This document shows, piece by piece, positions 1 through 64,000 of a stretch of DNA of 64,000 bases. The stretch lies in the NCBI RefSeq assembly GCF_022899935.1, contig NZ_JALJCJ010000002.1:124001-188000 (forward strand), written 5' to 3'. This stretch comes from Shinella curvata. Its GTDB lineage: Bacteria > Pseudomonadota > Alphaproteobacteria > Rhizobiales > Rhizobiaceae. The notes under the pieces were generated by a model. The model saw nothing but the letters and a program-made list of their open reading frames with translations. It ran no database searches and was not told the origin of the DNA. Numbering within the stretch: position 1 is the stretch's first letter; each line of letters starts with the position of its first letter. Position numbers and translations under genes: made by a program.

Positions 1-1
1 C

Positions 2-229
2 GTCGGCGCATCGACCGGCACAAACTTCTTCGGCCTGCTATCGATTGCCGACGGCATGATGAAGCAAGGGCGAGAAGGCTCGCTCGTCACGCTGATCTGC
101 GACAGCGGCGACCGCTATGCCGGCACCTATTTCAATACCGAGTGGCTCGCCCAGCGCAACATCGATATTGCCCCCTGGCGCCAGGCCATCGAGACTTTTC
201 TTGATACGGGAATGTTTCCAGCGCCGTGA
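2..229 (+). CDS. Cysteine synthase-family PLP enzyme, C-terminal part
   Basis: This is the last 75 residues of a gene cut by the window start, read in frame from base 2 to the TGA at 227-229. The visible part has the PLP-phosphate-binding loop GASTGTNFFG, then a strand/turn SLVTLICDSGDRYAGTY, typical of the C-terminal half of O-acetylserine sulfhydrylase/cystathionine beta-synthase family proteins. These enzymes make cysteine or related beta-substituted alanines in the cytosol. The tail (TEWLAQRNIDIAPW) resembles the longer cysteine synthases found in rhizobia. The catalytic lysine lies outside the window, so substrate specificity cannot be judged. Confidence 0.85.
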   Translation, partial: VGASTGTNFFGLLSIADGMMKQGREGSLVTLICDSGDRYAGTYFNTEWLAQRNIDIAPWRQAIETFLDTGMFPAP

Positions 230-339
230 AATCGGTGGGATTTTGTGGTCATGGACAGGCCCGATGAAGCTTCATGGTTTCCGCCCTGCTTTAGGATCCG
301 CATGGCTGATGCGGCGGAGCGACCCGCCAGCAAATGACG

Positions 340-1842
340 TTACGGCTTTCGGCCGACGCGCGGATAACTTGAAGAAAAGATCGTCTCGAGCGGCGGATGG
401 CCGTAGGTGCGGTCCGGGTAGCGAGCAAGCAGGCCGTCGAACTGCCGCTGGGCGCGGTCCTGCTCGGCGGCGGCATCGAAGCCGGAAATCTTGCCATCGA
501 CCATGACGAAGCGGCCATCGATTATGACGGTGCGGACGTCGCGGCCGGAGGAATTCATCATCAGGCTCTGGATGGGGTCGATGACATGGCCGATACGGTC
601 ATGGCCCATGTCGATCACGATCATGTCGGCCTTTGCACCCGGCTGGAGGCGGCCGAGATCAGGCCGGCGCAGCGCATCCGCGCCGTGGATCGTGGCAGCG
701 TCGAAATAGTGCTCGGAGCGCACGCTTTCGATGGAGGCGTCCATGACGCGCGAGATCATGATGCCGACCTGCATGTTCTGGATGAAATCCGGCGGCCAGG
801 TGTCGGTGCCAAGCCCGATGCGCACGCCCATCGCGCGGAATTTGCTGAAGCTGTCCATGAAGCCGCCATGGCGGGCGGAAACGATGGGGCAATGCACGAG
901 TGTGGCGCCGGCATTGGCGAGGATATCGAGGTCTCGTCCGGCGCGGGCCACGTTGCGCGTGCCGGCGACGAGCTCACCATGCGGCAGCAGCATGCGCTCG
1001 GAGAGCGCGCCGAGGCTGTCGAGCCATTCCAGCGGCGTTGCATCATGCATCCGGGTGATGCGGTCGAATTCCAGCTCGGACTGGCAGCAATGCAGACGCA
1101 CCGGCACGTCGAGGTCGTGGCCGGCCGCGGCTGTGCGGCGCAGGAGTTCGGCCGTGCCGGTCTCTATGCGGTCGGGCGCCAGCATCGCGCGCACCAGCGG
1201 CGAGGCCATCGCTTCGATCCGCTCGGCGAAGGAAATGGCACCGGCAAGGTTTGCGAGGCCGCGCTCTTCGTCGAAATAGAAGTCGATCTTGCCGTTGTCG
1301 TCGACGAAGCTGTTGCCAGCGCGGTAGGCCGGACCGAGATAGACGCGCAGGCCGAGGTCATGGGCGGCATGGGCGGCCGCAGAAAACTCGCCGTCCGTTT
1401 CGCCCCATTCCCGATAGAACAGCGAGGCGATCGGAAGCGCCGTCGTCACCCCGTTGCGGATGAGTTGGGCGAAGGCGTAGCGCTTCTGGAAGGCAAGCTC
1501 CTCGGGCGTGTACATCTCGTAGGGGCCGCGGTCCATATAGGTCTTCGGCCAGACGCGACCCGTGCGCCAGGACGGCTGGTTGTCGAAGGCGAGCACCGTC
1601 GTGTCGAGGTCGGACAGCGCGTCGAGATCGATGAAGCCGGGCGAGAGAATGGCATTGCCATAGTCGATGCGATGCGCGACCTCGCCGGCATAGTCCTGGC
1701 CGACGAAGACGATCGTATCGCCCTCGAAGACGACGACACCGTCGTCATAGAGCACATGGTGGCCGTCCTGGTGGCCGACGACCCAGCGGGCCGTCACGAG
1801 CACCGGACCGGCGAGGCGTCCGGATTGAGGAAATGTCGTCAT
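340..1842 (-). CDS. Amidohydrolase (chlorohydrolase/TRZ-ATZ-like), altered metal motif
   Basis: A 500-residue cytosolic amidohydrolase-superfamily protein. The N-terminal beta-sandwich runs to about residue 65, followed by the TIM-barrel. Conserved metal/catalytic positions appear as VRLHCCQSE, LLPHGELVAG and GLGTDTWPPD, and the C-terminal GAKADMIVIDM strand is typical of the family. The first motif, normally PGFINxHxH, reads SPGFIDLDALSD, so both early metal histidines are absent. That leaves the metal site and the reaction uncertain. Related genes act on deaminated purines, triazines or N-acyl compounds. The gene stands alone, with a palindromic operator 36 bases upstream identical to one at 33372-33385. 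The ATG start is preceded by a GAAACC stretch rather than a strong ribosome site. Confidence 0.8.
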   Translation of the reverse strand: MTTFPQSGRLAGPVLVTARWVVGHQDGHHVLYDDGVVVFEGDTIVFVGQDYAGEVAHRIDYGNAILSPGFIDLDALSDLDTTVLAFDNQPSWRTGRVWPKTYMDRGPYEMYTPEELAFQKRYAFAQLIRNGVTTALPIASLFYREWGETDGEFSAAAHAAHDLGLRVYLGPAYRAGNSFVDDNGKIDFYFDEERGLANLAGAISFAERIEAMASPLVRAMLAPDRIETGTAELLRRTAAAGHDLDVPVRLHCCQSELEFDRITRMHDATPLEWLDSLGALSERMLLPHGELVAGTRNVARAGRDLDILANAGATLVHCPIVSARHGGFMDSFSKFRAMGVRIGLGTDTWPPDFIQNMQVGIMISRVMDASIESVRSEHYFDAATIHGADALRRPDLGRLQPGAKADMIVIDMGHDRIGHVIDPIQSLMMNSSGRDVRTVIIDGRFVMVDGKISGFDAAAEQDRAQRQFDGLLARYPDRTYGHPPLETIFSSSYPRVGRKP

Positions 1843-1877
1843 GGTTTCCGCCCAGAATTGTATAATATTTCATTCAT

Positions 1878-1891
1878 TTATTGCATACAAT
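1878..1891 (-). promoter_or_regulatory. Candidate GntR-type operator TTATTGCATACAAT
   Basis: The core ATTGCATACAAT has inverted arms ATTG and CAAT around a 4-base centre. The surrounding DNA is AT-rich. It sits 36 bases upstream of the amidohydrolase start. The identical 14-mer occurs at 33372-33385 before another amidohydrolase gene. FadR-type GntR regulators commonly bind sites of this shape; the regulator itself is not in the window, so that assignment is inference. Confidence 0.5.
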
Positions 1892-2315
1892 AAGGCAATG
1901 TCAATCTAATGGGCCGTCACCGGCAGAGCGGGCGTTAGGCGCGCGGCGACAGGCCGCGCAGGCGCTGGAACTGACGGCCAGCGAAGCATAGCAGATGTCG
2001 GCTGCAACATCCTGGATGGGCTGGTTTCTACTCGAAAGTCACGAACAGGCTTCGCCGATGCGGCGGGCCATGAGGTAGCCCACGATTGCCGTGGCCCGGC
2101 TCTTCGTATTGGGGTGAAAGCGGCAGTCGAAGTTCACGCTTGCTGTATGGGCAAAGGGCCGCGGCGGCGGATGAGAGCGGTTTTATCCCTGGTGGCGGAG
2201 GGGGCACCGGCAAGGCTGGCATGGCGGTTCGCCTTTCGGTCCGCTGGATACCGATGTCGCAGGAAGATTCCGCCAATGCGAAGGTAAAGCCGCCACGTAC
2301 CGGTGTCTGATCGGT
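1892..2315. other. Non-coding stretch of about 420 bases
   Basis: No open frame here has a ribosome site or a recognisable protein. A GC-rich 7-bp hairpin (GCGCGGC at 1941, GCCGCGC at 1953) is the only clear structure. It separates the amidohydrolase promoter from the 3' end of the globin/DUF6522 operon. Confidence 0.6.
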
Positions 2316-2603
2316 CTAGCCCGCATTTCTCGGGGCGGCCGGGATGACCTCGATCCGCTGTTGCCCGACGCTGCCGTCGGTCTCCACGATCGCCTGCCAG
2401 CGCCGGTTGCCGCAGCGCACCGAAAGCCGCCAGCGGCCGGCATCCTCTCCCTCACCGCGCTCGACGCGGGAGGAGACGAGGCCGCGGCGCATCATGCCGC
2501 GCAGGGTTTCGGTCGGCCAGCCGAAACGCTCGGCCAGCATCTCCGCCGGCAACAGGAATTCGCCGCTTTCGTCCCGGGCAAGGGTGAGGGGGGCGGCCGT
2601 CAT
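2316..2603 (-). CDS. DUF6522-like protein
   Basis: A 95-residue protein with the pattern of the DUF6522 family: a short strand with an acidic GEF turn, a helix LPAEMLAERFGW, then RGLVSSRVERGEGEDAGRWRLSVRCGNRRW. In this family the ERGxGEDAGR turn and the following beta-strands are the conserved core. No enzymatic motif is visible. Its start codon overlaps the stop of the upstream globin gene (ATGA at 2600-2603), so the two are translationally coupled. Context with a truncated globin and an NsrR-like regulator suggests a role in nitric oxide or respiratory stress; this is inference. Confidence 0.75.
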   Translation of the reverse strand: MTAAPLTLARDESGEFLLPAEMLAERFGWPTETLRGMMRRGLVSSRVERGEGEDAGRWRLSVRCGNRRWQAIVETDGSVGQQRIEVIPAAPRNAG

Positions 2604-3067
2604 GTCAGGGCCTCCCGCGAGATCGGCAGGACCTTCATGGAATCCTCGCCGCGATGGAAGGCGATGGCGAGGCGGAAGGAATGGGCGATACGCAGCGCCC
2701 GATCGAGGAAAAGATCGGCCACCTCGGGCGGGCAGAGCCGTTCGACGGTGGCGCGAAACAGCGAAAGCCAACGCTGGAAATGCGCCTCGCCAAGGTCGGG
2801 GACGGAGAGATGCGGCGGCAGTGGGCGGCCCTCGTAGCGGCCGGTGCGCAGCAGCGTCGCGGACCAGAAATCGCACATCTTCGCCAGATGCGCCGGCCAG
2901 TCCTCCGCCGCGATGATGCCGTTGAAGACGGGACCGAGAAGATCGTCCTTGCGAATCCCGTCATAGAAACCGTGTACGACGGCATGGATCATCGCCTCGT
3001 CAAGCACCTCGGGTAGAAGCCTGCCGTCGATGACGATGGTGCGTTCGGGCGCGGGGCGGCCTTTCAT
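2600..3067 (-). CDS. Group III truncated haemoglobin
   Basis: 155 residues matching the group III (trHb3/P) truncated globin family. An initial helix (LDEAMIHAVVHGFYDGIRKDD) is followed by LGPVFNGII, DWPAHLAKMCDFWSATLL, and the segment PLPPHLSVPDLGEAHFQRWLSLF, where HFQRW supplies the proximal histidine region. These small haem proteins bind O2 or NO in the cytosol and are linked to NO or low-oxygen responses. I chose the ATG at 3067 because GGAAGG lies just upstream; an in-frame ATG at 3082 would add five residues. It lies 45 bases after an NsrR-like regulator on the same strand, in a probable three-gene operon ending with DUF6522. Confidence 0.88.
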   Translation of the reverse strand: MKGRPAPERTIVIDGRLLPEVLDEAMIHAVVHGFYDGIRKDDLLGPVFNGIIAAEDWPAHLAKMCDFWSATLLRTGRYEGRPLPPHLSVPDLGEAHFQRWLSLFRATVERLCPPEVADLFLDRALRIAHSFRLAIAFHRGEDSMKVLPISREALT

Positions 3068-3112
3068 GCGGTTGCCTTCCATAGTGTCCGGTTCATCGAT
3101 CCATCCTTTCTG

Positions 3113-3562
3113 TCAGGCCGCGACCGTATCCAGACCGAGGAGTGGGCCGAGCGTGGCGCGATTGCGAACGATGTCGGCGAGCGTGTATTTGTCGAGCACG
3201 GCCAGAAAGGCGGCGAGCGCCTCGTGCAGCATGCCTTTCAACCGGCAGGCCGGCGAGATGGCGCAGCAGGTGTCGCCTTGCGCCTGCATGCATTCGGCCA
3301 GCGAAAACTCCGCCTCCGTCGCCCGCACCAGCGCGCCGACGCCGATCGTCTCGGGCGCTTTGGCCAGCCGGATGCCGCCCGCCCGCCCACGTGTCGTTTC
3401 GACGACGCCGATGTCTCGCAAGGTCTGCGCCACCTTGAGGAGATGGTTGCGCGACAGTCCATAGGCTTCCGCCACGTCATTGACGGTACAGACGGGGTTG
3501 GATCGCGCCGCCATGTAGATCAGCATGCGGAGCGCATAGTCGGTATGCAACGTCATACGCAT
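3113..3562 (-). CDS. nsrR: Rrf2-family regulator, NsrR-like
   Basis: A 149-residue winged-helix regulator. It begins MRMTLHTDYALRMLIYMA, the standard Rrf2 start, with the recognition helix around VNDVAEAYGLSRNHLLKVAQ and the wing TTRGRAGGIRLA. A cysteine group at C91, C99, C100 and C106 (ending CAISPACRLKG) matches the Fe-S cluster region of NsrR, the nitric-oxide sensing repressor. It is first in an apparent operon with a truncated globin and DUF6522, which fits NO-dependent derepression of NO-handling genes and autoregulation. A second in-frame ATG lies two codons in. NsrR is preferred over RirA or IscR because of the SPACRLKG context, but family assignment without a search is not certain. 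Confidence 0.8.
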   Translation of the reverse strand: MRMTLHTDYALRMLIYMAARSNPVCTVNDVAEAYGLSRNHLLKVAQTLRDIGVVETTRGRAGGIRLAKAPETIGVGALVRATEAEFSLAECMQAQGDTCCAISPACRLKGMLHEALAAFLAVLDKYTLADIVRNRATLGPLLGLDTVAA

Positions 3563-3938
3563 GGGGATCTCTCGGGTACGTGCGTCTGCTGATGGCGTGT
3601 TGGTAAACAGGTATTTCAGATGCCACTTTTATCGCAGTTCTTATCCGTCCGGAAGTGCCAAGGCGTCGCAGGCGTTGCCACTGGGAAAGCACGGGGATCG
3701 GATGCGGCAGCCAACGCACTGGCTCCCTCCCTCAAAGGACACCGATCGTGAGCGCATCCCACGGTTGTTGTTTCTTCGCTAAGACAATTCGTTCCGTCAA
3801 ATGCTTAATATAATGTTTACCATCCGTTTATATCTCTCTTGCTGAACTCGCTCTGAATGATCCGCTCAGACATCGTTCAGGGTGCATGTCCGAATATGCA
3901 ACGCAAGAAGCCGCTGTTGGCTTGCGAGAGGAAGAATC
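3563..3938. other. Intergenic region upstream of two transcription units
   Basis: A 376-base divergent-promoter region between the NsrR-like operon (leftward) and the DUF4360 gene (rightward). It contains the candidate operator at 3610-3624 and an AT-rich segment with TATAAT at 3809-3814 that could be a -10 element for the rightward gene, although no good -35 was found. No gene was seen in it. Confidence 0.5.
3610..3624 (-). promoter_or_regulatory. Candidate NsrR operator
   Basis: GGTATTTCAGATGCC is an imperfect inverted repeat (10 of 15 positions symmetric) about 48 bases upstream of the NsrR-like gene. Its position fits an autoregulatory operator for the NO module. Symmetry is modest, so the call is tentative. 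Confidence 0.3.
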
Positions 3939-4529
3939 ATGAAGATTATTGGTGCTATGATCGGCGTTCTCGGCTTTGCTGCCGTTGCCCATGCAGACGA
4001 TATCGCGCTCGGCGTGCCGGGTTACGGCGGCAGCGGCTGCCCGTCCGACAGCGTCTCGGCGACGCTGAGCCCGGACTCCAAGTCGCTCAGCCTGCTGTTC
4101 GATGAATATATCGTCCAGGCCGGCGGTGAGACCGGCAAGTCGCTGGACCGCAAGACCTGCAACGTCGCGATCCCGGTGCACGTACCGCAGGGCCGCAGCG
4201 TTTCGGTCCTCGCCATCGACTACCGCGGCTTCAACCAGCTGCCGCGCGGCGCCCGTTCGCAGTTCAGCGTGGAATATTTCTTCGCCGGCTCGCGCGGCCC
4301 ATCCTTTGCCAAGACCTTTGTCGGCCCGAAGGAAGACGATTACCTGATCACCAACAAGCTCGTTGCCGATGCGCTCGTCTGGTCGCCCTGCGGCCAGGAC
4401 GTCAACCTGCGCACCAATTCCTCGATCCGCGTCTCGACGACGCGCAACAAGGAAGCCATGGCGACCGTCGATACGCAGGACGTCAAGGCGGCCATCGTGT
4501 ACCAGCTGCAGTGGCGCAAGTGCAATTAA
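3939..4529 (+). CDS. Secreted DUF4360-domain protein
   Basis: 196 residues starting at the ATG that follows GAGAGGAAG; the first ~18 residues form a signal peptide cut near AHA/DD. The mature part has the DUF4360 pattern: an N-terminal GSGCPSDSVSATLSPD, LLFDEYIV, then DRKTCNVAIPV, and GRSVSVLAIDYRGFNQ. Paired cysteines suggest an oxidised extracytoplasmic fold. No enzymatic residue set is known for this domain. The next gene carries the same domain fused to an outer-membrane barrel, so the two are duplicates of one module. A strong terminator directly follows. Function unknown; export to the periplasm or surface is well supported. Confidence 0.8.
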   Translation: MKIIGAMIGVLGFAAVAHADDIALGVPGYGGSGCPSDSVSATLSPDSKSLSLLFDEYIVQAGGETGKSLDRKTCNVAIPVHVPQGRSVSVLAIDYRGFNQLPRGARSQFSVEYFFAGSRGPSFAKTFVGPKEDDYLITNKLVADALVWSPCGQDVNLRTNSSIRVSTTRNKEAMATVDTQDVKAAIVYQLQWRKCN

Positions 4530-4555
4530 GCCGTTAAGAACGGTAGTCGCAAATC

Positions 4556-4581
4556 GGAGCGGCCCAGCGGGCCGCTCCTTT
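4556..4581 (+). terminator. Rho-independent terminator
   Basis: A perfect 10-bp stem (GGAGCGGCCC / GGGCCGCTCC) with an AGC loop followed by TTT. It lies 27 bases after the DUF4360 stop and 26 before the next start, so the two DUF4360 genes may be transcribed partly separately. Confidence 0.8.
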
Positions 4582-4606
4582 GTAATCACTAAGACCGGGT
4601 GAAGTT

Positions 4607-6001
4607 TTGACGGTTCTGAAAAAAGCAAATCGTGCCCTGATCCTGACGGGTCTCGTGCTCGCGGCGGGTTCCGCCCAAGCTGCCAACGGCTGTGCGCCGG
4701 GCACCTTCTCCACGACCCTGTCGCCGGACAGGAATTCCACCAGCTTCCTCTTCGATTCCCTCTTCGCCATCAGCGACCGCACGCAGGGGCCTGGCCGGAC
4801 GACCTGTTCGCTCTCCGCGCCGGTCACGCAGGCCAAGGGCTATTCGGTGTTCTCCGTCGATTATCGCGGCTTTGCCACCAAGACCGGCGAGCAGACGGTG
4901 ACGCTCGACGGCGGCAAGAAGGGCGATCGCGTTCGCCTTTACGATCCCGAAGGCGAGGTTTCCGAGGATTATGAAATCAACCGCCGCATGGGCACGGTCG
5001 ATTCCGAAACGCTCGACCTCTCCATCCTCTTGACGGCCGAGGGGCAGGACGGCGATCTCGACGCTGCGCAAATCTTCCTCGACACGCTCGACGTATCCCG
5101 TATCGGCTTCACGACCCGCGAATCCGTCAAGGGCTCGCTCGATGGCCTTGCCGAGCAGCGCCGCTCGCTTCTGGCCGGTGTCGATACCGTGGCCGGCCGT
5201 ATTCTCGGCCTGACCGATCCCTTTGCCGGCGACGACTACATTTCCGCCTTTGCCGGCACCGAGGGCATGGTGGGCTTCAATGCGCGCTGGAACGCGACGG
5301 ACGAGATCACCCTGATGGGCGGCCTGGCCGGCTATGATGCGCGCCAGACCGGCACCGATGCCGACAATATGCTGATCGCTGCGGCCTCCGCGCGCTATGC
5401 CGTCCCGATCGACGATGGCTGGAAGGCCTTTGGCGAGGTCGGCATTTGGGGCTCGCCGTATGTCGAAGCAAAATACACGCGCGACTACATCAATGCCGGC
5501 AGGCTCGTTTCCCGCACGAACGAGGCTTCGGGCTCGCTGATCGGTGGCCATGTGCGTGTCGGCGTCGCCTATGCGCCGGATACGCAGAACGAGTTCACCG
5601 CAGCCCTCCGGCTGTCCCGCTCGGCACTTGATGTCGCCTCCTATGCGGAAACGCCCGACGCCGACAATCTGTTTGCCGCGACCCTTTCCGGCAAGAGCAC
5701 GGTGGCAGACACCGCAGACGTCACCGTCATGTGGACGCATGCGCTCAACCCGACGGTCGATTATTCGCTCTTCGCCACCGCCGGCCAGACATTCGGCAAT
5801 GGCGATGCCGTCAAGGCGGATGTCGACTGGGTCGGCCAGGCGACGGGCGGCTGGGAAGCGCGCCGCTTCGGCTCGGTCGGCGCCCGCGTCGGCTGGAAGT
5901 TCCACGAGAACTGGGCGGTCGATACCCGCGCCAGCCTGACGGTCGCCGAAGAGAGCAAGCCGCGCTGGAATGCCGGCCTGCAGCTTAAGGCGAGCTTCTG
6001 A
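4607..6001 (+). CDS. DUF4360 domain fused to autotransporter-type beta-barrel
   Basis: 464 residues from a TTG start; no in-frame ATG or GTG exists upstream before a stop. A signal peptide ends near AQA/AN. Residues ~28-105 repeat the DUF4360 pattern of the upstream gene (CAPGTFSTTLSPD, FLFDSLF, RTTCSLSAPV, YSVFSVDYRGF). From ~210 to the end the protein consists of alternating amphipathic strands such as ARWNATDEITLMGGLAGYDAR, ending in the outer-membrane signature WNAGLQLKASF with terminal phenylalanine. This is the layout of an autotransporter barrel (PF03797-like), so the N-terminal domain would be placed at the cell surface or in the periplasm. Substrate or partner unknown. Confidence 0.8.
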   Translation: MTVLKKANRALILTGLVLAAGSAQAANGCAPGTFSTTLSPDRNSTSFLFDSLFAISDRTQGPGRTTCSLSAPVTQAKGYSVFSVDYRGFATKTGEQTVTLDGGKKGDRVRLYDPEGEVSEDYEINRRMGTVDSETLDLSILLTAEGQDGDLDAAQIFLDTLDVSRIGFTTRESVKGSLDGLAEQRRSLLAGVDTVAGRILGLTDPFAGDDYISAFAGTEGMVGFNARWNATDEITLMGGLAGYDARQTGTDADNMLIAAASARYAVPIDDGWKAFGEVGIWGSPYVEAKYTRDYINAGRLVSRTNEASGSLIGGHVRVGVAYAPDTQNEFTAALRLSRSALDVASYAETPDADNLFAATLSGKSTVADTADVTVMWTHALNPTVDYSLFATAGQTFGNGDAVKADVDWVGQATGGWEARRFGSVGARVGWKFHENWAVDTRASLTVAEESKPRWNAGLQLKASF

Positions 6002-6012
6002 TCTGAAACAGG

Positions 6013-6037
6013 AGGGCGGCCGAAGGGTCGCCCTTTT
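6013..6037 (+). terminator. Rho-independent terminator
   Basis: A 9-bp stem with one G-T pair (AGGGCGGCC / GGTCGCCCT), a four-base loop and a TTTT tail, 11 bases after the barrel-protein stop codon. Confidence 0.75.
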
Positions 6038-6229
6038 CGTTTCGAGTAATTCATAAAATCAGTAGAAATTATTTTCTCGTTCTCCGGCCATTCCGGAGAG
6101 CGAAAGTTCCCGTTCGCGCTGCCCAATAAATCGCCATTCGTTGTTCACGAAAGCGGCATTTGCGATTTTGCTCACAGAAACCGGGTCGGTTTCGAGCGTC
6201 GATCCTCCCAATCGCGAAAGCAGGCTATT

Positions 6230-7063
6230 ATGTTGAACATCACTAAAAATATTCTCTCCCGCCGCGTGGCGCTCGCAGCGATTGCCGTTGCCGCCGTGTC
6301 CGTCTCGGTCCTCTCCGTTTCCGGTCCCGCCGTTGCGGAAGACAAGAAGGACCTGAAGGTCGGCATCATTTCCGGTGAGGATGAGGATGTCTGGCGCGTG
6401 GTCACCGCCGAGGCTGCCAAGAAGGGCCTGACCATCGAGACCGTCGTCTTCAACGACTACACCCAGCCGAACGAAGCGCTGGAGCGCGGCGAAATCGACG
6501 CCAACGCCTTCCAGCACCTGCCGTATCTGGAAAACCAGATCAAGACGAACGGCTACAAGATCGTGCCCGTCGGCTATACCGGCGTCTGGCCGATCGGCCT
6601 CTATTCCAACAAGCACAAGACGCTTGCCGATCTGCCGGAAGGCGCCGTCGTCGGCGTGCCGAACGATCCGTCCAACGAAGGCCGCGCGCTGCGCGTCCTG
6701 CAGAATGAGGGCCTGATCAAGCTCAAGGACGGCACGGGCATTCTGGCGACGATCGCCGATATCGCCGAAAACCCGAAGAAGCTCGAGATCAAGGAACTCG
6801 ATGCCGGCATCGTCGGCCGCTCGGTGGAAGATCTCGACGCCGCCGTGGTCAACACCGACTGGGCGCTGAAGAGCGGTCTTACCCCGGAAAACCGCATCGC
6901 GCAGGAGCCGGTCGCTGACAATCCATACCGCAACTTCATCGCCGTGCGCGAGGAATCCAAGGATGAGCCCTGGGTCAAGCCGCTGGTCGAGGCCTACCAG
7001 AACGACGCCGTGAAGGCCGAATTCGACCGCGTCTACAAAGGCACGGGCATCAGCGCCTACTAA
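6230..7063 (+). CDS. metQ: Methionine ABC transporter, substrate-binding protein
   Basis: 277 residues of the NlpA/MetQ family. An N-terminal signal peptide (to about AVA/ED, residue 36) is followed by DLKVGIISGEDEDVWRVV. Family landmarks are NDYTQPNEALERGEIDANAFQH, the VGYTGVWPIGLYS hinge and GIVGRSVEDLDAAVVNTDWA. Classical MetQ is a lipoprotein, but no lipobox cysteine is present here, so the mature protein is probably soluble in the periplasm. It delivers D/L-methionine to MetNI encoded just downstream. The ~165-base leader has two small hairpins but no riboswitch I can recognise. Confidence 0.92.
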   Translation: MLNITKNILSRRVALAAIAVAAVSVSVLSVSGPAVAEDKKDLKVGIISGEDEDVWRVVTAEAAKKGLTIETVVFNDYTQPNEALERGEIDANAFQHLPYLENQIKTNGYKIVPVGYTGVWPIGLYSNKHKTLADLPEGAVVGVPNDPSNEGRALRVLQNEGLIKLKDGTGILATIADIAENPKKLEIKELDAGIVGRSVEDLDAAVVNTDWALKSGLTPENRIAQEPVADNPYRNFIAVREESKDEPWVKPLVEAYQNDAVKAEFDRVYKGTGISAY

Positions 7064-7145
7064 GGTATAGGACGGCCGATCCGGCAGCCCGCGACGCGCT
7101 GAAACGCCGTCGCGGGCTGCCTTGGTATTTGCGGAAGGACGCGCA

Positions 7146-8216
7146 ATGAACTCACATGTGACCTGGAAAGCGGCCTCCGCCGCAGCCGAGGAGACGGATG
7201 TCATCCGCCTTGCGGACGTGCGCCGGCGCTTCGGCGAGACGGCGGCGCTGGATGGCGTGACGCTTACTGTCCGCCGCGGCGAGATCCTCGGCATCATCGG
7301 CCGCAGCGGTGCGGGCAAATCGACGCTGATCCGCTGCCTCAACGGGCTGGAACGGCCGGACAGCGGGACGATCGAGATCGAGGGCCGCGAGATCACCGGG
7401 CTTGGCGAGGCCGATCTCCAACCGCTGCGCCGCCGCATCGGCATGATCTTCCAGCACTTCAACCTGCTTTCCGCGAAAACCGTCGAAGAGAATGTCGCGC
7501 TGCCGCTGAAGATCGAGGGCTGGCCGAAGGCCAAGCGTCTGGCGCGCGCCGCCGAGCTGCTCGAGCTCGTCGGCCTCTCGGGTAAGGCGAAGGCTTACCC
7601 GTCCGAGCTCTCCGGTGGCCAGAAGCAGCGTGTCGGCATTGCCCGGGCGCTCGCCGCCAAGCCTGCGCTGCTGCTCTCCGACGAGGCGACCTCCGCGCTC
7701 GACCCGGAAACCACGCGCTCGATCCTGACACTCCTGAAGGACATCAACCGCAAGCTCGGCCTCACCATCCTGCTCATCACCCATGAGATGGAAGTGGTGC
7801 GCGGCATCGCCGACCGTGTGACCGTGCTCGATGCCGGCCGCGTCGTGGAGGAGGGGCCGGTCTGGCAGGTCTTCTCCCGCCCGCAGGCTGAGACGACACG
7901 CAGCCTGCTCAGCAGCATCCGCCCCCAGCTTCCCGCCCATATCGCCGACAAGTTGACGGCGGATGTCGGCGGCGAGGCGATCCTTGGCATCGACATTGCA
8001 GGACCGGCCGCCACCGGCCCGCTGTTTGAGGGGCTGTCGCAGGAATTTCCCGGCGGCTACCGCCTCAACCATGGCGGCGTCGATCATATCCAGGAGCAGG
8101 CCGTTGGCCGCTTTTTCCTCGCGGTGCCGGCCGATAAGGCCGCGTCGCTTGCGTCCTATGTAGAGCGCCTCGGCGCCCAGGTGGAGGTCCTCGGCCATGT
8201 CGCCGATCATGCTTGA
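7146..8216 (+). CDS. metN: Methionine ABC transporter ATP-binding protein
   Basis: 356 residues; the ATG at 7146 follows a GGAAGG ribosome site. Walker A is GRSGAGKST, the signature is LSGGQKQR and Walker B is LLLSDEATSALD, followed by the switch ITHEME. The C-terminal ~90 residues form the NIL/ACT-like domain used by MetN to sense methionine and trans-inhibit transport (GGYRLNHGGVDHIQEQAVG). It powers uptake through MetI at the inner membrane. It sits 82 bases after metQ and its end overlaps metI by 20 bases, a standard metQNI operon in the order Q-N-I. Confidence 0.95.
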   Translation: MNSHVTWKAASAAAEETDVIRLADVRRRFGETAALDGVTLTVRRGEILGIIGRSGAGKSTLIRCLNGLERPDSGTIEIEGREITGLGEADLQPLRRRIGMIFQHFNLLSAKTVEENVALPLKIEGWPKAKRLARAAELLELVGLSGKAKAYPSELSGGQKQRVGIARALAAKPALLLSDEATSALDPETTRSILTLLKDINRKLGLTILLITHEMEVVRGIADRVTVLDAGRVVEEGPVWQVFSRPQAETTRSLLSSIRPQLPAHIADKLTADVGGEAILGIDIAGPAATGPLFEGLSQEFPGGYRLNHGGVDHIQEQAVGRFFLAVPADKAASLASYVERLGAQVEVLGHVADHA

Positions 8217-8853
8217 ACTTCTCGTCCGCTCGCTCTGGGAAACCGTCGTGATGACGGCCGCCTCCGGCATCATCTCGCTGGTCTTCGGCCTGCCGCTCGG
8301 ATTGGCGCTGGTGGCGACGGCCCGCGGCGGCATTGCGGAAAACCTCTGGATCAACCGCGTGCTCGGCGCCGTCATCAACGGCTTCCGCTCCGTGCCCTTC
8401 ATCATCCTGCTCGTCGCGCTCATTCCGGTCACCCGCCTCATCGTCGGCACGTCGATCGGCACCTGGGCGGCCATCGTGCCGCTGTCGATTGCCGCCACAC
8501 CCTATTATGCGCGTATCGCCGAAGTGTCGCTGCGCGAGGTGGATCGTGGCCTGATCGAGGCCGTGCGCGCCATGGGCGGCAATCGCTGGACGATCGTGCG
8601 CGAAGTGCTGATCCCCGAGGCGCTGCCCGGCATCGTGGCAGGCTTCACGGTGACGCTGGTCACACTGATCGGCGCTTCCGCCATGGCCGGCGCCATCGGG
8701 GCCGGCGGTCTCGGCGACCTCGCCATCCGCTACGGCTACCAGCGTTTCGAGACCTCCGTGATGGTGGCCGTCGTCGCCGTGCTGATCGTCATGGTCTGCG
8801 GTATCCAGTGGATCGGCGACCGCTGGGTGGCCAAGCTCGATCATCGCAGTTGA
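8197..8853 (+). CDS. metI: Methionine ABC transporter permease
   Basis: 218 residues with five hydrophobic helices and the EAA-type coupling loop (LREVDRGLIEAVRAMGGN ... GGLGDLAIRYGY), typical of MetI. The start at 8197 overlaps the end of metN; an alternative ATG lies at 8209. It forms the membrane channel for methionine with MetN and MetQ. A perfect hairpin terminator directly follows the stop. Confidence 0.93.
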   Translation: MSPIMLELLVRSLWETVVMTAASGIISLVFGLPLGLALVATARGGIAENLWINRVLGAVINGFRSVPFIILLVALIPVTRLIVGTSIGTWAAIVPLSIAATPYYARIAEVSLREVDRGLIEAVRAMGGNRWTIVREVLIPEALPGIVAGFTVTLVTLIGASAMAGAIGAGGLGDLAIRYGYQRFETSVMVAVVAVLIVMVCGIQWIGDRWVAKLDHRS

Positions 8854-8859
8854 GTGAAG

Positions 8860-8886
8860 ATACGGCGGCTTGATCAGCCGCCGTAT
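8860..8886. terminator. Bidirectional terminator holding an opposing stop codon
   Basis: A perfect 11-bp palindromic stem (ATACGGCGGCT / AGCCGCCGTAT) with loop TGATC, between the convergent metI and LVIVD genes. The stop codon of the leftward gene (8874-8876) lies in the loop and first stem base, so coding and termination overlap. Confidence 0.7.
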
Positions 8887-10118
8887 TCGATGATCTCCAG
8901 GCCGGCATTGTAGTCGGTCGCATAGATCAGGCCGCGCGCATCGACGAAGACATCGGCCGACTGGATGACCTGCGGCCGGCCGGGCCGCCGGTCAGTCATC
9001 GTCCTCGGCGAGGCCGGCACCAGCGCGCCGGTCTCGACCGGCCGGTAGGGATCCGAAATATCGAAGGCGCGGATGCCGGCATTCTGCCAGGTGGCGAAGA
9101 TCAGCGTATCCGAGACGAAGGATCCCGGCCGGTTCTCATGCAGGTTATGCGGCCCGAAATGGCCGCCTTTCTTCGCATAGTCGATCTCGTCGGGGATCGG
9201 GAAGGTCGCAATGCTGATCGGGTTCGACGGTTCGCGGATATCGAAGACCCAGGTGTGTTTGCGGCCGTCTTCTTCATGGTCCGCCACCGCCTCGTCGGCG
9301 ACGATCAGCAAACCGCGCTCCACCAGCGGCAGCGGCGAATGCGTGCCGCCGCCATAGGGCGGGCACCAGTTGTGGTGTTTGATGAGTTTCGGCGCGGCGT
9401 GATCCCGGATATCGAGCAACGTCAGCCCGCCGTCGCGCCAGCAGGCATAGGCGGTGTCGCCGTGCACCAGCGCGTGGTGCAGCGCATGGCGCCGGCCCTC
9501 CGGGGCAAGCGAAACCTCGCCTGCCGCCGTGTTCATGCCCGGCAGCCACCAGCGGCCGACGAGCTGCGGCTTCATCGGATCGGCCATGTCGATCGTCACG
9601 AAGATATAGTCGGTGAAACCGTCGAGGAGCGCCGAGGCATAGGCGTAGCGCCCGCCGACATACCAGAGCCGGTGAAAGCCGACGCCATCCACATCGAGCT
9701 GGCTGATTTTTCGCGGACGGTCGGGTGCCGAAATGTCATAGACCGTCATGCCCGTCGTCCAGGCGCGCGACCGCTTGGCGCGCGAGACCGTCTCACCGAC
9801 CGATTGTGTGTAATAGGCCTTCTCGTCCGTGAAGGTCTCGACATCGGCGAAGAGGTCGAGCGCGTTGATGACGAGCAGCAGGTCGTCATGGGTCTGGAGA
9901 TGGATGTTCCAGGTGTTCGGCGGCGCCGGTACATAGGTGACGGCGCCTGGCCGCTTCGGATCGCGCACGTCGACGATCGAGAAACCCTGCGACCAGGGAT
10001 GGGCGACATAGGCAAAACCCCGGTGCACCATCAACTGCAAGCCATCGCCCCGCCCGTCTATATCAGAATGTCCGATCAGCGTCATGTTGCGGGCGAAATC
10101 GGGTGTCGGCAGGCTCAT
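8874..10118 (-). CDS. LVIVD-repeat beta-propeller-like protein
   Basis: 414 residues starting at the ATG at 10118, which has GAGGA upstream; an earlier in-frame ATG lacks one. The protein is made of repeated units in which a strand such as YVAHPWSQGFSIVDVRDP, MTVYDISAPDRP, FVTIDMADPMKP, LTLLDIRDHAAP, WVFDIREPSNP or IRAFDISDPYRP ends each blade. These LVIVD-type repeats form beta-propeller-like scaffolds. No signal peptide is seen. Such proteins are annotated only as LVIVD-repeat or hypothetical, and there is no active site I can name. The gene is monocistronic, convergent with metI. Confidence 0.75.
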   Translation of the reverse strand: MSLPTPDFARNMTLIGHSDIDGRGDGLQLMVHRGFAYVAHPWSQGFSIVDVRDPKRPGAVTYVPAPPNTWNIHLQTHDDLLLVINALDLFADVETFTDEKAYYTQSVGETVSRAKRSRAWTTGMTVYDISAPDRPRKISQLDVDGVGFHRLWYVGGRYAYASALLDGFTDYIFVTIDMADPMKPQLVGRWWLPGMNTAAGEVSLAPEGRRHALHHALVHGDTAYACWRDGGLTLLDIRDHAAPKLIKHHNWCPPYGGGTHSPLPLVERGLLIVADEAVADHEEDGRKHTWVFDIREPSNPISIATFPIPDEIDYAKKGGHFGPHNLHENRPGSFVSDTLIFATWQNAGIRAFDISDPYRPVETGALVPASPRTMTDRRPGRPQVIQSADVFVDARGLIYATDYNAGLEIIEYGG

Positions 10119-10414
10119 TGCGGATGTCCTCGGTAGGATCGTTGCGCAGGCTCGAAGCGCCGGCAGAGGGGCCACTTTCGCAGGGGGGAGCGGTATGGAA
10201 CAAGCGCGCCTTTTGCGAAGAGAGATTGGGAAAAGGAAAATAATTCCAGATATTTGTGAGCCTCTTCGAGGCTGCTCGTCTGTATTTTCTTCAGGCCCTT
10301 ACCTGTGCAATGAAATTCTATGGTTTTTGATGACTATAGCAGCGGCTTTCTTATCAATCGGGCCGTTTGCCCGCATCATCATGGCTGTTCTGTTTGCGAA
10401 GAAAGGATGCTGCC
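10119..10414. other. Divergent intergenic region
   Basis: About 300 bases between the LVIVD gene and the serine hydrolase. It contains a 6-bp hairpin with loop TTC (AGCCTC at 10259, GAGGCT at 10268) and AT-rich promoter-like DNA after 10300. No gene was recognised. Confidence 0.5.
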
Positions 10415-11050
10415 ATGCCGTCCATCGATATCCCCGTCGATACGCTGATCCTGCCCGGTCTGAACGGTTCGCCGGAGGGGCACTGGCAGCGGCATTGGGC
10501 GCGCGACAATCCGGGCAGCCGGGTCGTCGAGCAGTCCGACTGGGCCTGCCCGGACCGGCAGGCCTGGCTTTCCGAACTGGAACAGCAGGTGGCCATGACG
10601 ACGGGTGATCTCTTTCTCGTCGGCCATAGCCTCGGCTGCGTGCTGGCGGCGCATTTCGCCGAAAGCCGGTTGGCATCGCGCATTCGCGGCGCGCTGCTCG
10701 TCGCGCCCTGCGATCTCGACACGACCGAGACGCTGCACCCCTGTATCATCCGGTTCGGCGCCATGCCACGCCGCCGCCTGCCGTTCCCCTCGCTGGTCGT
10801 CGGCAGTCTCGATGACCCCTATATGCCCACGGACCAGCTGCGCCGCACGGCGCGCGCCTGGGGCAGCGATCTCGTCGATATCGGCAATGCCGGTCATATC
10901 AACATTGCCAGCGGTTTCGGTCGCTGGACGGCGGGCTACGATTTCCTCGAACTTCTGAAGCTTCGCGGCGAGCGCGATCCCTTTGCCGCAAACAGAGACG
11001 GCCGCCTGTTCACGGCGGCCGTTGCGGGCATGGGACTGGCGCTCAATTGA
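10415..11050 (+). CDS. RBBP9/YdeN-type alpha/beta serine hydrolase
   Basis: 211 residues; the ATG at 10415 follows GAAAGGA. The pattern is that of the small RBBP9/YdeN family: DTLILPGLNGSPEGHWQRHW at the N-terminus, the nucleophile elbow VGHSLGC, the acid strand VVGSLDDPYM and the catalytic histidine in NAGHINIASGFG. It should be a cytosolic serine hydrolase of unknown substrate. A palindromic terminator covers its stop codon. Divergent from the LVIVD gene and convergent with tauC. Confidence 0.88.
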   Translation: MPSIDIPVDTLILPGLNGSPEGHWQRHWARDNPGSRVVEQSDWACPDRQAWLSELEQQVAMTTGDLFLVGHSLGCVLAAHFAESRLASRIRGALLVAPCDLDTTETLHPCIIRFGAMPRRRLPFPSLVVGSLDDPYMPTDQLRRTARAWGSDLVDIGNAGHINIASGFGRWTAGYDFLELLKLRGERDPFAANRDGRLFTAAVAGMGLALN

Positions 11051-11059
11051 GCGCCAGTC
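11034..11059. terminator. Bidirectional palindromic terminator over a stop codon
   Basis: GACTGGCGCTC / GAGCGCCAGTC is a perfect 11-bp stem with an AATT loop between convergent genes. The serine-hydrolase stop TGA (11048-11050) is inside it. A second perfect 9-bp hairpin (ACGGCCGCC at 10998, GGCGGCCGT at 11014) lies just upstream inside the coding sequence. Confidence 0.65.
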
Positions 11060-11072
11060 GATTGATTTGCGC

Positions 11073-11909
11073 CTAGCGGTGGGATGCCCAGGGCACCAGA
11101 CGCCGCTCGATGAGGCGCGCGACATATTCCAGCACGATGGCGATCAGCGCGATGACAATGATGCCGGCAATCACGATGTCGGTGACGAGGAACTGCGCCG
11201 CAGACTGGATCATGAAGCCGATGCCGCTGGTCGCCGCCACCAGTTCCGCCGCCACCAATGTCGTCCAGCCCGCGCCGAGCGCGATGCGGATACCGGTCAG
11301 GATGGAGGGGACGGCACTCGGCAGCACCACTTCCCGCAACACCTGCGCCTTGCTGGCGCCGAGTGAGCGGGCGGCATTGACGTGATCCTTCGAGACGGCG
11401 CGCACGCCGGCCGAGGTCGACAGGATGATCGAGGGCAGCATGGAGAGCGCGATGACCGTGATCTTCGAGGCCTCGCCGATGCCGACCCAGATGATGATAA
11501 GCGGCAGGTAGGCGAGCGGCGGCAGCGGGCGCAGGAATTCGACGATGGGATCGAGGATGCCGCGGCCGACGCGGCTCGTGCCGATAGCAAGGCCGGCGGG
11601 AATGCCGATGAGTATGGAGGCGATCAGCGCCCCGAAGATGCGATAGAGGCTCGCGCCGACATGTTCGGCCAGCGTCGCATCGACAAACCCCTTCACGACG
11701 AGATTGTAGAGCGCGATCACAACCTGGCGCGGCGAGGGCAGGAAAACCGGTGAGACCAGCGCATAGGCCGAGGCGAGCGCCCAGAGGCCGATGATGACGC
11801 CGATGGTGAGCGCGGAGATCACGGCAATGGGAAGGGGGCGGGCGGCGCGGGCCGGCGCCGTATCGTTCGTTTCGCCCGCGAGGGCATCGAGTTCACTCAA
11901 GAGCGTCAT
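11073..11909 (-). CDS. tauC: Taurine/sulfonate ABC transporter permease
   Basis: 278 residues with about six transmembrane helices and the coupling loop SLGASKAQVLREVVLPSAVPSILTGIRIALGAGWTTLVAAEL, the TauC/SsuC signature. It forms the inner-membrane channel for taurine or other sulfonates. Its start overlaps the tauB stop (ATGA at 11906-11909). The operon order is tauA-tauB-tauC. TauC is preferred over SsuC because the binding protein matches TauA; exact sulfonate specificity cannot be read. Confidence 0.88.
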   Translation of the reverse strand: MTLLSELDALAGETNDTAPARAARPLPIAVISALTIGVIIGLWALASAYALVSPVFLPSPRQVVIALYNLVVKGFVDATLAEHVGASLYRIFGALIASILIGIPAGLAIGTSRVGRGILDPIVEFLRPLPPLAYLPLIIIWVGIGEASKITVIALSMLPSIILSTSAGVRAVSKDHVNAARSLGASKAQVLREVVLPSAVPSILTGIRIALGAGWTTLVAAELVAATSGIGFMIQSAAQFLVTDIVIAGIIVIALIAIVLEYVARLIERRLVPWASHR

Positions 11910-12709
11910 GCGGCAAGCTCCTCTTCGCCGGCGTGGATGAGGCCGGTCAGTCCGGCATGCATACGTTTGAAGATCGGCGAGGCCTTGACGTCGGCCACCG
12001 ACGCGCCGTTCAGGATCTCGGCATTGAAGCCGGCCTCGATCTCCGCCGTCAGGCGGCCCGGATTGGGTGAGAGCACGACGACGCGCGTGCCAAGCAAAAG
12101 CGCCTCCTCGATGCTGTGGGTGATGAGCACGGCGCCCGCGCCGCTCTCGGCCTTGATACGCAGCAGGAAATCCTGCATGCGCGTGCGGGTGAGCGCATCC
12201 AGTGCGCCGAGCGGTTCGTCCAGCAAGAGGAAACGCGGCTCGGCGGCCAGCGCCCGTGCGATGCCGACCCGCTGGCGCATGCCGCCGGAGAGCTCCCAGA
12301 TGTGCCGGTCGCCGGCATCCGCAAGTCCGACGCGGGCCAGAAGCACCTCTGCTTTCGCGCGGCGTTCGGCAAGCGGCACGCCCTTCAGCTTCAGCGGAAA
12401 GGCGATGTTGTCGCGCGCATCGAGCCAAGGATAGAGCGCATCGTCCTGGAAGACCACGGCGCGGTCTGCGCCCGGTCCCGTGACGGGCGTGCCGTCGACG
12501 GTGATGGTGCCCGCGGTGGGCGTCAGGAAGCCGGCGGCGAGATTCAGCAGGCTGGTCTTGCCGGAGCCGGAGCGGCCGATGATCGCCACCAGTTCGTCGG
12601 AGGCGACCTGCAGGTTGATGCCGTCGAGGACGCGCTTTTCGCCCGCGCCGCCCTTGCCGGTCCGCGCCGGATAGGTGAGCGAGACGTTGCGGAAGGTCAG
12701 GATGCTCAT
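11906..12709 (-). CDS. tauB: Taurine/sulfonate ABC transporter ATP-binding protein
   Basis: 267 residues from an ATG preceded by GGAGG. Walker A is GRSGSGKTS, the signature LSGGMRQR and Walker B FLLLDEPLGALDALTR, with ITHSIEEALLLGTRVVVLSPNPG typical of TauB/SsuB. It energises the TauC permease. It begins 89 bases downstream of tauA and is coupled to tauC by an ATGA overlap. Confidence 0.92.
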   Translation of the reverse strand: MSILTFRNVSLTYPARTGKGGAGEKRVLDGINLQVASDELVAIIGRSGSGKTSLLNLAAGFLTPTAGTITVDGTPVTGPGADRAVVFQDDALYPWLDARDNIAFPLKLKGVPLAERRAKAEVLLARVGLADAGDRHIWELSGGMRQRVGIARALAAEPRFLLLDEPLGALDALTRTRMQDFLLRIKAESGAGAVLITHSIEEALLLGTRVVVLSPNPGRLTAEIEAGFNAEILNGASVADVKASPIFKRMHAGLTGLIHAGEEELAA

Positions 12710-12798
12710 GGGGCCTCCGGAAGGGTTGCTTGGGATTGGCGATGGCCCGGCGGCGCTTGCGCGCGACCGGGCCACCTCCGCCGCAGGATATTCGCCGC

Positions 12799-13803
12799 TC
12801 AGTAGGCGAGCTTGGTTGCGTCCGTGACCCAGCGGGTGGAGACGTAGGGCTTGTAGTCGGGGAGGGTGGCCGGGATCTTGCCCTGTTCGAGCAGGAAGGC
12901 CGCAGTATCGGAAACCGCCTTCACCGTGCCGCCGCCGAGCAACGCTTCGCCGGCCTGCTCTTCGAGCGTCGGGAAGATATAGCCCTTGAGCAGTGCCGGA
13001 ACCTCGTCCTGCTTGGCGCCGGTCAGGCGGGCGATCTTTTCCGCTTCCGGCGAGGTGGCGTTCCAGGCATCCGGATTGGCGCGGTAGGCGGCCGTCGCAT
13101 CGCCCGTCACTTTGACGAAGGCGGTCACGACATCGGGATGTTCTTCGGCAAACTTCTTGCTGACAATCCAGGCGTCGAAGGTCGGGCCACCCCACTCGGC
13201 GACGTCGGCCGAAGTCGCCAGCACCTTGCCGCTCTTCTTCAGCTCGGACAGGACCGGATCCCAGACATAGGCGCCGTCGAGGTCACCGCGCTCCCAGGCG
13301 GCCGCGATTTCCGGCGGGCGCAGGTTGAGAATCTCGACCGACTTCGGATCGACGTTCCAGTGCTTCAGTGCTGTCAGCAGGCTGTAATGGGCGGTCGAGA
13401 CGAAGGGCGTCGCGATCTTCTTGCCGGCGAGGTCTTCGGGCTTTTCGATACCCTTCACTGCGAGCGCTTCTGCCTCGCTGATCAGGCCGACGACGAAGAT
13501 CGTCTCGATCGGCAGTTCGCGGCTGGCGGCGGCGGTGAGCGGTGAGGAGCCGACATAGCCGATATCGAGCGAGCCGGAGGCGATGGCCGCGATCACGTCG
13601 GCGCCACCGTCGAATTTCTGCCAGTTGATCTTGGCGCCGGTCACCTTCTCATAGGTGCCATCGGCCTGGGGAACGCGCGAGGGCTCGACGATCGGCTGGT
13701 AGCCGATGTTGAGCGTTACCTCGTCGGCGAAGGCCGTGCCGAAGGATGCGGCCAGCGTCAGCGCGGCGGTGGCGGCCAGCAGGGTTCTGCGGGTAATGGT
13801 CAT
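12799..13803 (-). CDS. tauA: Taurine ABC transporter substrate-binding protein
   Basis: 334 residues. A signal peptide (MTITRRTLLAATAAL...FADE, cut near residue 27) carries twin arginines and may use Tat or Sec. The mature protein has the TauA features NIGYQPIVEPSRVPQ, DIGYVGSSPLTAAASR, ATPFVSTAHYSLLTAL and GAYVWDPVLSELKKSGKVL. It binds taurine or a related sulfonate in the periplasm. It heads a tauABC operon. There is no tauD dioxygenase nearby, so the sulfonate must be desulfonated by enzymes encoded elsewhere or by the flavoenzymes downstream. The promoter carries the shared sulfur palindrome at 13869-13883. Confidence 0.92.
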   Translation of the reverse strand: MTITRRTLLAATAALTLAASFGTAFADEVTLNIGYQPIVEPSRVPQADGTYEKVTGAKINWQKFDGGADVIAAIASGSLDIGYVGSSPLTAAASRELPIETIFVVGLISEAEALAVKGIEKPEDLAGKKIATPFVSTAHYSLLTALKHWNVDPKSVEILNLRPPEIAAAWERGDLDGAYVWDPVLSELKKSGKVLATSADVAEWGGPTFDAWIVSKKFAEEHPDVVTAFVKVTGDATAAYRANPDAWNATSPEAEKIARLTGAKQDEVPALLKGYIFPTLEEQAGEALLGGGTVKAVSDTAAFLLEQGKIPATLPDYKPYVSTRWVTDATKLAY

Positions 13804-13868
13804 GGAGCTCTCCTCAAGTTGCCGTTGCCCGAGGTCTCTGGCGGGCCGGTGACTTGAGATTATATAAT

Positions 13869-13883
13869 CGATAAATTTAGTAG
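13869..13883 (-). promoter_or_regulatory. Shared sulfur-block operator, tauA copy
   Basis: On the minus strand it reads CTACTAAATTTATCG, 66 bases upstream of tauA. It matches similar sites before the SfnB-like gene, both FAD proteins and sbp. TATATAAT lies just downstream of it in the direction of tauA and may be the -10. Confidence 0.5.
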
Positions 13884-14290
13884 AGAAATTTTCACCTCAA
13901 TTTCGAGGCTGCGCGGCAATTGGTTTTGCGTTCATTGCCGGTTGTCGTGGAATGGGCTGTGCGACCCTACCGAGGGTGGCAGAAGCGCAAAATGCGGGGC
14001 TTGCTGCCGAAGACGTCGGAAAATGATGCGGATAGGGCACGTCTTGCAGGAAAACCGCATGAAAACGCGAAAAGCCAGGCTGTTCTTCTTGCGACGCAAT
14101 GCGCAAATAAATTATACCGTTTTTATATGTTTTTCGCACTTCGGTGCCTAGAATGAGCCGGAATCACCCGTCAAGGGTGAACCGATCGATCTTCCCGAAG
14201 ACGACGGACCAATCCGGAGAGCGCGACAGACGTCTTTGCGCCGCCGGGTGATCCGGACGAATAAGACATGCGGATGGAAAGCAGGCGGAC
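13884..14290. other. Promoter region between tauA and the first Rrf2 gene
   Basis: About 400 bases without a supported gene. It contains an AT-rich run near 14100-14130, a UUCG-type mini-hairpin (GCAC-TTCG-GTGC) near 14135 and a 6-bp hairpin TCACCC/GGGTGA at 14164-14180 upstream of the Rrf2 start. No copy of the shared palindrome was found here in front of the regulator. Confidence 0.5.
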
Positions 14291-14755
14291 ATGCTGACGA
14301 AAAAGGGAAAATACGGACTGAAGGCTCTGGTCGATCTGGCGCGGCTTGCGCCCGGTGAAACAGCTTTCGTCAGCGAGATCGCGCTTCGCAACAACATTCC
14401 GAAGAAGTTTCTCGACACGATCCTCCTGGAACTGCGCAATGCCGGCATGCTGCGCTCCAAGAAGGGGCCGGGCGGCGGCTATTCGCTGTCGCATGCCGCA
14501 TCCGAAATTCGCATCGGCCATGCCATCCGCGTGCTTGATGGTCCGCTCGCGCCCATCCGCTGCGCCAGCCGCACGGCCTTCGAGGCTTGCGAGGACTGTG
14601 CCGATCCTGAGACCTGTCAGGTCCGCCGCGCCATGACCGATGTGCGCGACGCCATTGCCTCCATTCTCGATACGATGACGCTCGAACAGTTCGTCGCCGT
14701 TCCCGGCGCTTCCGCGATTATCGACGAGGAAGAACTGGAAAAGCGCGCCGGCTGA
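14291..14755 (+). CDS. Rrf2-family regulator with four-cysteine motif
   Basis: 154 residues. The start MLTKKGKYGLKALVDLARL and the helix IPKKFLDTILLELRNAGMLRSKKGPGGGYSLS are classic Rrf2 winged-helix elements. Cysteines at 91, 100, 103 and 109 give the spacing C-x8-C-x2-C-x5-C (CASRTAFEACEDCADPETC), different from NsrR, IscR and RirA. They could bind a cluster or a thiol signal. Position between a tauABC-type operon and an SfnB-like gene, and five similar promoter palindromes in the block, suggest it controls sulfur acquisition. A second copy at 17670 has identical cysteine spacing but a frameshift. The regulated set is inference. Confidence 0.85.
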   Translation: MLTKKGKYGLKALVDLARLAPGETAFVSEIALRNNIPKKFLDTILLELRNAGMLRSKKGPGGGYSLSHAASEIRIGHAIRVLDGPLAPIRCASRTAFEACEDCADPETCQVRRAMTDVRDAIASILDTMTLEQFVAVPGASAIIDEEELEKRAG

Positions 14756-14794
14756 GCCGTTTTACCGCCCGTCATGCCGCCGGCCAGAGTGCCG

Positions 14795-15895
14795 TCAGAT
14801 TTCGGTCTCCGGCGTGTGCCGGTGCATCTCGATCAGCAGATGGCCGCTTTGCTCCAGGGCGGCCAGTGAGGGGGGCGACAATGTCTGTCGTGCCCTGTCC
14901 ATCTCGGCCGGTCCTGTCTCCCTGATTGTGTTCGTCGCCTCCTGCGCCACCGCCAGCGCGGCCGTTGCGGCCAGGAAGGCGTTTGTCCGGTGCTGTCCGG
15001 CCAGACCGATCTGCGCGGCGTCGATGGCGCGCCCGGCCTCCTCGGCCATGGCCTCCGCGGCGGCAAGGCGTGCGGACAGGAGGCCGATCTTTAGCGGCGC
15101 CGTTGCCCCGTCCAGAACCTGCCGCAGCGCACGGCGGCCGGCACCGAGATGGCGGCTCGCCTCCAGCAGAAGATCGAGTGCCTGGGGAACGGGAGGCTGC
15201 GGCGTATCGCCGGCCGCATGCAACAGGACGTCGCCTTCGATCAGCACATCCTTGAACAGGACCGGTTCGGCGGGTTGCGTGCCGCCCGGCACGGGCTCGC
15301 AGCTGTTGGCAGCGTAGCGCAGGCCCTCGATGCGCGTGGGAAGCAGCAGCCCCACCGTCCTGCCGGTGTCACCGCGCACGGGAATCAGCATCCAGTCGGC
15401 GTGGCGTGTGCAGGCGGTGGAGAGCGCTTCGCCGTTCAGACGGTGCGTGAGGCCGGTGATGGTGAGCGGCAGGGCGTCCAGCTCCGTGCCATTGCGCCGA
15501 CCCGTGGCCCTGGCCAGCCGCGCGCCGGAGAGAGCGGCGGCAAAGAGCATGTTGCGCTGCCCCTCCATTCCGAAGCTGCGGATATGTTCTAGCGCGGTGA
15601 AATGTGCGGCGAGTATTTCGCCGAGCGCGGCCGAATGCGCCGCCGCCTCGGCACAGATGCCGACGAGCACCGTGTTGGAAACATCGATGCCGCCATGTTC
15701 GGTCGGAACGGAAATGCCGAACAGGCCGGAGCGGGACAAGAGATCGAGGCGGGCCTCGGCGGTGCTGCCGGCGGCCGGACCCGACTGGTCGAAGATGCCG
15801 GCGAGCGTGCGGGCCACGGTCATCGCTTCGTCTTCGGTGCCGATGACGGCGGCGGTACGGGCCGGCCGGTCGAGCGCTGATGAAATCGTACCCAT
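14795..15895 (-). CDS. SfnB-like acyl-CoA dehydrogenase-fold flavoenzyme
   Basis: 366 residues, ATG preceded by AAGGAG. The fold is acyl-CoA dehydrogenase-like: an N-terminal helical part (ARLDLLSRSGLFGISVPTEHGG), a middle beta domain with SGARLARATGRR and ALSTACTRHADWMLIPVRG, and a C-terminal helical bundle. These match the SfnB/DszC-related oxidoreductases, which are FMN-dependent monooxygenases involved in sulfur acquisition. No CoA substrate motif is visible. It stands alone with its own copy of the shared palindrome 66 bases upstream. Role in releasing sulfur from sulfones or sulfonates is inferred from family and context. Confidence 0.75.
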   Translation of the reverse strand: MGTISSALDRPARTAAVIGTEDEAMTVARTLAGIFDQSGPAAGSTAEARLDLLSRSGLFGISVPTEHGGIDVSNTVLVGICAEAAAHSAALGEILAAHFTALEHIRSFGMEGQRNMLFAAALSGARLARATGRRNGTELDALPLTITGLTHRLNGEALSTACTRHADWMLIPVRGDTGRTVGLLLPTRIEGLRYAANSCEPVPGGTQPAEPVLFKDVLIEGDVLLHAAGDTPQPPVPQALDLLLEASRHLGAGRRALRQVLDGATAPLKIGLLSARLAAAEAMAEEAGRAIDAAQIGLAGQHRTNAFLAATAALAVAQEATNTIRETGPAEMDRARQTLSPPSLAALEQSGHLLIEMHRHTPETEI

Positions 15896-15960
15896 GGCGT
15901 CAGCTCCTTGCGGAAGGTGGTTTCAGGGTGCGCAGGCTAGGTCGGGCAAAAGATCATATT

Positions 15961-15977
15961 CTATAGACATTGTATAG
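15961..15977 (-). promoter_or_regulatory. Shared sulfur-block operator, SfnB copy
   Basis: CTATAGACATTGTATAG, an imperfect palindrome with perfect outer CTATA/TATAG arms, 66 bases upstream of the SfnB-like start. It is two bases longer at its centre than the other copies. Confidence 0.5.
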
Positions 15978-16138
15978 ATCGCTTCGGTGTCGGGCACAAA
16001 GCCGCGAACACAGGACACCGTGCGGCGCTGGCGGTATCGGCCTTCAAATGTGGCCGAAGCAATGCCGAAACGGAAACCCCGCCGTTTCATTGCGTGCTCC
16101 TGCCTGACCCCACAAGGCCGGCACACAATAACACCCGT

Positions 16139-16195
16139 CCCGCCCGGTTCAAGCCACCCGCTCGCTCGGCCCGGTCGGCCCGGGAACCGGGCGGG
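16139..16195. repeat. Long inverted repeat in a divergent promoter region
   Basis: CCCGCCCGGTTC at 16139-16150 and its exact complement GAACCGGGCGGG at 16184-16195 enclose a 33-base GC-rich loop. It lies between the divergent SfnB-like and FAD genes, where a terminator is not expected. No T-run follows. Function unknown. Confidence 0.5.
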
Positions 16196-16236
16196 CGGCT
16201 TTGCCATTCCTGTACGCAAGCTGCTGGGACAATAGT

Positions 16237-16251
16237 CTATAGATTTTATAG
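16237..16251 (+). promoter_or_regulatory. Shared sulfur-block operator, first FAD gene copy
   Basis: CTATAGATTTTATAG, an almost perfect palindrome 46 bases upstream of the first FAD/NAD(P)-binding gene. It belongs to the same set as the sites at 13869, 15961, 18140 and 19710. Confidence 0.55.
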
Positions 16252-16297
16252 ATATTAGTCGCTAGATTGTCCGCGTCATCCTCCGGGAGGAAATGGA

Positions 16298-17635
16298 ATG
16301 CGCAAAGACACGGATGTGGCGGTGATCGGTTCCGGTTTTTCGGCCGTGGCGCTCGCCCTCAATCTCGTCGAGCTGGCACCGCCGACGGCAAGAGTGAGCC
16401 TTGTCGGGGCAAGGCAAAGGCAGGGCAGGGGCATAGCCTATGCAACCACGGCGGATTGCCATCGGCTCAACGTGCCCGCCGGCCGCATGAGCCTGTTCGC
16501 CGACCGGCCCGAGCATTTTACGCGTTGGCTTGGAGAAAACGGCCATGCCGCAACGGCGGACGATTTCGTGCCGCGCGGCCTCTATGGCGACTATGTCGGC
16601 GACTGCCTCGACGCCGCCCTGAAACGCACCGCGAATCGCGCCGCGCTGAGTCTCGTCGATGCCGAAGCGCTGCGTGCGCAGGCGTTGGCGGATGGCGGGC
16701 TGCTCTTCCAGCTTTCGGACGGCTCCGAACTTGCCGCAGGCATCTCCGCGCTGTGCACCGGGGCAGGCACGGGCCGCCTGCCGTTGCCGGACGAGGCCAT
16801 TGCCGACGCTGCCCGTCCGTTCCTCGTGCAGAACCCGTGGGCGGAGGAATGGCGGGACCGCGTGCCCGAGGATGGCGACGTGCTCTTCGTCGGCGCCGGG
16901 CTCACCATGGTCGACCAATGCCTGCTTCTGATGCGCACCGGCTTTCGCGGCACCGTCCACGCCGTCTCCCGCCACGGCCTGCTGCCGGAGGCCCATCTTG
17001 CCCGTCGTGCCGATCCGCTGCCGCCCGTGCTCGAACCGGGCCGCGGCGCAGTCAGTGAAATGCTCGCGACCCTGCGCGCCGCAGCGGCGGCGACGCCAGA
17101 CTGGCGCGCGGCGATGGATGGCCTTCGCCCCGTCACGCAGCAACTCTGGAAGGGCTTGACACTCGAGCAGCAGCGCCGGTTCCTGCGTCACGCCGCACCC
17201 TTCTGGAACGTCCATCGCCACCGCATGGCACCCGATGTCGCGGCGGAAATCGCCACGCTCCGAAAGACCGGCCGGCTCGTCGTGCATCGAGGCCGGCTGC
17301 AGGCCCTGCGGCGGGATGAAGGCGTCGTCGTCGCCGCGGTTCAGGGCAGGGCCTTGCCGGTCGCCCTGGTGATCAACTGCACCGGTTTCGAGCGATGTAC
17401 GGTGGCGGCCTCGCCGTTGCTTTCGAGCCTTGCCGCCCAGGGGATTGTCGAGCCCGATCCGGTTGGCTTCGGCATCGCAGTCGATGACGGTTCCGTGGTG
17501 CCCGCCTCCGAAGGTCGCCTCTTCGCCTTAGGCCCGCTCACGGCCGGCCGGCATTTCGAGATCACCGCCGTTCCCGATATCCGCGTGCAGGCACGGGACA
17601 TTGCCAGCCGCATCGCCGCCGGAGTTGCGGCATGA
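16298..17635 (+). CDS. FAD/NAD(P)-binding protein (PF13454-like)
   Basis: 445 residues, ATG after GGAGGAAATGGA. The N-terminus has a dinucleotide-binding motif VAVIGSGFSAVALALNLVEL and then GRGIAYATTADCHRLNVPAGRMSLFAD, typical of the FAD-NAD(P)-binding family of PF13454. A second Rossmann segment is DVLFVGAGLTMVDQCLLLMRTGFRG, and ALVINCTGFER closes the fold. Members are predicted flavin oxidoreductases without a defined reaction; some sit with sulfur or siderophore genes. It is followed 34 bases later by a broken Rrf2 gene and then a related FAD protein, suggesting an operon. Promoter palindrome at 16237-16251. Confidence 0.8.
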   Translation: MRKDTDVAVIGSGFSAVALALNLVELAPPTARVSLVGARQRQGRGIAYATTADCHRLNVPAGRMSLFADRPEHFTRWLGENGHAATADDFVPRGLYGDYVGDCLDAALKRTANRAALSLVDAEALRAQALADGGLLFQLSDGSELAAGISALCTGAGTGRLPLPDEAIADAARPFLVQNPWAEEWRDRVPEDGDVLFVGAGLTMVDQCLLLMRTGFRGTVHAVSRHGLLPEAHLARRADPLPPVLEPGRGAVSEMLATLRAAAAATPDWRAAMDGLRPVTQQLWKGLTLEQQRRFLRHAAPFWNVHRHRMAPDVAAEIATLRKTGRLVVHRGRLQALRRDEGVVVAAVQGRALPVALVINCTGFERCTVAASPLLSSLAAQGIVEPDPVGFGIAVDDGSVVPASEGRLFALGPLTAGRHFEITAVPDIRVQARDIASRIAAGVAA

Positions 17636-17669
17636 GATTGCGCTGCGACCACGGGACTGGTTTTCGGCC

Positions 17670-18154
17670 ATGATCTCGCAAAAATCCAAATATGCCCTAC
17701 GTGCGCTGCTTGCCCTGGCGCGGATCGCGCCGGGAGAGACGATGCGCATCGCCGCCATCGCCGCAGGGGAAACCATTCCGAAGAAGTTCTTGGAGCAGAT
17801 CCTGCTCGAGCTGAAACGGGCCGGTTTCGTCGAAAGCCGGCGGGGAAAACATGGCGGCTATCTCCTTCTGCGCAGCCTCAGGAGATTATCTTCGGTGACG
17901 TGCTGCGGCTGATGGAGGGGCCGTTCGTGCCGCTCGGCTGCCTGTCGGGCGGCGGGCAGCGCTCCTGCAAGGATTGCCGCGACCGCACGCTCTGCGCGGT
18001 GCGGCGCGTCTTTGCGCGGGTCGCCGCCGCCTCCGATGAAATCCTTGACGGGACGACGCTCTCCGACCTGCTTGCCGATCCCAAAGGAGGCTCCGCCGCA
18101 GCGACGGATGTCGGCATGGGAATCGCACGTTCAATTAGTCTAGTAAAAATGTAG
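17670..18154 (+). pseudogene. Rrf2-family regulator broken by a one-base frameshift
   Basis: The first ~69 residues from the ATG at 17670 (MISQKSKYALRALLALARI ... GKHGGYLLLRS) are a normal Rrf2 winged helix. Near 17877 the frame runs into a stop (at about 17910), while the continuation in another frame, QEIIFGDVLRLMEGPFVPLGCLS ..., is the expected rest of the protein. Restoring one base (for example a C in the run at 17876-17878) gives a ~160-residue protein. Its cysteines (CLSGGGQRSC-KDC-RDRTLC) have the same C-x8-C-x2-C-x5-C spacing as the regulator at 14291. This is either a real pseudogene or a sequencing error. Confidence 0.8.
18140..18154 (+). promoter_or_regulatory. Shared sulfur-block operator, second FAD gene copy
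   Basis: CTAGTAAAAATGTAG, 62 bases upstream of the second FAD protein and overlapping the 3' end of the frameshifted Rrf2 gene. It is the least symmetric member of the set. Confidence 0.4.
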
Positions 18155-18216
18155 AAAATATCCGAAACTGCGCTATCATACCGCTCGGCTTCCACGGCGA
18201 AAGGAAGGGACAGCAC

Positions 18217-19533
18217 ATGTTCTTCGACAGAGGCGCAAGGGAAGACGGGTCGTGGCCGGCGGGGGTGCCGGCGTTGAAGATCGCGATCATCGGGGCTGGT
18301 CCGTCCGGCCTCGCCACGGCGATTGCGCTGATGAAGCGCCTGCACCGGCCCTTCGAGGCCTGGCTCGTTGACGCCGAGGATGCGCCGGGCGCCTTCGGCA
18401 ATGGCGCGGCGGGCCTTGTGCCGACGACCGAGCCGGCACGCGACCTCTCGGTCGTGCCCGAGCGTCCCGATGATTTCGCCGAGTGGCTGAAGACCAATTG
18501 GCTGGCCGGCGGCACCGTTGCCACGCTGTGCCGCCCGCAGGACCTCCATGCGCCGCGCGCGCTGTTTCGCGATTATGTTATGGCCCGCTTCGGCGAGGTG
18601 ATGGCGCTGCGCAAGGATGTGCGCATCCGCACCTTCCGTGGCCATGTTCGCCATGTCGATGCCGGTGGCGCCACGCCACGACTGATCTTCCGAGACGGCG
18701 AGTGCGCCGATTTCGATCATGTCTTCGTCGCCACCGGCTTTGGCACCGCGCAGCGCGAAGCCGCCTCGTGGCAGGCGGCGCACAGAGCTGCCGAGCACCT
18801 GTCCGGCCTCGAAAACCCACCGCCGCTGACGCTTGTAGGCAATGGTCCGCGTCTCGCCGCCATCCTGCTCCACCTTCGGGCGGACGGTTTTGCGGGGGAC
18901 ATCCATATCGCAGCCGCAAGCGGCCGCCTGCCGCAACCGCATGCCCGTCCGCAGCCTGGCCTCGCCTTCGGCGAACCGCCGGCAAGCCGCTCGCTGCAGG
19001 AAGCGTTCCGCTATGTGCGGCGCGAATGTAGAAGCGCGGAGGCGCGTGAGGGCGGCCAATGGCAGGCCGTGGTCGATGCTGCTTCCGCCCGTCTTGCCAT
19101 CGTCTGGCGCAATCTGCCCCAGGTCGAGCGCAACCGCTACCGCCGCCATCTGCTGCGCCTGCACCGCCACTTCTCCATCCGCCTTGCGCCCGACGTCCAC
19201 CGCCGCCTCGCCGCCGAAATCGAGACCGGCCGCACCCGCTTCGTCGCCCCACGTGCCCCGAAATCCGCCGATGAGACCGTCATCGACTGCCGCGAGGTAC
19301 CGTCCGCCCGCGCGCTCGCCGGCTTGCTATCCTGCGATGCGGCGGCGCTGAGCATCGATGACGGTGGTCATCTCGCCCATCATGGCGCGTCGATACCGGC
19401 GATTTCCGTGGTTGGCGCCATTGCCTCCAGCCTGCGGCCGGGACCCTTTACCTTCGCCGAAACCGTGCGTCAGGCCTATCGCGCGGTGCTCTCCGCCACC
19501 CCGCATGGTCTTGCCCGCACCTCCGAGCGCTGA
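18217..19533 (+). CDS. Second FAD/NAD(P)-binding protein
   Basis: 438 residues, ATG after AAGGAAGGG. After a ~20-residue extension it has LKIAIIGAGPSGLATAIALMKRL, the FAD-binding Rossmann start, then FGNGAAGLVPTTEPARDLSVVPERPDDFAEWLK. It has the same architecture as the protein at 16298: a second nucleotide-binding segment PPLTLVGNGPRLAAILLHLRADGFAG and a C-terminal SIPAISVVGAIASSLRPG. The shared DDF-EWL segment supports common ancestry. A flavin oxidoreductase tied to sulfur metabolism is likely by context only. It lies directly upstream of sbp-cysTWA but separated by 225 bases with its own regulatory site. Confidence 0.75.
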   Translation: MFFDRGAREDGSWPAGVPALKIAIIGAGPSGLATAIALMKRLHRPFEAWLVDAEDAPGAFGNGAAGLVPTTEPARDLSVVPERPDDFAEWLKTNWLAGGTVATLCRPQDLHAPRALFRDYVMARFGEVMALRKDVRIRTFRGHVRHVDAGGATPRLIFRDGECADFDHVFVATGFGTAQREAASWQAAHRAAEHLSGLENPPPLTLVGNGPRLAAILLHLRADGFAGDIHIAAASGRLPQPHARPQPGLAFGEPPASRSLQEAFRYVRRECRSAEAREGGQWQAVVDAASARLAIVWRNLPQVERNRYRRHLLRLHRHFSIRLAPDVHRRLAAEIETGRTRFVAPRAPKSADETVIDCREVPSARALAGLLSCDAAALSIDDGGHLAHHGASIPAISVVGAIASSLRPGPFTFAETVRQAYRAVLSATPHGLARTSER

Positions 19534-19709
19534 AAAAAGTTTGGCGCGACGGACAAAAACGGGCATTTTCGGCGGATGCATTTTGCGCGTCGCCCGCCGT
19601 TTGCGAGATGAACCGTGCGCGACCTGACGGTGAAAGCAGGTCTTCCATTGCGCCGTTTCGGTCTGTTTGGAACCGGTTTTGCGAACTTTCCGGGCATTGT
19701 TGACTAACT

Positions 19710-19724
19710 CTACTAATTCAATAG
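19710..19724 (+). promoter_or_regulatory. Shared sulfur-block operator, sbp copy
   Basis: CTACTAATTCAATAG, 34 bases upstream of sbp. A TTGACT hexamer begins at 19700, so a regulator bound here would overlap the sbp promoter. Confidence 0.5.
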
Positions 19725-19758
19725 GGTTTTGGTCGGGACAAGCATCCAGGAGGTTGAG

Positions 19759-20784
19759 ATGTCGATTTTGGTAAAACGGGTGGGGGCTCTGCTCCTGAGT
19801 GTCGGACTTGCGTTCGGCAGTGCAACGGCAACGCTGGCGGAGACGACGCTGCTCAACGTCTCCTACGATCCGACGCGTGAGCTCTACAAGGACTACAACG
19901 AGGCCTTCGCCAAGCATTGGAAGGCCGAGACCGGCGAGGACGTCACCGTCCAGCAGTCGCACGGCGGTTCGGGCAAGCAGGCCCGCGCTGTTATCGACGG
20001 GCTCGAAGCCGACGTCGTGACGCTCGCTCTGGAAAGCGACATCAACGCCATCGTCGACAAGACCGGCAAGATCAACAAGGACTGGCGCACGCGCCTTCCC
20101 AACAATTCGGCACCCTACACCTCGACCATCGTCTTCCTGGTGCGCAAGGGCAATCCGAAGGGCATCCAGAACTGGGGCGACCTGGTGAAGGGCGACGTGC
20201 AGATCGTTACCCCGAACCCGAAGACCTCCGGCGGCGCCCGCTGGAACTATCTCGCGGCCTGGGCCTGGGCAAACCAGGAATTCGGCGGCGACCAGGACAA
20301 GATCAAGGCTTACATCGCCGAACTCTACAAGCGCGCGCCGGTTCTCGACACGGGTGCCCGCGGTTCGCTGACCACCTTTGCCCAGCGCCAGATCGGCGAC
20401 GTTCTGCTCGCCTGGGAAAACGAAGCCTATCTCGCCGGTGCTGAATTCGGTGCCGACTCCTTCGATATCGTCGCTCCGCCGATCTCGATCCTCGCCGAGC
20501 CGCCGGTCGCCGTTGTCGATGGCAATGTCGACGCCAAGGGCACCCGCAAGCAGGCGGAAGCCTACCTGAACTACCTCTATTCCGAGGAAGGCCAGAACAT
20601 CGCGGCCAAGCACTTCTACCGTCCGTCGAAACGGGAAGTGGTAAAGCCCGAGTTGCTGCAACAGCTCCCGGACATTAAGCTGGTCACGATCGACGACCCG
20701 ATCTTCGGCGGCTGGGTGAAGGCACAGCCCGAGCATTTCGGTGACGGCGGCGTCTTCGACCAGATCTACAAGCCGGGGAACTGA
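19759..20784 (+). CDS. sbp: Sulfate ABC transporter substrate-binding protein
   Basis: 341 residues, ATG after AGGAGGTTGAG. A signal peptide ends near LAE/TT. The mature sequence follows Sbp closely: [80 protein letters not shown] and [14 protein letters not shown]. These segments form the sulfate-binding cleft. It works in the periplasm with CysTWA encoded immediately downstream. Sbp is preferred over CysP by the wording of these motifs; function is the same. Confidence 0.93.
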
Positions 20785-20788
20785 GCCT

Positions 20789-21652
20789 TTGACGACATCT
20801 GCTGCTGCCTCCGGGCGGTGGCGACTGAGACAGCCGAGTGTCATTCCGGGTTTCGGATTGACGCTCGGCTTTTCGCTCGCTTACCTGACCCTCATCATCC
20901 TGATCCCGCTCGCCGGCCTCGTCTGGCGCTCCGCCTCGCTTTCGGGTGAGGAGTTCCTCGCCATCCTTTCCGACGAGCGCACCATCAAGGCGCTCGAAGT
21001 GTCCTTCGGCACGGCCTTCGTCGCCGCGCTGATCAACGTCGTCTTCGGCGTGCTCGTCGCCTGGGTCATCGTGCGCTACGAGTTTCCCGGCCGCCGCATC
21101 GTCGATGCGATCGTCGACCTTCCCTTCGCGCTGCCGACGGCCGTCGCCGGCATCGCGCTCGCCGCCCTCTATGCGCCGAACGGCTGGGTCGGCCAGCTGC
21201 TGAACCTCGTCGGCATCAAGGCGGCCTTCAACCCGACCGGCATCGTCATCGCGCTCGTCTTCATCGGCCTGCCCTTCGTGGTGCGCACGGTACAGCCGAT
21301 CATGGAGGAGATCGACCGCGAAGTGGAGGAGGCGGCAGCGACGCTTGGCGCCAACCGGTTCCAGACCATCCGCCGCGTGCTGCTGCCGGGGCTGGCGCCC
21401 GCCATCCTCACCGGCTTTGCGCTGGCCTTCGCCCGCGGTGTCGGCGAATACGGCTCGGTCATCTTCATTGCCGGCAACATTCCCTATGTCTCCGAAATCG
21501 CGCCACTCCTCATCGTCATCCGGCTCGAGGAGTTCAACTACGGTGCAGCGACGGCCATCGCCACGATCATGCTGTGTCTGTCCTTCGCCATGCTCTTGGT
21601 GATCAACCTCATCCAGACGTGGAACCGCAGGAGGTACGGACATGGCGCGTAA
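20789..21652 (+). CDS. cysT: Sulfate ABC transporter permease CysT
   Basis: 287 residues from a TTG start at 20789, four bases after the sbp stop; no in-frame ATG fits better. Six hydrophobic segments and the coupling loop [51 protein letters not shown] are characteristic of CysT/CysU. It forms half of the sulfate/thiosulfate channel. Its end overlaps cysW by 11 bases. Confidence 0.92.
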
Positions 21653-22496
21653 GACCCTGCGTTCGCCGACGACGGAGGCCCCGCTGGCGCGTTACGCGCT
21701 GATGGCGGCCGCTTTCCTGTTCCTGGCGCTCTTCCTCATCCTGCCGCTGGTCGCCGTCTTCATCGAGGCCTTCCGCAAGGGGCCGGGTGAATTCTTCGCC
21801 TCGCTCGGCGATCCCGATACGCTTGCCGCCATCCGGCTGACATTGCTGGTGGCGGTCATCGCGGTGCCGCTCAACCTCGTCTTCGGCGTGGCGGCGGCCT
21901 GGGCCATCGCCAAGTTCGAGTTCAAGGGCAAGGCGTTCCTGACCACATTGATCGATCTGCCGTTCTCGGTCTCGCCGGTCATCTCCGGCCTGGTCTACGT
22001 GCTGCTCTTCGGTGCGGGCAGCGTGCTCGGCCCCTGGCTGAAAAGCCATGGCATCGAGATCCTCTTCGCCGTGCCGGGCATTGTGCTTGCCACGGTCTTC
22101 GTGACCTTCCCCTTCGTCGCGCGCGAACTGATCCCGCTGATGCAGGAGCAGGGCACGGGTGACGAGGAGGCCGCATTGTCGCTCGGCGCGAGCGGCTGGC
22201 AGACCTTCTGGTACGTGACGCTGCCCAACATCAAATGGGGCCTGCTCTACGGCGTGCTGCTCTGCAATGCGCGCGCCATGGGCGAGTTCGGCGCTGTCTC
22301 GGTGGTCTCGGGCCATATCCGCGGCCTCACCAACACGATGCCGCTGCATGTCGAGATCCTCTACAACGAGTACAATTTCGTCGCCGCCTTCGCGGTTGCG
22401 TCCTTGCTCGCGGCGCTCGCGCTCGTCACGCTCGTCGTCAAGACGGCCCTGGAACTTCACTACGGCGCGGAAATCGCGGCCGGTCGCAAGCATTGA
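21642..22496 (+). CDS. cysW: Sulfate ABC transporter permease CysW
   Basis: 284 residues, ATG after GGAGGT and overlapping the cysT end. It is the second channel subunit, with [38 protein letters not shown] and the loop [32 protein letters not shown], ending in the CysW-type segment [31 protein letters not shown]. Acts in the inner membrane with CysT and CysA. Confidence 0.93.
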
Positions 22497-22509
22497 AAGG
22501 CACGCCCGT

Positions 22510-23562
22510 ATGGACGTCAGTGTAAAAAACATCCGCAAGGAATTCGATCGATACCCGGCCTTGAACGACGTGTCGCTCGATATCCGCTCGGGCGAGCTGA
22601 TCGCGCTTCTCGGCCCCTCGGGATCCGGCAAGACGACGTTGCTGCGCCTCATCGCCGGCCTGGAGACGCCGACGCTGGGCAAAATCTACTTCGGTGCGGA
22701 GGACGCCTCGCACCGCACGGTGCAGGAGCGTCATGTCGGCTTCGTCTTCCAGCATTACGCGCTCTTCCGCCACATGACCGTCGCCGACAACATCGCCTTC
22801 GGCCTGACGGTGCGCCCGCGCGGCGAGCGTCCGCCGAAGGCCGAAATCCAGCGCCGCGTCGGCGAACTTCTGGAGATGGTCCAACTCTCAGGTCTCGAAA
22901 AGCGCTATCCCAACCAGCTCTCCGGCGGCCAGCGCCAGCGCGTGGCGCTCGCCCGCGCCATGGCGATCGAACCGAAGGTCCTACTGCTCGATGAACCCTT
23001 CGGGGCGCTCGATGCCAAGGTGCGCAAGGAGCTGCGTCGCTGGCTGCGCGAGTTCCATGATCGCACGGGCCACACGACGGTTTTCGTCACGCATGACCAG
23101 GAAGAAGCGCTGGAGCTCGCCGATCGCGTGGTCGTCATGAGCCAGGGCGCTATCGAGCAGGTCGGCTCGTCCGACGATGTCTATGATAGGCCAAACTCGC
23201 CCTTCGTCTTCTCCTTCATCGGCGACAGCGCCAGCCTGCCGGTCACCATCGCCGACAACGGGGTGTATTTCGAGAACGAGGCGATCGGGATTGCCCCGCG
23301 CAACGGCGACATCACGTCCGGCAACGGCACGCTGTTCTTCCGCCCACAGGATGTGGTGCTCGTCTCCGACCCGGCAGCGCCTGCGCTGGAGGGCCGTGTC
23401 TCGACCTCCCGTCGCCTCGCAGGAACCCGCATAGCCGATATCGACGTCGGAAAGCCCGGTGAGCCGCATCATGTGGAAATCGAGGTGCCGCTCGACGCGC
23501 AGGCCGCGACCGGTACGACGCTCCGCTTCCGGCCGACCCGCTGGAAGACGTTTGCGGCGTGA
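22510..23562 (+). CDS. cysA: Sulfate ABC transporter ATP-binding protein
   Basis: 350 residues; ATG at 22510, 13 bases after cysW. Walker [10 protein letters not shown], signature LSGGQRQR, Walker [20 protein letters not shown] and the [16 protein letters not shown] switch define the CysA branch. Residues ~235-350 form a TOBE-like C-terminal domain ([13 protein letters not shown]). It provides the energy for sulfate import. Last gene of sbp-cysTWA, followed by a terminator. Confidence 0.94.
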
Positions 23563-23568
23563 AACGGA

Positions 23569-23594
23569 AAGGCCGGCGATGACGCCGGCCTTTT
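23569..23594. terminator. Bidirectional terminator
   Basis: AAGGCCGGCG / CGCCGGCCTT, a perfect 10-bp stem with loop ATGA and T tail, between the convergent cysA and amidase genes. Confidence 0.8.
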
Positions 23595-23612
23595 GCATTC
23601 CAGGGGTATTTC

Positions 23613-24959
23613 CTAGTGGCGCAGCGCTGCCTCTACGGCCCTTGCATTGGCAAACAGCGCCGCATCGCGGCCGCCGGCGGCGGCCAGCATCAGGCCGACG
23701 GGTGCGTCGCCCTCCTGATGCACCGGCAGCGAGATCGCGCAGCCGTCCAGCATGTTGATCAATGAGGGATTGCGCAGCAGCGTCAGGTTGGTCTTCACGA
23801 AGAGCGCGTCGTCGGCTGTCAGGGAGGCGATGGTCGGGGCGATCATCGGCACTGTCGGCATGGCGAGAACGTCATAGGGCGAGATCGCCCGGTTCGTCTC
23901 CTCGATATAGGTGCTCCGCAGATGCAGCATGTCGATGTAGTCGGCTGCCGTCTGCTCCTTTGCGCGCAGGATGCGGGCGCGGACCCGCTGGTCGTAGTCC
24001 TCGCCGTGTTCTTCCAGAAGCGTGCGGTGCCAGGCGAGCGCTTCCGGCGCGGAGAAACCGCCCTTGGCATTGATCTCCCCGACTTTCGCAAATTCCCGGA
24101 GCGGAATTTCCGTGATGGTCGCACCGGCATCGGCAAGACGCCGGATCGCAGCCTCGAAGGTTCTCGCCACCTCAGGTTCGATGCCGTCGAAGACGACGGT
24201 TTGCGGTACGGCGATGCGCAGGCCGGCGACCGTGCGTTCCCCTTCGCCTGCAAGCGATGTACCGCTCAGGATCTCGTGCAGGCTGGCGCAGCAATCGATG
24301 CTGTTGGCGAGCGGGCCGATGGAATCGAGTGTGAAGGAGAGCGGCAGGGCGCCCTTGAGCGGCACGGTGCTGGCGGTCGGCTTGTAGCCGACGATGCCGC
24401 AAAGCGCTGCCGGAATGCGGCAGGAACCACCCGTGTCGGAGCCGATCGCCGCCGCCGCCATTCCGTCGGCGACGGAAACGGCGGCACCCGAGGATGAGCC
24501 GCCGGGAATGCGGCCGGTTGCGCGGTCATAAGGGTTGGCCGGCGTGCCGTAATGCGGATTGATGCCGACGCCCGAAAAGGCGAATTCGGTCATGTTGTTG
24601 CGGCCCAGCACGATGAAGCCCGCCGCCTTCAGGCGCGCGATGGCGGGCGCATCGGCTTTTGCCGGCACGGCCTTGCCCAGCACTTTCGAGCCGGCCGGCG
24701 TGGCTTCGCCTTGAAGGTCGAAAAGATCCTTGACCGCAATGGGAATACCGGCGAAGCGCGACGGCGCGAGGCCTGCCTTGCGCAGGTCATCCGCAGCCTT
24801 TGCGGCGGTGCGGGCCTTGTCCGCCTGGACCTTGACGAAGGCTCGCGCGCCTTCGCCTGTCTCGTCGGCGATGCGTGCGAGTGACAGCTCGACAAGCTGA
24901 GTGGAGCTGACGGTGCCGGATGCCAGATCCGAGGCCAGTTCGTTCAATGTTGTGCGCAT
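23613..24959 (-). CDS. Amidase-signature family hydrolase
   Basis: 448 residues; the ATG at 24959 has GGAGA upstream. It has the amidase-signature triad: catalytic lysine in IAVKDLFDLQG, cis-serine in GSDTGGS and the nucleophile within GRIPGGSSSGAAVSVADGMA. The family hydrolyses C-N bonds of amides (indoleacetamide, nicotinamide, GatA-type and others); this member lacks GatB/GatC partners, so it is not a tRNA amidotransferase. It is monocistronic. Substrate unknown. Confidence 0.9.
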   Translation of the reverse strand: MRTTLNELASDLASGTVSSTQLVELSLARIADETGEGARAFVKVQADKARTAAKAADDLRKAGLAPSRFAGIPIAVKDLFDLQGEATPAGSKVLGKAVPAKADAPAIARLKAAGFIVLGRNNMTEFAFSGVGINPHYGTPANPYDRATGRIPGGSSSGAAVSVADGMAAAAIGSDTGGSCRIPAALCGIVGYKPTASTVPLKGALPLSFTLDSIGPLANSIDCCASLHEILSGTSLAGEGERTVAGLRIAVPQTVVFDGIEPEVARTFEAAIRRLADAGATITEIPLREFAKVGEINAKGGFSAPEALAWHRTLLEEHGEDYDQRVRARILRAKEQTAADYIDMLHLRSTYIEETNRAISPYDVLAMPTVPMIAPTIASLTADDALFVKTNLTLLRNPSLINMLDGCAISLPVHQEGDAPVGLMLAAAGGRDAALFANARAVEAALRH

Positions 24960-25042
24960 TCCATCGTCTCCGTTTTTCGCCGCCCATATCAGAGGCGATC
25001 TAAATACCGGATTCGGTGCCGCGTACATCCCTTGAATGAAGA

Positions 25043-25068
25043 CCGGCCGCATCGAAAGATACGGCCGG
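25043..25068. other. Hairpin between the amidase and carboxyspermidine dehydrogenase genes
   Basis: CCGGCCG at 25043 pairs with CGGCCGG at 25062 around a 12-base loop, followed on the plus strand by ATTTTT. Both flanking genes are on the minus strand, where the T-run is on the wrong side, so it is not an obvious terminator for them. Confidence 0.4.
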
Positions 25069-25078
25069 CAATTTTTGC

Positions 25079-26317
25079 TTAGAAGCTGACGGCGCGGTCG
25101 CCGTCTTCGTCCTGGATGCGGGTGGGAAGCCCCATGCCGTTCAGGAGGTTGATGAAGGGCTTCGGCGGCAGTTCTTCCACGTTGGCCATCTTCTTCACGT
25201 CCCACTCGCCGGTTGCGACGAGCATGGCGGCAGCGACCGGGGGAACGCCGGCGGTGTAGGAGATACCTTGCGAGCCGACTTCCTCATAGGCTTCCTTGTG
25301 GTCGGCCACGTTGTAGATGAAGACGGTCTTTTCCTTGCCGTCCTTGAAGCCCTTCACGTAGTCGCCGATGCAGGTCTTGCCTTCATAGCCCGGCGCAAGC
25401 GATGCCGGATCGGGCAGCACGGCCTTGACCACCTTGAGCGGCACGACTTCCTGGCCTTCGGCCGTCTTGACCGGCTGCTCGGAGAGCAGGCCGAGGTTCT
25501 TCAGGACGGTGAAGACGTTGATGTAGTGATCGCCGAAACCCATCCAGAAGCGGACATTGGCGCCGTCCATGTTCTTGGCCAGCGAATGCACTTCGTCATG
25601 GCCGCAGAGATAGGCGCGGCGCGTGCCGACGACCGGCAGGTCGTAGTCCTTGCCGATTTCGAACATCTTGTTGGTCTGCCATTCGCCGTTCTGCCAGGAG
25701 TAGACGACGCCGGTGAATTCACGGAAGTTGATTTCCGGGTCGAAATTCGTGGCGAAGTACTTGCCATGGCTGCCAGCATTGATGTCGACGATGTCGACGT
25801 CCGTGACCTTGTCGAGATATTCGTCCTTGGCGAGCTTTGCATAGGCGTTGACCACACCCGGATCGAAGCCGGCGCCGAGAATGGCGGTGATGCCCTTCTC
25901 TTCGCATTCGGCAGCACGCTTCCACTCGTAGTTCCCGTACCACGGCGGTGTCTCGCAGATCTTGCCCGGCTCTTCGTGGATCGCCGTGTCGATATAGGCG
26001 ACGCCCGTATCCATGCAGGCGCGCAGCACCGACATGTTGAGGAAGGCGGTGCCGACATTGATGACGATCTCGGACTTGGTGGACGTGATCAGCGCCTTGG
26101 TGGCTTCGATGTCGAGCGCGTCGAGTGCATGGCCTTCCAATACACCCGGCTGCTTCAGCGCCTTCTTCTCATGGACCGACGCGATGATCTTGTCGCACTT
26201 GGCCTTGGTGCGCGAGGCGATATGGATGTCGCCGAGCACATCGTTGTTCTGGGCGCATTTGTGCGCGACGACCTGTGCGACGCCGCCAGCGCCGATGATG
26301 AGCACATTCTTCTTCAT
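25079..26317 (-). CDS. Carboxy(nor)spermidine dehydrogenase/synthase
   Basis: 412 residues of the saccharopine dehydrogenase-like fold: the dinucleotide motif NVLIIGAGGVAQVVAHKC at the start, INVGTAFLNMSVLRACMDTGVAYIDTAIHEEP, GITAILGAGFDPGVVNAYAKLA and RRAYLCGHDEVHSL. These are hallmarks of the alphaproteobacterial enzyme that condenses aspartate semialdehyde with putrescine (or diaminopropane) to carboxyspermidine (or carboxynorspermidine), using NADPH. It follows nspC by 34 bases in the same operon, completing the SAM-independent spermidine route. True lysine-pathway saccharopine dehydrogenase is less likely given this partner. Confidence 0.88.
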   Translation of the reverse strand: MKKNVLIIGAGGVAQVVAHKCAQNNDVLGDIHIASRTKAKCDKIIASVHEKKALKQPGVLEGHALDALDIEATKALITSTKSEIVINVGTAFLNMSVLRACMDTGVAYIDTAIHEEPGKICETPPWYGNYEWKRAAECEEKGITAILGAGFDPGVVNAYAKLAKDEYLDKVTDVDIVDINAGSHGKYFATNFDPEINFREFTGVVYSWQNGEWQTNKMFEIGKDYDLPVVGTRRAYLCGHDEVHSLAKNMDGANVRFWMGFGDHYINVFTVLKNLGLLSEQPVKTAEGQEVVPLKVVKAVLPDPASLAPGYEGKTCIGDYVKGFKDGKEKTVFIYNVADHKEAYEEVGSQGISYTAGVPPVAAAMLVATGEWDVKKMANVEELPPKPFINLLNGMGLPTRIQDEDGDRAVSF

Positions 26318-26351
26318 GTCGGGGGATATCTCCTTCTAACCCGGTACAGCC

Positions 26352-27452
26352 TCAGGAGAGGCTTTCTTCATAGTTCGCGTAGGTGAATTCGCGGACCGTT
26401 CTGATGGTGCCGTCCAGTTCGCGGATGGCGATCGCCGGCATTTTCACGCCGTTGAACCAGTTCTTCTTGACCATGGTGTAGCCGGCCGCATCCTGGATGG
26501 AGATGCGGTCGCCGACCTTCAGCTGGTTTTCGAAATTGAACTCGCCGAAGATATCGCCGGCGAGGCAGGACTTGCCGCAGACCATGGTGCGGTACGGTCC
26601 CGTGTTCGGGGAAATCTTGGCGTTTTCCCGGTAGATCAGGAGGTCCAGCATATGCGCCTCGATCGATGCATCGACGATGGCGAGGTTCTTGCCGTTATCG
26701 AGCAGGTCGAGCACCGTCACCTCGAGCGTGGTGGACTTGGTGATCGAAGCCTCGCCCGGCTCCAGATAGACCTGCACACCGTATTCGCCGGAGAAGCGTT
26801 TCAGCCGCTCGGCGAATTTTTCAAGCGGATAGTTTTCGCCGGTGAAGTGGATGCCGCCGCCAAGGCTCACCCATTCAGCCTTCTTGAGCAGCGGCGCGAA
26901 CTTCTCCTCGATCGTGCCGAGCATGCGGTCGAACAGGTCGAAATCGCCGTTCTCGCAATTGTTGTGGATCATGAAGCCGGAGATGCGGTCCATGGCCGGC
27001 TCGACCTGCTTCACATCCCATTCGCCCAGCCGCGAGAACGGGCGGGCAGGGTCGGCGAGGTCGAAGGTCGAGGAGGAGATGCCGGGATTGAGGCGCAGGC
27101 CGCGCACGATGCCGGAGGCCTTGTCGGCGAAGCGGTCGAGCTGGCCGATGGAATTGAAGATGATCTTGTCGGCGTGGCTGACGACCTCGTCGATCTCGTA
27201 ATCCGCATAGGCGACGGAATAGGCGTGCGTCTCCTTGCCGAAACGCTCATGGCCGAGGCGCACCTCGTTGAGCGAGGAGGAGGTCGTACCATCCATGTAG
27301 TCCCGCATGAAATCGAAGACCGACCAGGTCGCGAAGCATTTCAGCGCCAGAAGCGCCTTGGCGCCGGAGAGCTCGCGAAGACGCGCGATCTTCTCCATGT
27401 TGGCGAGGAGCTTCGACTTGTCGATCAGGTAATAGGGTGTGGTCAGGGGCAT
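26352..27452 (-). CDS. nspC: Carboxy(nor)spermidine decarboxylase
   Basis: 366 residues starting at the ATG at 27452 (AGG upstream). It is a fold-III PLP decarboxylase related to LysA: PLP lysine in AKALLALKCFATWSVF, HNNCENGDFDLF, the SLGGGIHFTGENYP glycine loop and YLEPGEASITKSTTL; the second-subunit cysteine lies in MVCGKSCLAGD. The NspC pattern (SSSLNEVRLGHERFGKETHAYSVAY) separates it from diaminopimelate decarboxylase. It converts carboxyspermidine to spermidine in the cytosol. First gene of an operon with the dehydrogenase. Confidence 0.9.
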   Translation of the reverse strand: MPLTTPYYLIDKSKLLANMEKIARLRELSGAKALLALKCFATWSVFDFMRDYMDGTTSSSLNEVRLGHERFGKETHAYSVAYADYEIDEVVSHADKIIFNSIGQLDRFADKASGIVRGLRLNPGISSSTFDLADPARPFSRLGEWDVKQVEPAMDRISGFMIHNNCENGDFDLFDRMLGTIEEKFAPLLKKAEWVSLGGGIHFTGENYPLEKFAERLKRFSGEYGVQVYLEPGEASITKSTTLEVTVLDLLDNGKNLAIVDASIEAHMLDLLIYRENAKISPNTGPYRTMVCGKSCLAGDIFGEFNFENQLKVGDRISIQDAAGYTMVKKNWFNGVKMPAIAIRELDGTIRTVREFTYANYEESLS

Positions 27453-27927
27453 CGGGGACCTGTCTGCTGCGGTGGAACGGCCACCGGCGAAAAGGCCGGC
27501 AACGCGATTGGAACGCGGGTGAGGGGAGGCGCAAACCGCCCGCTCCGCGTGGCTCAAAAAGGGGAAAAGCCGCTGTTACGGTATCGTCGTGCGGACACGG
27601 CGGTGTGACAGCGCTTTGGCGCTGTTACCCCGGTCGCGATAACGCTCAAGGAAGAGATTGGGCAGGCGCGGTGTCTTCACCGGACGGCGCAACGGCGCAG
27701 CCAGCCTGACGGCGTAAAAGCCAGAGCGGGCCGCGAGGGCGCGCATCGAGTAGCGTTCTTCCGTTCGGGGGGCATCCGAGCCCATCCCCGATTGGAAGAG
27801 GGTTTGCCAAGACATGGCGTCCTCCCCAACCAGCAGATGAAACCTGCATTCAATGGGGCGCTCCCTAGCACAAGGCCGTCGGTAATTTCAATGCGTCCTT
27901 TTGTTCGAAAATTTCTTGCATCAGCTC
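27453..27927. other. Intergenic region upstream of nspC and zntA
   Basis: About 475 bases. It contains the nspC leader, a possible small coding sequence on the minus strand (27576-27815) and, at its right edge, the MerR-type promoter of the metal ATPase. No other structure stands out. Confidence 0.5.
27576..27815 (-). CDS. Possible small protein, unknown
   Basis: A 79-residue reading frame starting MSWQTLFQSGMGSDAPRTEE, rich in arginine and ending RRVRTTIP. The start has a strong ribosome site (GGGGAGGA seven bases upstream), unusual for a spurious frame. I do not recognise the product. It would be transcribed ahead of nspC. Without comparative data it may be a short leader or a chance frame. 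Confidence 0.35.
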   Translation of the reverse strand: MSWQTLFQSGMGSDAPRTEERYSMRALAARSGFYAVRLAAPLRRPVKTPRLPNLFLERYRDRGNSAKALSHRRVRTTIP

Positions 27928-27958
27928 TTGCACCTCTAGTCACTAGAGGTCGTAGAAC
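27928..27958 (+). promoter_or_regulatory. MerR-type promoter/operator of zntA
   Basis: The 19-base perfect palindrome ACCTCTAGTCACTAGAGGT (27932-27950) lies between TTGCAC (27928-27933) and TAGAAC (27953-27958). The 19-base spacer is the overlong spacing that MerR-family activators correct by DNA distortion. The predicted regulator is the MerR protein encoded at 30803-31219. Confidence 0.8.
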
Positions 27959-27987
27959 CATGCCATGAGACTGAAGAGGATTGTGTG

Positions 27988-30239
<2,252 letters not shown>

Positions 30240-30240
<1 letters not shown>

Positions 30241-30806
30241 TGCGGCGCAGGACCCTTCTCGGTTTTGCCGGGCTTGCCGCGATCGTCGGAGCGACGGTCG
30301 CGGCAAAACTGCGTCCCGCGGACCGGCCGAAACAGCGCGTCTTCACCTTGCAGACGGTCGACGGCAAACCCTTCGGCTCGGCCGATCTCGCCGGAAAACC
30401 CTATCTCGCCTTTTTTGGCTTCACCCATTGCCCGGATGTCTGCCCGACCGCGCTTTTCGAACTGAGCGGCCTGCTCAAGGAGATCGGCCCGGCGGCGGAC
30501 CGCATCACGCCGCTCTTCATCTCGATCGATCCCGGGCGCGACACGGCAGAGCTTCTGAAGCTTTACATGACGTCCTTCGATCCGCGCATCATCGCGCTGC
30601 GCGGCGATGCCGCCCAGACCAAGGTGGCGGCGGATGCCTTTTCGGCCTTTTACAGGAAGGTTGCTACGGCTTCGGACAGCTACACGATGGAGCACACCGC
30701 CGGGCTTTTCCTCATCCGGGCGGATGGCCGGTTGCAGGGCATGCTCGACATGCATGAGCCGCGGGAGGCGCAGCTCCAGAAACTGAAGCGGCTTGCCGCG
30801 TCCTAA
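30240..30806 (+). CDS. SCO1/SenC-family protein
   Basis: 188 residues; its ATG overlaps the zntA stop (TAATG), implying coupling. A short N-terminal hydrophobic anchor (RRTLLGFAGLAAIVGATVAA) is followed by the thioredoxin-like SCO fold with THCPDVCPTALFEL (CxxxC) and the distal histidine in YTMEHTAGLF, the residues that bind copper. SCO proteins deliver copper to cytochrome oxidase or act as thiol reductases outside the membrane. Its place behind a zinc-type ATPase is unusual. Convergent with merR, overlapping by four bases. Confidence 0.9.
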
Positions 30807-31219
30807 TCGTGTTCGTCCTGGCAGAGATCGTGGTTCGCCAGCGCGCGGATGACGTAGCAGTCGCGAATCTGGTCGGAATGGCAATGGCTGGTGATGCGTA
30901 CCAGCTCGGCCTCCAGCTTCTGCAGGCGCTCGATCTTTCGGCGCACGGTGCTCAGCTGTTCGGCGGCGATGCGGTCGGCGTCGTGGCAGGGGCGCTCGGG
31001 GTGCTGGCTGAGCTCGATCAGCTCGCGGATCGCATCTATGGTGAGGCCGAGGTCGCGCGCATGGCGGATGAAGGTCAGCCGGTCACGCTCGCCGCTGGAA
31101 TAGCGCCGCTGGTTGCCCTCGGATCGTTCGGCATGGGAGAGCAGGCCCATCTGCTCGTAGTAACGGATGGTCGGAACCTTGACGCCCGTGGCCTTGGAAA
31201 GATCGCCGATCGTCAGCAT
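30803..31219 (-). CDS. MerR-family metal-responsive regulator (ZntR/CadR/PbrR type)
   Basis: 138 residues. Winged-helix DNA-binding start MLTIGDLSKATGVKVPTIRYYEQMGLL, a dimerisation coiled coil (~75-108), and metal ligands C78, C113 (SHCHS), C121 and C133, matching the cysteine layout of divalent-metal sensors (ZntR, CadR, PbrR) rather than CueR. It should activate zntA through the 19-base palindrome at 27932. It is encoded convergently at the far end of the zntA-SCO operon. Exact metal (Zn, Cd, Pb) not decided. Confidence 0.88.
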   Translation of the reverse strand: MLTIGDLSKATGVKVPTIRYYEQMGLLSHAERSEGNQRRYSSGERDRLTFIRHARDLGLTIDAIRELIELSQHPERPCHDADRIAAEQLSTVRRKIERLQKLEAELVRITSHCHSDQIRDCYVIRALANHDLCQDEHD

Positions 31220-31582
31220 GGCTTCGCCTCATGGAATGATCTCGCCTACAGATGTGACGCGAAGCTGGGCAAATCAAGTTTTCTTTGACGGATGGGCGGT
31301 TTGGACGGCGCTGCGCAAGTATCTGACGAATTTTTGTTCGCCGCGTGATCTTCGGACGAAAGAAAGCCGCAAAGCTGGTCTTGAAGCTCAAGCAGCTTGA
31401 GGGTTTATGCTCCGGGCAAGATCGGTGCCGGATTCTCGGCACTGTCGACGGCATGACGCCGGGCAACGACCCTTCCGGGTCATAAGATTAACGAAGTTCT
31501 AAGCAATCGCTTGGACTCTAAGGCTGAGATGCGCCGCGGGGACTGCGGCGCGCCCCGGACCCCGAACAATCGAAACCGACCC
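31220..31582. other. Intergenic region upstream of the transpeptidase-like gene
   Basis: About 360 bases between divergent genes. It holds the merR promoter region and a small hairpin GACCC-TTCC-GGGTC at 31468-31481. No gene is supported. An in-frame extension upstream of the next gene to 31511 lacks a ribosome site. Confidence 0.5.
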
Positions 31583-32626
31583 ATGTTTGCGCTTCGCCAT
31601 CGCTCTTCACCTGAAACCACCCGCCCGCGCCTTTCGCTTTTCGCGCGCCTCGCCGCTGCGACCGTCGCCGGCAGCCTTCTTGCCGGCTGCATGGCCATGG
31701 ACGTCGCTTCGCTCGCCGAGGCTCCGCAGCTTTCCAGCAAGGTGAAGGCGGAGATGTCGAAGAAGAAGATGCGGCCGGAGAGCCCGGTGCTGGTGCGCAT
31801 CTTCAAGCAGGAGAGCGAGCTCGAGGTTTGGAAGGTCAATGCGAGCGGCCAGTACGCGCTGTTCAAGACCTACCCGATGTGCCGCTGGTCCGGAAAGCTC
31901 GGCCCGAAGACCAAGAGCGGCGATCGCCAGGCGCCCGAGGGTTTCTACCACGTCTCCGCCGGCATGCTGAACCCGAACTCGCAGTACTACGTCTCTTTCA
32001 ACCTCGGCTATCCGAACCGGCTGGAATCGGCGCTCGGCTATACGGGTGAGGCGCTGATGGTGCATGGTGCCTGCTCGTCTTCCGGCTGCTATGCCATGAC
32101 GGACCAGGGTGTGGGCGAAATCTACGCCATCGTGCAGAAGGCGCTGGATGGCGGCCAGGAGCGCTTCCAGGTGCAGGCCTATCCCTTCCGCATGACCACG
32201 GAAAACATGGCCAAGCACAAGGGCGACCCCAACATGCCGTTCTGGCGCACGCTGAAGGAAGGCTATGACGCCTTCGCCTTCACGCGCAAGCAGCCGAAGG
32301 TGTCCGTCTGTGGCGGTCGCTATGTGTTCAACCGGGATTTCGCGAACGGTGAGCCGGATGATCCGCTCGCCCAGTGCCCGGCCACGGTCGATGGCGCTCA
32401 AAATGATGTGATCGCGAAGATCGGTGCGGAACAAAAGAAGCTGGATGCGGCTTTTGCCGGCGCCACACCGGTTTCGAGCTTCGCCTATGTGGACGGCGGC
32501 ATGCATCAGAGCTTCCGCTCGCTCCTGAAGCAGCAGGGCGCGAAGGGCATGGCTGCCCGCATTTCGCGTACGAAATATCCGGTCAGCCGGCCCGATGCGG
32601 CCCTGGCCGATCCCTATGACGATTGA
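31583..32626 (+). CDS. YafK/DpaA-type L,D-transpeptidase-fold lipoprotein
   Basis: 347 residues. An N-terminal signal with lipobox LLAGC makes it a probable lipoprotein. The YkuD-type core reads VRIFKQESELEVWKV, TYPMCRWSGKLGPKTKSGDRQAPEGFYHV and the catalytic MVHGACSSSGCYAM (HG...S.GC). This spacing is that of the YafK (DpaA) group, which in E. coli cleaves the link between murein and Braun lipoprotein rather than forming cross-links. A cell-wall role in the periplasm is expected. The last codon overlaps the region just before the next L,D-transpeptidase gene. Confidence 0.85.
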   Translation: MFALRHRSSPETTRPRLSLFARLAAATVAGSLLAGCMAMDVASLAEAPQLSSKVKAEMSKKKMRPESPVLVRIFKQESELEVWKVNASGQYALFKTYPMCRWSGKLGPKTKSGDRQAPEGFYHVSAGMLNPNSQYYVSFNLGYPNRLESALGYTGEALMVHGACSSSGCYAMTDQGVGEIYAIVQKALDGGQERFQVQAYPFRMTTENMAKHKGDPNMPFWRTLKEGYDAFAFTRKQPKVSVCGGRYVFNRDFANGEPDDPLAQCPATVDGAQNDVIAKIGAEQKKLDAAFAGATPVSSFAYVDGGMHQSFRSLLKQQGAKGMAARISRTKYPVSRPDAALADPYDD

Positions 32627-32643
32627 GGCATGAGGAAATCCTA

Positions 32644-33351
32644 TTGACTGGTGAACGCGTAACCCGCCGGTCCTTCCTGCTTGGCAGCGCAGGATTGGCA
32701 ACCACGGTTCTGGCCGGCTGCACCACGCCGGTTCGCGAGAGGGTCGCGGTCAGGCCCGAACCGGTCGTCGATACCAGCATATACGCTGCCATGTATGGGC
32801 CGAAGGATGACGAGCAGTTCCCGCTGCCGGCCATCCCCTATCAGAAGATCGATCCGCGCTTCTATCGCCAGATGGTGCCGAACCCGACGGGCGAGCGCCC
32901 CGGCGTCATCGTCGTCGATACGGCAAACCACTTCCTCTATCTCACCTATGAAGACGGGCAGGCGATGCGCTACGGCGTCGGTCTCGGCCGCGCCGGTTTC
33001 GAATGGGCCGGCCGCGGCGTCATCCAGTATAAGCGGCAGTGGCCGCGCTGGACCCCGCCGGACGAAATGGTCGCCCGCCAGCCGGAGCTGGAGCCCTACA
33101 GCATCCGCAACGGCGGCATGGAGCCGGGCCTGAAAAACCCGCTCGGCGCGCGCGCCATGTATATTTTCAAGGACAACGAGGATACGCTCTACCGCATTCA
33201 CGGCTCGCCGGAATGGTGGACCATCGGCAAGTCGGTGTCCTCCGGCTGCGTCCGCATGATCAACCAGGACGTGGTCGATCTGTTCAATCGCGTGCAGAAC
33301 GGCACGCCAATCGTCGTGCTGGGCAGTGCGGACGTTGCCGCCGCCTATTGA
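32644..33351 (+). CDS. YkuD-type L,D-transpeptidase, Tat-like lipoprotein
   Basis: 235 residues from a TTG start at 32644 with GAGGAAA upstream; another in-frame TTG lies at 32623. The N-terminus has twin arginines (VTRRSFLLGSAGLA) and the lipobox VLAGC, so the protein is probably exported by Tat and lipidated. The ErfK/YbiS domain includes VIVVDTANHFLYLTY, IRNGGMEPGLKNPLGARAM, and the catalytic HGSPEWWTIGKSVSSGCVRM. It should form 3-3 cross-links or attach proteins to peptidoglycan. Eighteen bases downstream of the YafK-type gene. Confidence 0.9.
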   Translation: MTGERVTRRSFLLGSAGLATTVLAGCTTPVRERVAVRPEPVVDTSIYAAMYGPKDDEQFPLPAIPYQKIDPRFYRQMVPNPTGERPGVIVVDTANHFLYLTYEDGQAMRYGVGLGRAGFEWAGRGVIQYKRQWPRWTPPDEMVARQPELEPYSIRNGGMEPGLKNPLGARAMYIFKDNEDTLYRIHGSPEWWTIGKSVSSGCVRMINQDVVDLFNRVQNGTPIVVLGSADVAAAY

Positions 33352-33371
33352 CTGAATACGATTTTCGCGCG

Positions 33372-33385
33372 TTATTGCATACAAT
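33372..33385 (+). promoter_or_regulatory. Candidate GntR-type operator TTATTGCATACAAT
   Basis: Identical to the 14-mer at 1878-1891. It lies 56 bases upstream of the ATG of a cytosine-deaminase-like amidohydrolase. Confidence 0.5.
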
Positions 33386-33440
33386 GTTCGCCTGCCTCGA
33401 AGCGGCAGGGTGATTTGTGCGCATATGGAGACGCGACATC

Positions 33441-34640
33441 ATGGCCGGTATCGAAACCCTGTTCACCCAAGCGAAGCTGGCGGATGGTTCGCTGAACGAT
33501 ATCGGCGTGGCCTCCGGGCGCATCGTCTCGATTATGCCGGCCGGCTCGGCGGAGACCGGCACGGAGCGGGTGGATATCGCGGGCGCGTTGCTGGTGCCCG
33601 CTTTCGTCGAGGGGCATATCCATCTCGATACCAGCTTCTACGGCGACAAATGGATCCCGCACAAAGCCTGCACCAACGGGTTTGACGTGCACCAGCGCGT
33701 GGCCTTCCAGGCTCAGAACATGGCGCAGGCGGCGCCCATGGCGGAACGCGCCCGCAAGCAGCTGGAACTCTGCGTCGGCCACGGCTCCCTCTCCATGCGC
33801 AGCCATGTCATGGTCGATGCTTCGGTCGGCCTGAAATCGCTGGAGACGATCCTGGCGATCCGCGAGGAATATCGAGGGATCATCGATATCCAGCTCGTCG
33901 CCTTCCCGCAGAGCGGCATCCTCAAGAGCCCCGGCACGGCCGAACTGCTGGATGAGGCGATCGCGATGGGCGCCGATCTCGTCGGTGGCCTCGACCCGGC
34001 AAGTTTTGACCGCGACCTGCAGGGCCATCTCGACGTGGTCTTCGGCGTGGCGGAGAAGCGCGGCGTTGGCGTCGATATCCACCTGCACGATTTCGGCTCG
34101 CTCGGCGTCTTCACGGTCGAGGAAATCTGCGCCCGCACTGTGGCGCTCGGGTTGCAGGGCAGGGTGGCGATCAGCCACGCCTATGGTCTTGGCAATCTCG
34201 ATGCCGACGGCGTTCGCCACATCGGCGCGAAAATTGCTGCCGCCGGCGTCTCCATCATGACCAACGCTCCCGGAGACCACGCATTCCCGCCTGTCGCGCT
34301 CCTGCGCGCGGAGGGTGTCAACGTCTTCGCCGGAAGCGACAATATCCGCGATTCCTGGTGGCCCTATGGCGACGGCGACATGCTCGGCCGCGCGATGATG
34401 ATCGGCTACCGCTCCGGCTTCTATACCGACGAGGAACTGAGTGCCGCCTTCGACGTGGTGACGGCAGCGAGCGCGAAGGCGCTCGGCCTTGAAGGCTACG
34501 GCATAACCATCGGTGCCAAGGCGGATTTCGTGACGCTCGATGCCGAGCATGTGCCGGAAGCCGTGGTGGCCGTGCCGAAGGGGCGCCGGGTGTTCAAGGG
34601 CGGGCGGCTTGTTGCCGAGAACGGTACCGTGATCCGCTGA
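33441..34640 (+). CDS. Cytosine deaminase-like amidohydrolase
   Basis: 399 residues from the ATG at 33441; a GTG at 33417 would add eight residues. The barrel carries the full metal set: EGHIHLDTSFYG (HxH), DIHLHDFGS, AISHAYGLGNL and the acid in FAGSDNIRDSWWPYG. These match the CodA/cytosine-deaminase and N-isopropylammelide-like group, which deaminate pyrimidines or triazines. The GSDNIRDxWxPYGxGD signature is typical of the CodA group. Promoter operator shared with the amidohydrolase at 340-1842. Exact substrate unknown. Confidence 0.85.
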   Translation: MAGIETLFTQAKLADGSLNDIGVASGRIVSIMPAGSAETGTERVDIAGALLVPAFVEGHIHLDTSFYGDKWIPHKACTNGFDVHQRVAFQAQNMAQAAPMAERARKQLELCVGHGSLSMRSHVMVDASVGLKSLETILAIREEYRGIIDIQLVAFPQSGILKSPGTAELLDEAIAMGADLVGGLDPASFDRDLQGHLDVVFGVAEKRGVGVDIHLHDFGSLGVFTVEEICARTVALGLQGRVAISHAYGLGNLDADGVRHIGAKIAAAGVSIMTNAPGDHAFPPVALLRAEGVNVFAGSDNIRDSWWPYGDGDMLGRAMMIGYRSGFYTDEELSAAFDVVTAASAKALGLEGYGITIGAKADFVTLDAEHVPEAVVAVPKGRRVFKGGRLVAENGTVIR

Positions 34641-34648
34641 TACAAAAC

Positions 34649-34685
34649 AAAAAAGGGCGCGCCATCGGCACGCCCTTTCTTTTTT
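34649..34685. terminator. Bidirectional terminator
   Basis: An A-rich/T-rich flanked stem (AAAGGGCG / CGCCCTTT, with inner GCC/GGC) and T-runs on both sides, between the convergent amidohydrolase and dimethylglycine dehydrogenase-like genes. Confidence 0.8.
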
Positions 34686-34700
34686 GCGCCTTAACGCCGC

Positions 34701-37262
34701 TTATGTGCGCGGCTTGAGGTTTTCGGGGTCGTAGAGCGGCTTGTAGCCGATACTGACCACTTCGACCGGATAGATCTCGTCGAAATACGAGATGGTGAGC
34801 TTGCGGCCTTCCTGGCAATAGGCGTGCGGCAGGTAGGCCAGGGCGATGTTCTTGCCGATGGTCGGGCCGAAGGCGATGGAGGTCGTGTAGGAGCGGCGGC
34901 CGAGCTCGTCGATGAGGACTTCGCCGGTTTCCGGATCCATGACCGGCAGGTTGCCGAGCGGGTAGCGCTTCACGCCGTTCCTGTCCGTATTCTCGGTCAT
35001 GACCAGCGTGCAGAGCATGGCGGGCTGATGGTCGCGCGCCTTGTATTCCAGATGCTTGGCCTTGCCGCGGAAATCGGCTTCCTTGACCTTCGGACGGGCA
35101 AGGTCAGCCTCGATGAGGTTGTACTGGGTTAGCAGGTCGGCGTTCTGCAGACGCAGGCTCTTTTCCATGCGGCGTGAATTGGCATAGGTCTCGACGCCGA
35201 CGGCCATCGCACCGGTGGAGCGCAGCGCATCCCAAACGGCGAGGCCATCCTCGTACTTCATGTGCAGTTCCCAGCCCTGCTCGCCGACATAGGAGATGCG
35301 GAAGGCGGTGATGTTCTTGCCGGCGATTTCGATCTGCTTGATCGCGGCGAAGGCGAAGTTTTCCTGGTCGAGACCGGCCGGATCCGCGACGACCTTCTTC
35401 AGGTTCTCGCGGGCATTCGGGCCCCAGATGCCGATGGTGATATACTTTTCCGACGTGTCGGTGATGGTGACATCAAGGCCACGGTCCTCGGCGACGCGCT
35501 TCATGTAGTGGAAGTCGCGCGGGCCGGCGTCAGCGCCGTTCACGAGGCGGCAGCGGTCGGCCATGCGGAAGACGGTAAAGTCGGCGCGCGCCATGCCCTC
35601 GTCATCGAGGAAGTGGGTGTAGATGCCCTTGCCGATATTGCCGTCGCCGCCGATCTTTGCCGCGCAGAGCCATTCCAGCAGCTCGACATGATCGGGGCCT
35701 TCGATATCGACCATATGGAAGTGCGAGAGGTTGATGATGCCGACATCTTCGCTCAGCGCCAGGTGTTCGGCATTGGAAACGCGCCAGAAGTGGCGGCTGT
35801 CCCATTCGTTCTCGCGCACCGGCACGCGGTCACCGTACTTCTCCAGGAGGTGCTCGTTGGCGGCGTAGCCATGCGCACGCTCCCAGCCGCCGAGTTCCAT
35901 GAAGTAGCCGCCGAGTTCCTTTTCGCGCTCATGGAAGGGCGAGCGCTTGGCGCCGCGGCCTGAGGCATAGGGTTCGCGGTTATGCACGGCCGGGAAGTAG
36001 ATCTTCTGGGCGGCCTCGTACGAGCGGCCCTCGATGAATTCTTCCGTCAGCTGGTGCGGGTAGAAGCGCGAATAGTCGATCGAGTTGTGATCGATCTCGG
36101 TGCGTCCATCCGTCATCCAGTCGGCGATGAGCTTGCCGTAGCCGGGGCCGTCCTTGACCCAGATGGCAACGCAATACCACAGGCCGCGCACCTTCTGGCT
36201 CTCGCCGCAGGACGGGCCGCCGGCGGCGGAGACCTGCAGCAGGCCGTTGAAGGAATGGCCTTCATTATAGCCGAGTTCGCCGAGGATCGGCGTCAGTTCC
36301 ATGGCCTTTTCGAGCGGCTCGAGGATCTGCTCCATGTCGAGGTCGCGCTGCGACGGCGACAGGCGCGCCTCGTGCTTTTCGAGAATGTCGCGCGGGTGGC
36401 AGAGGCGCGGATTGGTCTGCTCGTAATAGCCCCACTCGATCTGGCCGCCCTCGGTGGTCTTCGGGTCGCCGGTGTCGCGCATATAGGCGGAGTTGCCCTG
36501 GTCGCGCAAAAGCGGGAAGCCGATCTCCTTGCCGGTGCCTTCGAACTCGTTGTACGGACCGAAGAAGGTCAGCGGGTGGTCGACCGGCATGACCGGCAGG
36601 TCTTCACCGACCATTTCGGCAATCAGGCGGCCCCAGATGCCGGCGCAGACGATGACGTGATCCGCCATGATCGTGCCGCGATGGGTGACGACGCCCTTGA
36701 TGCGGCCGCCTTCGACGATCAGCGACTGGGCCGGCGTGTTGCCATAGACCTGCAGCTTGCCGGACTTTTCGGCGGCATCGACCAGCTTGCCGGCGACGGT
36801 CTGCGAGCGCGGGATGACGAGGCCGGCATCCGGGTCGAACATGCCGCCCATCACCTGATCCTGCTCGATCAGCGGGAACATTTCTTTGATCTCGGCCGGC
36901 GAGACATAGTGCGCACGGGTGCCGAACGCCTTGGCGGAGGAGAGCTTGCGCTTGATCTCTTCCATCCAGGTATCGTCGCCGGTGCGGGCGACTTCGAGAC
37001 CGCCGATGCGGGCGTAGTGGCCCATCTTCTCGTAGAAGTCGATCGAGTACTGGGTGGTCCAGACCGAGAGATAGTCATGGCTCGTCGTGTAGCAGAAGTC
37101 CGAGGCATGCGCCGTCGAACCGATGTCGGTCGGAATGCCCGACTTGTCGATGCCTACGATATCGTCCCATCCGCGCTCGATGAGATGATGGGCGATGGAC
37201 GCGCCCACGATGCCACCCAAACCGATGATGACGACCTTCGCCTTTTGCGGAAACTCTGCCAT
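34701..37262 (-). CDS. Dimethylglycine/sarcosine dehydrogenase-type FAD enzyme with GcvT domain
   Basis: 853 residues. Residues ~1-400 form a D-amino-acid-oxidase-like FAD domain (KVVIIGLGGIVGASIAHHLIERGW, STAHASDFCYTT, MADHVIVCAGIWGR). Residues ~430-850 form a GcvT/aminomethyltransferase-type folate domain (YVGEQGWELHMKYE, GVETYANSRRMEKSLR). This two-domain layout is that of dimethylglycine and sarcosine dehydrogenases, which demethylate glycine derivatives and pass the one-carbon unit to tetrahydrofolate. Other members act on related methylated amines. It is monocistronic; substrate is inferred from architecture. Confidence 0.85.
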   Translation of the reverse strand: MAEFPQKAKVVIIGLGGIVGASIAHHLIERGWDDIVGIDKSGIPTDIGSTAHASDFCYTTSHDYLSVWTTQYSIDFYEKMGHYARIGGLEVARTGDDTWMEEIKRKLSSAKAFGTRAHYVSPAEIKEMFPLIEQDQVMGGMFDPDAGLVIPRSQTVAGKLVDAAEKSGKLQVYGNTPAQSLIVEGGRIKGVVTHRGTIMADHVIVCAGIWGRLIAEMVGEDLPVMPVDHPLTFFGPYNEFEGTGKEIGFPLLRDQGNSAYMRDTGDPKTTEGGQIEWGYYEQTNPRLCHPRDILEKHEARLSPSQRDLDMEQILEPLEKAMELTPILGELGYNEGHSFNGLLQVSAAGGPSCGESQKVRGLWYCVAIWVKDGPGYGKLIADWMTDGRTEIDHNSIDYSRFYPHQLTEEFIEGRSYEAAQKIYFPAVHNREPYASGRGAKRSPFHEREKELGGYFMELGGWERAHGYAANEHLLEKYGDRVPVRENEWDSRHFWRVSNAEHLALSEDVGIINLSHFHMVDIEGPDHVELLEWLCAAKIGGDGNIGKGIYTHFLDDEGMARADFTVFRMADRCRLVNGADAGPRDFHYMKRVAEDRGLDVTITDTSEKYITIGIWGPNARENLKKVVADPAGLDQENFAFAAIKQIEIAGKNITAFRISYVGEQGWELHMKYEDGLAVWDALRSTGAMAVGVETYANSRRMEKSLRLQNADLLTQYNLIEADLARPKVKEADFRGKAKHLEYKARDHQPAMLCTLVMTENTDRNGVKRYPLGNLPVMDPETGEVLIDELGRRSYTTSIAFGPTIGKNIALAYLPHAYCQEGRKLTISYFDEIYPVEVVSIGYKPLYDPENLKPRT

Positions 37263-37470
37263 GTGCTGGACCCCGATGAAATATTGCGGCCGATCTTAGG
37301 GCCTGTGTTTGCGCCATTAAAGCCTGTCTGCGACGGGGCCGCGACCAGTTCCGACAGTGCCCGAAACGGATCATGGATGCGTGTTGCGACAGGACGGCAA
37401 AACGGCAGCCGTGCCTTCCATAGCAAATCCTCACGCTCTGCAAAGGGGGATGGGGCTCTGCCGAGCGCCG

Positions 37471-37671
37471 CTATTCCGTGGCGTCCGGCACGAAGATCTC
37501 TTCGATGGCAAGGCCGAAGACACGGGCTATCTTGAAGGCAAGCGGCAGGCTCGGGTCGTAGCGTCCGCGCTCCAGGGCATTGATCGTCTGGCGCGACACG
37601 TCGAGCCGGTTTGCCAGCTCCATTTGCGACCAGTTCCTCTTGGCGCGAAGCTCCTGAATGATGTTGTTCAT
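37471..37671 (-). CDS. Minimal XRE-family regulator
   Basis: 66 residues that are almost only a helix-turn-helix domain: MNNIIQELRAKRNWSQMELANRLDVSRQTINALERGRYDP, then AFKIARVFGLAIEEIF. Such short XRE proteins are usually autoregulated repressors. Its start overlaps the stop of the upstream membrane-protein gene (ATGA at 37668-37671), so both form one unit. Two similar 18-base palindromes lie upstream of the pair at 38079-38133. Signal unknown. Confidence 0.88.
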   Translation of the reverse strand: MNNIIQELRAKRNWSQMELANRLDVSRQTINALERGRYDPSLPLAFKIARVFGLAIEEIFVPDATE

Positions 37672-38063
37672 CGATAGCGCAGACGCCCCATGACGACGCC
37701 GACAATCCAGAAGCCGCACATCAGGGGCCATACCGTGAAGGCCGTCAGCTTCGGGAACCCGGCATTTTCCAGAAAGCCATAACTGAACGTCACCAGAGCC
37801 GTTCCCGCGAAGGCCAGCGCAAAAGCCTCGAGTTGCAGCCTGCGATGCATTTCGTCGAGACTGCGGATCAGGGACAGAATGGACCACCCGAGAAAGAGCG
37901 CAGGGACCATGGGAGCCAGCGAAATGGTGACCCGCATCGCACCGTCCGGAATGCCTTGAGCCAGAACACGCAGTGAAATGATCAGCACGACGATATAGCC
38001 CAGCATGCTCAGCACGAAGGGCAGCCAGGGGCGGACGATGGAGAGGCGGGTGGTGTGAGGCAT
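37668..38063 (-). CDS. Four-helix membrane protein paired with XRE regulator
   Basis: 131 residues with four predicted transmembrane helices (WLPFVLSMLGYIVVLIIS, VTISLAPMVPALFLGW, LEAFALAFAGTALVTFS, AFTVWPLMCGFWIVGVVMG) and a charged loop SLDEMHRRLQLEA between two of them. I do not recognise a function. Coupled by ATGA to a 66-residue XRE regulator; comparable pairs of small membrane protein and short XRE protein occur in other bacteria. The membrane protein may modulate the regulator or be its only target. Confidence 0.7.
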   Translation of the reverse strand: MPHTTRLSIVRPWLPFVLSMLGYIVVLIISLRVLAQGIPDGAMRVTISLAPMVPALFLGWSILSLIRSLDEMHRRLQLEAFALAFAGTALVTFSYGFLENAGFPKLTAFTVWPLMCGFWIVGVVMGRLRYR

Positions 38064-38078
38064 CGAAATGTCCTTCTA

Positions 38079-38096
38079 TGTAAAGTATGCTTTACA
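38079..38096. promoter_or_regulatory. Palindromic operator, proximal copy
   Basis: TGTAAAGTATGCTTTACA has perfect 7-base arms (TGTAAAG / CTTTACA) and lies 16 bases upstream of the membrane-protein start. A second, imperfect copy is 37 bases further. Confidence 0.7.
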
Positions 38097-38115
38097 TCGT
38101 CGTTAATTCTGAAGA

Positions 38116-38133
38116 TGTCAAGCTTGCTTTACA
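38116..38133. promoter_or_regulatory. Palindromic operator, distal copy
   Basis: TGTCAAGCTTGCTTTACA matches the proximal copy at 15 of 18 positions with the same length. The 37-base start-to-start spacing allows two repressor dimers near the promoter. Confidence 0.6.
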
Positions 38134-38405
38134 TTTTCGATCGCCAAGCGATGGTCGGCGGCGCCTGTCAAACAGCGCCGAGTCTCGTTTATTGTCGTAT
38201 AACCGTTGGAAAAACACGCAAAAATGCCCGATGCTTCGCGTCCGCGGAGGCGGTAGACGCCAGCTTCTGCGGACCACTTACGTCCTCTCTCTATCTGGCT
38301 CATTCACCCATGCGTTTACCAGTGTCATCGAACCCCGCCGCCAACCCCAACATGACAGCGCAGGCGGCCGCTGCAATCGATCCTGATGGCGAGGAAACCG
38401 GTTCG

Positions 38406-39782
38406 ATGAACGACAAGACCACCATGCCGCCGGAGCACGGCGTCTCCTTCGGCGAGGCGTTCAAGGTCTGGGCGCGGGTGGCGGCGCTGAGCTTCGGTGG
38501 GCCAGCGGGGCAGATCGCGGTCATGCACCGCATCGTCGTCGACGAGAAACGCTGGATCGGCGAGGGGCGTTTCCTGCATGCGCTGAACTATTGTATGCTG
38601 CTGCCAGGACCGGAGGCGCAGCAGCTTGCCGTCTATATCGGCTGGCTGATGCACAGGACGCTTGGCGGCCTTGTCGCCGGCCTGCTCTTCATCCTGCCCG
38701 GCTTCCTGTCGATCCTCGCGCTGAGCTATGTCTATGTCATCTTCGGCGATGCGAGCGTGGTGGAGGGCCTGTTCTTCGGGCTGAAGGCGGCGGTGCTCGC
38801 TATCGTCGTGCAGGCGGTGTTCCGCATCGGCAGCCGGGCGCTCATCAATCCGGCGATGCTCGCGATTGCCGCGGCCGCCTTCCTCGCCATCTTCGCCTTC
38901 AAGGTGCCGTTCCCGCTCATCGTGCTGATCGCCGCCATCATCGGCTATCTCGGCACGGCGTCCGGCTCACGGCTGTTCCGCACCGCCGCCGGCCATGCCG
39001 CGGGCAAGGGCGCGGTGTTGCAGGATCGTGATTCGCTGCTCGGCGAGACGACGCCCGCTCATGCGCGGCCCGGCCTCGGCTGGTCGCTGAAAATCTCGGC
39101 GGCGCTGCTCTGTCTCTGGCTGCTGCCGGTCGCACTGATCTGGTTTGTCGCTGGCGGTAACAGCGTGTTTGCGGAAATCGGCGTCTTCTTCAGCAAGATG
39201 GCGGTCGTCACCTTCGGCGGCGCCTATGCGGCGCTGGCCTACGTGGCGCAGGAGGCGGTGCAGCACTATGGCTGGCTGAAGCCCGGCGAAATGCTCGACG
39301 GGCTCGGCCTGGCCGAGACGACGCCGGGACCGCTGATCATGGTGCTGCAATTCGTCGGTTTCCTCGGCGCCTACCGCGATCCCGGCAGCCTCAACCCCAT
39401 GACGGCGGCGACGCTGGCGGCGATCCTCACCACCTGGGTCACCTTCGTGCCCTGCTTCCTCTGGATCTTCCTCGGTGCACCTTTCATCGAGCGGCTGCGC
39501 GGCAATGCTGCGCTTTCCGGCGCGCTCTCGGCGATCACTGCCGCCGTCGTCGGCGTCATCCTCAATCTGGCCGTCTGGTTTGCCGTGCACACGCTGTTTG
39601 GCGAGGTGACGGTTTTCACCGCCGGGCCGCTTCGTCTCGAAATGCCCGTGCCGTCCACGATCATCCTGCCCTCAGCTCTGCTTGCCGTGGCCGCCGCCGT
39701 CGCGCTCTTCCGGCTCAGGATGTCCGTGCTGCCGGTCCTCGGCCTCTCGGCCCTTGCCGGTATGCTCTGGACGCTTCTCTAG
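38406..39782 (+). CDS. chrA: Chromate transporter ChrA
   Basis: 458 residues from the ATG at 38406, which has GAGGAAA upstream; ATGs at 38352 and 38310 are possible earlier starts. It is the long, duplicated (two-domain) form of the CHR family. Each half begins with the family motif: VWARVAALSFGGPAGQIAVMHR ... LHALNYCMLLPGPEAQQLAVYIGW and VFFSKMAVVTFGGAYAALAYVAQEAV ... LDGLGLAETTPGPLIMVLQFVGF. It exports chromate (or related oxyanions) across the inner membrane. Its stop overlaps the convergent XRE-cupin gene. No chrB regulator is next to it. Confidence 0.92.
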   Translation: MNDKTTMPPEHGVSFGEAFKVWARVAALSFGGPAGQIAVMHRIVVDEKRWIGEGRFLHALNYCMLLPGPEAQQLAVYIGWLMHRTLGGLVAGLLFILPGFLSILALSYVYVIFGDASVVEGLFFGLKAAVLAIVVQAVFRIGSRALINPAMLAIAAAAFLAIFAFKVPFPLIVLIAAIIGYLGTASGSRLFRTAAGHAAGKGAVLQDRDSLLGETTPAHARPGLGWSLKISAALLCLWLLPVALIWFVAGGNSVFAEIGVFFSKMAVVTFGGAYAALAYVAQEAVQHYGWLKPGEMLDGLGLAETTPGPLIMVLQFVGFLGAYRDPGSLNPMTAATLAAILTTWVTFVPCFLWIFLGAPFIERLRGNAALSGALSAITAAVVGVILNLAVWFAVHTLFGEVTVFTAGPLRLEMPVPSTIILPSALLAVAAAVALFRLRMSVLPVLGLSALAGMLWTLL

Positions 39783-40348
39783 ATCACCACGTTGCGCACG
39801 AAGCGCACCACGCTCTCGCCGGCATTGAGATAGGCATAGGGCTGGTCGGTGGCATAGACGGCAAAGGTACCCGCCGGAAAATCCTTCGCGACGCCGGACA
39901 GGTCCAGCCGCAGCGTGCCTTCGGTGACGAAGATCATCTCGTGCCAGCCGGTCGGATCCGGCTCCGCGTCGTAGCGTTCGCCCGGACCGAGCGACCAGTA
40001 CCACATCTGCGTTTCCGCCGTCGCGGGCGCGGAGCCCAGCAGCACGGCGGCGCTCTCTTCGTTTGTGCCGCGCCACGTTACTTCGTTGATCCCTGAGGAC
40101 GGCGGGCGGGCCGGATCGCGCACCAGATCGACGAAACCGACGCCGATGGCGGCGGCGAGCTTGTCGAGGCTCGACAGGCTGATATTCGCATCGCCCCCCT
40201 CGACCGCCACGATCATGCGCCGGCTGATGCCGGAGGCCTCCGCGAGCGCGGCTTGGCTGAGGCCCGCCTTCTGGCGCAGGCGCCGCAAATTGCCGGATAC
40301 GTGGGCGAGGACGTCACTGCGTTCTTGACTGTGCAATATACTGCTCAT
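39779..40348 (-). CDS. XRE-cupin transcriptional regulator
   Basis: 189 residues from the ATG at 40348; a GTG at 40384 with a better ribosome site would extend it by 12 residues. The HTH domain (VSGNLRRLRQKAGLSQAALAEASGISRRMIVAVEGGDANISLSSLDKLA) is joined to a C-terminal cupin sensor (WYWSLGPGERYDAEPD, GWHEMIFVTEGTLRLDLSG, FPAGTFAVYATDQPYAY). Divergent from an aminotransferase gene by 60 bases, it probably represses or activates it in response to its substrate. Convergent with chrA, overlapping by four bases. Confidence 0.85.
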   Translation of the reverse strand: MSSILHSQERSDVLAHVSGNLRRLRQKAGLSQAALAEASGISRRMIVAVEGGDANISLSSLDKLAAAIGVGFVDLVRDPARPPSSGINEVTWRGTNEESAAVLLGSAPATAETQMWYWSLGPGERYDAEPDPTGWHEMIFVTEGTLRLDLSGVAKDFPAGTFAVYATDQPYAYLNAGESVVRFVRNVVI

Positions 40349-40408
40349 ATCGTTGGTTTCAGAGGCGGCGTTGCCGCATGACACCTTCTAACCCGAAAGG
40401 AGCCCGCC

Positions 40409-41545
40409 ATGAAGATACGCGATTTCGGCGTCGAGATCTGGATGAACCGCTACGAGAACCATTGCGAGCTGAACCTTGCCGAAACCTGCGTGGAATCGCT
40501 GACGGTGGAGGAGCTGCTTGACATGGCCGGCAAGAAGGAGGCGATCCTTGCCGAACTGCTGCCGATGAAGCTGACCTATGGTGCCATCGAAGGCAGCGAG
40601 CGGCTGCGCAAGCTGATCGCCGGTCTTTATGAAAAGCAGGCGATGGAAAACGTCGTCGTCACCCATGGCGCGATCGGCGCCAATGCGCTGGTGCATGAAA
40701 CCCTGGTGGAGCCGGGCGACCGCGTCATCTCGGTTCTGCCGACCTACCAGCAGCATTATTCCATTCCGGAAAGTTTCGGCGCCGACGTGCAGATTCTCAA
40801 GCTGACGGCCGAGCATGGCTTCCTGCCGGATCTTGAAGAGCTGCGCCGTCTCGCGACGCCGGGCACCAAGCTGATCTGCCTCAACAACCCGAACAATCCT
40901 ACCGGTTCGCTGATGGACCGCGATTTCCTGCTTCAGGTCGTCGAGATCGCCCGTGCCGCCGGCGCCTGGATCCTCTGCGACGAGGTTTATCGCGGTACGG
41001 ACCAGGAAGGCGACGGCATGACCGCTTCGATTGCCGATCTCTACGAGAAGGGCATTTCGACCGGCAGCATGTCCAAGACCTATTCGCTGGCCGGCCTGCG
41101 CCTGGGCTGGATCGTCGGGCCGCAGACGCTGCTGCATGCCGTCTCCATCCATCGTGACTACAACACGATCAGCGTCGGCATGCTGGACGATCATTTCGCG
41201 GCAATCGCGCTGGAAAATCGCGACAAGATTCTCGCGCGCAGCCATGCCATCACCCGCACTAACCTCGCCATCCTCGCCGCATGGGTGGAGAGCGAGCCGC
41301 TGATCTCCTGGGTAAAGCCGAAATCCGGCACGACGGCGCTTTTGAAATACGACCTGCCGATGACGTCGGAAGCCTTCTGCACCAAGCTTCTGGAAGCGAC
41401 CGGCGTGATGCTCACGCCCGGCAGCGCCATGGACATGGAGGGGCATCTGCGCATCGGCTACACCAATGGCGAAGAGGTGCTGCACGAGGGGCTCAAGCGA
41501 ATCTCCGCCTTCCTGAGGCAGGAACAGGCATCACAGGCCGCCTGA
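40409..41545 (+). CDS. Class I/II PLP-dependent aminotransferase
   Basis: 378 residues; ATG after GAAAGGAG. PLP landmarks: NNPNNPTGSLM, LCDEVYRG (aspartate for the pyridine nitrogen), and the Schiff-base lysine in GSMSKTYSLAGLRLGW. The N-terminal DFGVEIWMNRYENHCELNLAETC is characteristic of a subgroup related to capreomycidine synthase and other arginine-derived aminotransferases. The amino-acid substrate is not known. Next to a divergent XRE-cupin regulator; a hairpin at 41571 ends the unit. Confidence 0.85.
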   Translation: MKIRDFGVEIWMNRYENHCELNLAETCVESLTVEELLDMAGKKEAILAELLPMKLTYGAIEGSERLRKLIAGLYEKQAMENVVVTHGAIGANALVHETLVEPGDRVISVLPTYQQHYSIPESFGADVQILKLTAEHGFLPDLEELRRLATPGTKLICLNNPNNPTGSLMDRDFLLQVVEIARAAGAWILCDEVYRGTDQEGDGMTASIADLYEKGISTGSMSKTYSLAGLRLGWIVGPQTLLHAVSIHRDYNTISVGMLDDHFAAIALENRDKILARSHAITRTNLAILAAWVESEPLISWVKPKSGTTALLKYDLPMTSEAFCTKLLEATGVMLTPGSAMDMEGHLRIGYTNGEEVLHEGLKRISAFLRQEQASQAA

Positions 41546-41570
41546 ACGCATCCTTAACGAACGCTTACGG

Positions 41571-41595
41571 CACCCATGCGCCATTCGCATGGGTG
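41571..41595 (+). terminator. Hairpin, probable terminator of the aminotransferase
   Basis: CACCCATGCG / CGCATGGGTG, a perfect 10-bp stem with loop CCATT, 25 bases after the aminotransferase stop. The T-run is weak. Confidence 0.5.
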
Positions 41596-41708
41596 TTCTG
41601 CCATCTCCGCGCTGTTCCGCATTGCAGCATAGAGCTATAAAGCCGCCATCGAAAGACGCGGCGCCACGGACCGGTGCCGAACAGAGAGCCTCCGGAAAGG
41701 GGATCATC

Positions 41709-41855
41709 ATGAACATGGCACGTTCCTTCAACAATTGGCGCAAGTATCGTCAGACCGTCAACGAACTCGACCGCATGACCACGCGTGAACTGCGCGATCT
41801 CGGTATCGAACGTTCGGAAATCAAGACCGTCGCCCGCGCTGCCGTCGGTTTCTGA
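41709..41855 (+). CDS. DUF1127 (YjiS-like) small protein
   Basis: 48 residues, ATG after GGAAAGGGG. The C-terminal half has the DUF1127 signature LDRMTTRELRDLGIERSEI, with a basic helix before it (SFNNWRKYRQTVNEL). In Rhodobacter sphaeroides a DUF1127 protein is co-transcribed with four CcsR ('cuckoo') sRNAs, takes part in RNA turnover and the oxidative/stress response. Here the gene is followed by a terminator and then by four CCUCCUCCC hairpins on the same strand (42044-42199), the same arrangement. Confidence 0.9.
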   Translation: MNMARSFNNWRKYRQTVNELDRMTTRELRDLGIERSEIKTVARAAVGF

Positions 41856-41885
41856 TCGGCAGGCTGCAAAGCCAAAGAATTCTGG

Positions 41886-41912
41886 AACGCCCGCCCTCCG
41901 GCGGGCGTTTTT
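41886..41912 (+). terminator. Rho-independent terminator
   Basis: AACGCCCGCC / GGCGGGCGTT, a perfect 10-bp stem with loop CTCC and TTTTT, 30 bases after the DUF1127 stop. Partial read-through would extend into the sRNA array. Confidence 0.85.
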
Positions 41913-42043
41913 GCATGTGCGAACAGCCTGGTCGCGATTGGGATTGGTTCGGCAGGTTGAGATATTCGATCCGCGCATAGCGCATAGCTGCATTGCAAAA
42001 CGATGCCTATGAAATGATCAAGAATCGCATATAGTCATATTTA

Positions 42044-42199
42044 TCGAAGCAACGTACCTCCTCCCACGAAGCTTCGATTGTGCAGAAGGCCCACTCCTCC
42101 TCCCAGGGCCGACTGCGGGAATGGCGGCACTCCTCCTCCCAGTCGCCATTCGGTTCTATCGGAAAGCCTGCCGCACCTCCTCCCGCGGCAGGCTTTTCC
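42044..42199 (+). ncRNA. Tandem array of four 'cuckoo'/CcsR-type sRNA hairpins
   Basis: Four consecutive stem-loops each display CCTCCTCCC in the loop (loops at 42057, 42096, 42132 and 42176). Hairpin 1: TCGAAGC at 42044 with GCTTCGA at 42071. Hairpin 2: GCAG/GGCCC from 42082 with GGGCC/CTGC ending 42116. Hairpin 3: GAATGGCG at 42119 with CGCCATTC at 42144. Hairpin 4: a ~12-bp stem (GCCTGCCGC at 42166 with GCGGCAGGC at 42185) followed by TTTT, likely the terminator. The exposed anti-Shine-Dalgarno loops and the upstream DUF1127 gene match the CcsR/cuckoo family of alphaproteobacterial stress RNAs. Processing into separate RNAs is inferred from Rhodobacter. No separate promoter was identified. 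Confidence 0.88.
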
Positions 42200-42330
42200 A
42201 TTTCTGGACCTTGTTTTCTTTCCCAATCTACAAACGCGCGCCTCTTTTCAATGACCGCCATCACAGGCTTTTCATCGAAGTCTGTTTCCCTGTATTTTTG
42301 AAAATATAGCGCTGGCCAAGCCGTAAATGC

Positions 42331-42354
42331 CGATATATTCAATGAGATATCACG
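42331..42354 (+). promoter_or_regulatory. Candidate ModE operator upstream of modA
   Basis: GATAT at 42332 and ATATC at 42347 form an inverted pair separated by ten bases in an AT-rich context (CGATATATT ... GATATCACG), 33 bases before modA. It resembles ModE sites (TATA-rich arms) but is imperfect. Confidence 0.35.
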
Positions 42355-42386
42355 CTGCCGGGAAGGCAGGAAAAGGGAGAGCCGGA

Positions 42387-43160
42387 ATGAATCGTCGCCT
42401 GATTTTGAAACTCGTCGTCGCCGCCTTCGCGTCGCTGCCGCTTGCCCTGCCGGCCGCAGCCGCCGAAAAGGTCACCGTTTTCGCTGCCGCCAGCCTCAAG
42501 AATGCGCTGGATGCCGCCAATGCCGCTTGGTCGAAGGACAGCGGCAACGAGGCGACCGTCTCCTATGCCGCAAGTTCGGCGCTCGCCAAGCAGATCGAGG
42601 CGGCGGCCCCCGCGGATCTCTTCATCTCGGCTGACCTTGCCTGGATGGATTATGTCGCTGAAAAGAAGCTGATCAAGGACGGCACCCGCGTCAACCTGCT
42701 CGGCAACCGCATCGTGCTCGTCGCACCGAAGGACAAGGCCTCGACGGTCGAGATCAAGGAAGGCTTCGATCTCTCTGGTCTCGTCGGCGACGGCAAGCTC
42801 GCCATGGGCGCGGTCGACAGCGTGCCGGCCGGTAAATACGGCAAGGCGGCGCTGGAAAAGCTCGGCGTCTGGTCATCCGTCGAAGGCAAGGTCGCCGGCG
42901 CGGAAAGCGTGCGCGCAGCGCTCGCGCTCGTCTCGCGCGGCGAAGCGCCCTATGGCATCGTTTACCAGACGGATGCCGCCGCCGATCCGGGCGTCGCCGT
43001 CGTCGGCACCTTCCCGGAAGACAGCCACCCGCCGATCATCTACCCGGTCGCCATCCTCTCGGAATCCAAGAGCGCTGCCGCTGCCGCATACCTGGACTTC
43101 CTGAAGTCCGACAAGGCCGCGCCGTTCTTCACCGAGCAGGGCTTTACGATCCTGAAGTGA
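42387..43160 (+). CDS. modA: Molybdate ABC transporter substrate-binding protein
   Basis: 257 residues from the ATG at 42387 (AAGGGAGA upstream). A signal peptide ends near AAA/EK. Mature features are VTVFAAASLKNALDAANA, VSYAASSALAKQIEAAAPADLFISADLAWMDY, GAVDSVPAGKYGKAALEKLG and SRGEAPYGIVYQTDA, all typical of ModA's oxyanion cleft. It captures molybdate or tungstate in the periplasm for ModBC. It is first in modABC but separated from modB by 223 bases containing a RIME-like repeat. Confidence 0.93.
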   Translation: MNRRLILKLVVAAFASLPLALPAAAAEKVTVFAAASLKNALDAANAAWSKDSGNEATVSYAASSALAKQIEAAAPADLFISADLAWMDYVAEKKLIKDGTRVNLLGNRIVLVAPKDKASTVEIKEGFDLSGLVGDGKLAMGAVDSVPAGKYGKAALEKLGVWSSVEGKVAGAESVRAALALVSRGEAPYGIVYQTDAAADPGVAVVGTFPEDSHPPIIYPVAILSESKSAAAAAYLDFLKSDKAAPFFTEQGFTILK

Positions 43161-43231
43161 GGCGAGCCTCGCGATAGGTTTGGCCACTAGCCTGAACCCA
43201 GTCGTATTGGCCTTGCATCCTCTCAAACGTC

Positions 43232-43299
43232 ATCCTCGGGCTTGACCCGAGGATCCATGCCGCGGGCGTGGTGTGGATGGTCGGGTCAAGCCCGACCAT
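43232..43299. repeat. RIME-like palindromic repeat element
   Basis: Two hairpins: ATCCTCGGG-cttga-CCCGAGGAT (43232-43254) and ATGGTCGGG-tcaag-CCCGACCAT (43277-43299). Their loops are complementary, so the whole forms a larger imperfect palindrome. This is the form of the Rhizobium-specific intergenic mosaic element RIME1 and related REP-type sequences. It lies between modA and modB, inside the putative operon, where it could stabilise the upstream mRNA or attenuate modBC. Confidence 0.75.
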
Positions 43300-43383
43300 G
43301 ACGACGGAGAGGGAAGGGCTCAATCGACAATATCCAGCCCCGGTCCCGGTATCCGGGACCGTTCGCCTTTCAAGGAAGCATGT

Positions 43384-44085
43384 GTGGACTGGCTAGCGCT
43401 CAGCGATGAGGAATGGACGGCGATCCGCTTGAGCCTGCGGGTCTCGTCGGTGGCCGTGCTCGTCAGCCTGCCGCTCGGCATTCTCGTCGCGCTGGCGCTG
43501 GCGCGCGGACGCTTCTGGGGCAAGTCGCTCCTGAACGGCATCGTGCATCTGCCGCTCATCCTGCCGCCCGTCGTTACCGGTTTCATCCTGCTCGTGCTGT
43601 TCGGCCGGCGCGGTCCCGTCGGCGCCTTCCTCAACGACTGGTTCGGCATCGTGCTCTCCTTCCGCTGGACGGGCGCGGCGCTGGCCTGCGGCGTGATGGG
43701 CTTCCCGCTGATGGTGCGCTCCATCCGGCTCTCCATCGAGGCCGTTGACCGCAAGCTGGAGGAGGCGGCCGGCACGCTGGGCGCGAGCCCCGCCTGGGTA
43801 TTCCTCACCGTCACCCTGCCGCTGATCCTTCCGGGTGTTCTCGCCGGCATGATCCTCGCCTTCGCCAAGGCAATGGGCGAGTTCGGCGCGACCATCACCT
43901 TCGTCTCCAACATTCCCGGCGAAACGCAGACGCTGTCGGCGGCCATCTACACCTTCACCCAGGTGCCGGGCGGCGATGCGGGCGCGCTGCGCCTCACGCT
44001 CGTCGCTATCGCCATTTCCATGGTCGCGCTGCTCGCCTCCGAAATCCTGGCGCAGCGCCTCGGCCGCAAGGTGAACCTCGAATGA
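43384..44085 (+). CDS. modB: Molybdate ABC transporter permease
   Basis: 233 residues from a GTG start with AAGGAAG upstream; no nearer ATG fits. Five to six transmembrane helices, with [26 protein letters not shown] and the coupling loop [59 protein letters not shown], the ModB signature. It forms the molybdate channel. The stop overlaps modC (ATGA). Confidence 0.93.
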
Positions 44086-45155
44086 GCCTCGTGGTCGAAG
44101 TCCGCCACCGGCTCGGCGATTTTTCGCTGGATGCCGGTTTCACCGCCGAGGGCGGCGTGACCGCCCTGTTCGGCCGCTCCGGCTCGGGCAAGACCTCGCT
44201 GATCCGCATCATCGCCGGCCTGACGCGGCCCTCGGAGGGTCGCGTGCAACTCGGTGACGACGTGCTTGTCGATACGAGCCGCCGCCTCTTCGTGCCGCCG
44301 CACCGCCGCCGCTTCGGCTATGTGTTTCAGGAGGCCCGCCTTTTCCCGCATCTCACGGTGCGGCAGAACCTGAATTACGGCCGCTGGTTCTCGCCGAAGG
44401 GTGCGCGCCCGGAAAATCCCGGCCGCATCATCGCTCTGCTCGGCATCGGCGATCTGCTCGATCGCCAGCCGGCAAACCTCTCGGGTGGCGAGAAGCAGCG
44501 TGTCGCCATCGGCCGCGCGCTGCTGGCGTCGCCGCGCCTGCTGCTGATGGACGAACCGCTCGCCGCACTCGACGAGGAGCGCAAGGCCGAAATCCTGCCC
44601 TATCTCGAACGCCTGCGCGACGAGGCCGGCATTCCCATCGTCTATGTCAGCCATTCCGTCGCCGAGGTCTCCCGGCTGGCCGACAGGGTGGTGCTGATGG
44701 CCGGCGGCCGGGTCGAGGCCGTCGGTCCGGTTTCCGATGTGCTCGGCGGCCCGCGCCTGGCCTCCGCCATCGATCGTCGCGAGGCCGGCAGCGTGCTCTC
44801 GGGCCATGTCGAGACGCGTGATGCCGAGCATGGTCTGGCCACCATCCGCCTCGATGGCGGCGCCGCCATCCTCGTGCCGGGCGCCATGGTGTCTCCCGGC
44901 GACGCGGTGCGCCTGCGCATCCCCGCCCGCGACGTCATGGTGGCGACGGTGCGCCCGGAGGGTCTGAGCGCGCTCAACATTCTGGAAGGCACGGTGGAGG
45001 CCATCGAGCCCGACGGGGAGGGCATGGCAAGCCTGCGCATCGCTTGCGGCGGCGATCACGTGCGCGCCCGCATCACGGCGCTCTCGGTCGAGCGGCTTGG
45101 CCTCACGCCGGGCCTGCCGGTTCATGCCGTCATTAAGACGGTCGCGCTCGAATAG
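44082..45155 (+). CDS. modC: Molybdate ABC transporter ATP-binding protein
   Basis: 357 residues, start overlapping modB. Walker [10 protein letters not shown], signature LSGGEKQR and Walker [17 protein letters not shown], with [18 protein letters not shown]. The C-terminal ~65 residues form a Mop/TOBE domain ([26 protein letters not shown]) that binds molybdate and regulates the pump. Convergent with modE. Confidence 0.94.
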
Positions 45156-45159
45156 ATTT

Positions 45160-45519
45160 TTAATCGGCGAGATTGGCGACGATCCAGCCGATCTCGTCGG
45201 CCAGCGCCGCTCGCGCCTTCTCTTCCATGGCCTGGTAATGCGCGATAAGCGCCTCGCCGAAGGGCGTGAGCACCGCGCCACCGCCCTGCTTGCCGCCGCG
45301 CTGCGATTCCACCACCGGCTCGCGAAACAGCCGGTTCATCTCGTCGACCAGAAGCCACGCGCGGCGATAGGACATGTCCATCGCCCGGCCGCCAGCGGAA
45401 ATAGAGCCGGTCTCCTTGATATGCGCGAGAAGCTCGATCTTGCCGCGCCCGATCCGTCCCTCCGGGTCGAATTGCAGGCGGAAGATGAGTTTCGGTTCGC
45501 TTTTACCGGATGCTGACAT
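45160..45519 (-). CDS. modE: ModE-like winged-helix regulator, N-terminal domain only
   Basis: 119 residues matching the ModE DNA-binding domain: KLIFRLQFDPEGRIGRGKIELLAHIKETGSISAGGRAMDMSYRRAWLLVDEMNRLFREPVVESQRGGKQGGGAVLTPFGEALI is the LysR-type winged helix found in ModE. The usual C-terminal Mop domains that bind molybdate are missing, so how it senses molybdate is unclear; it may act with ModC-type Mop proteins. Convergent with modC, five bases apart. A terminator with T-run sits only a few bases upstream of the start, so no room remains for a normal ribosome site. Confidence 0.85.
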   Translation of the reverse strand: MSASGKSEPKLIFRLQFDPEGRIGRGKIELLAHIKETGSISAGGRAMDMSYRRAWLLVDEMNRLFREPVVESQRGGKQGGGAVLTPFGEALIAHYQAMEEKARAALADEIGWIVANLAD

Positions 45520-45520
45520 G

Positions 45521-45547
45521 AAAAGGGCCCGTAGTGACTACGGGCCC
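45521..45547 (-). terminator. Terminator of the omega-aminotransferase, abutting modE
   Basis: GGGCCCGTAG / CTACGGGCCC, a perfect 10-bp stem with a three-base loop; on the minus strand it is followed by TTTT and then C-ATG of modE. Confidence 0.75.
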
Positions 45548-45578
45548 AGATATAACAGCGTTTTGCGCCGTGGGAAGT

Positions 45579-46916
45579 TTAAGCTGCGCGCTTCAGCGCA
45601 TCGCCGAGGATCGAGACGATATCCTCGAAGTGCTTCTTCTCGGCGATCAGCGGCGGCGAAAACGCGATGATGTCACCGGTCACGCGGATGAGCAGGCCCT
45701 TCTCGAAGCAATCGACGAAGACGTCATAGGCGCGTGCGCCGACGGCGCCGTCGCGGGGGGCAAGCTCGATGCCGGCGATGAGGCCGATCGTGCGGATGTC
45801 GATGACATGCGGCAGGCCCTTCAGCGAATGCATCGCGGCATGCCAATCGTCCTGCAACTCGACGGCGCGGGTCAGGAGGCCTTCGTCGCGATAGATGTCG
45901 AGCGTCGCGATACCGGCGGCGCAGGCCGCCGGATGACCGGAATAGGTGTAGCCGTGGAACAGCTCGATGGCGTTTTCCGGGCCATGCATCAGCGCGTCAT
46001 GCACCTTGCGGCTGGAGAAGACCGCGCCCATCGGGATCGCGCCGTTGGTCAGGCCCTTGGCGGTGGTGACGAGATCGGGTGTCACGCCGAAATAATCGGT
46101 CGCGAAGCCTGCACCCAGGCGGCCGAAGCCGGTGATGACTTCGTCGAAGATCAGCAGGATGCCGTGCTTGTCGCAGATGGCGCGCAGCTTTTCGAGATAG
46201 CCCTTCGGCGGGATCAACACGCCCGTCGAGCCGGCAACGGGTTCCACGATGCAGGCGGCGATCGTCTCGGCGCCATGCAGCGCGACCAGCCGTTCGAGAT
46301 CGTCGGCCAGTTCGGCGCCATGTTCCGGCATGCCCTTCACAAAGGCATTCTTGGAAAGGTCATGCGTGTGGCGCAGATGGTCGGAACCGTTGAGCTGCGG
46401 GAAGACGCGGCGGTTGTTGAGAATGCCGCCGACCGAGATGCCGCCGAAGCCGACGCCATGATAGCCGCGCTCGCGACCAATGAGGCGCGTGCGCGTGCCC
46501 TGGCCGATGGCACGCTGGTAGGCGATTGCCATCTTCAGCGCCGTGTCGACCGATTCGGAACCGGAACCGGTGTAGAACACGCGGTCGAGCTTCGCGCCCT
46601 CGGGGCCGGGGGCGATTTCGGCGAGACGCTCGGCGAAATCGAAGGCGATCGGATGGCCCATCTGGAAGGAGGGCGCAAAATCCAGCTGCGTCAGCTGGCG
46701 CTCGACGGCGGACGCGATCTGCCGGCGGCCATGGCCGGCATTGACGCACCAGAGGCCGGCGGTGCCATCGAGTACCTTTCGGCCGTCGGCGCTGGTGTAA
46801 TACATGCCTTCGGCGCTCGCGAGCAGGCGCGGCGCGGCCTTGAACTGGCGGTTGGCGGTGAAGGGCATCCAGTAGCTGTCGAGCACCGGTGCGTTGGGTT
46901 TGTTATGGGCGTTCAT
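45579..46916 (-). CDS. Omega-amino acid:pyruvate-type aminotransferase
   Basis: 445 residues from the ATG at 46916 (AGAGGAGAT upstream). It is a class III PLP transaminase: YWMPFTANRQFKAAPRLLASAEGMYYTSADGRKVLDGTAGLWCVNAGHGR at the start, FYTGSGSESVDTALKMAIAY, RERGYHGVGFGGISVGG, LLIFDEVITGFGRLG and the PLP lysine in TTAKGLTNGAIPMGAVF. These are signatures of beta-alanine/omega-amino acid:pyruvate aminotransferases (EC 2.6.1.18-like). It probably degrades beta-alanine or polyamine-derived amines. Divergent from an XRE-cupin regulator. Note the terminator before modE. Confidence 0.9.
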   Translation of the reverse strand: MNAHNKPNAPVLDSYWMPFTANRQFKAAPRLLASAEGMYYTSADGRKVLDGTAGLWCVNAGHGRRQIASAVERQLTQLDFAPSFQMGHPIAFDFAERLAEIAPGPEGAKLDRVFYTGSGSESVDTALKMAIAYQRAIGQGTRTRLIGRERGYHGVGFGGISVGGILNNRRVFPQLNGSDHLRHTHDLSKNAFVKGMPEHGAELADDLERLVALHGAETIAACIVEPVAGSTGVLIPPKGYLEKLRAICDKHGILLIFDEVITGFGRLGAGFATDYFGVTPDLVTTAKGLTNGAIPMGAVFSSRKVHDALMHGPENAIELFHGYTYSGHPAACAAGIATLDIYRDEGLLTRAVELQDDWHAAMHSLKGLPHVIDIRTIGLIAGIELAPRDGAVGARAYDVFVDCFEKGLLIRVTGDIIAFSPPLIAEKKHFEDIVSILGDALKRAA

Positions 46917-46982
46917 GGCAGATCTCCTCTGGCTGGCGCGATAGACGTCATGATTTGCCATGCCGAACAAGTCCTTTTCTGG

Positions 46983-47010
46983 TTGACGTCAAGCCTTTGA
47001 AATTAAAAGG
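46983..47010. promoter_or_regulatory. Candidate operators between aminotransferase and XRE-cupin gene
   Basis: Two inverted repeats lie side by side in the 144-base divergent region: TTGACGTCAA (46983-46992, perfect) and CCTTT-N7-AAAGG (46994-47010). Either could be the site of the adjacent regulator. Confidence 0.4.
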
Positions 47011-47060
47011 TGCTGGAAGAGCAGTTTTCGCTATTTCGCACATCTAGAACAGGAAATGCC

Positions 47061-47609
47061 ATGTCGGTCGATATCGGGGGCAGGCTGCGCCACCTGCGCA
47101 TGGCCCACAATCTCTCCCAGCGCGAGCTCGCCAAACGGGCGGGCGTGACCAATTCGACGATCTCGCTGATCGAATCGAACGCTTCCAACCCTTCCGTCGG
47201 CGCGCTGAAGCGCATCCTCGACGGCATCCCCATCGGTCTTGCCGAATTCTTCGCCTTCGAGCCCGACCGTCCGAAAAAGGCGTTCTACCGCGCCGACGAA
47301 CTGGTGGAGATCGGCAAGGGGCCGATCTCCTTCCGCCAGATCGGCGACAACACCTTCGGCCGCAGCCTGCAGATCCTGAAGGAGTGCTACCAGCCCGGTG
47401 CCGATACCGGAAAGGTGCTTTTGGTGCATGAGGGCGAGGAGGGCGGCATCGTGCTCTCCGGCCGCCTGGAAGTGACCGTCGATGACGAGCGCCGCATCCT
47501 CGGCCCCGGCGATGCCTATTACTTCGAAAGCCGCCGCCCGCACCGCTTCCGCTGCGTCGGACCGGTGCCCTGCGAGGTCATCAGCGCCTGCACCCCGCCG
47601 ACCTTCTGA
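47061..47609 (+). CDS. XRE-cupin regulator (PuuR-like)
   Basis: 182 residues, ATG after AGGAAATGCC. HTH: VDIGGRLRHLRMAHNLSQRELAKRAGVTNSTISLIESNASNPSVGALKRILDGI. Cupin: TGKVLLVHEGEEGGIVLSGRLEVTVDDERRILGPGDAYYFESRRPHRFRC. The NSTISLIESNxSNPSVGxLKRILDGIPI wording is that of PuuR-type regulators of putrescine catabolism. Divergent from the omega-aminotransferase, so it likely responds to an amine or beta-alanine and controls that gene. Confidence 0.88.
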   Translation: MSVDIGGRLRHLRMAHNLSQRELAKRAGVTNSTISLIESNASNPSVGALKRILDGIPIGLAEFFAFEPDRPKKAFYRADELVEIGKGPISFRQIGDNTFGRSLQILKECYQPGADTGKVLLVHEGEEGGIVLSGRLEVTVDDERRILGPGDAYYFESRRPHRFRCVGPVPCEVISACTPPTF

Positions 47610-47751
47610 ATTCGCGATGCGCTTTGCATAAGGCGCGAAGTGTAGAGGCGGCGCATTACATATGTGGCAAATAAATAAACCGGAAAATGAATCTTGCGGA
47701 TAACGCAATCAATGCGTTAAGTTCGCGGCGCTTGTAAATCAGGGGCGCATT

Positions 47752-49317
47752 ATGGCAACGATCACAGTTTTTGACGGCGATTTCAACATAGTCGATATCG
47801 CCAATGCTTGGGACGAATATCCTTGGGTTGCGACGAGATCAACGTCGAAATATACGCTGAAGGACGACAAAAGCCTTGGTGGAATTGAACTTTACGGGAC
47901 GAATTTCACCTATGATGGTCCGAGCGGTCCGCTGAGCTCAGGTATTGTCAGTACTGTCAAGTTCTTTAACTACGATGGATCTGTCGCGTGGACGATTTCC
48001 GGGCTGACGCTGAGTGCGAAGCAGTTCCGAGACGCGGCGAGCGATAGCTACTCCGGCAATATTCAGCCTCTCCTGACGCTTTTTGCCAATGTGAACACCG
48101 TCTTCAAAGGCGGGGACGGCGATGATGTGTTCTGGGGCAGTGCACTTACCGACAATATCAGCGGTGGTTATGGGGAGGATTATCTGACGGGTGGCTTTGG
48201 CAACGACACCATTTCGGGAGGTGGCGTAGCTGCCGCTGTTCCGGTCGAGTTCGATACGCTCGACTACAGCCGCGAAAGCGGCGGCGGTTCTATCCGTGTC
48301 GACCTCACCAAGAACACCGTCATCGATAGTTATGGCACGACGGACAAGATATCCGGTTTTGAGATCATCGTCGGTGGTGACGCCAACGATACCTTCATTG
48401 CCTCTTCAGGCAGCGTCTATCAGGGGTTTGTCGGCGGCAGGGGAGACGACATCTTCAGAGGGGGCGCGGGCAAGTATGACGTCGTACATTACGATCTGGA
48501 GTATTATTCCGGTGTCAGAGTGTACCTGAATGGTGACGGAGACGGCAAGGGATATGCCTTCGATACGTTCAACGACCGCGATTCCTTGACAGGCATCGAC
48601 ATCGTTCGGGGCACGAGGGGCGGCGATACTCTGGTCGGTAGCGCGGCAGCGGAAACGTTTACCGGAGGTAGTGGCGAAGACAAGATCGACGGCGGATCGG
48701 GGTTTGATACCGTTGACTACGGTTACGAAAGCGGCGATCGGGCTGTATCCGTCAATTTGGGCGCTATTCGCGGCATCGATACCTATGGATATATCGATGA
48801 GCTGAAGTCGATCGAGAACGTCATCGGCAGTGGCTTCGCAGACCGTATCACAGGTAGCGCTGCTACGAACCGCCTGGACGGAAGGGCCGGACATGATGTG
48901 TTGCGCGGCCTTGGCGGGAATGACACGCTGATCGGCGGAAACGGCAATGACCGGCTTACTGGCGGTACCGGCTCGGACAAGCTTTTCGGGGGCGCTGGGT
49001 ACGATACCTTTATCTTCGAGAGCGCCTTGGGAAGCGCCAATGTGGACACGATCGGCGATTTCAACGTCGTCGCGGACACGATCTGGCTGGAGAACGCGAT
49101 TTTCACGAAGCTCGTCGGTACCGGCCAGTTGACGGCCGGGCAATTTTACAAGAGTGCGGCAGGCGTTGCGATTGATGCCGATGACCGCATTATCTATGAA
49201 ACAGATACGGGCAAGCTGTTCTACGACAGCAACGGCAAGGCCGCAGGGGGTGTTTCCCAGATCGCCCTGCTCAGCAAGAATCTCGCTTTGACGGCTGCGG
49301 ATTTCTTCGTCATTTGA
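47752..49317 (+). CDS. RTX (haemolysin-type calcium-binding) repeat protein
   Basis: 521 residues with no Sec signal. From ~residue 118 several nonapeptide clusters occur (GGDGDDVFWGS, GGYGEDYLTGGFGNDTISGG, GGRGDDIFRGGAG, GGNGNDRLTGGTGSDKLFGGAGYDTFIFES), the GGxGxDxUx repeats that bind calcium outside the cell. The C-terminal region FEMxxxx-like strand DTIGDFNVVADTIWLENAIF and the hydrophobic tail ADFFVI fit a type I secretion signal. No T1SS genes are adjacent, so it uses a pump encoded elsewhere. The codon usage is visibly more AT-rich than its neighbours. Role unknown (surface, biofilm or nodulation-type protein are options). Confidence 0.88.
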   Translation: MATITVFDGDFNIVDIANAWDEYPWVATRSTSKYTLKDDKSLGGIELYGTNFTYDGPSGPLSSGIVSTVKFFNYDGSVAWTISGLTLSAKQFRDAASDSYSGNIQPLLTLFANVNTVFKGGDGDDVFWGSALTDNISGGYGEDYLTGGFGNDTISGGGVAAAVPVEFDTLDYSRESGGGSIRVDLTKNTVIDSYGTTDKISGFEIIVGGDANDTFIASSGSVYQGFVGGRGDDIFRGGAGKYDVVHYDLEYYSGVRVYLNGDGDGKGYAFDTFNDRDSLTGIDIVRGTRGGDTLVGSAAAETFTGGSGEDKIDGGSGFDTVDYGYESGDRAVSVNLGAIRGIDTYGYIDELKSIENVIGSGFADRITGSAATNRLDGRAGHDVLRGLGGNDTLIGGNGNDRLTGGTGSDKLFGGAGYDTFIFESALGSANVDTIGDFNVVADTIWLENAIFTKLVGTGQLTAGQFYKSAAGVAIDADDRIIYETDTGKLFYDSNGKAAGGVSQIALLSKNLALTAADFFVI

Positions 49318-49326
49318 CGATGGAGA

Positions 49327-49405
49327 GCCGTTCGGCATCGCGGCCGCATGCCGAACGGCCAGACGTCAGGCAAAAGAAAGCCCGCTGGAGTCCTGCGGGC
49401 TTTTT
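49327..49405. terminator. Two hairpins, bidirectional termination
   Basis: A perfect 12-bp stem (GCCGTTCGGCAT / ATGCCGAACGGC, 49327-49359) and a second 9-bp stem (AAAGCCCGC / GCGGGCTTT, 49377-49403) with T-run lie between the convergent RTX and YegP genes. Confidence 0.8.
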
Positions 49406-49418
49406 ACATGGCGATCGA

Positions 49419-49607
49419 TCAGGCCTGCGGCATCGTGTTGTCTTCAACAGGCGCGCCAGGGCCGTTCTTCTTGATGGAATCGATGGCGTTCTGTGCGCTT
49501 GCCTTCGAGGAATAGCCTTCCGTCGAGAACATCACTTCGCTGTTGTACTTGAAGCGAACACGAAACTCGCCAGCCTTGTCCTTGTAGATCTCGAACTTGT
49601 GCGCCAT
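49419..49607 (-). CDS. YegP/DUF1508 family protein
   Basis: 62 residues, ATG after GGAGGAAAT. It is one YegP (DUF1508) repeat: HKFEIYKDKAGEFRVRFKYNSEVMFSTEGYSSKASAQNAIDSIKKN. In other bacteria YegP has two such repeats; single-repeat forms are common in rhizobia. Function is not known. Convergent with the RTX gene. Confidence 0.9.
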   Translation of the reverse strand: MAHKFEIYKDKAGEFRVRFKYNSEVMFSTEGYSSKASAQNAIDSIKKNGPGAPVEDNTMPQA

Positions 49608-49951
49608 GGGATATTTCCTCCATACCGGCGTGAATCGGACAAAAGCAACGTGCCAGCCGCCGGGAGTGCTGACAAGGGTGTATGGCAGTTCGCAACACCT
49701 GTTTATCGTTTGGATTCAATCGCCGTGTCGTCTTGCCTCTCAAGGCCGAACGCCTTGCGGGGCGCCATCATAGGCGACGGGCCGCAATGGAGCTAACGGC
49801 ACGCCCCCGGTTACGCCGGGCCATAGGGATAATCGGCTTCTCTCGCCTTATCGCTGGCGGAATCCGGCCGGTCGTTTCGCCAGCGTGTTGCAGGTCAATT
49901 CGTCTGCCGTGGTGAGCATGGAGTACCAAGCGAACGGGACGCCGCGCGTCA
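49608..49951. other. Intergenic region upstream of YegP
   Basis: About 340 bases without a supported gene. Near 49752 a segment (TTGCGGGGCGCCAT) resembles sequence near 53388 just inside the start of the ppx region, a possible short flanking repeat of the block between them. Confidence 0.4.
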
Positions 49952-50239
49952 TCACGCCGCCTTCTTTTTCCGAAGGCCGAGAAAGGCAAGCGCTCCCGCG
50001 CCGATCCCGTAAAGAGCCCATTCGAATGGCAGGAGGTCTGCCGTCTCGCTGCGAATCGGCAACATCGCCACCGTGCCGGGCGCGGTTTCAAACCCGATCT
50101 TCCCCTCGGCTTTAGCCGCGGCGATCTGTTCCGGCGAAACCTCCCATTGCGCGCCGTTTGACGTATCATACGCCATTTTCCCGCCACCGACGGCAAGAGC
50201 GACGAGGGCGGCGATAACGAGGTTTCTGGCTGTCGGCAC
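49952..50239 (-). CDS. Small protein with N-terminal and C-terminal membrane segments
   Basis: 95 residues from a GTG start with AGGGA upstream. An N-terminal hydrophobic segment (NLVIAALVALAVGGG) may be a signal or anchor. The middle is hydrophilic (DTSNGAQWEVSPEQIAAAKAEGK), and the C-terminus is a transmembrane helix LPFEWALYGIGAGALAFLGL followed by RKKKAA. The arrangement LPFEW-helix-RKKK resembles sorting-type tails (similar in style to PEP-CTERM), but no known motif is matched. I do not recognise the product. Confidence 0.5.
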   Translation of the reverse strand: MPTARNLVIAALVALAVGGGKMAYDTSNGAQWEVSPEQIAAAKAEGKIGFETAPGTVAMLPIRSETADLLPFEWALYGIGAGALAFLGLRKKKAA

Positions 50240-50574
50240 GATTGATTTCCCTGCTGATGTTCCAGCCTGAGAAATAAGCGGGGATCGCCGACGAGGCAAG
50301 CCTATGACCGATACGACGCCGTGCTGCGCTGCCGGCCAGCCACTGACGCCTCCCCGGCACCCATGTCGCCAGTCGAACATTGTGAGCAAGGCAACGGGGA
50401 GATCGCCCCCTCTTCAGTCCAATACGTCTGCACGGGATAGTCGTCGACGATATTCGGTTTTCCTGACGAAAACAGACGACGATTTTTCTGATGCGTTTCC
50501 CTCGTCGGTTACCCGCTTGCCGTCTTCATTTCAGGCCCTCGAAAATTGCTCCCTTCTCGAGGAAGGCGCTGTTG
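50240..50574. other. Intergenic region
   Basis: 335 bases between the small membrane protein and the nuclease-like gene. No gene, repeat or terminator was recognised. Confidence 0.5.
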
Positions 50575-51510
50575 TTAGCGGATTGCCACAGATTGGCGTG
50601 TCGGATTGCCGATGGCACGCACGCGGCCGTCCAAATGGTCCTTCAGCTTTTGCAGATGGGTGACCCAGGCCTCATCGTCCCGCTGGGCTTTGTCGAAGCC
50701 GAAGATGAGAAGATAGGGTTTGGCGTTGATGAGTGGCGGGATATTGCTCTGCGCGATAGAAAGGATCGCGTCATGAAGCTTGGGTGCATCACCGTTACGG
50801 ACGAGTTTCTTCATCGCATTGAGGCGCACAAGGGCTTTGGCGACCTCGACATAACCGTCCTTCAATGCGTCTGCGTACCGCGTCAACGCGTTTTCGTAGT
50901 CGTTGATCTGGCCGATGACGGCGGGCAGGCCATCTCCGGTGGCGCGCAATGCCCCATTGGTGAAGTGCTTGGCCTCGCAGAAAACGACCTCCGGCCCGGT
51001 CTTGGTGTTACGGATAACGGCAGCATCGAGCCGGTCGTGTTGCTGCGTGGTCGCTTCGTCCGTTACCGCGCGGGTCAGTGCGATTTCCGCGTCGATAATC
51101 GCGGGATCGCCCACAAGCAGCGGATGAAGCCCGGATTTTTCCGGTCCCGCGAAGGAGGTCGCGGCCCGCATCATCTGACGAAGGGTTTCGGGCCCTTCAT
51201 AGCTCTCCCGCATCGATGACGCTGCCGGATTCTGAAAACGCCCGTCGATCAGGGGAACATAGGTCTGGGCCTGCCGGACCAGGTATTTGATATGCGTGGA
51301 AGGGACGACGCATTCTTTGATCCAATCGATCTTGAAGATGGACGCGCCCCGGTAATAAGCATTGAGCGAATTGCGCCGGACCGCGATGAACAGGTCGTCA
51401 CTTCTCAGAACGTCCTGCCACCAGTTCGGGGCCGGCGCTGCGGCAAGAGCCTCCAAGGCATCCAGAAACGCGGCATCGAGCTTTCGATGTGTGGCAACAA
51501 CGTCCGTCAT
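50575..51510 (-). CDS. PD-(D/E)XK nuclease-like protein of unknown function
   Basis: 311 residues with no named family I can recognise. The segment from residue ~159 reads HDRLDAAVIRN ... PEVVFCEAKHF, giving D162, E179 and K181 in the D-Xn-E-X-K order of PD-(D/E)XK nucleases, with a preceding helix (DAEIALTRAV, E142). This fold occurs in restriction enzymes, Mrr-like and DUF-type defence nucleases. The N-terminal half (NWWQDVLRSDDLFIAVRRNSLNAYYRG) is not familiar. The start overlaps the stop of the MBL gene upstream (ATGA at 51507-51510), so the two are produced together. Metal-dependent cleavage of nucleic acid is an inference from motif only. Confidence 0.55.
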   Translation of the reverse strand: MTDVVATHRKLDAAFLDALEALAAAPAPNWWQDVLRSDDLFIAVRRNSLNAYYRGASIFKIDWIKECVVPSTHIKYLVRQAQTYVPLIDGRFQNPAASSMRESYEGPETLRQMMRAATSFAGPEKSGLHPLLVGDPAIIDAEIALTRAVTDEATTQQHDRLDAAVIRNTKTGPEVVFCEAKHFTNGALRATGDGLPAVIGQINDYENALTRYADALKDGYVEVAKALVRLNAMKKLVRNGDAPKLHDAILSIAQSNIPPLINAKPYLLIFGFDKAQRDDEAWVTHLQKLKDHLDGRVRAIGNPTRQSVAIR

Positions 51511-52757
51511 GCGGCGATCTCCCACCAGTCGCCGTCTTCCTTCCGGGTGACACGCGACCCGAAATGGTCCGGGAAACGGCCCGGTTCGAATGTGTGAATA
51601 GGAACCAGCATCTTCGGGGCGATGGCATCTGCCAAGCGCTTCAAATCTCCGATGCTGGCGTGTCCTGATGTGTGGGCGTGTTCGAGCGGAATGCCGCGCG
51701 CGGCAAATTCCGCGACGATCTTGCGGCCCTTGTCCTGTTGCAGATAGCCGTCCCATTGCGACCAGACGGCCACCGCGCCGTTAAGGCAATCGGCCCGGTC
51801 GAGGTCGGCAAGCATGGCAGGCCGGAAGAGGAAGGCAGCCTTGCCGGCCAGAGCTTTCAGGTCCTCGGGGAAAATGCGGTTCGCCTTGTGCGGCTCCAGA
51901 AGGTCGAACCGCTCATCCTGCTTGATGCGAACCCGCTGATAATGCGGCACGTAGACGGCTACATTCGGCCAGTCCGATTGCGGGATGTTGGCATTGCCCG
52001 TAGCCCGCAGGATTTCGGCGGCGTAGAGGTCGATGACGAGCGTTCGCCCGCTGCGTTTGCAGGCGCGATACAGGCTGACCATTCTGTCGATGTTCTGCGC
52101 TGACGTCGCGACCAATGCCATGCCTTCGGCACGCTGGAAGATACCCAGCAACTTGCCTTCGATCTCGGTTTCCGTCGGGAACTGCCGGCCGGCATCGAGC
52201 CGCCCCAGCGTCGATCCTTCCATCAGCAGCACGTCGATATTGCGGGGTGGGTTGGCGACAAGCCGCTCGAACAGCGCGCCCTTGCGGCCATGCGCCCGGA
52301 AATCCCCGGAATAGAAGAGCCGCCTTCCGTCCGCCTCGACCTCCAGCGCGTAGGCGTCATAGGCAGAATGGTCCACCAGATGCGGCGTCACGGTGAACGG
52401 CCCGAAGGTCAGGGGTGTCCCGCTGGAAAACTCGACGGCTTGATGGGGAACGTAGGGTTTCGGCAGGAACGGCTGTGCCGCCTTCAGGATCCGGTGTGTC
52501 GCTGCGCCGAGTGCGACGGGGAGGGCTGCGCCTGCCAGATGCGCCAATCCCCAATGATCGAGATGACCGTGGGAAAGGACCAAGGCCAACAGGTCTTCGC
52601 CGCCTTGAAGGCCGTCGACGGGCGGATGAAGGGTGACATCGTCAGGGTTGCCATCGAGAGGCAATCCGAGGTCGAGCAAAATGCGCGCACCCTGCGATTC
52701 CAATTCGATACAGCTTCCGCCGATCTCCTTGGTTCCCCGGTGTATTCTAACGCGCAT
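51507..52757 (-). CDS. RNase J-like beta-CASP metallo-beta-lactamase-fold protein
   Basis: 416 residues, ATG after GGAGGAGC. The metallo-beta-lactamase core has SHGHLDH (H63, H65, D67, H68), LVDHSAYDAY (H130), and YSGDFRAHG (D152), and the beta-CASP insertion (ATSAQNIDRMVSLYRACKRSGRTLVID, ~217-243) with HTSGHAS (H362, H366) and PIHTFEP (H388) near the end. This is the RNase J/CPSF73 fold, which degrades or processes RNA or DNA; the C-terminal domain of RNase J is missing. It is coupled to a PD-(D/E)XK-like gene. The likely function is nucleic-acid processing in a two-protein module, perhaps defence. Upstream of it lie 343 bases, then tRNA-Gln. Confidence 0.8.
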   Translation of the reverse strand: MRVRIHRGTKEIGGSCIELESQGARILLDLGLPLDGNPDDVTLHPPVDGLQGGEDLLALVLSHGHLDHWGLAHLAGAALPVALGAATHRILKAAQPFLPKPYVPHQAVEFSSGTPLTFGPFTVTPHLVDHSAYDAYALEVEADGRRLFYSGDFRAHGRKGALFERLVANPPRNIDVLLMEGSTLGRLDAGRQFPTETEIEGKLLGIFQRAEGMALVATSAQNIDRMVSLYRACKRSGRTLVIDLYAAEILRATGNANIPQSDWPNVAVYVPHYQRVRIKQDERFDLLEPHKANRIFPEDLKALAGKAAFLFRPAMLADLDRADCLNGAVAVWSQWDGYLQQDKGRKIVAEFAARGIPLEHAHTSGHASIGDLKRLADAIAPKMLVPIHTFEPGRFPDHFGSRVTRKEDGDWWEIAA

Positions 52758-53100
52758 TGCTCCTCCATGGAGGCCGAGAAATCAACCCTGGCGAGCAGCG
52801 TAGACACTTTCATATGGTTTTTGCCAGTGTTTTTTTAAGGCGGCATGCCTGTTGCCCTCGACGTATGAAGGGGCGAGCGCTTGTCGCCTGGAATTTACGT
52901 CGGCGAAGAGTGATACGGGGCATCTCGCAACAACCTGCATCGCCGATTCTGGCGTTGACCGTGCTTACCTTGATGCGCGGGAGCGCCAGACGGAAAATCC
53001 GACCATAGACCTTCTCGACAAGAGCGCTATGCGTTGTCGTCCAGCGTCATGCCTGATGACACGGCGTAGCTTTGCAGAGTGACTGTGTTTGGAAAGTGAT
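52758..53100. other. Intergenic region between the MBL cassette and tRNA-Gln
   Basis: 343 bases with no supported gene. It may hold the promoter of the cassette. No integrase or insertion sequence was seen. Confidence 0.5.
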
Positions 53101-53174
53101 TGGCTGGGGAACCTGGATTCGAACCAAGATTAACGGAGTCAGAGTCCGTCGTTCTACCGTTGAACTATTCCCCA
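53101..53174 (-). tRNA. tRNA-Gln (anticodon CTG)
   Basis: On the minus strand the acceptor stem TGGGGAA pairs with TTCCCCA; the anticodon stem ACGGA/TCCGT encloses CTCTGAC (anticodon CTG, reading CAG); the T arm is CTTGG-TTCGAAT-CCAGG. The CCA tail is genome-encoded (53101-53103). tRNA genes are common integration sites, but here no integrase is present. Confidence 0.95.
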
Positions 53175-53413
53175 GCATGGCTGGTTCCGGTATGGCCGGG
53201 GGCCTGTGAGGCGGGCTTATAAACAAACGGCGGCGAGATGCAAATGGTTTTTTTGAGAAAATTGCATCGGGTCCCGCAAGGCCGCTTGCGTCGCGGTTCC
53301 GTCACAAAAAGAATTTGGCGAACGGCCCGGGCGCTGGTAATGTCGCGCCAACGAAGATCGAGAGAGCGCCTGCTTGCAGCCCAAAGGCTTTGCGCGGCGC
53401 CATAGGCAGTAAC
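53175..53413. other. Leader region of ppx
   Basis: About 240 bases between tRNA-Gln and the ppx start. An in-frame TTG at 53315 would extend ppx by 33 residues. Near 53388 lies the segment TTTGCGCGGCGCCAT related to 49755. Confidence 0.4.
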
Positions 53414-54934
53414 GTGAACGACCCCGACCGCGGCGAAAAGCCGTCCGTTTCCGGGGCGCGAGTCGCGGACGATACGGGACGACCCAAGCGGTCGCGCCGT
53501 CGCAAGGGCAAGCAGAAGGGCGCAAGCTCCGCTGCCGTTTCCCCGTCCGCAGGCCAGGCAGCCGGGTTGTCCCCAGCTGCCGAGCGCCCTCAGACCGCAC
53601 CCAGCGGCACAAATGCGCGCCGGAACAAGCGCCGCAAGCACGCCAAGAGCGTCGGCGCCGAGAATGTGCGTCCGCTTGCGCCCGTCGGCCAGCGCGAAGG
53701 CGTCCAGCAGAAGCCGGCCGATGGCCATAAGGGACGGCGCAAACATCGCGGCCGGAAATCCGGTGCGCGCGCCGTGTCGGGTCCAAGCTCCGTGCCGGTC
53801 GCCGCAGAGGCCATCGCCGAGCCGCGGCCCGTCGTGCAGGAACCGCGCCGCGAGGCCGCACCGCCGCGGGCTGTCGAGCGCGAGGCCTATGATGCGCCGC
53901 TCTATGCCGCGCTCGACCTCGGCACCAACAATTGCCGCCTGCTGATCGCCCAGCCGACACGGCCGGGCCAGTTCCGCGTCGTTGATGCGTTTTCCCGCAT
54001 CGTGCGACTGGGCGAGGGACTTGCGGCCAGCGGCCGTCTTTCCGACGAAGCGATGGACCGCTCGGTCGAGGCGCTGAAGATCTGCGCCGCGAAACTGAAG
54101 ACCCGCAACATCCGCCGCGCCCGGCTGATCGCCACGGAGGCCTGCCGTGCGGCGACGAACGGCGAAAGCTTCCTCGAACGGGTGAAGCTGGAGACCGGGC
54201 TCGATCTCGAAATCATCAACCGCGAGACGGAAGCACGGCTTGCCGTGTCCGGCTGCTCGTCGCTGGTCGGGCGCGAGGCGAAATCCGTCGTGCTGTTCGA
54301 TATCGGTGGCGGCTCGTCGGAAATCGCGGTCATTCGCATCGGCGACAACCGCTCCAGCCGGCTTGCCAACCACATCACGCACTGGACCTCGCTGCCGGTC
54401 GGCGTCGTCACGCTGTCGGAGCGTCATGGCGGGCGGGATGTCACGCCGGAAAGTTTTCAAGGCATGGTCTCGGAAGTCGAGGGCATGCTGGCGAATTTCG
54501 ATTGCCCCTCCGAAAGCGCCTATGCGCCGGAGGATTTCCACCTCATCGGCACGTCAGGCACCGTGACGACGCTGGCCGGCGTGCATCTCGATCTGCCGCG
54601 CTACGATCGCCGCCGCGTCGATGGCGTGTGGCTGTCGGACGACGAGGTCACGGCCATGCAGGCGCGGCTGCTGTCCTGGGATTTTACGGCCCGTGCGGCC
54701 AATCCCTGCATCGGGCCCGACAGGGCCGATCTCGTGCTCGCCGGCTGCGCTATCCTGGAGGCGATCCGCAAGCGCTGGCCATCGCGACGGATGCGCGTCG
54801 CCGACCGCGGCTTGCGGGAAGGCCTGCTCACCGACATGATGGCCGACGATGGCGTCTGGCGCCGTGGTCGCCACCGCCGCAACAACCGCAGCGCTCCCCG
54901 GTATCCGGCAAAGCCCGAAGGACAGGCGTCATGA
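53414..54934 (+). CDS. ppx: Ppx/GppA exopolyphosphatase with basic N-terminal extension
   Basis: 506 residues from a GTG start at 53414; a TTG at 53315 is an alternative. Residues 1-~155 are low-complexity, rich in K, R, A, P ([25 protein letters not shown]). Then comes the Ppx/GppA phosphatase core: [78 protein letters not shown] and [13 protein letters not shown]. These proteins hydrolyse polyphosphate or pppGpp. Long basic extensions are common in rhizobial members. Coupled by ATGA to rlmE. Confidence 0.88.
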
Positions 54935-55647
54935 CCAAGCCCCCCATCGGCCGCAAGCTCGGCCAGAAGGTCAAAAAGGGCAAGCTTAAGGCCTCTTCCC
55001 GCCGCTGGCTGGAGCGCCATATCAACGATCCCTATGTGCAGCGCGCCAAGCTGGAAGGCTATCGCGCCCGCGCGGCGTTCAAGCTCCTGGAGATCGACGA
55101 GAAGCATCATATTCTCGATGGCGCCCGTCGCATCATCGACCTCGGCGCTGCGCCGGGAAGCTGGTCGCAGATCGCCGCCAAGGTGACGAATTCCACCGAT
55201 GCCGATCCGCGTGTCGCGGCCATCGACTTCCTGGAAATCGATCCGCTGCCGGGCGTTCGCATCCTGCAGATGGATTTTCTCGAGCCCGACGCGCCGGAAA
55301 AGCTGATCGAGGCGGTCGGCGGCACGCCGAACCTCGTCATATCGGACATGGCGGCGCCGACCACCGGCCATCGCCAGACGGACCACATCCGCACTATGCA
55401 CCTGTGCGAAGTCGCGGCGCATTTCGCAATCGAGGTTCTGGCGGAGGGCGGCCACTTCCTGGCAAAGACCTTCCAGGGCGGCACGGAGCGCGAGCTGCTC
55501 AATCTGCTCAAGCAGAATTTCAAGCAGGTCATCCACGTGAAACCGGGCGCCTCGCGCGCCGAATCGGTGGAGATGTTCCTGCTCGCCAAGGGCTTCAAGG
55601 GCCGCAAGGCGCGCGACGAGGCGACTGAAGCCGAAGAGGAGGCGTGA
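54931..55647 (+). CDS. rlmE: 23S rRNA (uridine-2'-O) methyltransferase RlmE/FtsJ
   Basis: 238 residues. SAM-binding motif [17 protein letters not shown]; catalytic K-D-K-E tetrad implied by [13 protein letters not shown] (K), [22 protein letters not shown] (D), [12 protein letters not shown] (K) and [19 protein letters not shown] (E). It methylates U2552 in the A-loop of 23S rRNA and aids 50S assembly. Its start overlaps the ppx stop (ATGA), and a VOC-family gene starts at its stop (TGATG). Confidence 0.92.
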
Positions 55648-56030
55648 TGCTTCTCTACACCACGGTCGGCACCAACGATCTCGAACGCGCCGGCCGCTTC
55701 TACGATGCCATCCTGCCGTTGATAGGCTATCGCCGCCAAAAACAGGCCTCCGATGAAATCGGCTATGCGGCGGAGGACGACGTGCGTTGCCGCTTTTGGG
55801 TGGTGGAGCCGTTCAATCGCGAGCCCGCCACCTTCGGTAACGGCGTGACCATCGCCTTCGACGCGCCGACACGCGCCTCGGTCGATGCGTTCCACGCGGC
55901 GGCTCTCGCACAGGGCGGCACGGACGAGGGTGCGCCGGGCATCCGCCCGTTCCATGCCAATTTCTACGCGGCCTTCGTGCGCGACCACGACGGCAACAAA
56001 CTCGTCGCCGTCTGCGAAAAGCCGGAATAA
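55647..56030 (+). CDS. VOC-family (glyoxalase/bleomycin resistance) protein
   Basis: 127 residues. The VOC fold is read from YTTVGTNDLERAGRFYDAILPLIGYRR, RCRFWVVEPFNREPATFGNGVTIAFDAPTRASVDAFHAAALAQGG and FYAAFVRDHDGNKLVAVCEK. The second half supplies a metal-binding Glu/His pattern, but without a substrate. It starts one base before the rlmE stop ends, in the ppx-rlmE operon. Reaction unknown. Confidence 0.85.
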   Translation: MLLYTTVGTNDLERAGRFYDAILPLIGYRRQKQASDEIGYAAEDDVRCRFWVVEPFNREPATFGNGVTIAFDAPTRASVDAFHAAALAQGGTDEGAPGIRPFHANFYAAFVRDHDGNKLVAVCEKPE

Positions 56031-56035
56031 GCTTC

Positions 56036-57445
56036 CTACTTCACCGCAATCGTTTCCTCTTCCTCTCCGCCCATGCGATGGCCGGAGACGGAGGCGCCAG
56101 CATTTTTCGCCATGGTGAGGAAGGGGAGTGCCGCGAGCAGGGTGATGGCGGAGATCACCATGAAGGCGATCTGGAAGTCGCGCAGTTCGAGCGGCGAGCC
56201 GGTCAACGCGGTCTCGATTTCCAGGATCGCGCCTGCGACGGCGACACCCATGGCCAGGCTCATCTGCTGAAGCACGGCGCTCATCGCGGTCGCCTTGCTG
56301 GCATCCGCGTCGGGAATGTCGGCGAAGGAGAGCGCGTTCACGCTGGTGAAGAAGAACGAGCGCACGAAGCCGGCGATCAGCAAGACGCCTGCGATGAACC
56401 AGAAGGGCGTCGTGGGTGTGAAGAGCCCGTTCGCGAAGGTCAGCGCCGCGCCGAAGATGCTGGCGGCAATCAGCGTGGTGCGGAAACCGGCAACCGTCAG
56501 GACCCGCTTGGCGATGACCTTGGTGGTGATCGCGCCGATCGCGCCGGTGAAGGTGACGAGGCCGGACTGGAAGGGCGTGAGGCCGAAGCCGACCTGCAGC
56601 ATCAGCGGCATGAGGAAGGGCACGGCGCCAATGGAGATGCGAAACAACGTGCCGCCTATGGCGGCGGCGCGGAAGGCGCTGTCGCGGAAGAGCTTGAGGT
56701 CGAGCAGCGGCGTCGGGTGGCGTCGGGCGTGACGCACGTAGAGCACCCCGCAGACGAGGCCGATGAGGGTCGCGACGATACCGATAACCGGCGGAAGCGC
56801 CGGCAAGCTGATCACGGAAAGGCCGAACATCGTGCCGGATGCCGCCACCGCGCTGAGGAAGAAGCCCGTCCAGTCGAGCGGCGGCGGTGCCGCAGCGCGG
56901 ATTTCCGGCAGATAGATGCCCGAGAGGATATAGCCGATGATGCCGACCGGCACGTTGATCAGAAAGATCCAGTGCCAGGAGAAATAGGTGGTGATGAAGC
57001 CGCCGAGCGGCGGGCCGGCGAGTGGTCCGACGAGGGCGGGAATGGTGAGCAGCGCCATGGCCGAGACGAGTTCGGACCGCGAGGTGGAGCGCACCAGCAC
57101 GAGGCGGGCGACCGGCGTCATCATCGCCCCGCCCATGCCTTGCAGGAAGCGCGAGACGACGAAGGCGATGAGGCTGTCGGCAACGGCACAGAGAATGGAA
57201 CCGGCGACGAAGACCAGGATGGCCAGGCGAAAGATGCGCTTGGCGCCGAAGCGGTCCGCCATCCAGCCGGAAAGCGGAATGAAGGTGGCGAGCGACACCA
57301 TATAGGCGGTCAGCGCGAGCTTCAGCGTGATCGGGCCCACACCGAGATCGGCGGCGATGGCCGGCAGCGAGGTGGCGATGACGGTGGAATCCATCTGCTC
57401 CATGAAGAGCGCGACGGCGAGAATGAGGGGGACGATACGGTTCAT
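56036..57445 (-). CDS. MFS transporter, DHA2 (14-helix) family
   Basis: 469 residues from the ATG at 57445; an upstream ATG at 57502 lacks a ribosome site. About 14 transmembrane helices. Motif D1/A: LDSTVIATSLPAIAADLG-like (MEQMDSTVIATSLPAIAADLGV), loop GWMADRFGAKRIF and motif C (PALVGPLAGPPLGGFI). These define drug:H+ antiporter-2 exporters of the EmrB type. Substrate unknown; no membrane fusion partner is adjacent. Convergent with the VOC gene. Confidence 0.9.
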   Translation of the reverse strand: MNRIVPLILAVALFMEQMDSTVIATSLPAIAADLGVGPITLKLALTAYMVSLATFIPLSGWMADRFGAKRIFRLAILVFVAGSILCAVADSLIAFVVSRFLQGMGGAMMTPVARLVLVRSTSRSELVSAMALLTIPALVGPLAGPPLGGFITTYFSWHWIFLINVPVGIIGYILSGIYLPEIRAAAPPPLDWTGFFLSAVAASGTMFGLSVISLPALPPVIGIVATLIGLVCGVLYVRHARRHPTPLLDLKLFRDSAFRAAAIGGTLFRISIGAVPFLMPLMLQVGFGLTPFQSGLVTFTGAIGAITTKVIAKRVLTVAGFRTTLIAASIFGAALTFANGLFTPTTPFWFIAGVLLIAGFVRSFFFTSVNALSFADIPDADASKATAMSAVLQQMSLAMGVAVAGAILEIETALTGSPLELRDFQIAFMVISAITLLAALPFLTMAKNAGASVSGHRMGGEEEETIAVK

Positions 57446-57642
57446 CGGCAAATCGGGGTAGGAGGCCCTCGTGTAGGCCCATCCGTCTTCTGCGCCCCGC
57501 ATTGCCGTCTGTCAAATCCTGGGGATCACAAGGCCGTGATTCCACGGGACGGGATCGTGACAGCGCCCTAGATCGTCGCGTGTCATCCTCACGTCGACGC
57601 CGGCTCCTATAACGGCGAAACGTTTTTCAGAAGGGAAGATCC

Positions 57643-58638
57643 ATGGCAGACCATTCGACAATCTCGCGCCGGTCCTTGTTTCTCGCCGCAGGCGTGACGA
57701 CATTGGCCGCACCGCTGCTGATGAACCGCGCGGGCGCCCTTGCACAAACCGAAAGCGATGCCACCGATATGCGTGTAAGCCCTCTCGAAGCCCGCAGCTT
57801 CAAACTCGGCAGTTTCCGCGTGCTGGCCATTCGTGATGGTATGCGCGCCTCCGACAAGCCGAACGAGACCTATGGCCTCAACCAGTCTGCCGAGGCCGTC
57901 GGCGCACTTCTGACGGAAAATTTCCTGCCGGCGGACAAGTTCGTCAACAGCTTCACCCCGACGCTTGTCGATACGGGTTCGGAAGTCGTGCTGTTCGACA
58001 CCGGCATGGGCGAGGGCGGGCGCGAGGCCGGCATGGGCCGTCTTCTCGAGGGCCTGAAATATGCCGGTTATACGGCCGACCAGATTTCTGTCGTCGTCAT
58101 CACCCATATGCATGGCGATCATATCGGCGGGCTGATGGAGGGCGGCAAGCCGGCCTTCCCGAATGCGCGCTACGTCACCGGCCGCACGGAATATGATTTC
58201 TGGGTCAACCCGGAGCGTATGGGCACGCCGGCCGAGCAGGGGCATCAGGGCGTGCTGGCCAAGGTACAGCCGCTTGCCGAAAAACTGACCTTCATCGAGG
58301 ATGAGGGGCAGGTGGTGCCCGGTATCACCGGCCTCAACGCCTTCGGCCATTCGCCAGGCCACATGATCTTCCGCGTCGAATCGGAAGGCCGCGCGCTGAT
58401 CCTGACGGCTGACACCGCCAATCACTATGTGCTCTCCCTCCAACGCCCGGACTGGGAGGTGCGCTTCGACATGGACAAGGGGCAGGCTGCCGCGACGCGC
58501 AAAAAGGTCTTCGACATGATCGCGGCCGACAGGCTCGCCTTCCTCGGCTACCACATGCCCTTCCCGGCGGCGGGGTTCGTCGAGAAGGCCGGCGAGGGCT
58601 ATCGCTTCGTGCCTGTCAGCTATCAGCTCGATCTCTGA
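57643..58638 (+). CDS. Tat-exported metallo-beta-lactamase-fold hydrolase
   Basis: 331 residues. A twin-arginine signal (ISRRSLFLAAGVTTLAAP) with cleavage around ALA/QT. The mature MBL domain has THMHGDHIGGL (HxHxDH), the distal FGHSPGHM histidine and TADTANHYVL (Asp). The family includes quorum-quenching lactonases and organophosphate or parathion-type hydrolases; the wording ITHMHGDHIGGLME is close to the methyl parathion hydrolase-like group. Periplasmic; substrate unknown. Ends with a strong terminator. Confidence 0.85.
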   Translation: MADHSTISRRSLFLAAGVTTLAAPLLMNRAGALAQTESDATDMRVSPLEARSFKLGSFRVLAIRDGMRASDKPNETYGLNQSAEAVGALLTENFLPADKFVNSFTPTLVDTGSEVVLFDTGMGEGGREAGMGRLLEGLKYAGYTADQISVVVITHMHGDHIGGLMEGGKPAFPNARYVTGRTEYDFWVNPERMGTPAEQGHQGVLAKVQPLAEKLTFIEDEGQVVPGITGLNAFGHSPGHMIFRVESEGRALILTADTANHYVLSLQRPDWEVRFDMDKGQAAATRKKVFDMIAADRLAFLGYHMPFPAAGFVEKAGEGYRFVPVSYQLDL

Positions 58639-58663
58639 GCACACCACCTGTGTGCAGGATGAG

Positions 58664-58688
58664 GCCCGGAAGGCATTCCGGGCTTTTT
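58664..58688 (+). terminator. Rho-independent terminator
   Basis: GCCCGGAA / TTCCGGGC, a perfect 8-bp stem with loop GGCA and TTTTT after the MBL-fold gene. Confidence 0.85.
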
Positions 58689-58820
58689 GCTATTTCCAAG
58701 CCGTCATGAACGTGTTACCAGCCCTCGCCAACTTCCAAGAATTTCTTGCAAGCGACCGAGGCGGACATCTCCCAATGTTCCCCTTGGTGCGTAAGCTTTA
58801 CCCTGAAGGAACTTGGCCCC

Positions 58821-60317
58821 ATGGCGCGCATCATTGAAACGGCAACCGGTCTCGAAGCCCTGACCTTCGACGACGTTCTCCTGCAACCCGGTCACTCCGA
58901 GGTCATGCCGGGCCAGACGAACATCGCGACCCGCATCGCCCACGATTTCGAGCTCAACCTGCCGATCCTTTCGTCGGCCATGGACACGGTGACGGAAAGC
59001 CGTCTTGCCATCGCGATGGCGCAGGCTGGCGGCCTCGGCGTCATCCACCGCAACCTGACGCCCGCCGAGCAGGCCGAGGAAGTCCGTCAGGTCAAGAAGT
59101 TCGAAAGCGGCATGGTCGTCAATCCCGTGACGATCGGCCCGGATGCTACGCTCGCCGACGCGCTGTCGCTGATGAAGTCGCATGGCATTTCCGGCATTCC
59201 GGTCGTCGAGAATGGCGGCAACGGCAAGGCCGGCCGCCTCGTCGGCATCCTGACGAACCGTGACGTGCGCTTCGCTTCCGACCAGAGCCAGAAGATCTAC
59301 GAACTGATGACCCGTGAGAACCTCATCACGGTGAAGGAAAGCGTCGACCAGCAGGAAGCCAAGCGCCTCTTGCACATGCACCGCATCGAAAAGCTGCTGG
59401 TGGTCGATGGCGACGGCCGTTGCGTCGGCCTCATCACGGTCAAGGACATCGAGAAGTCGCAGCTCAACCCGAATGCCTCGAAGGATGCGCAGGGCCGCCT
59501 GCGTGCCGCCGCCGCGATTTCCGTCGGCGATGACGGCTTCGAGCGTGCTGAGCGCCTGATCGACGCCGGCGTCGATCTCATCGTCGTCGATACCGCGCAT
59601 GGCCATTCGCAGCGCGTTCTCGACGCCGTCGGCCGCGTCAAGAAGCTCTCCAACTCCGTTCGCATCATGGCCGGCAATGTCGCAACGGCTGATGGCACGA
59701 AGGCGCTGATCGATGTCGGTGCGGATGCCGTCAAGGTCGGTATCGGTCCGGGCTCGATCTGCACCACGCGCATCGTCGCCGGCGTCGGCGTGCCGCAACT
59801 CGCGGCCATCATGTCGTCGGTCGAGGCCGCGCAGGCCCAGGGCATTCCGGTCATCGCCGATGGCGGCATCAAGTTCTCCGGCGACCTTGCCAAGGCGATC
59901 GCCGCCGGCGCTTCGGCCGTCATGGTCGGCTCGCTGCTCGCCGGCACGGATGAAAGCCCGGGCGAAGTGTTCCTCTACCAGGGCCGTTCCTTCAAGGCTT
60001 ATCGCGGCATGGGCTCCGTCGGTGCTATGGCGCGTGGCTCGGCAGACCGCTACTTCCAGGCAGAAGTGCGCGACACGCTGAAGCTGGTGCCCGAGGGCAT
60101 CGAAGGCCAGGTGCCGTACAAGGGGCCGGTCTCGGGCGTGCTGCATCAGCTGGCCGGTGGCCTCAAGGCCTCCATGGGCTATGTCGGCGGCAAGGACCTC
60201 AAGGAATACCAGGAGCGCGCCACCTTCGTGCGTATCTCCGGCGCCGGCCTGCGCGAAAGCCATGCGCATGACGTCACGATCACCCGCGAGAGCCCCAATT
60301 ATCCGGGCGCTGTCTGA
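58821..60317 (+). CDS. guaB: IMP dehydrogenase
   Basis: 498 residues from the ATG at 58821. TIM-barrel start [20 protein letters not shown], two CBS domains (~95-205: [37 protein letters not shown]), catalytic loop [11 protein letters not shown] (the cysteine forms the covalent XMP intermediate), and the flap RGMGSVGAM. It converts IMP to XMP with NAD, the first step of GMP synthesis. Single gene with terminator. Confidence 0.97.
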
Positions 60318-60343
60318 TCGCCCTGTCAAAAATGGACACCTTG

Positions 60344-60369
60344 AATGCCCGGCTTGCCGGGCATTTTTG
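60344..60369 (+). terminator. Rho-independent terminator of guaB
   Basis: AATGCCCGGC / GCCGGGCATT, a perfect 10-bp stem with a TT loop and T tail. Confidence 0.85.
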
Positions 60370-60456
60370 TTTCAGGGGGCGCTCAGGCCTGTTCCGTTTT
60401 TCCAAGCATGCGCTAGGATCAGCCAAGGCAATAATGCCTGTTATCTGGGGGATATC

Positions 60457-60819
60457 ATGAAGACGTTTTTGGCTGGTGCCGTTCTGGCCCTGGGGCTGGT
60501 TTCGTCCGCGCATGCGCAGACGGTCAGCGCCGGTACCTACAATGTCGAGGGCACCAATCTCGATGGCTCCGCCTACAAGGGCACGGCGACGATCGAGCTG
60601 ACGAGCGAGACGACCTGCTCGATCGAATGGCAGACCGGCGGAACCACCTCGAACGGCATCTGCATGCTCTATGGCGATGCTTTTGCAGCCGGCTATGTTC
60701 TCGGTGATGCCGTCGGCCTCGTCGTATACCAGGTCAAGGGCAACGGCTTGCTGGAAGGCGCCTGGACGATCAGCGGCAAGGACGGCTCGGGCACAGAGAA
60801 CCTGACCCTGCAGCAGTAA
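60457..60819 (+). CDS. Small secreted protein, unknown
   Basis: 120 residues. A signal peptide ends near AHA/QT. The mature protein begins SAGTYNVEGTNLDGSAYKGTATIELTSETTCSIEWQTGGTTSNGICMLYGD and ends GTENLTLQQ, with a GTYxVxGTNxDGSxYxGxAxI pattern seen in conserved hypothetical proteins of rhizobia and brucellae. Two cysteines may form a disulfide. It is likely periplasmic or outer-membrane associated. Single gene. Confidence 0.75.
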   Translation: MKTFLAGAVLALGLVSSAHAQTVSAGTYNVEGTNLDGSAYKGTATIELTSETTCSIEWQTGGTTSNGICMLYGDAFAAGYVLGDAVGLVVYQVKGNGLLEGAWTISGKDGSGTENLTLQQ

Positions 60820-60917
60820 GCCTCTCCCCTTCGGCTTGTCGCAAAGGTCGTTTCCGGTTGAGCCTTCAGCCGGAAACCCCTATCAAGGGGCCCGAAACGA
60901 CAAGCCGAAGGATAAAC

Positions 60918-61337
60918 ATGTCTCCCACGGAAGCCACGATCTGGCCCGTCATCGCGCATGTCGCGCTGATCTTCGTTCTCTATTTCCTCTTGTCCTCGCG
61001 TCGTATGGGCGCGGTGAAATCGGGGCAGGCAAAACCCGAACAGTTCCGGGAGAACCGGGACGAGCCGGCGGAAAGCGTGACCGTCCGCAACGCCATCGCC
61101 AACCAGTTCGAACTGCCCGTTCTGTTCTATGTGGTCAGTGTCTTTCTCTATCTCGTCGATGCGGACAATCCCGTGACTGTCGCCGGCGGCTGGCTGTTCG
61201 TCGCGCTGCGCTACGCCCATGCCTATGTGCATGTCACGAGCAACCGCCTGCGCTATCGCCGGCCGCTGTTCATCGCAGGGTTCGCGGTCGTCGGCCTCCT
61301 GTGGATCTGGCTTGGCGTCTGGCTCGCCTTCACCTGA
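60918..61337 (+). CDS. MAPEG-family membrane protein
   Basis: 139 residues from the ATG at 60918 (GAAGGA upstream). Four transmembrane helices, with the MAPEG motif NAIANQFELPVLFYVVSVFLYLVD and RYAHAYVHVTSNRLRYRRPLF, the ER-N-xxE-type catalytic helix of membrane glutathione-related enzymes. It probably binds glutathione or a lipid substrate in the inner membrane. Monocistronic, followed by a long terminator. Confidence 0.88.
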   Translation: MSPTEATIWPVIAHVALIFVLYFLLSSRRMGAVKSGQAKPEQFRENRDEPAESVTVRNAIANQFELPVLFYVVSVFLYLVDADNPVTVAGGWLFVALRYAHAYVHVTSNRLRYRRPLFIAGFAVVGLLWIWLGVWLAFT

Positions 61338-61383
61338 GTGTTCGTCGGTCCTGAATAAAGCAAAGCACTGATCCGTTTGAGAA

Positions 61384-61420
61384 AACGGGGCCGGGTTCTG
61401 ACCGATCCGGCCCCGTTCTT
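61384..61420 (+). terminator. Terminator of the MAPEG gene
   Basis: AACGGGGCCGG / CCGGCCCCGTT, a perfect 11-bp stem with a 12-base loop, followed by CTTATT. Confidence 0.7.
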
Positions 61421-61513
61421 ATTAGGGGCAACAGCACCATCGCAATCCGAAGGCCAAGCAAAATATTGCGGCATCCGGCGTGCGATATCATCACTCACAA
61501 CGGGATCATCTTC

Positions 61514-61870
61514 GTGACATCTCTCGCGATCAGAACGTTCGCCGCCCTTGCTGCGGCGGCCATGCTCATCTCTGTGCCTGCCGCTTACGCTGCCGGCCAG
61601 AAGTTCGATATCAAGAACGACTCCGAATACATCATCGACGGCTTCTATACCGGCGAGGGCGGCGAATGGAGCGCCAACTGGATGAATTTCAAGCTCAATG
61701 GCGGCGAAAGCGCCAATATGGAGTTCAACTACGACGGCCCGTGCGACATCGAATTCTATGTCACCTGGGAAGCCGAGGATGGTTCAAGCATCAAGGGCGA
61801 CGAGACGACGATCAACATCTGCGAAGCCAGCACCATCTATTTCGACGGCAAGCAGGCGACCTACGACTGA
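61514..61870 (+). CDS. Small secreted protein, unknown
   Basis: 118 residues from a GTG at 61514; a TTG at 61466 could extend it. A signal peptide ends near AYA/AG. The mature part, QKFDIKNDSEYIIDGFYTGEGGEWSANWMNF and SANMEFNYDGPCDIEFYVTWEAEDG, is an acidic beta-rich domain with two cysteines and no recognised family. It is probably periplasmic. Followed by a strong terminator. Confidence 0.7.
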   Translation: MTSLAIRTFAALAAAAMLISVPAAYAAGQKFDIKNDSEYIIDGFYTGEGGEWSANWMNFKLNGGESANMEFNYDGPCDIEFYVTWEAEDGSSIKGDETTINICEASTIYFDGKQATYD

Positions 61871-61903
61871 TCGTATTCATCGCAGGATAGGATAGAACGG
61901 ACC

Positions 61904-61932
61904 CCCGGCATGGCAGCATGCCGGGTTTTTTT
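61904..61932 (+). terminator. Terminator between convergent genes
   Basis: CCCGGCATG / CATGCCGGG, a perfect 9-bp stem with loop GCAG and seven T residues, ending at the 3' edge of the convergent acetyltransferase gene. Confidence 0.9.
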
Positions 61933-62506
61933 ATGGCGTGGTGATGTCGAGCCGCATGGCGCAGCGCGTGTCGCGCCGCAGACCGTGGGCATCCTCGAGA
62001 TCGAGCAGATCCCGCAGGCGCGGCGAAAGTGCCTCCTCCTCCAGCATGCGAAACCCGAGCCGCTCGTAGAACGGGCAATTCCAGGGAATGGTGCGGAAGG
62101 TGGTGAGCGTGACGGCCTCGAGGCCTTGCCGCGTTGCGCTGTCGATCGCGTATGCGATCAGCTTGCGGCCGATGCCGAAACCCTGATGCAGGTGGTCGAC
62201 GGAGATTTCGCAGATATGCAGGTCCCGGCCGGAAATCTCCGCGCTCAGGAAGCCGAGCGGATGATCGCCATCATCGACGGCCACCCAGTTCGTTCCGGCC
62301 GCAAGGAGCGCGTGATGCACCTCCGCACTCTGCACCTCGCCGACCGCAAGCCAGGAAAAGGCTTCGATCAGCCGAAAAGCCTGCGCGGCCGAGCGCTCGA
62401 TCTGGCGCAGCGCCTCTACATCGGCGTCGCGTACAGGGCGGATCGTCACGCCGGTCGGGCCGGACTTGACGAGGGGAACGCCGTCCAGCGGCAGCTGCGT
62501 TACCAT
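61931..62506 (-). CDS. GNAT-family N-acetyltransferase
   Basis: 191 residues. Acetyl-CoA binding segment ICEISVDHLHQGFGIGRKLIAYAIDSATRQGL (Q/RxxGxG/A) and the downstream LTTFRTIPWNCPFYERLGFRML are the standard GNAT motifs A and B. It transfers acetyl to an unknown small molecule or protein. Its start overlaps the stop of the LysR gene by seven bases, so it is probably co-transcribed with that regulator. Confidence 0.88.
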   Translation of the reverse strand: MVTQLPLDGVPLVKSGPTGVTIRPVRDADVEALRQIERSAAQAFRLIEAFSWLAVGEVQSAEVHHALLAAGTNWVAVDDGDHPLGFLSAEISGRDLHICEISVDHLHQGFGIGRKLIAYAIDSATRQGLEAVTLTTFRTIPWNCPFYERLGFRMLEEEALSPRLRDLLDLEDAHGLRRDTRCAMRLDITTP

Positions 62507-63453
62507 CCCGGCAGGATATTCCCGGTCCGCAGGCGCGCCACGCGCGGGAAGACTTTAACATCCGCCTCCGGCAGCTCATCGGCCGCCGCCAACGGCGTGA
62601 TGTTGTCGAGGCAGGCGGTGATGTGGCTGGTGATGGCATTTGACAGCGACGGCGAAAGGCCCGGCCGGCGCATGATGCCGATCTGGACGGGGGCAAGCGG
62701 CGGAAAACCGTCCGCCTGCGTCAGCACCTTCATGCCGGGTCGCAGCGCTGATTCCGGCAGCACCGAGACGGCCATGCCGGCCATTACCGCCGCCGCGACG
62801 ACGGTGGAGGACCAGCTGGTGAACAGAACCTGATAGTCGCGCCCGACGGAATCGAGCGCCGCGCAGGCGATCTGCCGCCACTGGCAATCCCGCCGCCCCA
62901 CGGCAAGCGGCACTGGCGCGTTTTCCGGCAGCGGATGATTGGCCGACATCACCCAGCAGAGCGGCTCGGTGCGCACCACGTCCGAATGGCGCTGGCGCGG
63001 ATTGTGTGTCACCAGCGCGATGTCAAGTTCGCCCTTGGCCATCTTCTCCGCGAGGTCCACCGAGGGCTCGCAGACGATGTAGAGCTCGACATTCGGATGG
63101 GTTTTCGCAAACCGCATGATGATCTCAGGCATGTAGCGGTCGGCATAGTCATCCGGGGTGCCGATACGCAACATGCCTTCCAGGCGGTTGTCGTCGAAGG
63201 CGGCGATCGCTTCGTTGTTGAGGCGCAGCATGCGGCGCGCGTAGTTCAACAGGCGCTCGCCCTCGGCGGTCAGGCGGTTGCCGCGCCCGTCTTTCATGAA
63301 GAGCTGTTTGCCGATGCGTTCTTCCAGACGGCGCATCTGCATGGAAACGGCTGACTGGGTCTTGAACACCCGCTCGGCCGCGCGCGTGAAACTTCCGGTA
63401 TCGGCAATCGCGACGAAGGTCTGCAGCTGGTCGATGTCTAGCGGAGCGGACAT
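62500..63453 (-). CDS. LysR-family transcriptional regulator
   Basis: 317 residues from the ATG at 63453 (GGGTGA upstream); an ATG at 63465 would add four residues. The DNA-binding domain is LDIDQLQTFVAIADTGSFTRAAERVFKTQSAVSMQMRRLEERIGKQLF, followed by a periplasmic-binding-protein-like effector domain (LRIGTPDDYADRYMPEIIMRFAKTHPNVELYIVCEPSVDLAEKMAKGELDIALV). Effector unknown. It is transcribed with the overlapping acetyltransferase. Confidence 0.92.
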   Translation of the reverse strand: MSAPLDIDQLQTFVAIADTGSFTRAAERVFKTQSAVSMQMRRLEERIGKQLFMKDGRGNRLTAEGERLLNYARRMLRLNNEAIAAFDDNRLEGMLRIGTPDDYADRYMPEIIMRFAKTHPNVELYIVCEPSVDLAEKMAKGELDIALVTHNPRQRHSDVVRTEPLCWVMSANHPLPENAPVPLAVGRRDCQWRQIACAALDSVGRDYQVLFTSWSSTVVAAAVMAGMAVSVLPESALRPGMKVLTQADGFPPLAPVQIGIMRRPGLSPSLSNAITSHITACLDNITPLAAADELPEADVKVFPRVARLRTGNILPGW

Positions 63454-63729
63454 AAAGTCACCCATAAGATTGTTTGATTGATACTATTAGAAACATTCGT
63501 TGGACTGATCAATGAGATTCTGCGAAAAAGCAATTGTTGAACGATAGGTCTCAAGTTGATCCATCGCTCGACGGGATATGCCGTCCAGCTCCGACCTCCG
63601 CCGGACGGCTCTTCTTCAACCATTATTTTTTGAACCGCCGCTCAAACCCTGTGAGCGGCGAATGATCACGGGCGTCTGCGAAGCCCCATCGAAGGACGAT
63701 GGATCGCCGAGCCGGAAAGGAGAAATGCC
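63454..63729. other. Divergent promoter region of lysR and the second DUF1127 gene
   Basis: About 275 bases. It holds a perfect 8-bp hairpin (CGCCGCTC at 63636, GAGCGGCG at 63653) that on the minus strand is followed by AAAAAATAAT rather than T, so its role is unclear. No gene seen. Confidence 0.5.
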
Positions 63730-64000
63730 ATGCGCATGATCGACCGCAAGATGGAAATCGATATCCTCGCAACGCGCCGTCCGGCCCCGAACCTCTTTGC
63801 CCGCGTCAGCAATGCCGCCGCCAAATTTGTCCGCGCATGGCAGAACCGTCGCGTGATCAACCGCCTGAATGAACTCGACGACCACCAGCTCTACGATATG
63901 GGGCTGTGCCGCAGCGACGTTCAGGACGTCCGCGCCGCATCCTTCTTCACGGATGCCGGCCTGCATCTGACGATCGCCTCGCGCGAACGCGCCCGTCGTC
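63730..64000 (+). CDS. DUF1127 domain protein, C-terminus beyond window
   Basis: The first 90 residues of a gene cut by the window end; ATG after AAAGGAG. A ~30-residue N-terminal extension precedes a DUF1127 core: AWQNRRVINRLNELDDHQLYDMGLCRSDV, the same pattern as the 48-residue protein at 41709. After the core the protein continues (RAASFFTDAGLHLTIASRERARR). If the local arrangement holds, another sRNA array could follow outside the window. Confidence 0.85.
   Translation, partial: MRMIDRKMEIDILATRRPAPNLFARVSNAAAKFVRAWQNRRVINRLNELDDHQLYDMGLCRSDVQDVRAASFFTDAGLHLTIASRERARR

Follow-up and report, generated by a model that had tools for sequence, protein, structure and literature searches.

A four-hairpin array in Shinella curvata, contained in the 64-kb stretch of DNA analysed here (hereafter the window), is by its sequence a member of the known alpha-r14/cuckoo family of small RNAs, and directly upstream of it, on the same strand, lies a gene for a small DUF1127 protein. 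The reading that I favour, at a probability of about 0.8, is that the two are neighbours with a transcript each, both under the control of a single LysR-type regulator, one of them yielding the DUF1127 protein and the other an RNA of about 157-160 nt that masks Shine-Dalgarno (SD) sequences, the Shinella counterpart of SmelA099. An LsrB/VtlR-type box stands before each of the two units (Table 1), and this shared box is the point most worth pursuing.

Table 1. Features of the DUF1127 unit and of the array unit, with positions in the window
Feature	Position	Strand	Remarks
LsrB/VtlR-type box GCATGGGTGTTCT before DUF1127	41587-41599	+	GCAT-N3-TG-N3-T match; start codon 122 nt downstream
DUF1127 small protein, 48 aa	41709-41855	+	Pfam PF06568, E 2.5e-16
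Intrinsic terminator of the DUF1127 gene	41884-41914	+	stem-loop and T-run; -21.9 kcal/mol, z -3.97
LsrB/VtlR-type box GCATAGCTGCATT before the array	41982-41994	+	fits GCAT-N3-TG-N3-T; distance to the first motif 75 nt, to hairpin 1 62 nt
Probable -10 element TATAGT	42030-42035	+	kept in the Shinella alignment; aligns with the abcR and SmelA099 promoters
Hairpin 1	42044-42077	+	CCUCCUCCC loop 42057-42065; beyond the three-hairpin Rfam model; two-sided changes in 5/10 pairs
Hairpin 2	42081-42117	+	CCUCCUCCC loop 42096-42104; two-sided changes in 10/10 pairs; 85.7% of cells paired
Hairpin 3	42119-42151	+	CCUCCUCCC loop 42132-42140; two-sided changes in 7/10 pairs
Hairpin 4, also terminator	42161-42198	+	CCUCCUCCC loop 42176-42184; -26.2 kcal/mol, z -6.60
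Rfam RF02344 (ar14) match	42076-42200	+	103.6 bits, gathering score 58.8, E 5e-18, full model 1-123

The motif CCTCCTCCC occurs in four exact copies in the window, all on the plus strand (42057, 42096, 42132 and 42176), and is absent elsewhere in it on either strand, a count that was reached in none of 100 dinucleotide shuffles (mean 0.70); in the predicted fold, CCUCCUCCC is unpaired in all four hairpin loops. The first-pass annotation, which had described four stem-loops with one loop motif each, is thereby borne out. As a whole, 42044-42203 has a predicted folding energy of -70.4 kcal/mol (z -6.20, equalled by none of 200 shuffles). Taken singly, hairpin 4 is outstanding and hairpin 1 moderate (z -2.87), whereas hairpins 2 and 3 are unexceptional by energy alone, their z scores being only -1.77 and -1.80; internal loops are predicted in hairpins 1 and 2, and stems are uninterrupted only in hairpins 3 and 4. 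The T-run of hairpin 4 had been called terminator-like, a wording that is fair as long as it is not taken to mean strong, because the tail, TTTTCCATTT, is short.

The covariance-model check that had been proposed gave an Rfam ar14 match far above the gathering score; it covers hairpins 2-4 and leaves hairpin 1 outside the three-hairpin model. The sole other above-gathering Rfam match in the window is a tRNA, and the genome as a whole yields five matches to ar14 at E <= 0.001, of which three exceed the cut-off. Multiplication of such arrays is also seen in relatives: one stretch (L114, 691-1470), from a single genome, holds three tandem three-motif arrays with an exact 352-nt period and no DUF1127 match, and four separate four-motif arrays (L078, L079, L080 and L081) are found within one genome (G094), with no DUF1127 match nearby.

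A motif of this kind is general. The string GGGAGGAG lies 3-12 nt before an ATG 51 times in the genome, as against 16 times for the reversed string, and this generality would suit a titrating RNA, the anti-SD loops of which dampen translation broadly or bind a protein, for instance the DUF1127 product, and do not act on chosen mRNAs; along the same line, the DUF1127 protein CcaF1 is reported to bind RNA (PMC10253847, PMC12501420). Yet the excess of 51 over 16 is expected of any purine-rich SD string, NfeR1, of the same RNA family, is described as acting on defined mRNAs, such as those of ntrB and of transporter genes (PMC10746234), and the short Agrobacterium DUF1127 proteins act by binding PhoR (PMC12501420). 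Titration is thus regarded as unlikely. The prediction of targets from the motif alone (GGGAGGAG-N3-12-ATG) was likewise discarded, since any SD string gives as much. Reading frames were viewed at 30 of the 51 places and Pfam was run on 11 of those, which returned two extracellular solute-binding proteins (L282, L259) and two transport proteins (L277, EamA; L272, DctQ), the remainder being mostly enzymes and a ROK/MarR-type protein; L266 had no Pfam match at 1e-5.

The DUF1127 gene was placed and identified correctly in the first-pass annotation. In all 20 fetched Shinella orthologues it lies on the same strand, 198-214 nt 5' of the first motif. Between gene and array stands an intrinsic terminator, as strong as had been claimed, which is the one terminator-like site in 41500-42450 (shuffled mean 1.0) and whose stem is kept through paired changes in the Shinella alignment. 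A simple terminator finder saw such a site in 17 of 20 Shinella DUF1127-array gaps, in 20 of 33 gaps of the named set (among the matches listed; none seen in 13) and in 1 of 8 family gaps (none seen in 7), the latter two counts meaning that the DUF1127 terminator is not universal or is sometimes missed by the finder. The named set comprises 80 stretches listed of at least 119 and overlaps the Shinella and family sets. On the other side of the array, modA, modB and modC lie at 42387-45519, together with a ModE-domain gene on the opposite strand; by tblastn, modA also adjoins the array in 9 of the 20 Shinella stretches retrieved, some of which end short of that gene.

The main argument concerns the position of the boxes. 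Both fit the published LsrB/VtlR operator consensus, GCAT-N3-TG-N3-T (PMC7486931, PMC8844928). The box before the DUF1127 gene is found 121-122 nt upstream of it in every one of the 20 fetched Shinella orthologues and, at 121-128 nt, in 20 of 20, 1 of 1, 3 of 8 and 25 of 33 genes of the sets compared, the last being the named set among the matches listed. For the array box the distance to the first motif is 73-76 nt, and at this place it is present in 19 of the 20 Shinella orthologues, in one of three other Shinella four-motif arrays, in 10 of 15 family arrays and in 58 of 63 named arrays (among the matches listed; within 2 nt), being missing in the remaining 1, 2, 5 and 5, respectively; SmelA099 has it as well. 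By chance, about 0.001 boxes per array would be expected at the fixed offset, given the density of matches in the same loci, and in the 150-base stretches leading up to the 63 named arrays (among the matches listed) only a single further match stands at another offset. Seventeen of the 80 named loci were excluded from the box count, as they do not have four exact motifs per group or lie near a locus end, and so were L075 and L091; these counts are not independent of one another, given the overlap between the box sets and the homology of the arrays. The window as a whole contains 10 matches to this loose consensus, and the evidential weight therefore lies in the conserved position and not in the match alone.

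Two further patterns were tried. The Brucella VtlR 15-mer with at most 3 mismatches gives 2 matches in the window against 2.96 expected, that is, not above chance. A tighter pattern derived in the present analysis, YGCATRGSTGNNNTG, gives 2 window matches against 0.08 expected and 12 across the genome, where the reversed control gives 7; since it is circular for its source loci, the argument rests on the published consensus and on position. Of the 12 genomic matches, three precede AbcR genes, one each precedes the DUF1127 gene, the array and a gene for a 50-aa DUF3563 protein, and six have no clear partner. The match before the DUF3563 protein (L250, 1501-1738) lies 88 nt upstream of it, so that this may be another small-protein gene belonging to the circuit. 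The DUF1127 box, for its part, is set within an inverted repeat, CCCATGCG-N5-CGCATGGG (window 41577-41600), and accordingly matches on both strands (41579 on the minus, 41587 on the plus strand). In a relative with two tandem ar14 copies (L111), one of the copies is without a good upstream box match.

Support that is probably more independent than any drawn from homologous arrays comes from the AbcR (ar15) genes, of which the genome has four, all above the cut-off (G000:C1:37100, C14:332043, C11:1015120 and C11:1015335). In three of the four, a box lies 61 nt before the Rfam start, matching its place in the array, and the promoters of array and abcR align in the box and in the -10 region. For a start at 42043, suggested by SmelA099, the array box would occupy -61 to -49; in the abcR1 promoter of S. 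meliloti the LsrB box is located at -61 to -49 (PMC8844928). Because a sigma-70 consensus scan of 41500-42450 found no promoter, I only infer that TATAGT is the -10 element.

A candidate for the regulator is provided by the neighbourhood of these genes. A LysR-type gene lies between a fragment of a pyridine-nucleotide-disulphide reductase gene and the abcR pair, in the same order as the Agrobacterium genes trxB-vtlR-abcR1-abcR2 (PMC7486931). VtlR has been described to bind, by EMSA, and to activate the small-protein gene atu1667, an orthologue of Brucella small-protein genes (PMC7486931) which are termed DUF1127 (PMC12595884), so that DUF1127 genes, too, are driven by VtlR (PMC7486931, PMC12595884). 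The same source puts the box-controlled promoters of A. tumefaciens at only three, does not name an ar14 RNA in this group, and saw no effect of LsrB on abcR in S. meliloti under the conditions used (PMC7486931), contrary to PMC8844928. Concerning the ar14 family itself, LsrB activates NfeR1, whose loops silence ntrB redundantly; the LsrB site in its promoter, at -72 to -60, is written TGCA-N6-GCAT, which is another consensus (PMC10746234).

The likeness to the Rhodobacter CcsR RNAs, which had been put forward as an identity of plan, holds for the gene order and the loop motif: in the CcaF1-CcsR1-4 locus, as in the window, a DUF1127 gene is followed on the same strand by cuckoo-type RNAs. It does not extend to the plan of transcription. 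In R. sphaeroides, ccaF1 and CcsR1-4 are reported to form a single transcript, made from an RpoHI/RpoHII promoter and processed by RNase E (PMC10253847, PMC8625941), whereas the window appears to have a terminator and a separate promoter-like block with its box before the array; the analogy is therefore only partial, and going by sequence the array does not lie in a DUF1127 3' UTR, as the RNAs of a single CcaF1-CcsR transcript do. The Rhodobacter DUF1127 protein is also longer (71 aa, as against 48 aa), and the Rhodobacter RS0680a-type RNAs have two stem-loops each (PMC3927594).

It could nonetheless be proposed that an operon of the CcaF1-CcsR type exists here too, DUF1127 mRNA and array forming one transcript and the DUF1127 protein helping RNase E to excise single hairpins. 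Besides the shared order and motif, such a reading would draw on the description of short DUF1127 genes with CcsR-like RNAs as the CIN1 locus (PMC10253847), on the gaps in which the finder saw no terminator, and on six relatives (L071, L084, L085, L086, L115 and L116) in which DUF1127 precedes the array by only 28-109 nt, a gap that makes a joint transcript plausible in them. In Shinella, however, the DUF1127 terminator is maintained by paired changes and the array is preceded by a conserved block that resembles a promoter and carries a box at a fixed distance; moreover, among the matches listed, 33 of the 63 named arrays have DUF1127 upstream and 30, by the test used, do not, whereas 58 have the box. 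A joint transcript is thus improbable for the window. As the DUF1127 unit has a box and a terminator of its own, the adjacency would point to a shared regulator and not to a shared transcript.

In the six relatives themselves, gene and array would seem to share a transcript in the manner of CcaF1-CcsR. In L084, L085 and L086, the best upstream match to the Brucella-type box is only 7-8/15. L115 (1073-1465) and L116 (1394-1826) each carry three tandem three-motif arrays, 157 nt and 176-178 nt apart, respectively, directly behind two DUF1127 matches, the nearer of which is 28 nt upstream; these two have the look of a joint transcript as well.

The hairpins are conserved in relatives, which was one of the two points on which the first-pass annotation had staked its claim. 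The three-motif pattern is present in 21 of 21 Shinella genomes and in 109 of 151 genomes of the family Rhizobiaceae, while a reversed-pattern control in the Shinella and family genomes gave no matches among the matches listed. All 20 fetched Shinella orthologues have four exact motifs, and since four-exact-motif arrays are common across the family, the array can hardly be called unusually clean, as it had been. In the Shinella alignment, the roughly 70 bases directly 5' of hairpin 1 form a strongly conserved block, and the spacer between the DUF1127 terminator and this block varies.

The stems were compared in an alignment of 43 rows: the window, plus 42 arrays that the analyst chose out of 88 distinct ones (15 from the genome sets, 26 from the named set, and SmelA099); left out were, among others, L084, L085, L096 and L102, the first hairpins of which differ. 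Two-sided changes affect 23 of 44 stem pairs (shuffled mean 13.4) and 154 cells (shuffled mean 46.1), neither figure being matched in 500 shuffles, a statistic in which the kinship among the 43 arrays is still contained. Pairing is retained in 94.9% of cells, as against 33.9-48.7% with the partners slid. Hairpins 1-3 account for most of the changed pairs (Table 1), and hairpin 4 is nearly invariant, with two-sided changes in 1 of 14 pairs, an invariance that is partly due to selection because one retrieval pattern fixed hairpin 4; invariance of the loops is unusable as evidence, since the arrays were gathered by exact motif. That the array is a 3' region that is stabilising or rich in terminators, or else a repeat in the DNA, with no role as a trans-acting regulatory RNA, is highly improbable: tandem similar hairpins with a terminal hairpin can form 3' ends, but here the stems change in a compensatory manner and every copy bears the motif in its loop, transcripts of the family have been sequenced in S. 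meliloti (PMC2873474), and silencing by NfeR1 has been tested (PMC10746234).

Judging from the alignment, the closest described RNA is SmelA099 (smrA6) of S. meliloti, listed as one RNA of 160 nt at pSymA 1328175-1328334 (PMC2873474) and already published in the four-hairpin form (PMC3927594). Its array was found at the published position in the pSymA stretch and aligns with the window over its whole length, the reported 5' end corresponding to window position 42042. Both have four hairpins with the same loop motif in the same order, an identical hairpin 4 stem and an LsrB-type box, which in SmelA099 lies 74 nt before the first motif; SmelA099 differs in the sequence of stems 2 and 3 and in having no DUF1127 match nearby (a 4-kb stretch was searched). 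In the parts of the SmelA099 literature that were consulted, no account of its regulation was found.

For SmelA075, which has three hairpins, a full-length band is described, along with shorter ones from which one or two stem-loops are missing. The four stable RNAs of 35-45 nt that had been expected of the Shinella array are, by analogy with SmelA099 and SmelA075, probably not the likeliest outcome, and four independent mature RNAs were rejected as the main product, given that SmelA099 is listed as a single RNA (PMC2873474).

Two other systems deserve comparison. NfeR1 (Smr14C2) of S. meliloti, also covered by Rfam ar14 (RF02344), belongs to the same family and has the same loops; it has three hairpins against the four of the array, a sigma-70 promoter with an upstream LsrB site of a different form and, as a feature of its own, an NtrC site (PMC10746234). 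AbcR1/2 (alpha-r15) share with the array the LsrB-type box and an anti-SD mode of action, which the array would exert in its turn, although they belong to another RNA family with another fold.

The anatomy of the locus, its conservation, the covariation of its stems and the constant place of the boxes are direct observations of this analysis. The mechanism that I infer for the two units, from transcription and its start site through binding and control by LsrB to the translation block and its targets, would be as follows. LsrB/VtlR, bound at 41982-41994, would activate the array's own promoter; the RNA would start near 42042-42043, as judged from the 5' end of the homologous SmelA099, and would continue as one molecule of about 157-160 nt ended at hairpin 4. 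Each CCUCCUCCC loop may then pair with purine-rich SD sites and block translation, the four loops being possibly redundant, as has been described for the three loops of NfeR1 (PMC10746234). The other unit, equipped with a separate box and terminator, would meanwhile supply the DUF1127 protein.

Whether this arrangement can be generalised is, in my estimate, an even bet. In Rhizobiaceae, DUF1127 and the four-loop RNA may constitute a two-unit cassette, in which LsrB/VtlR, linked to both redox state and nutrients, switches on each unit separately, the one for a small arginine-rich protein and the other for a translation blocker with several loops. The neighbourhood of DUF1127 genes and cuckoo RNAs, noted long ago, would then stem from the shared operator, and other lineages would retain the joint transcript. 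No description of such a shared-operator arrangement of DUF1127 and a cuckoo RNA was found in the portions of the literature searched.

To sum up, the known alpha-r14 family is hereby extended to Shinella, and the promoter finding offers a direct and testable reason why DUF1127 genes adjoin cuckoo RNAs. It predicts that AbcR1, NfeR1 and the four-hairpin arrays all belong to one LsrB/VtlR circuit. If this is true, a single regulator would govern three kinds of product, namely the AbcR RNAs, the multi-loop alpha-r14 RNAs and the DUF1127 proteins.
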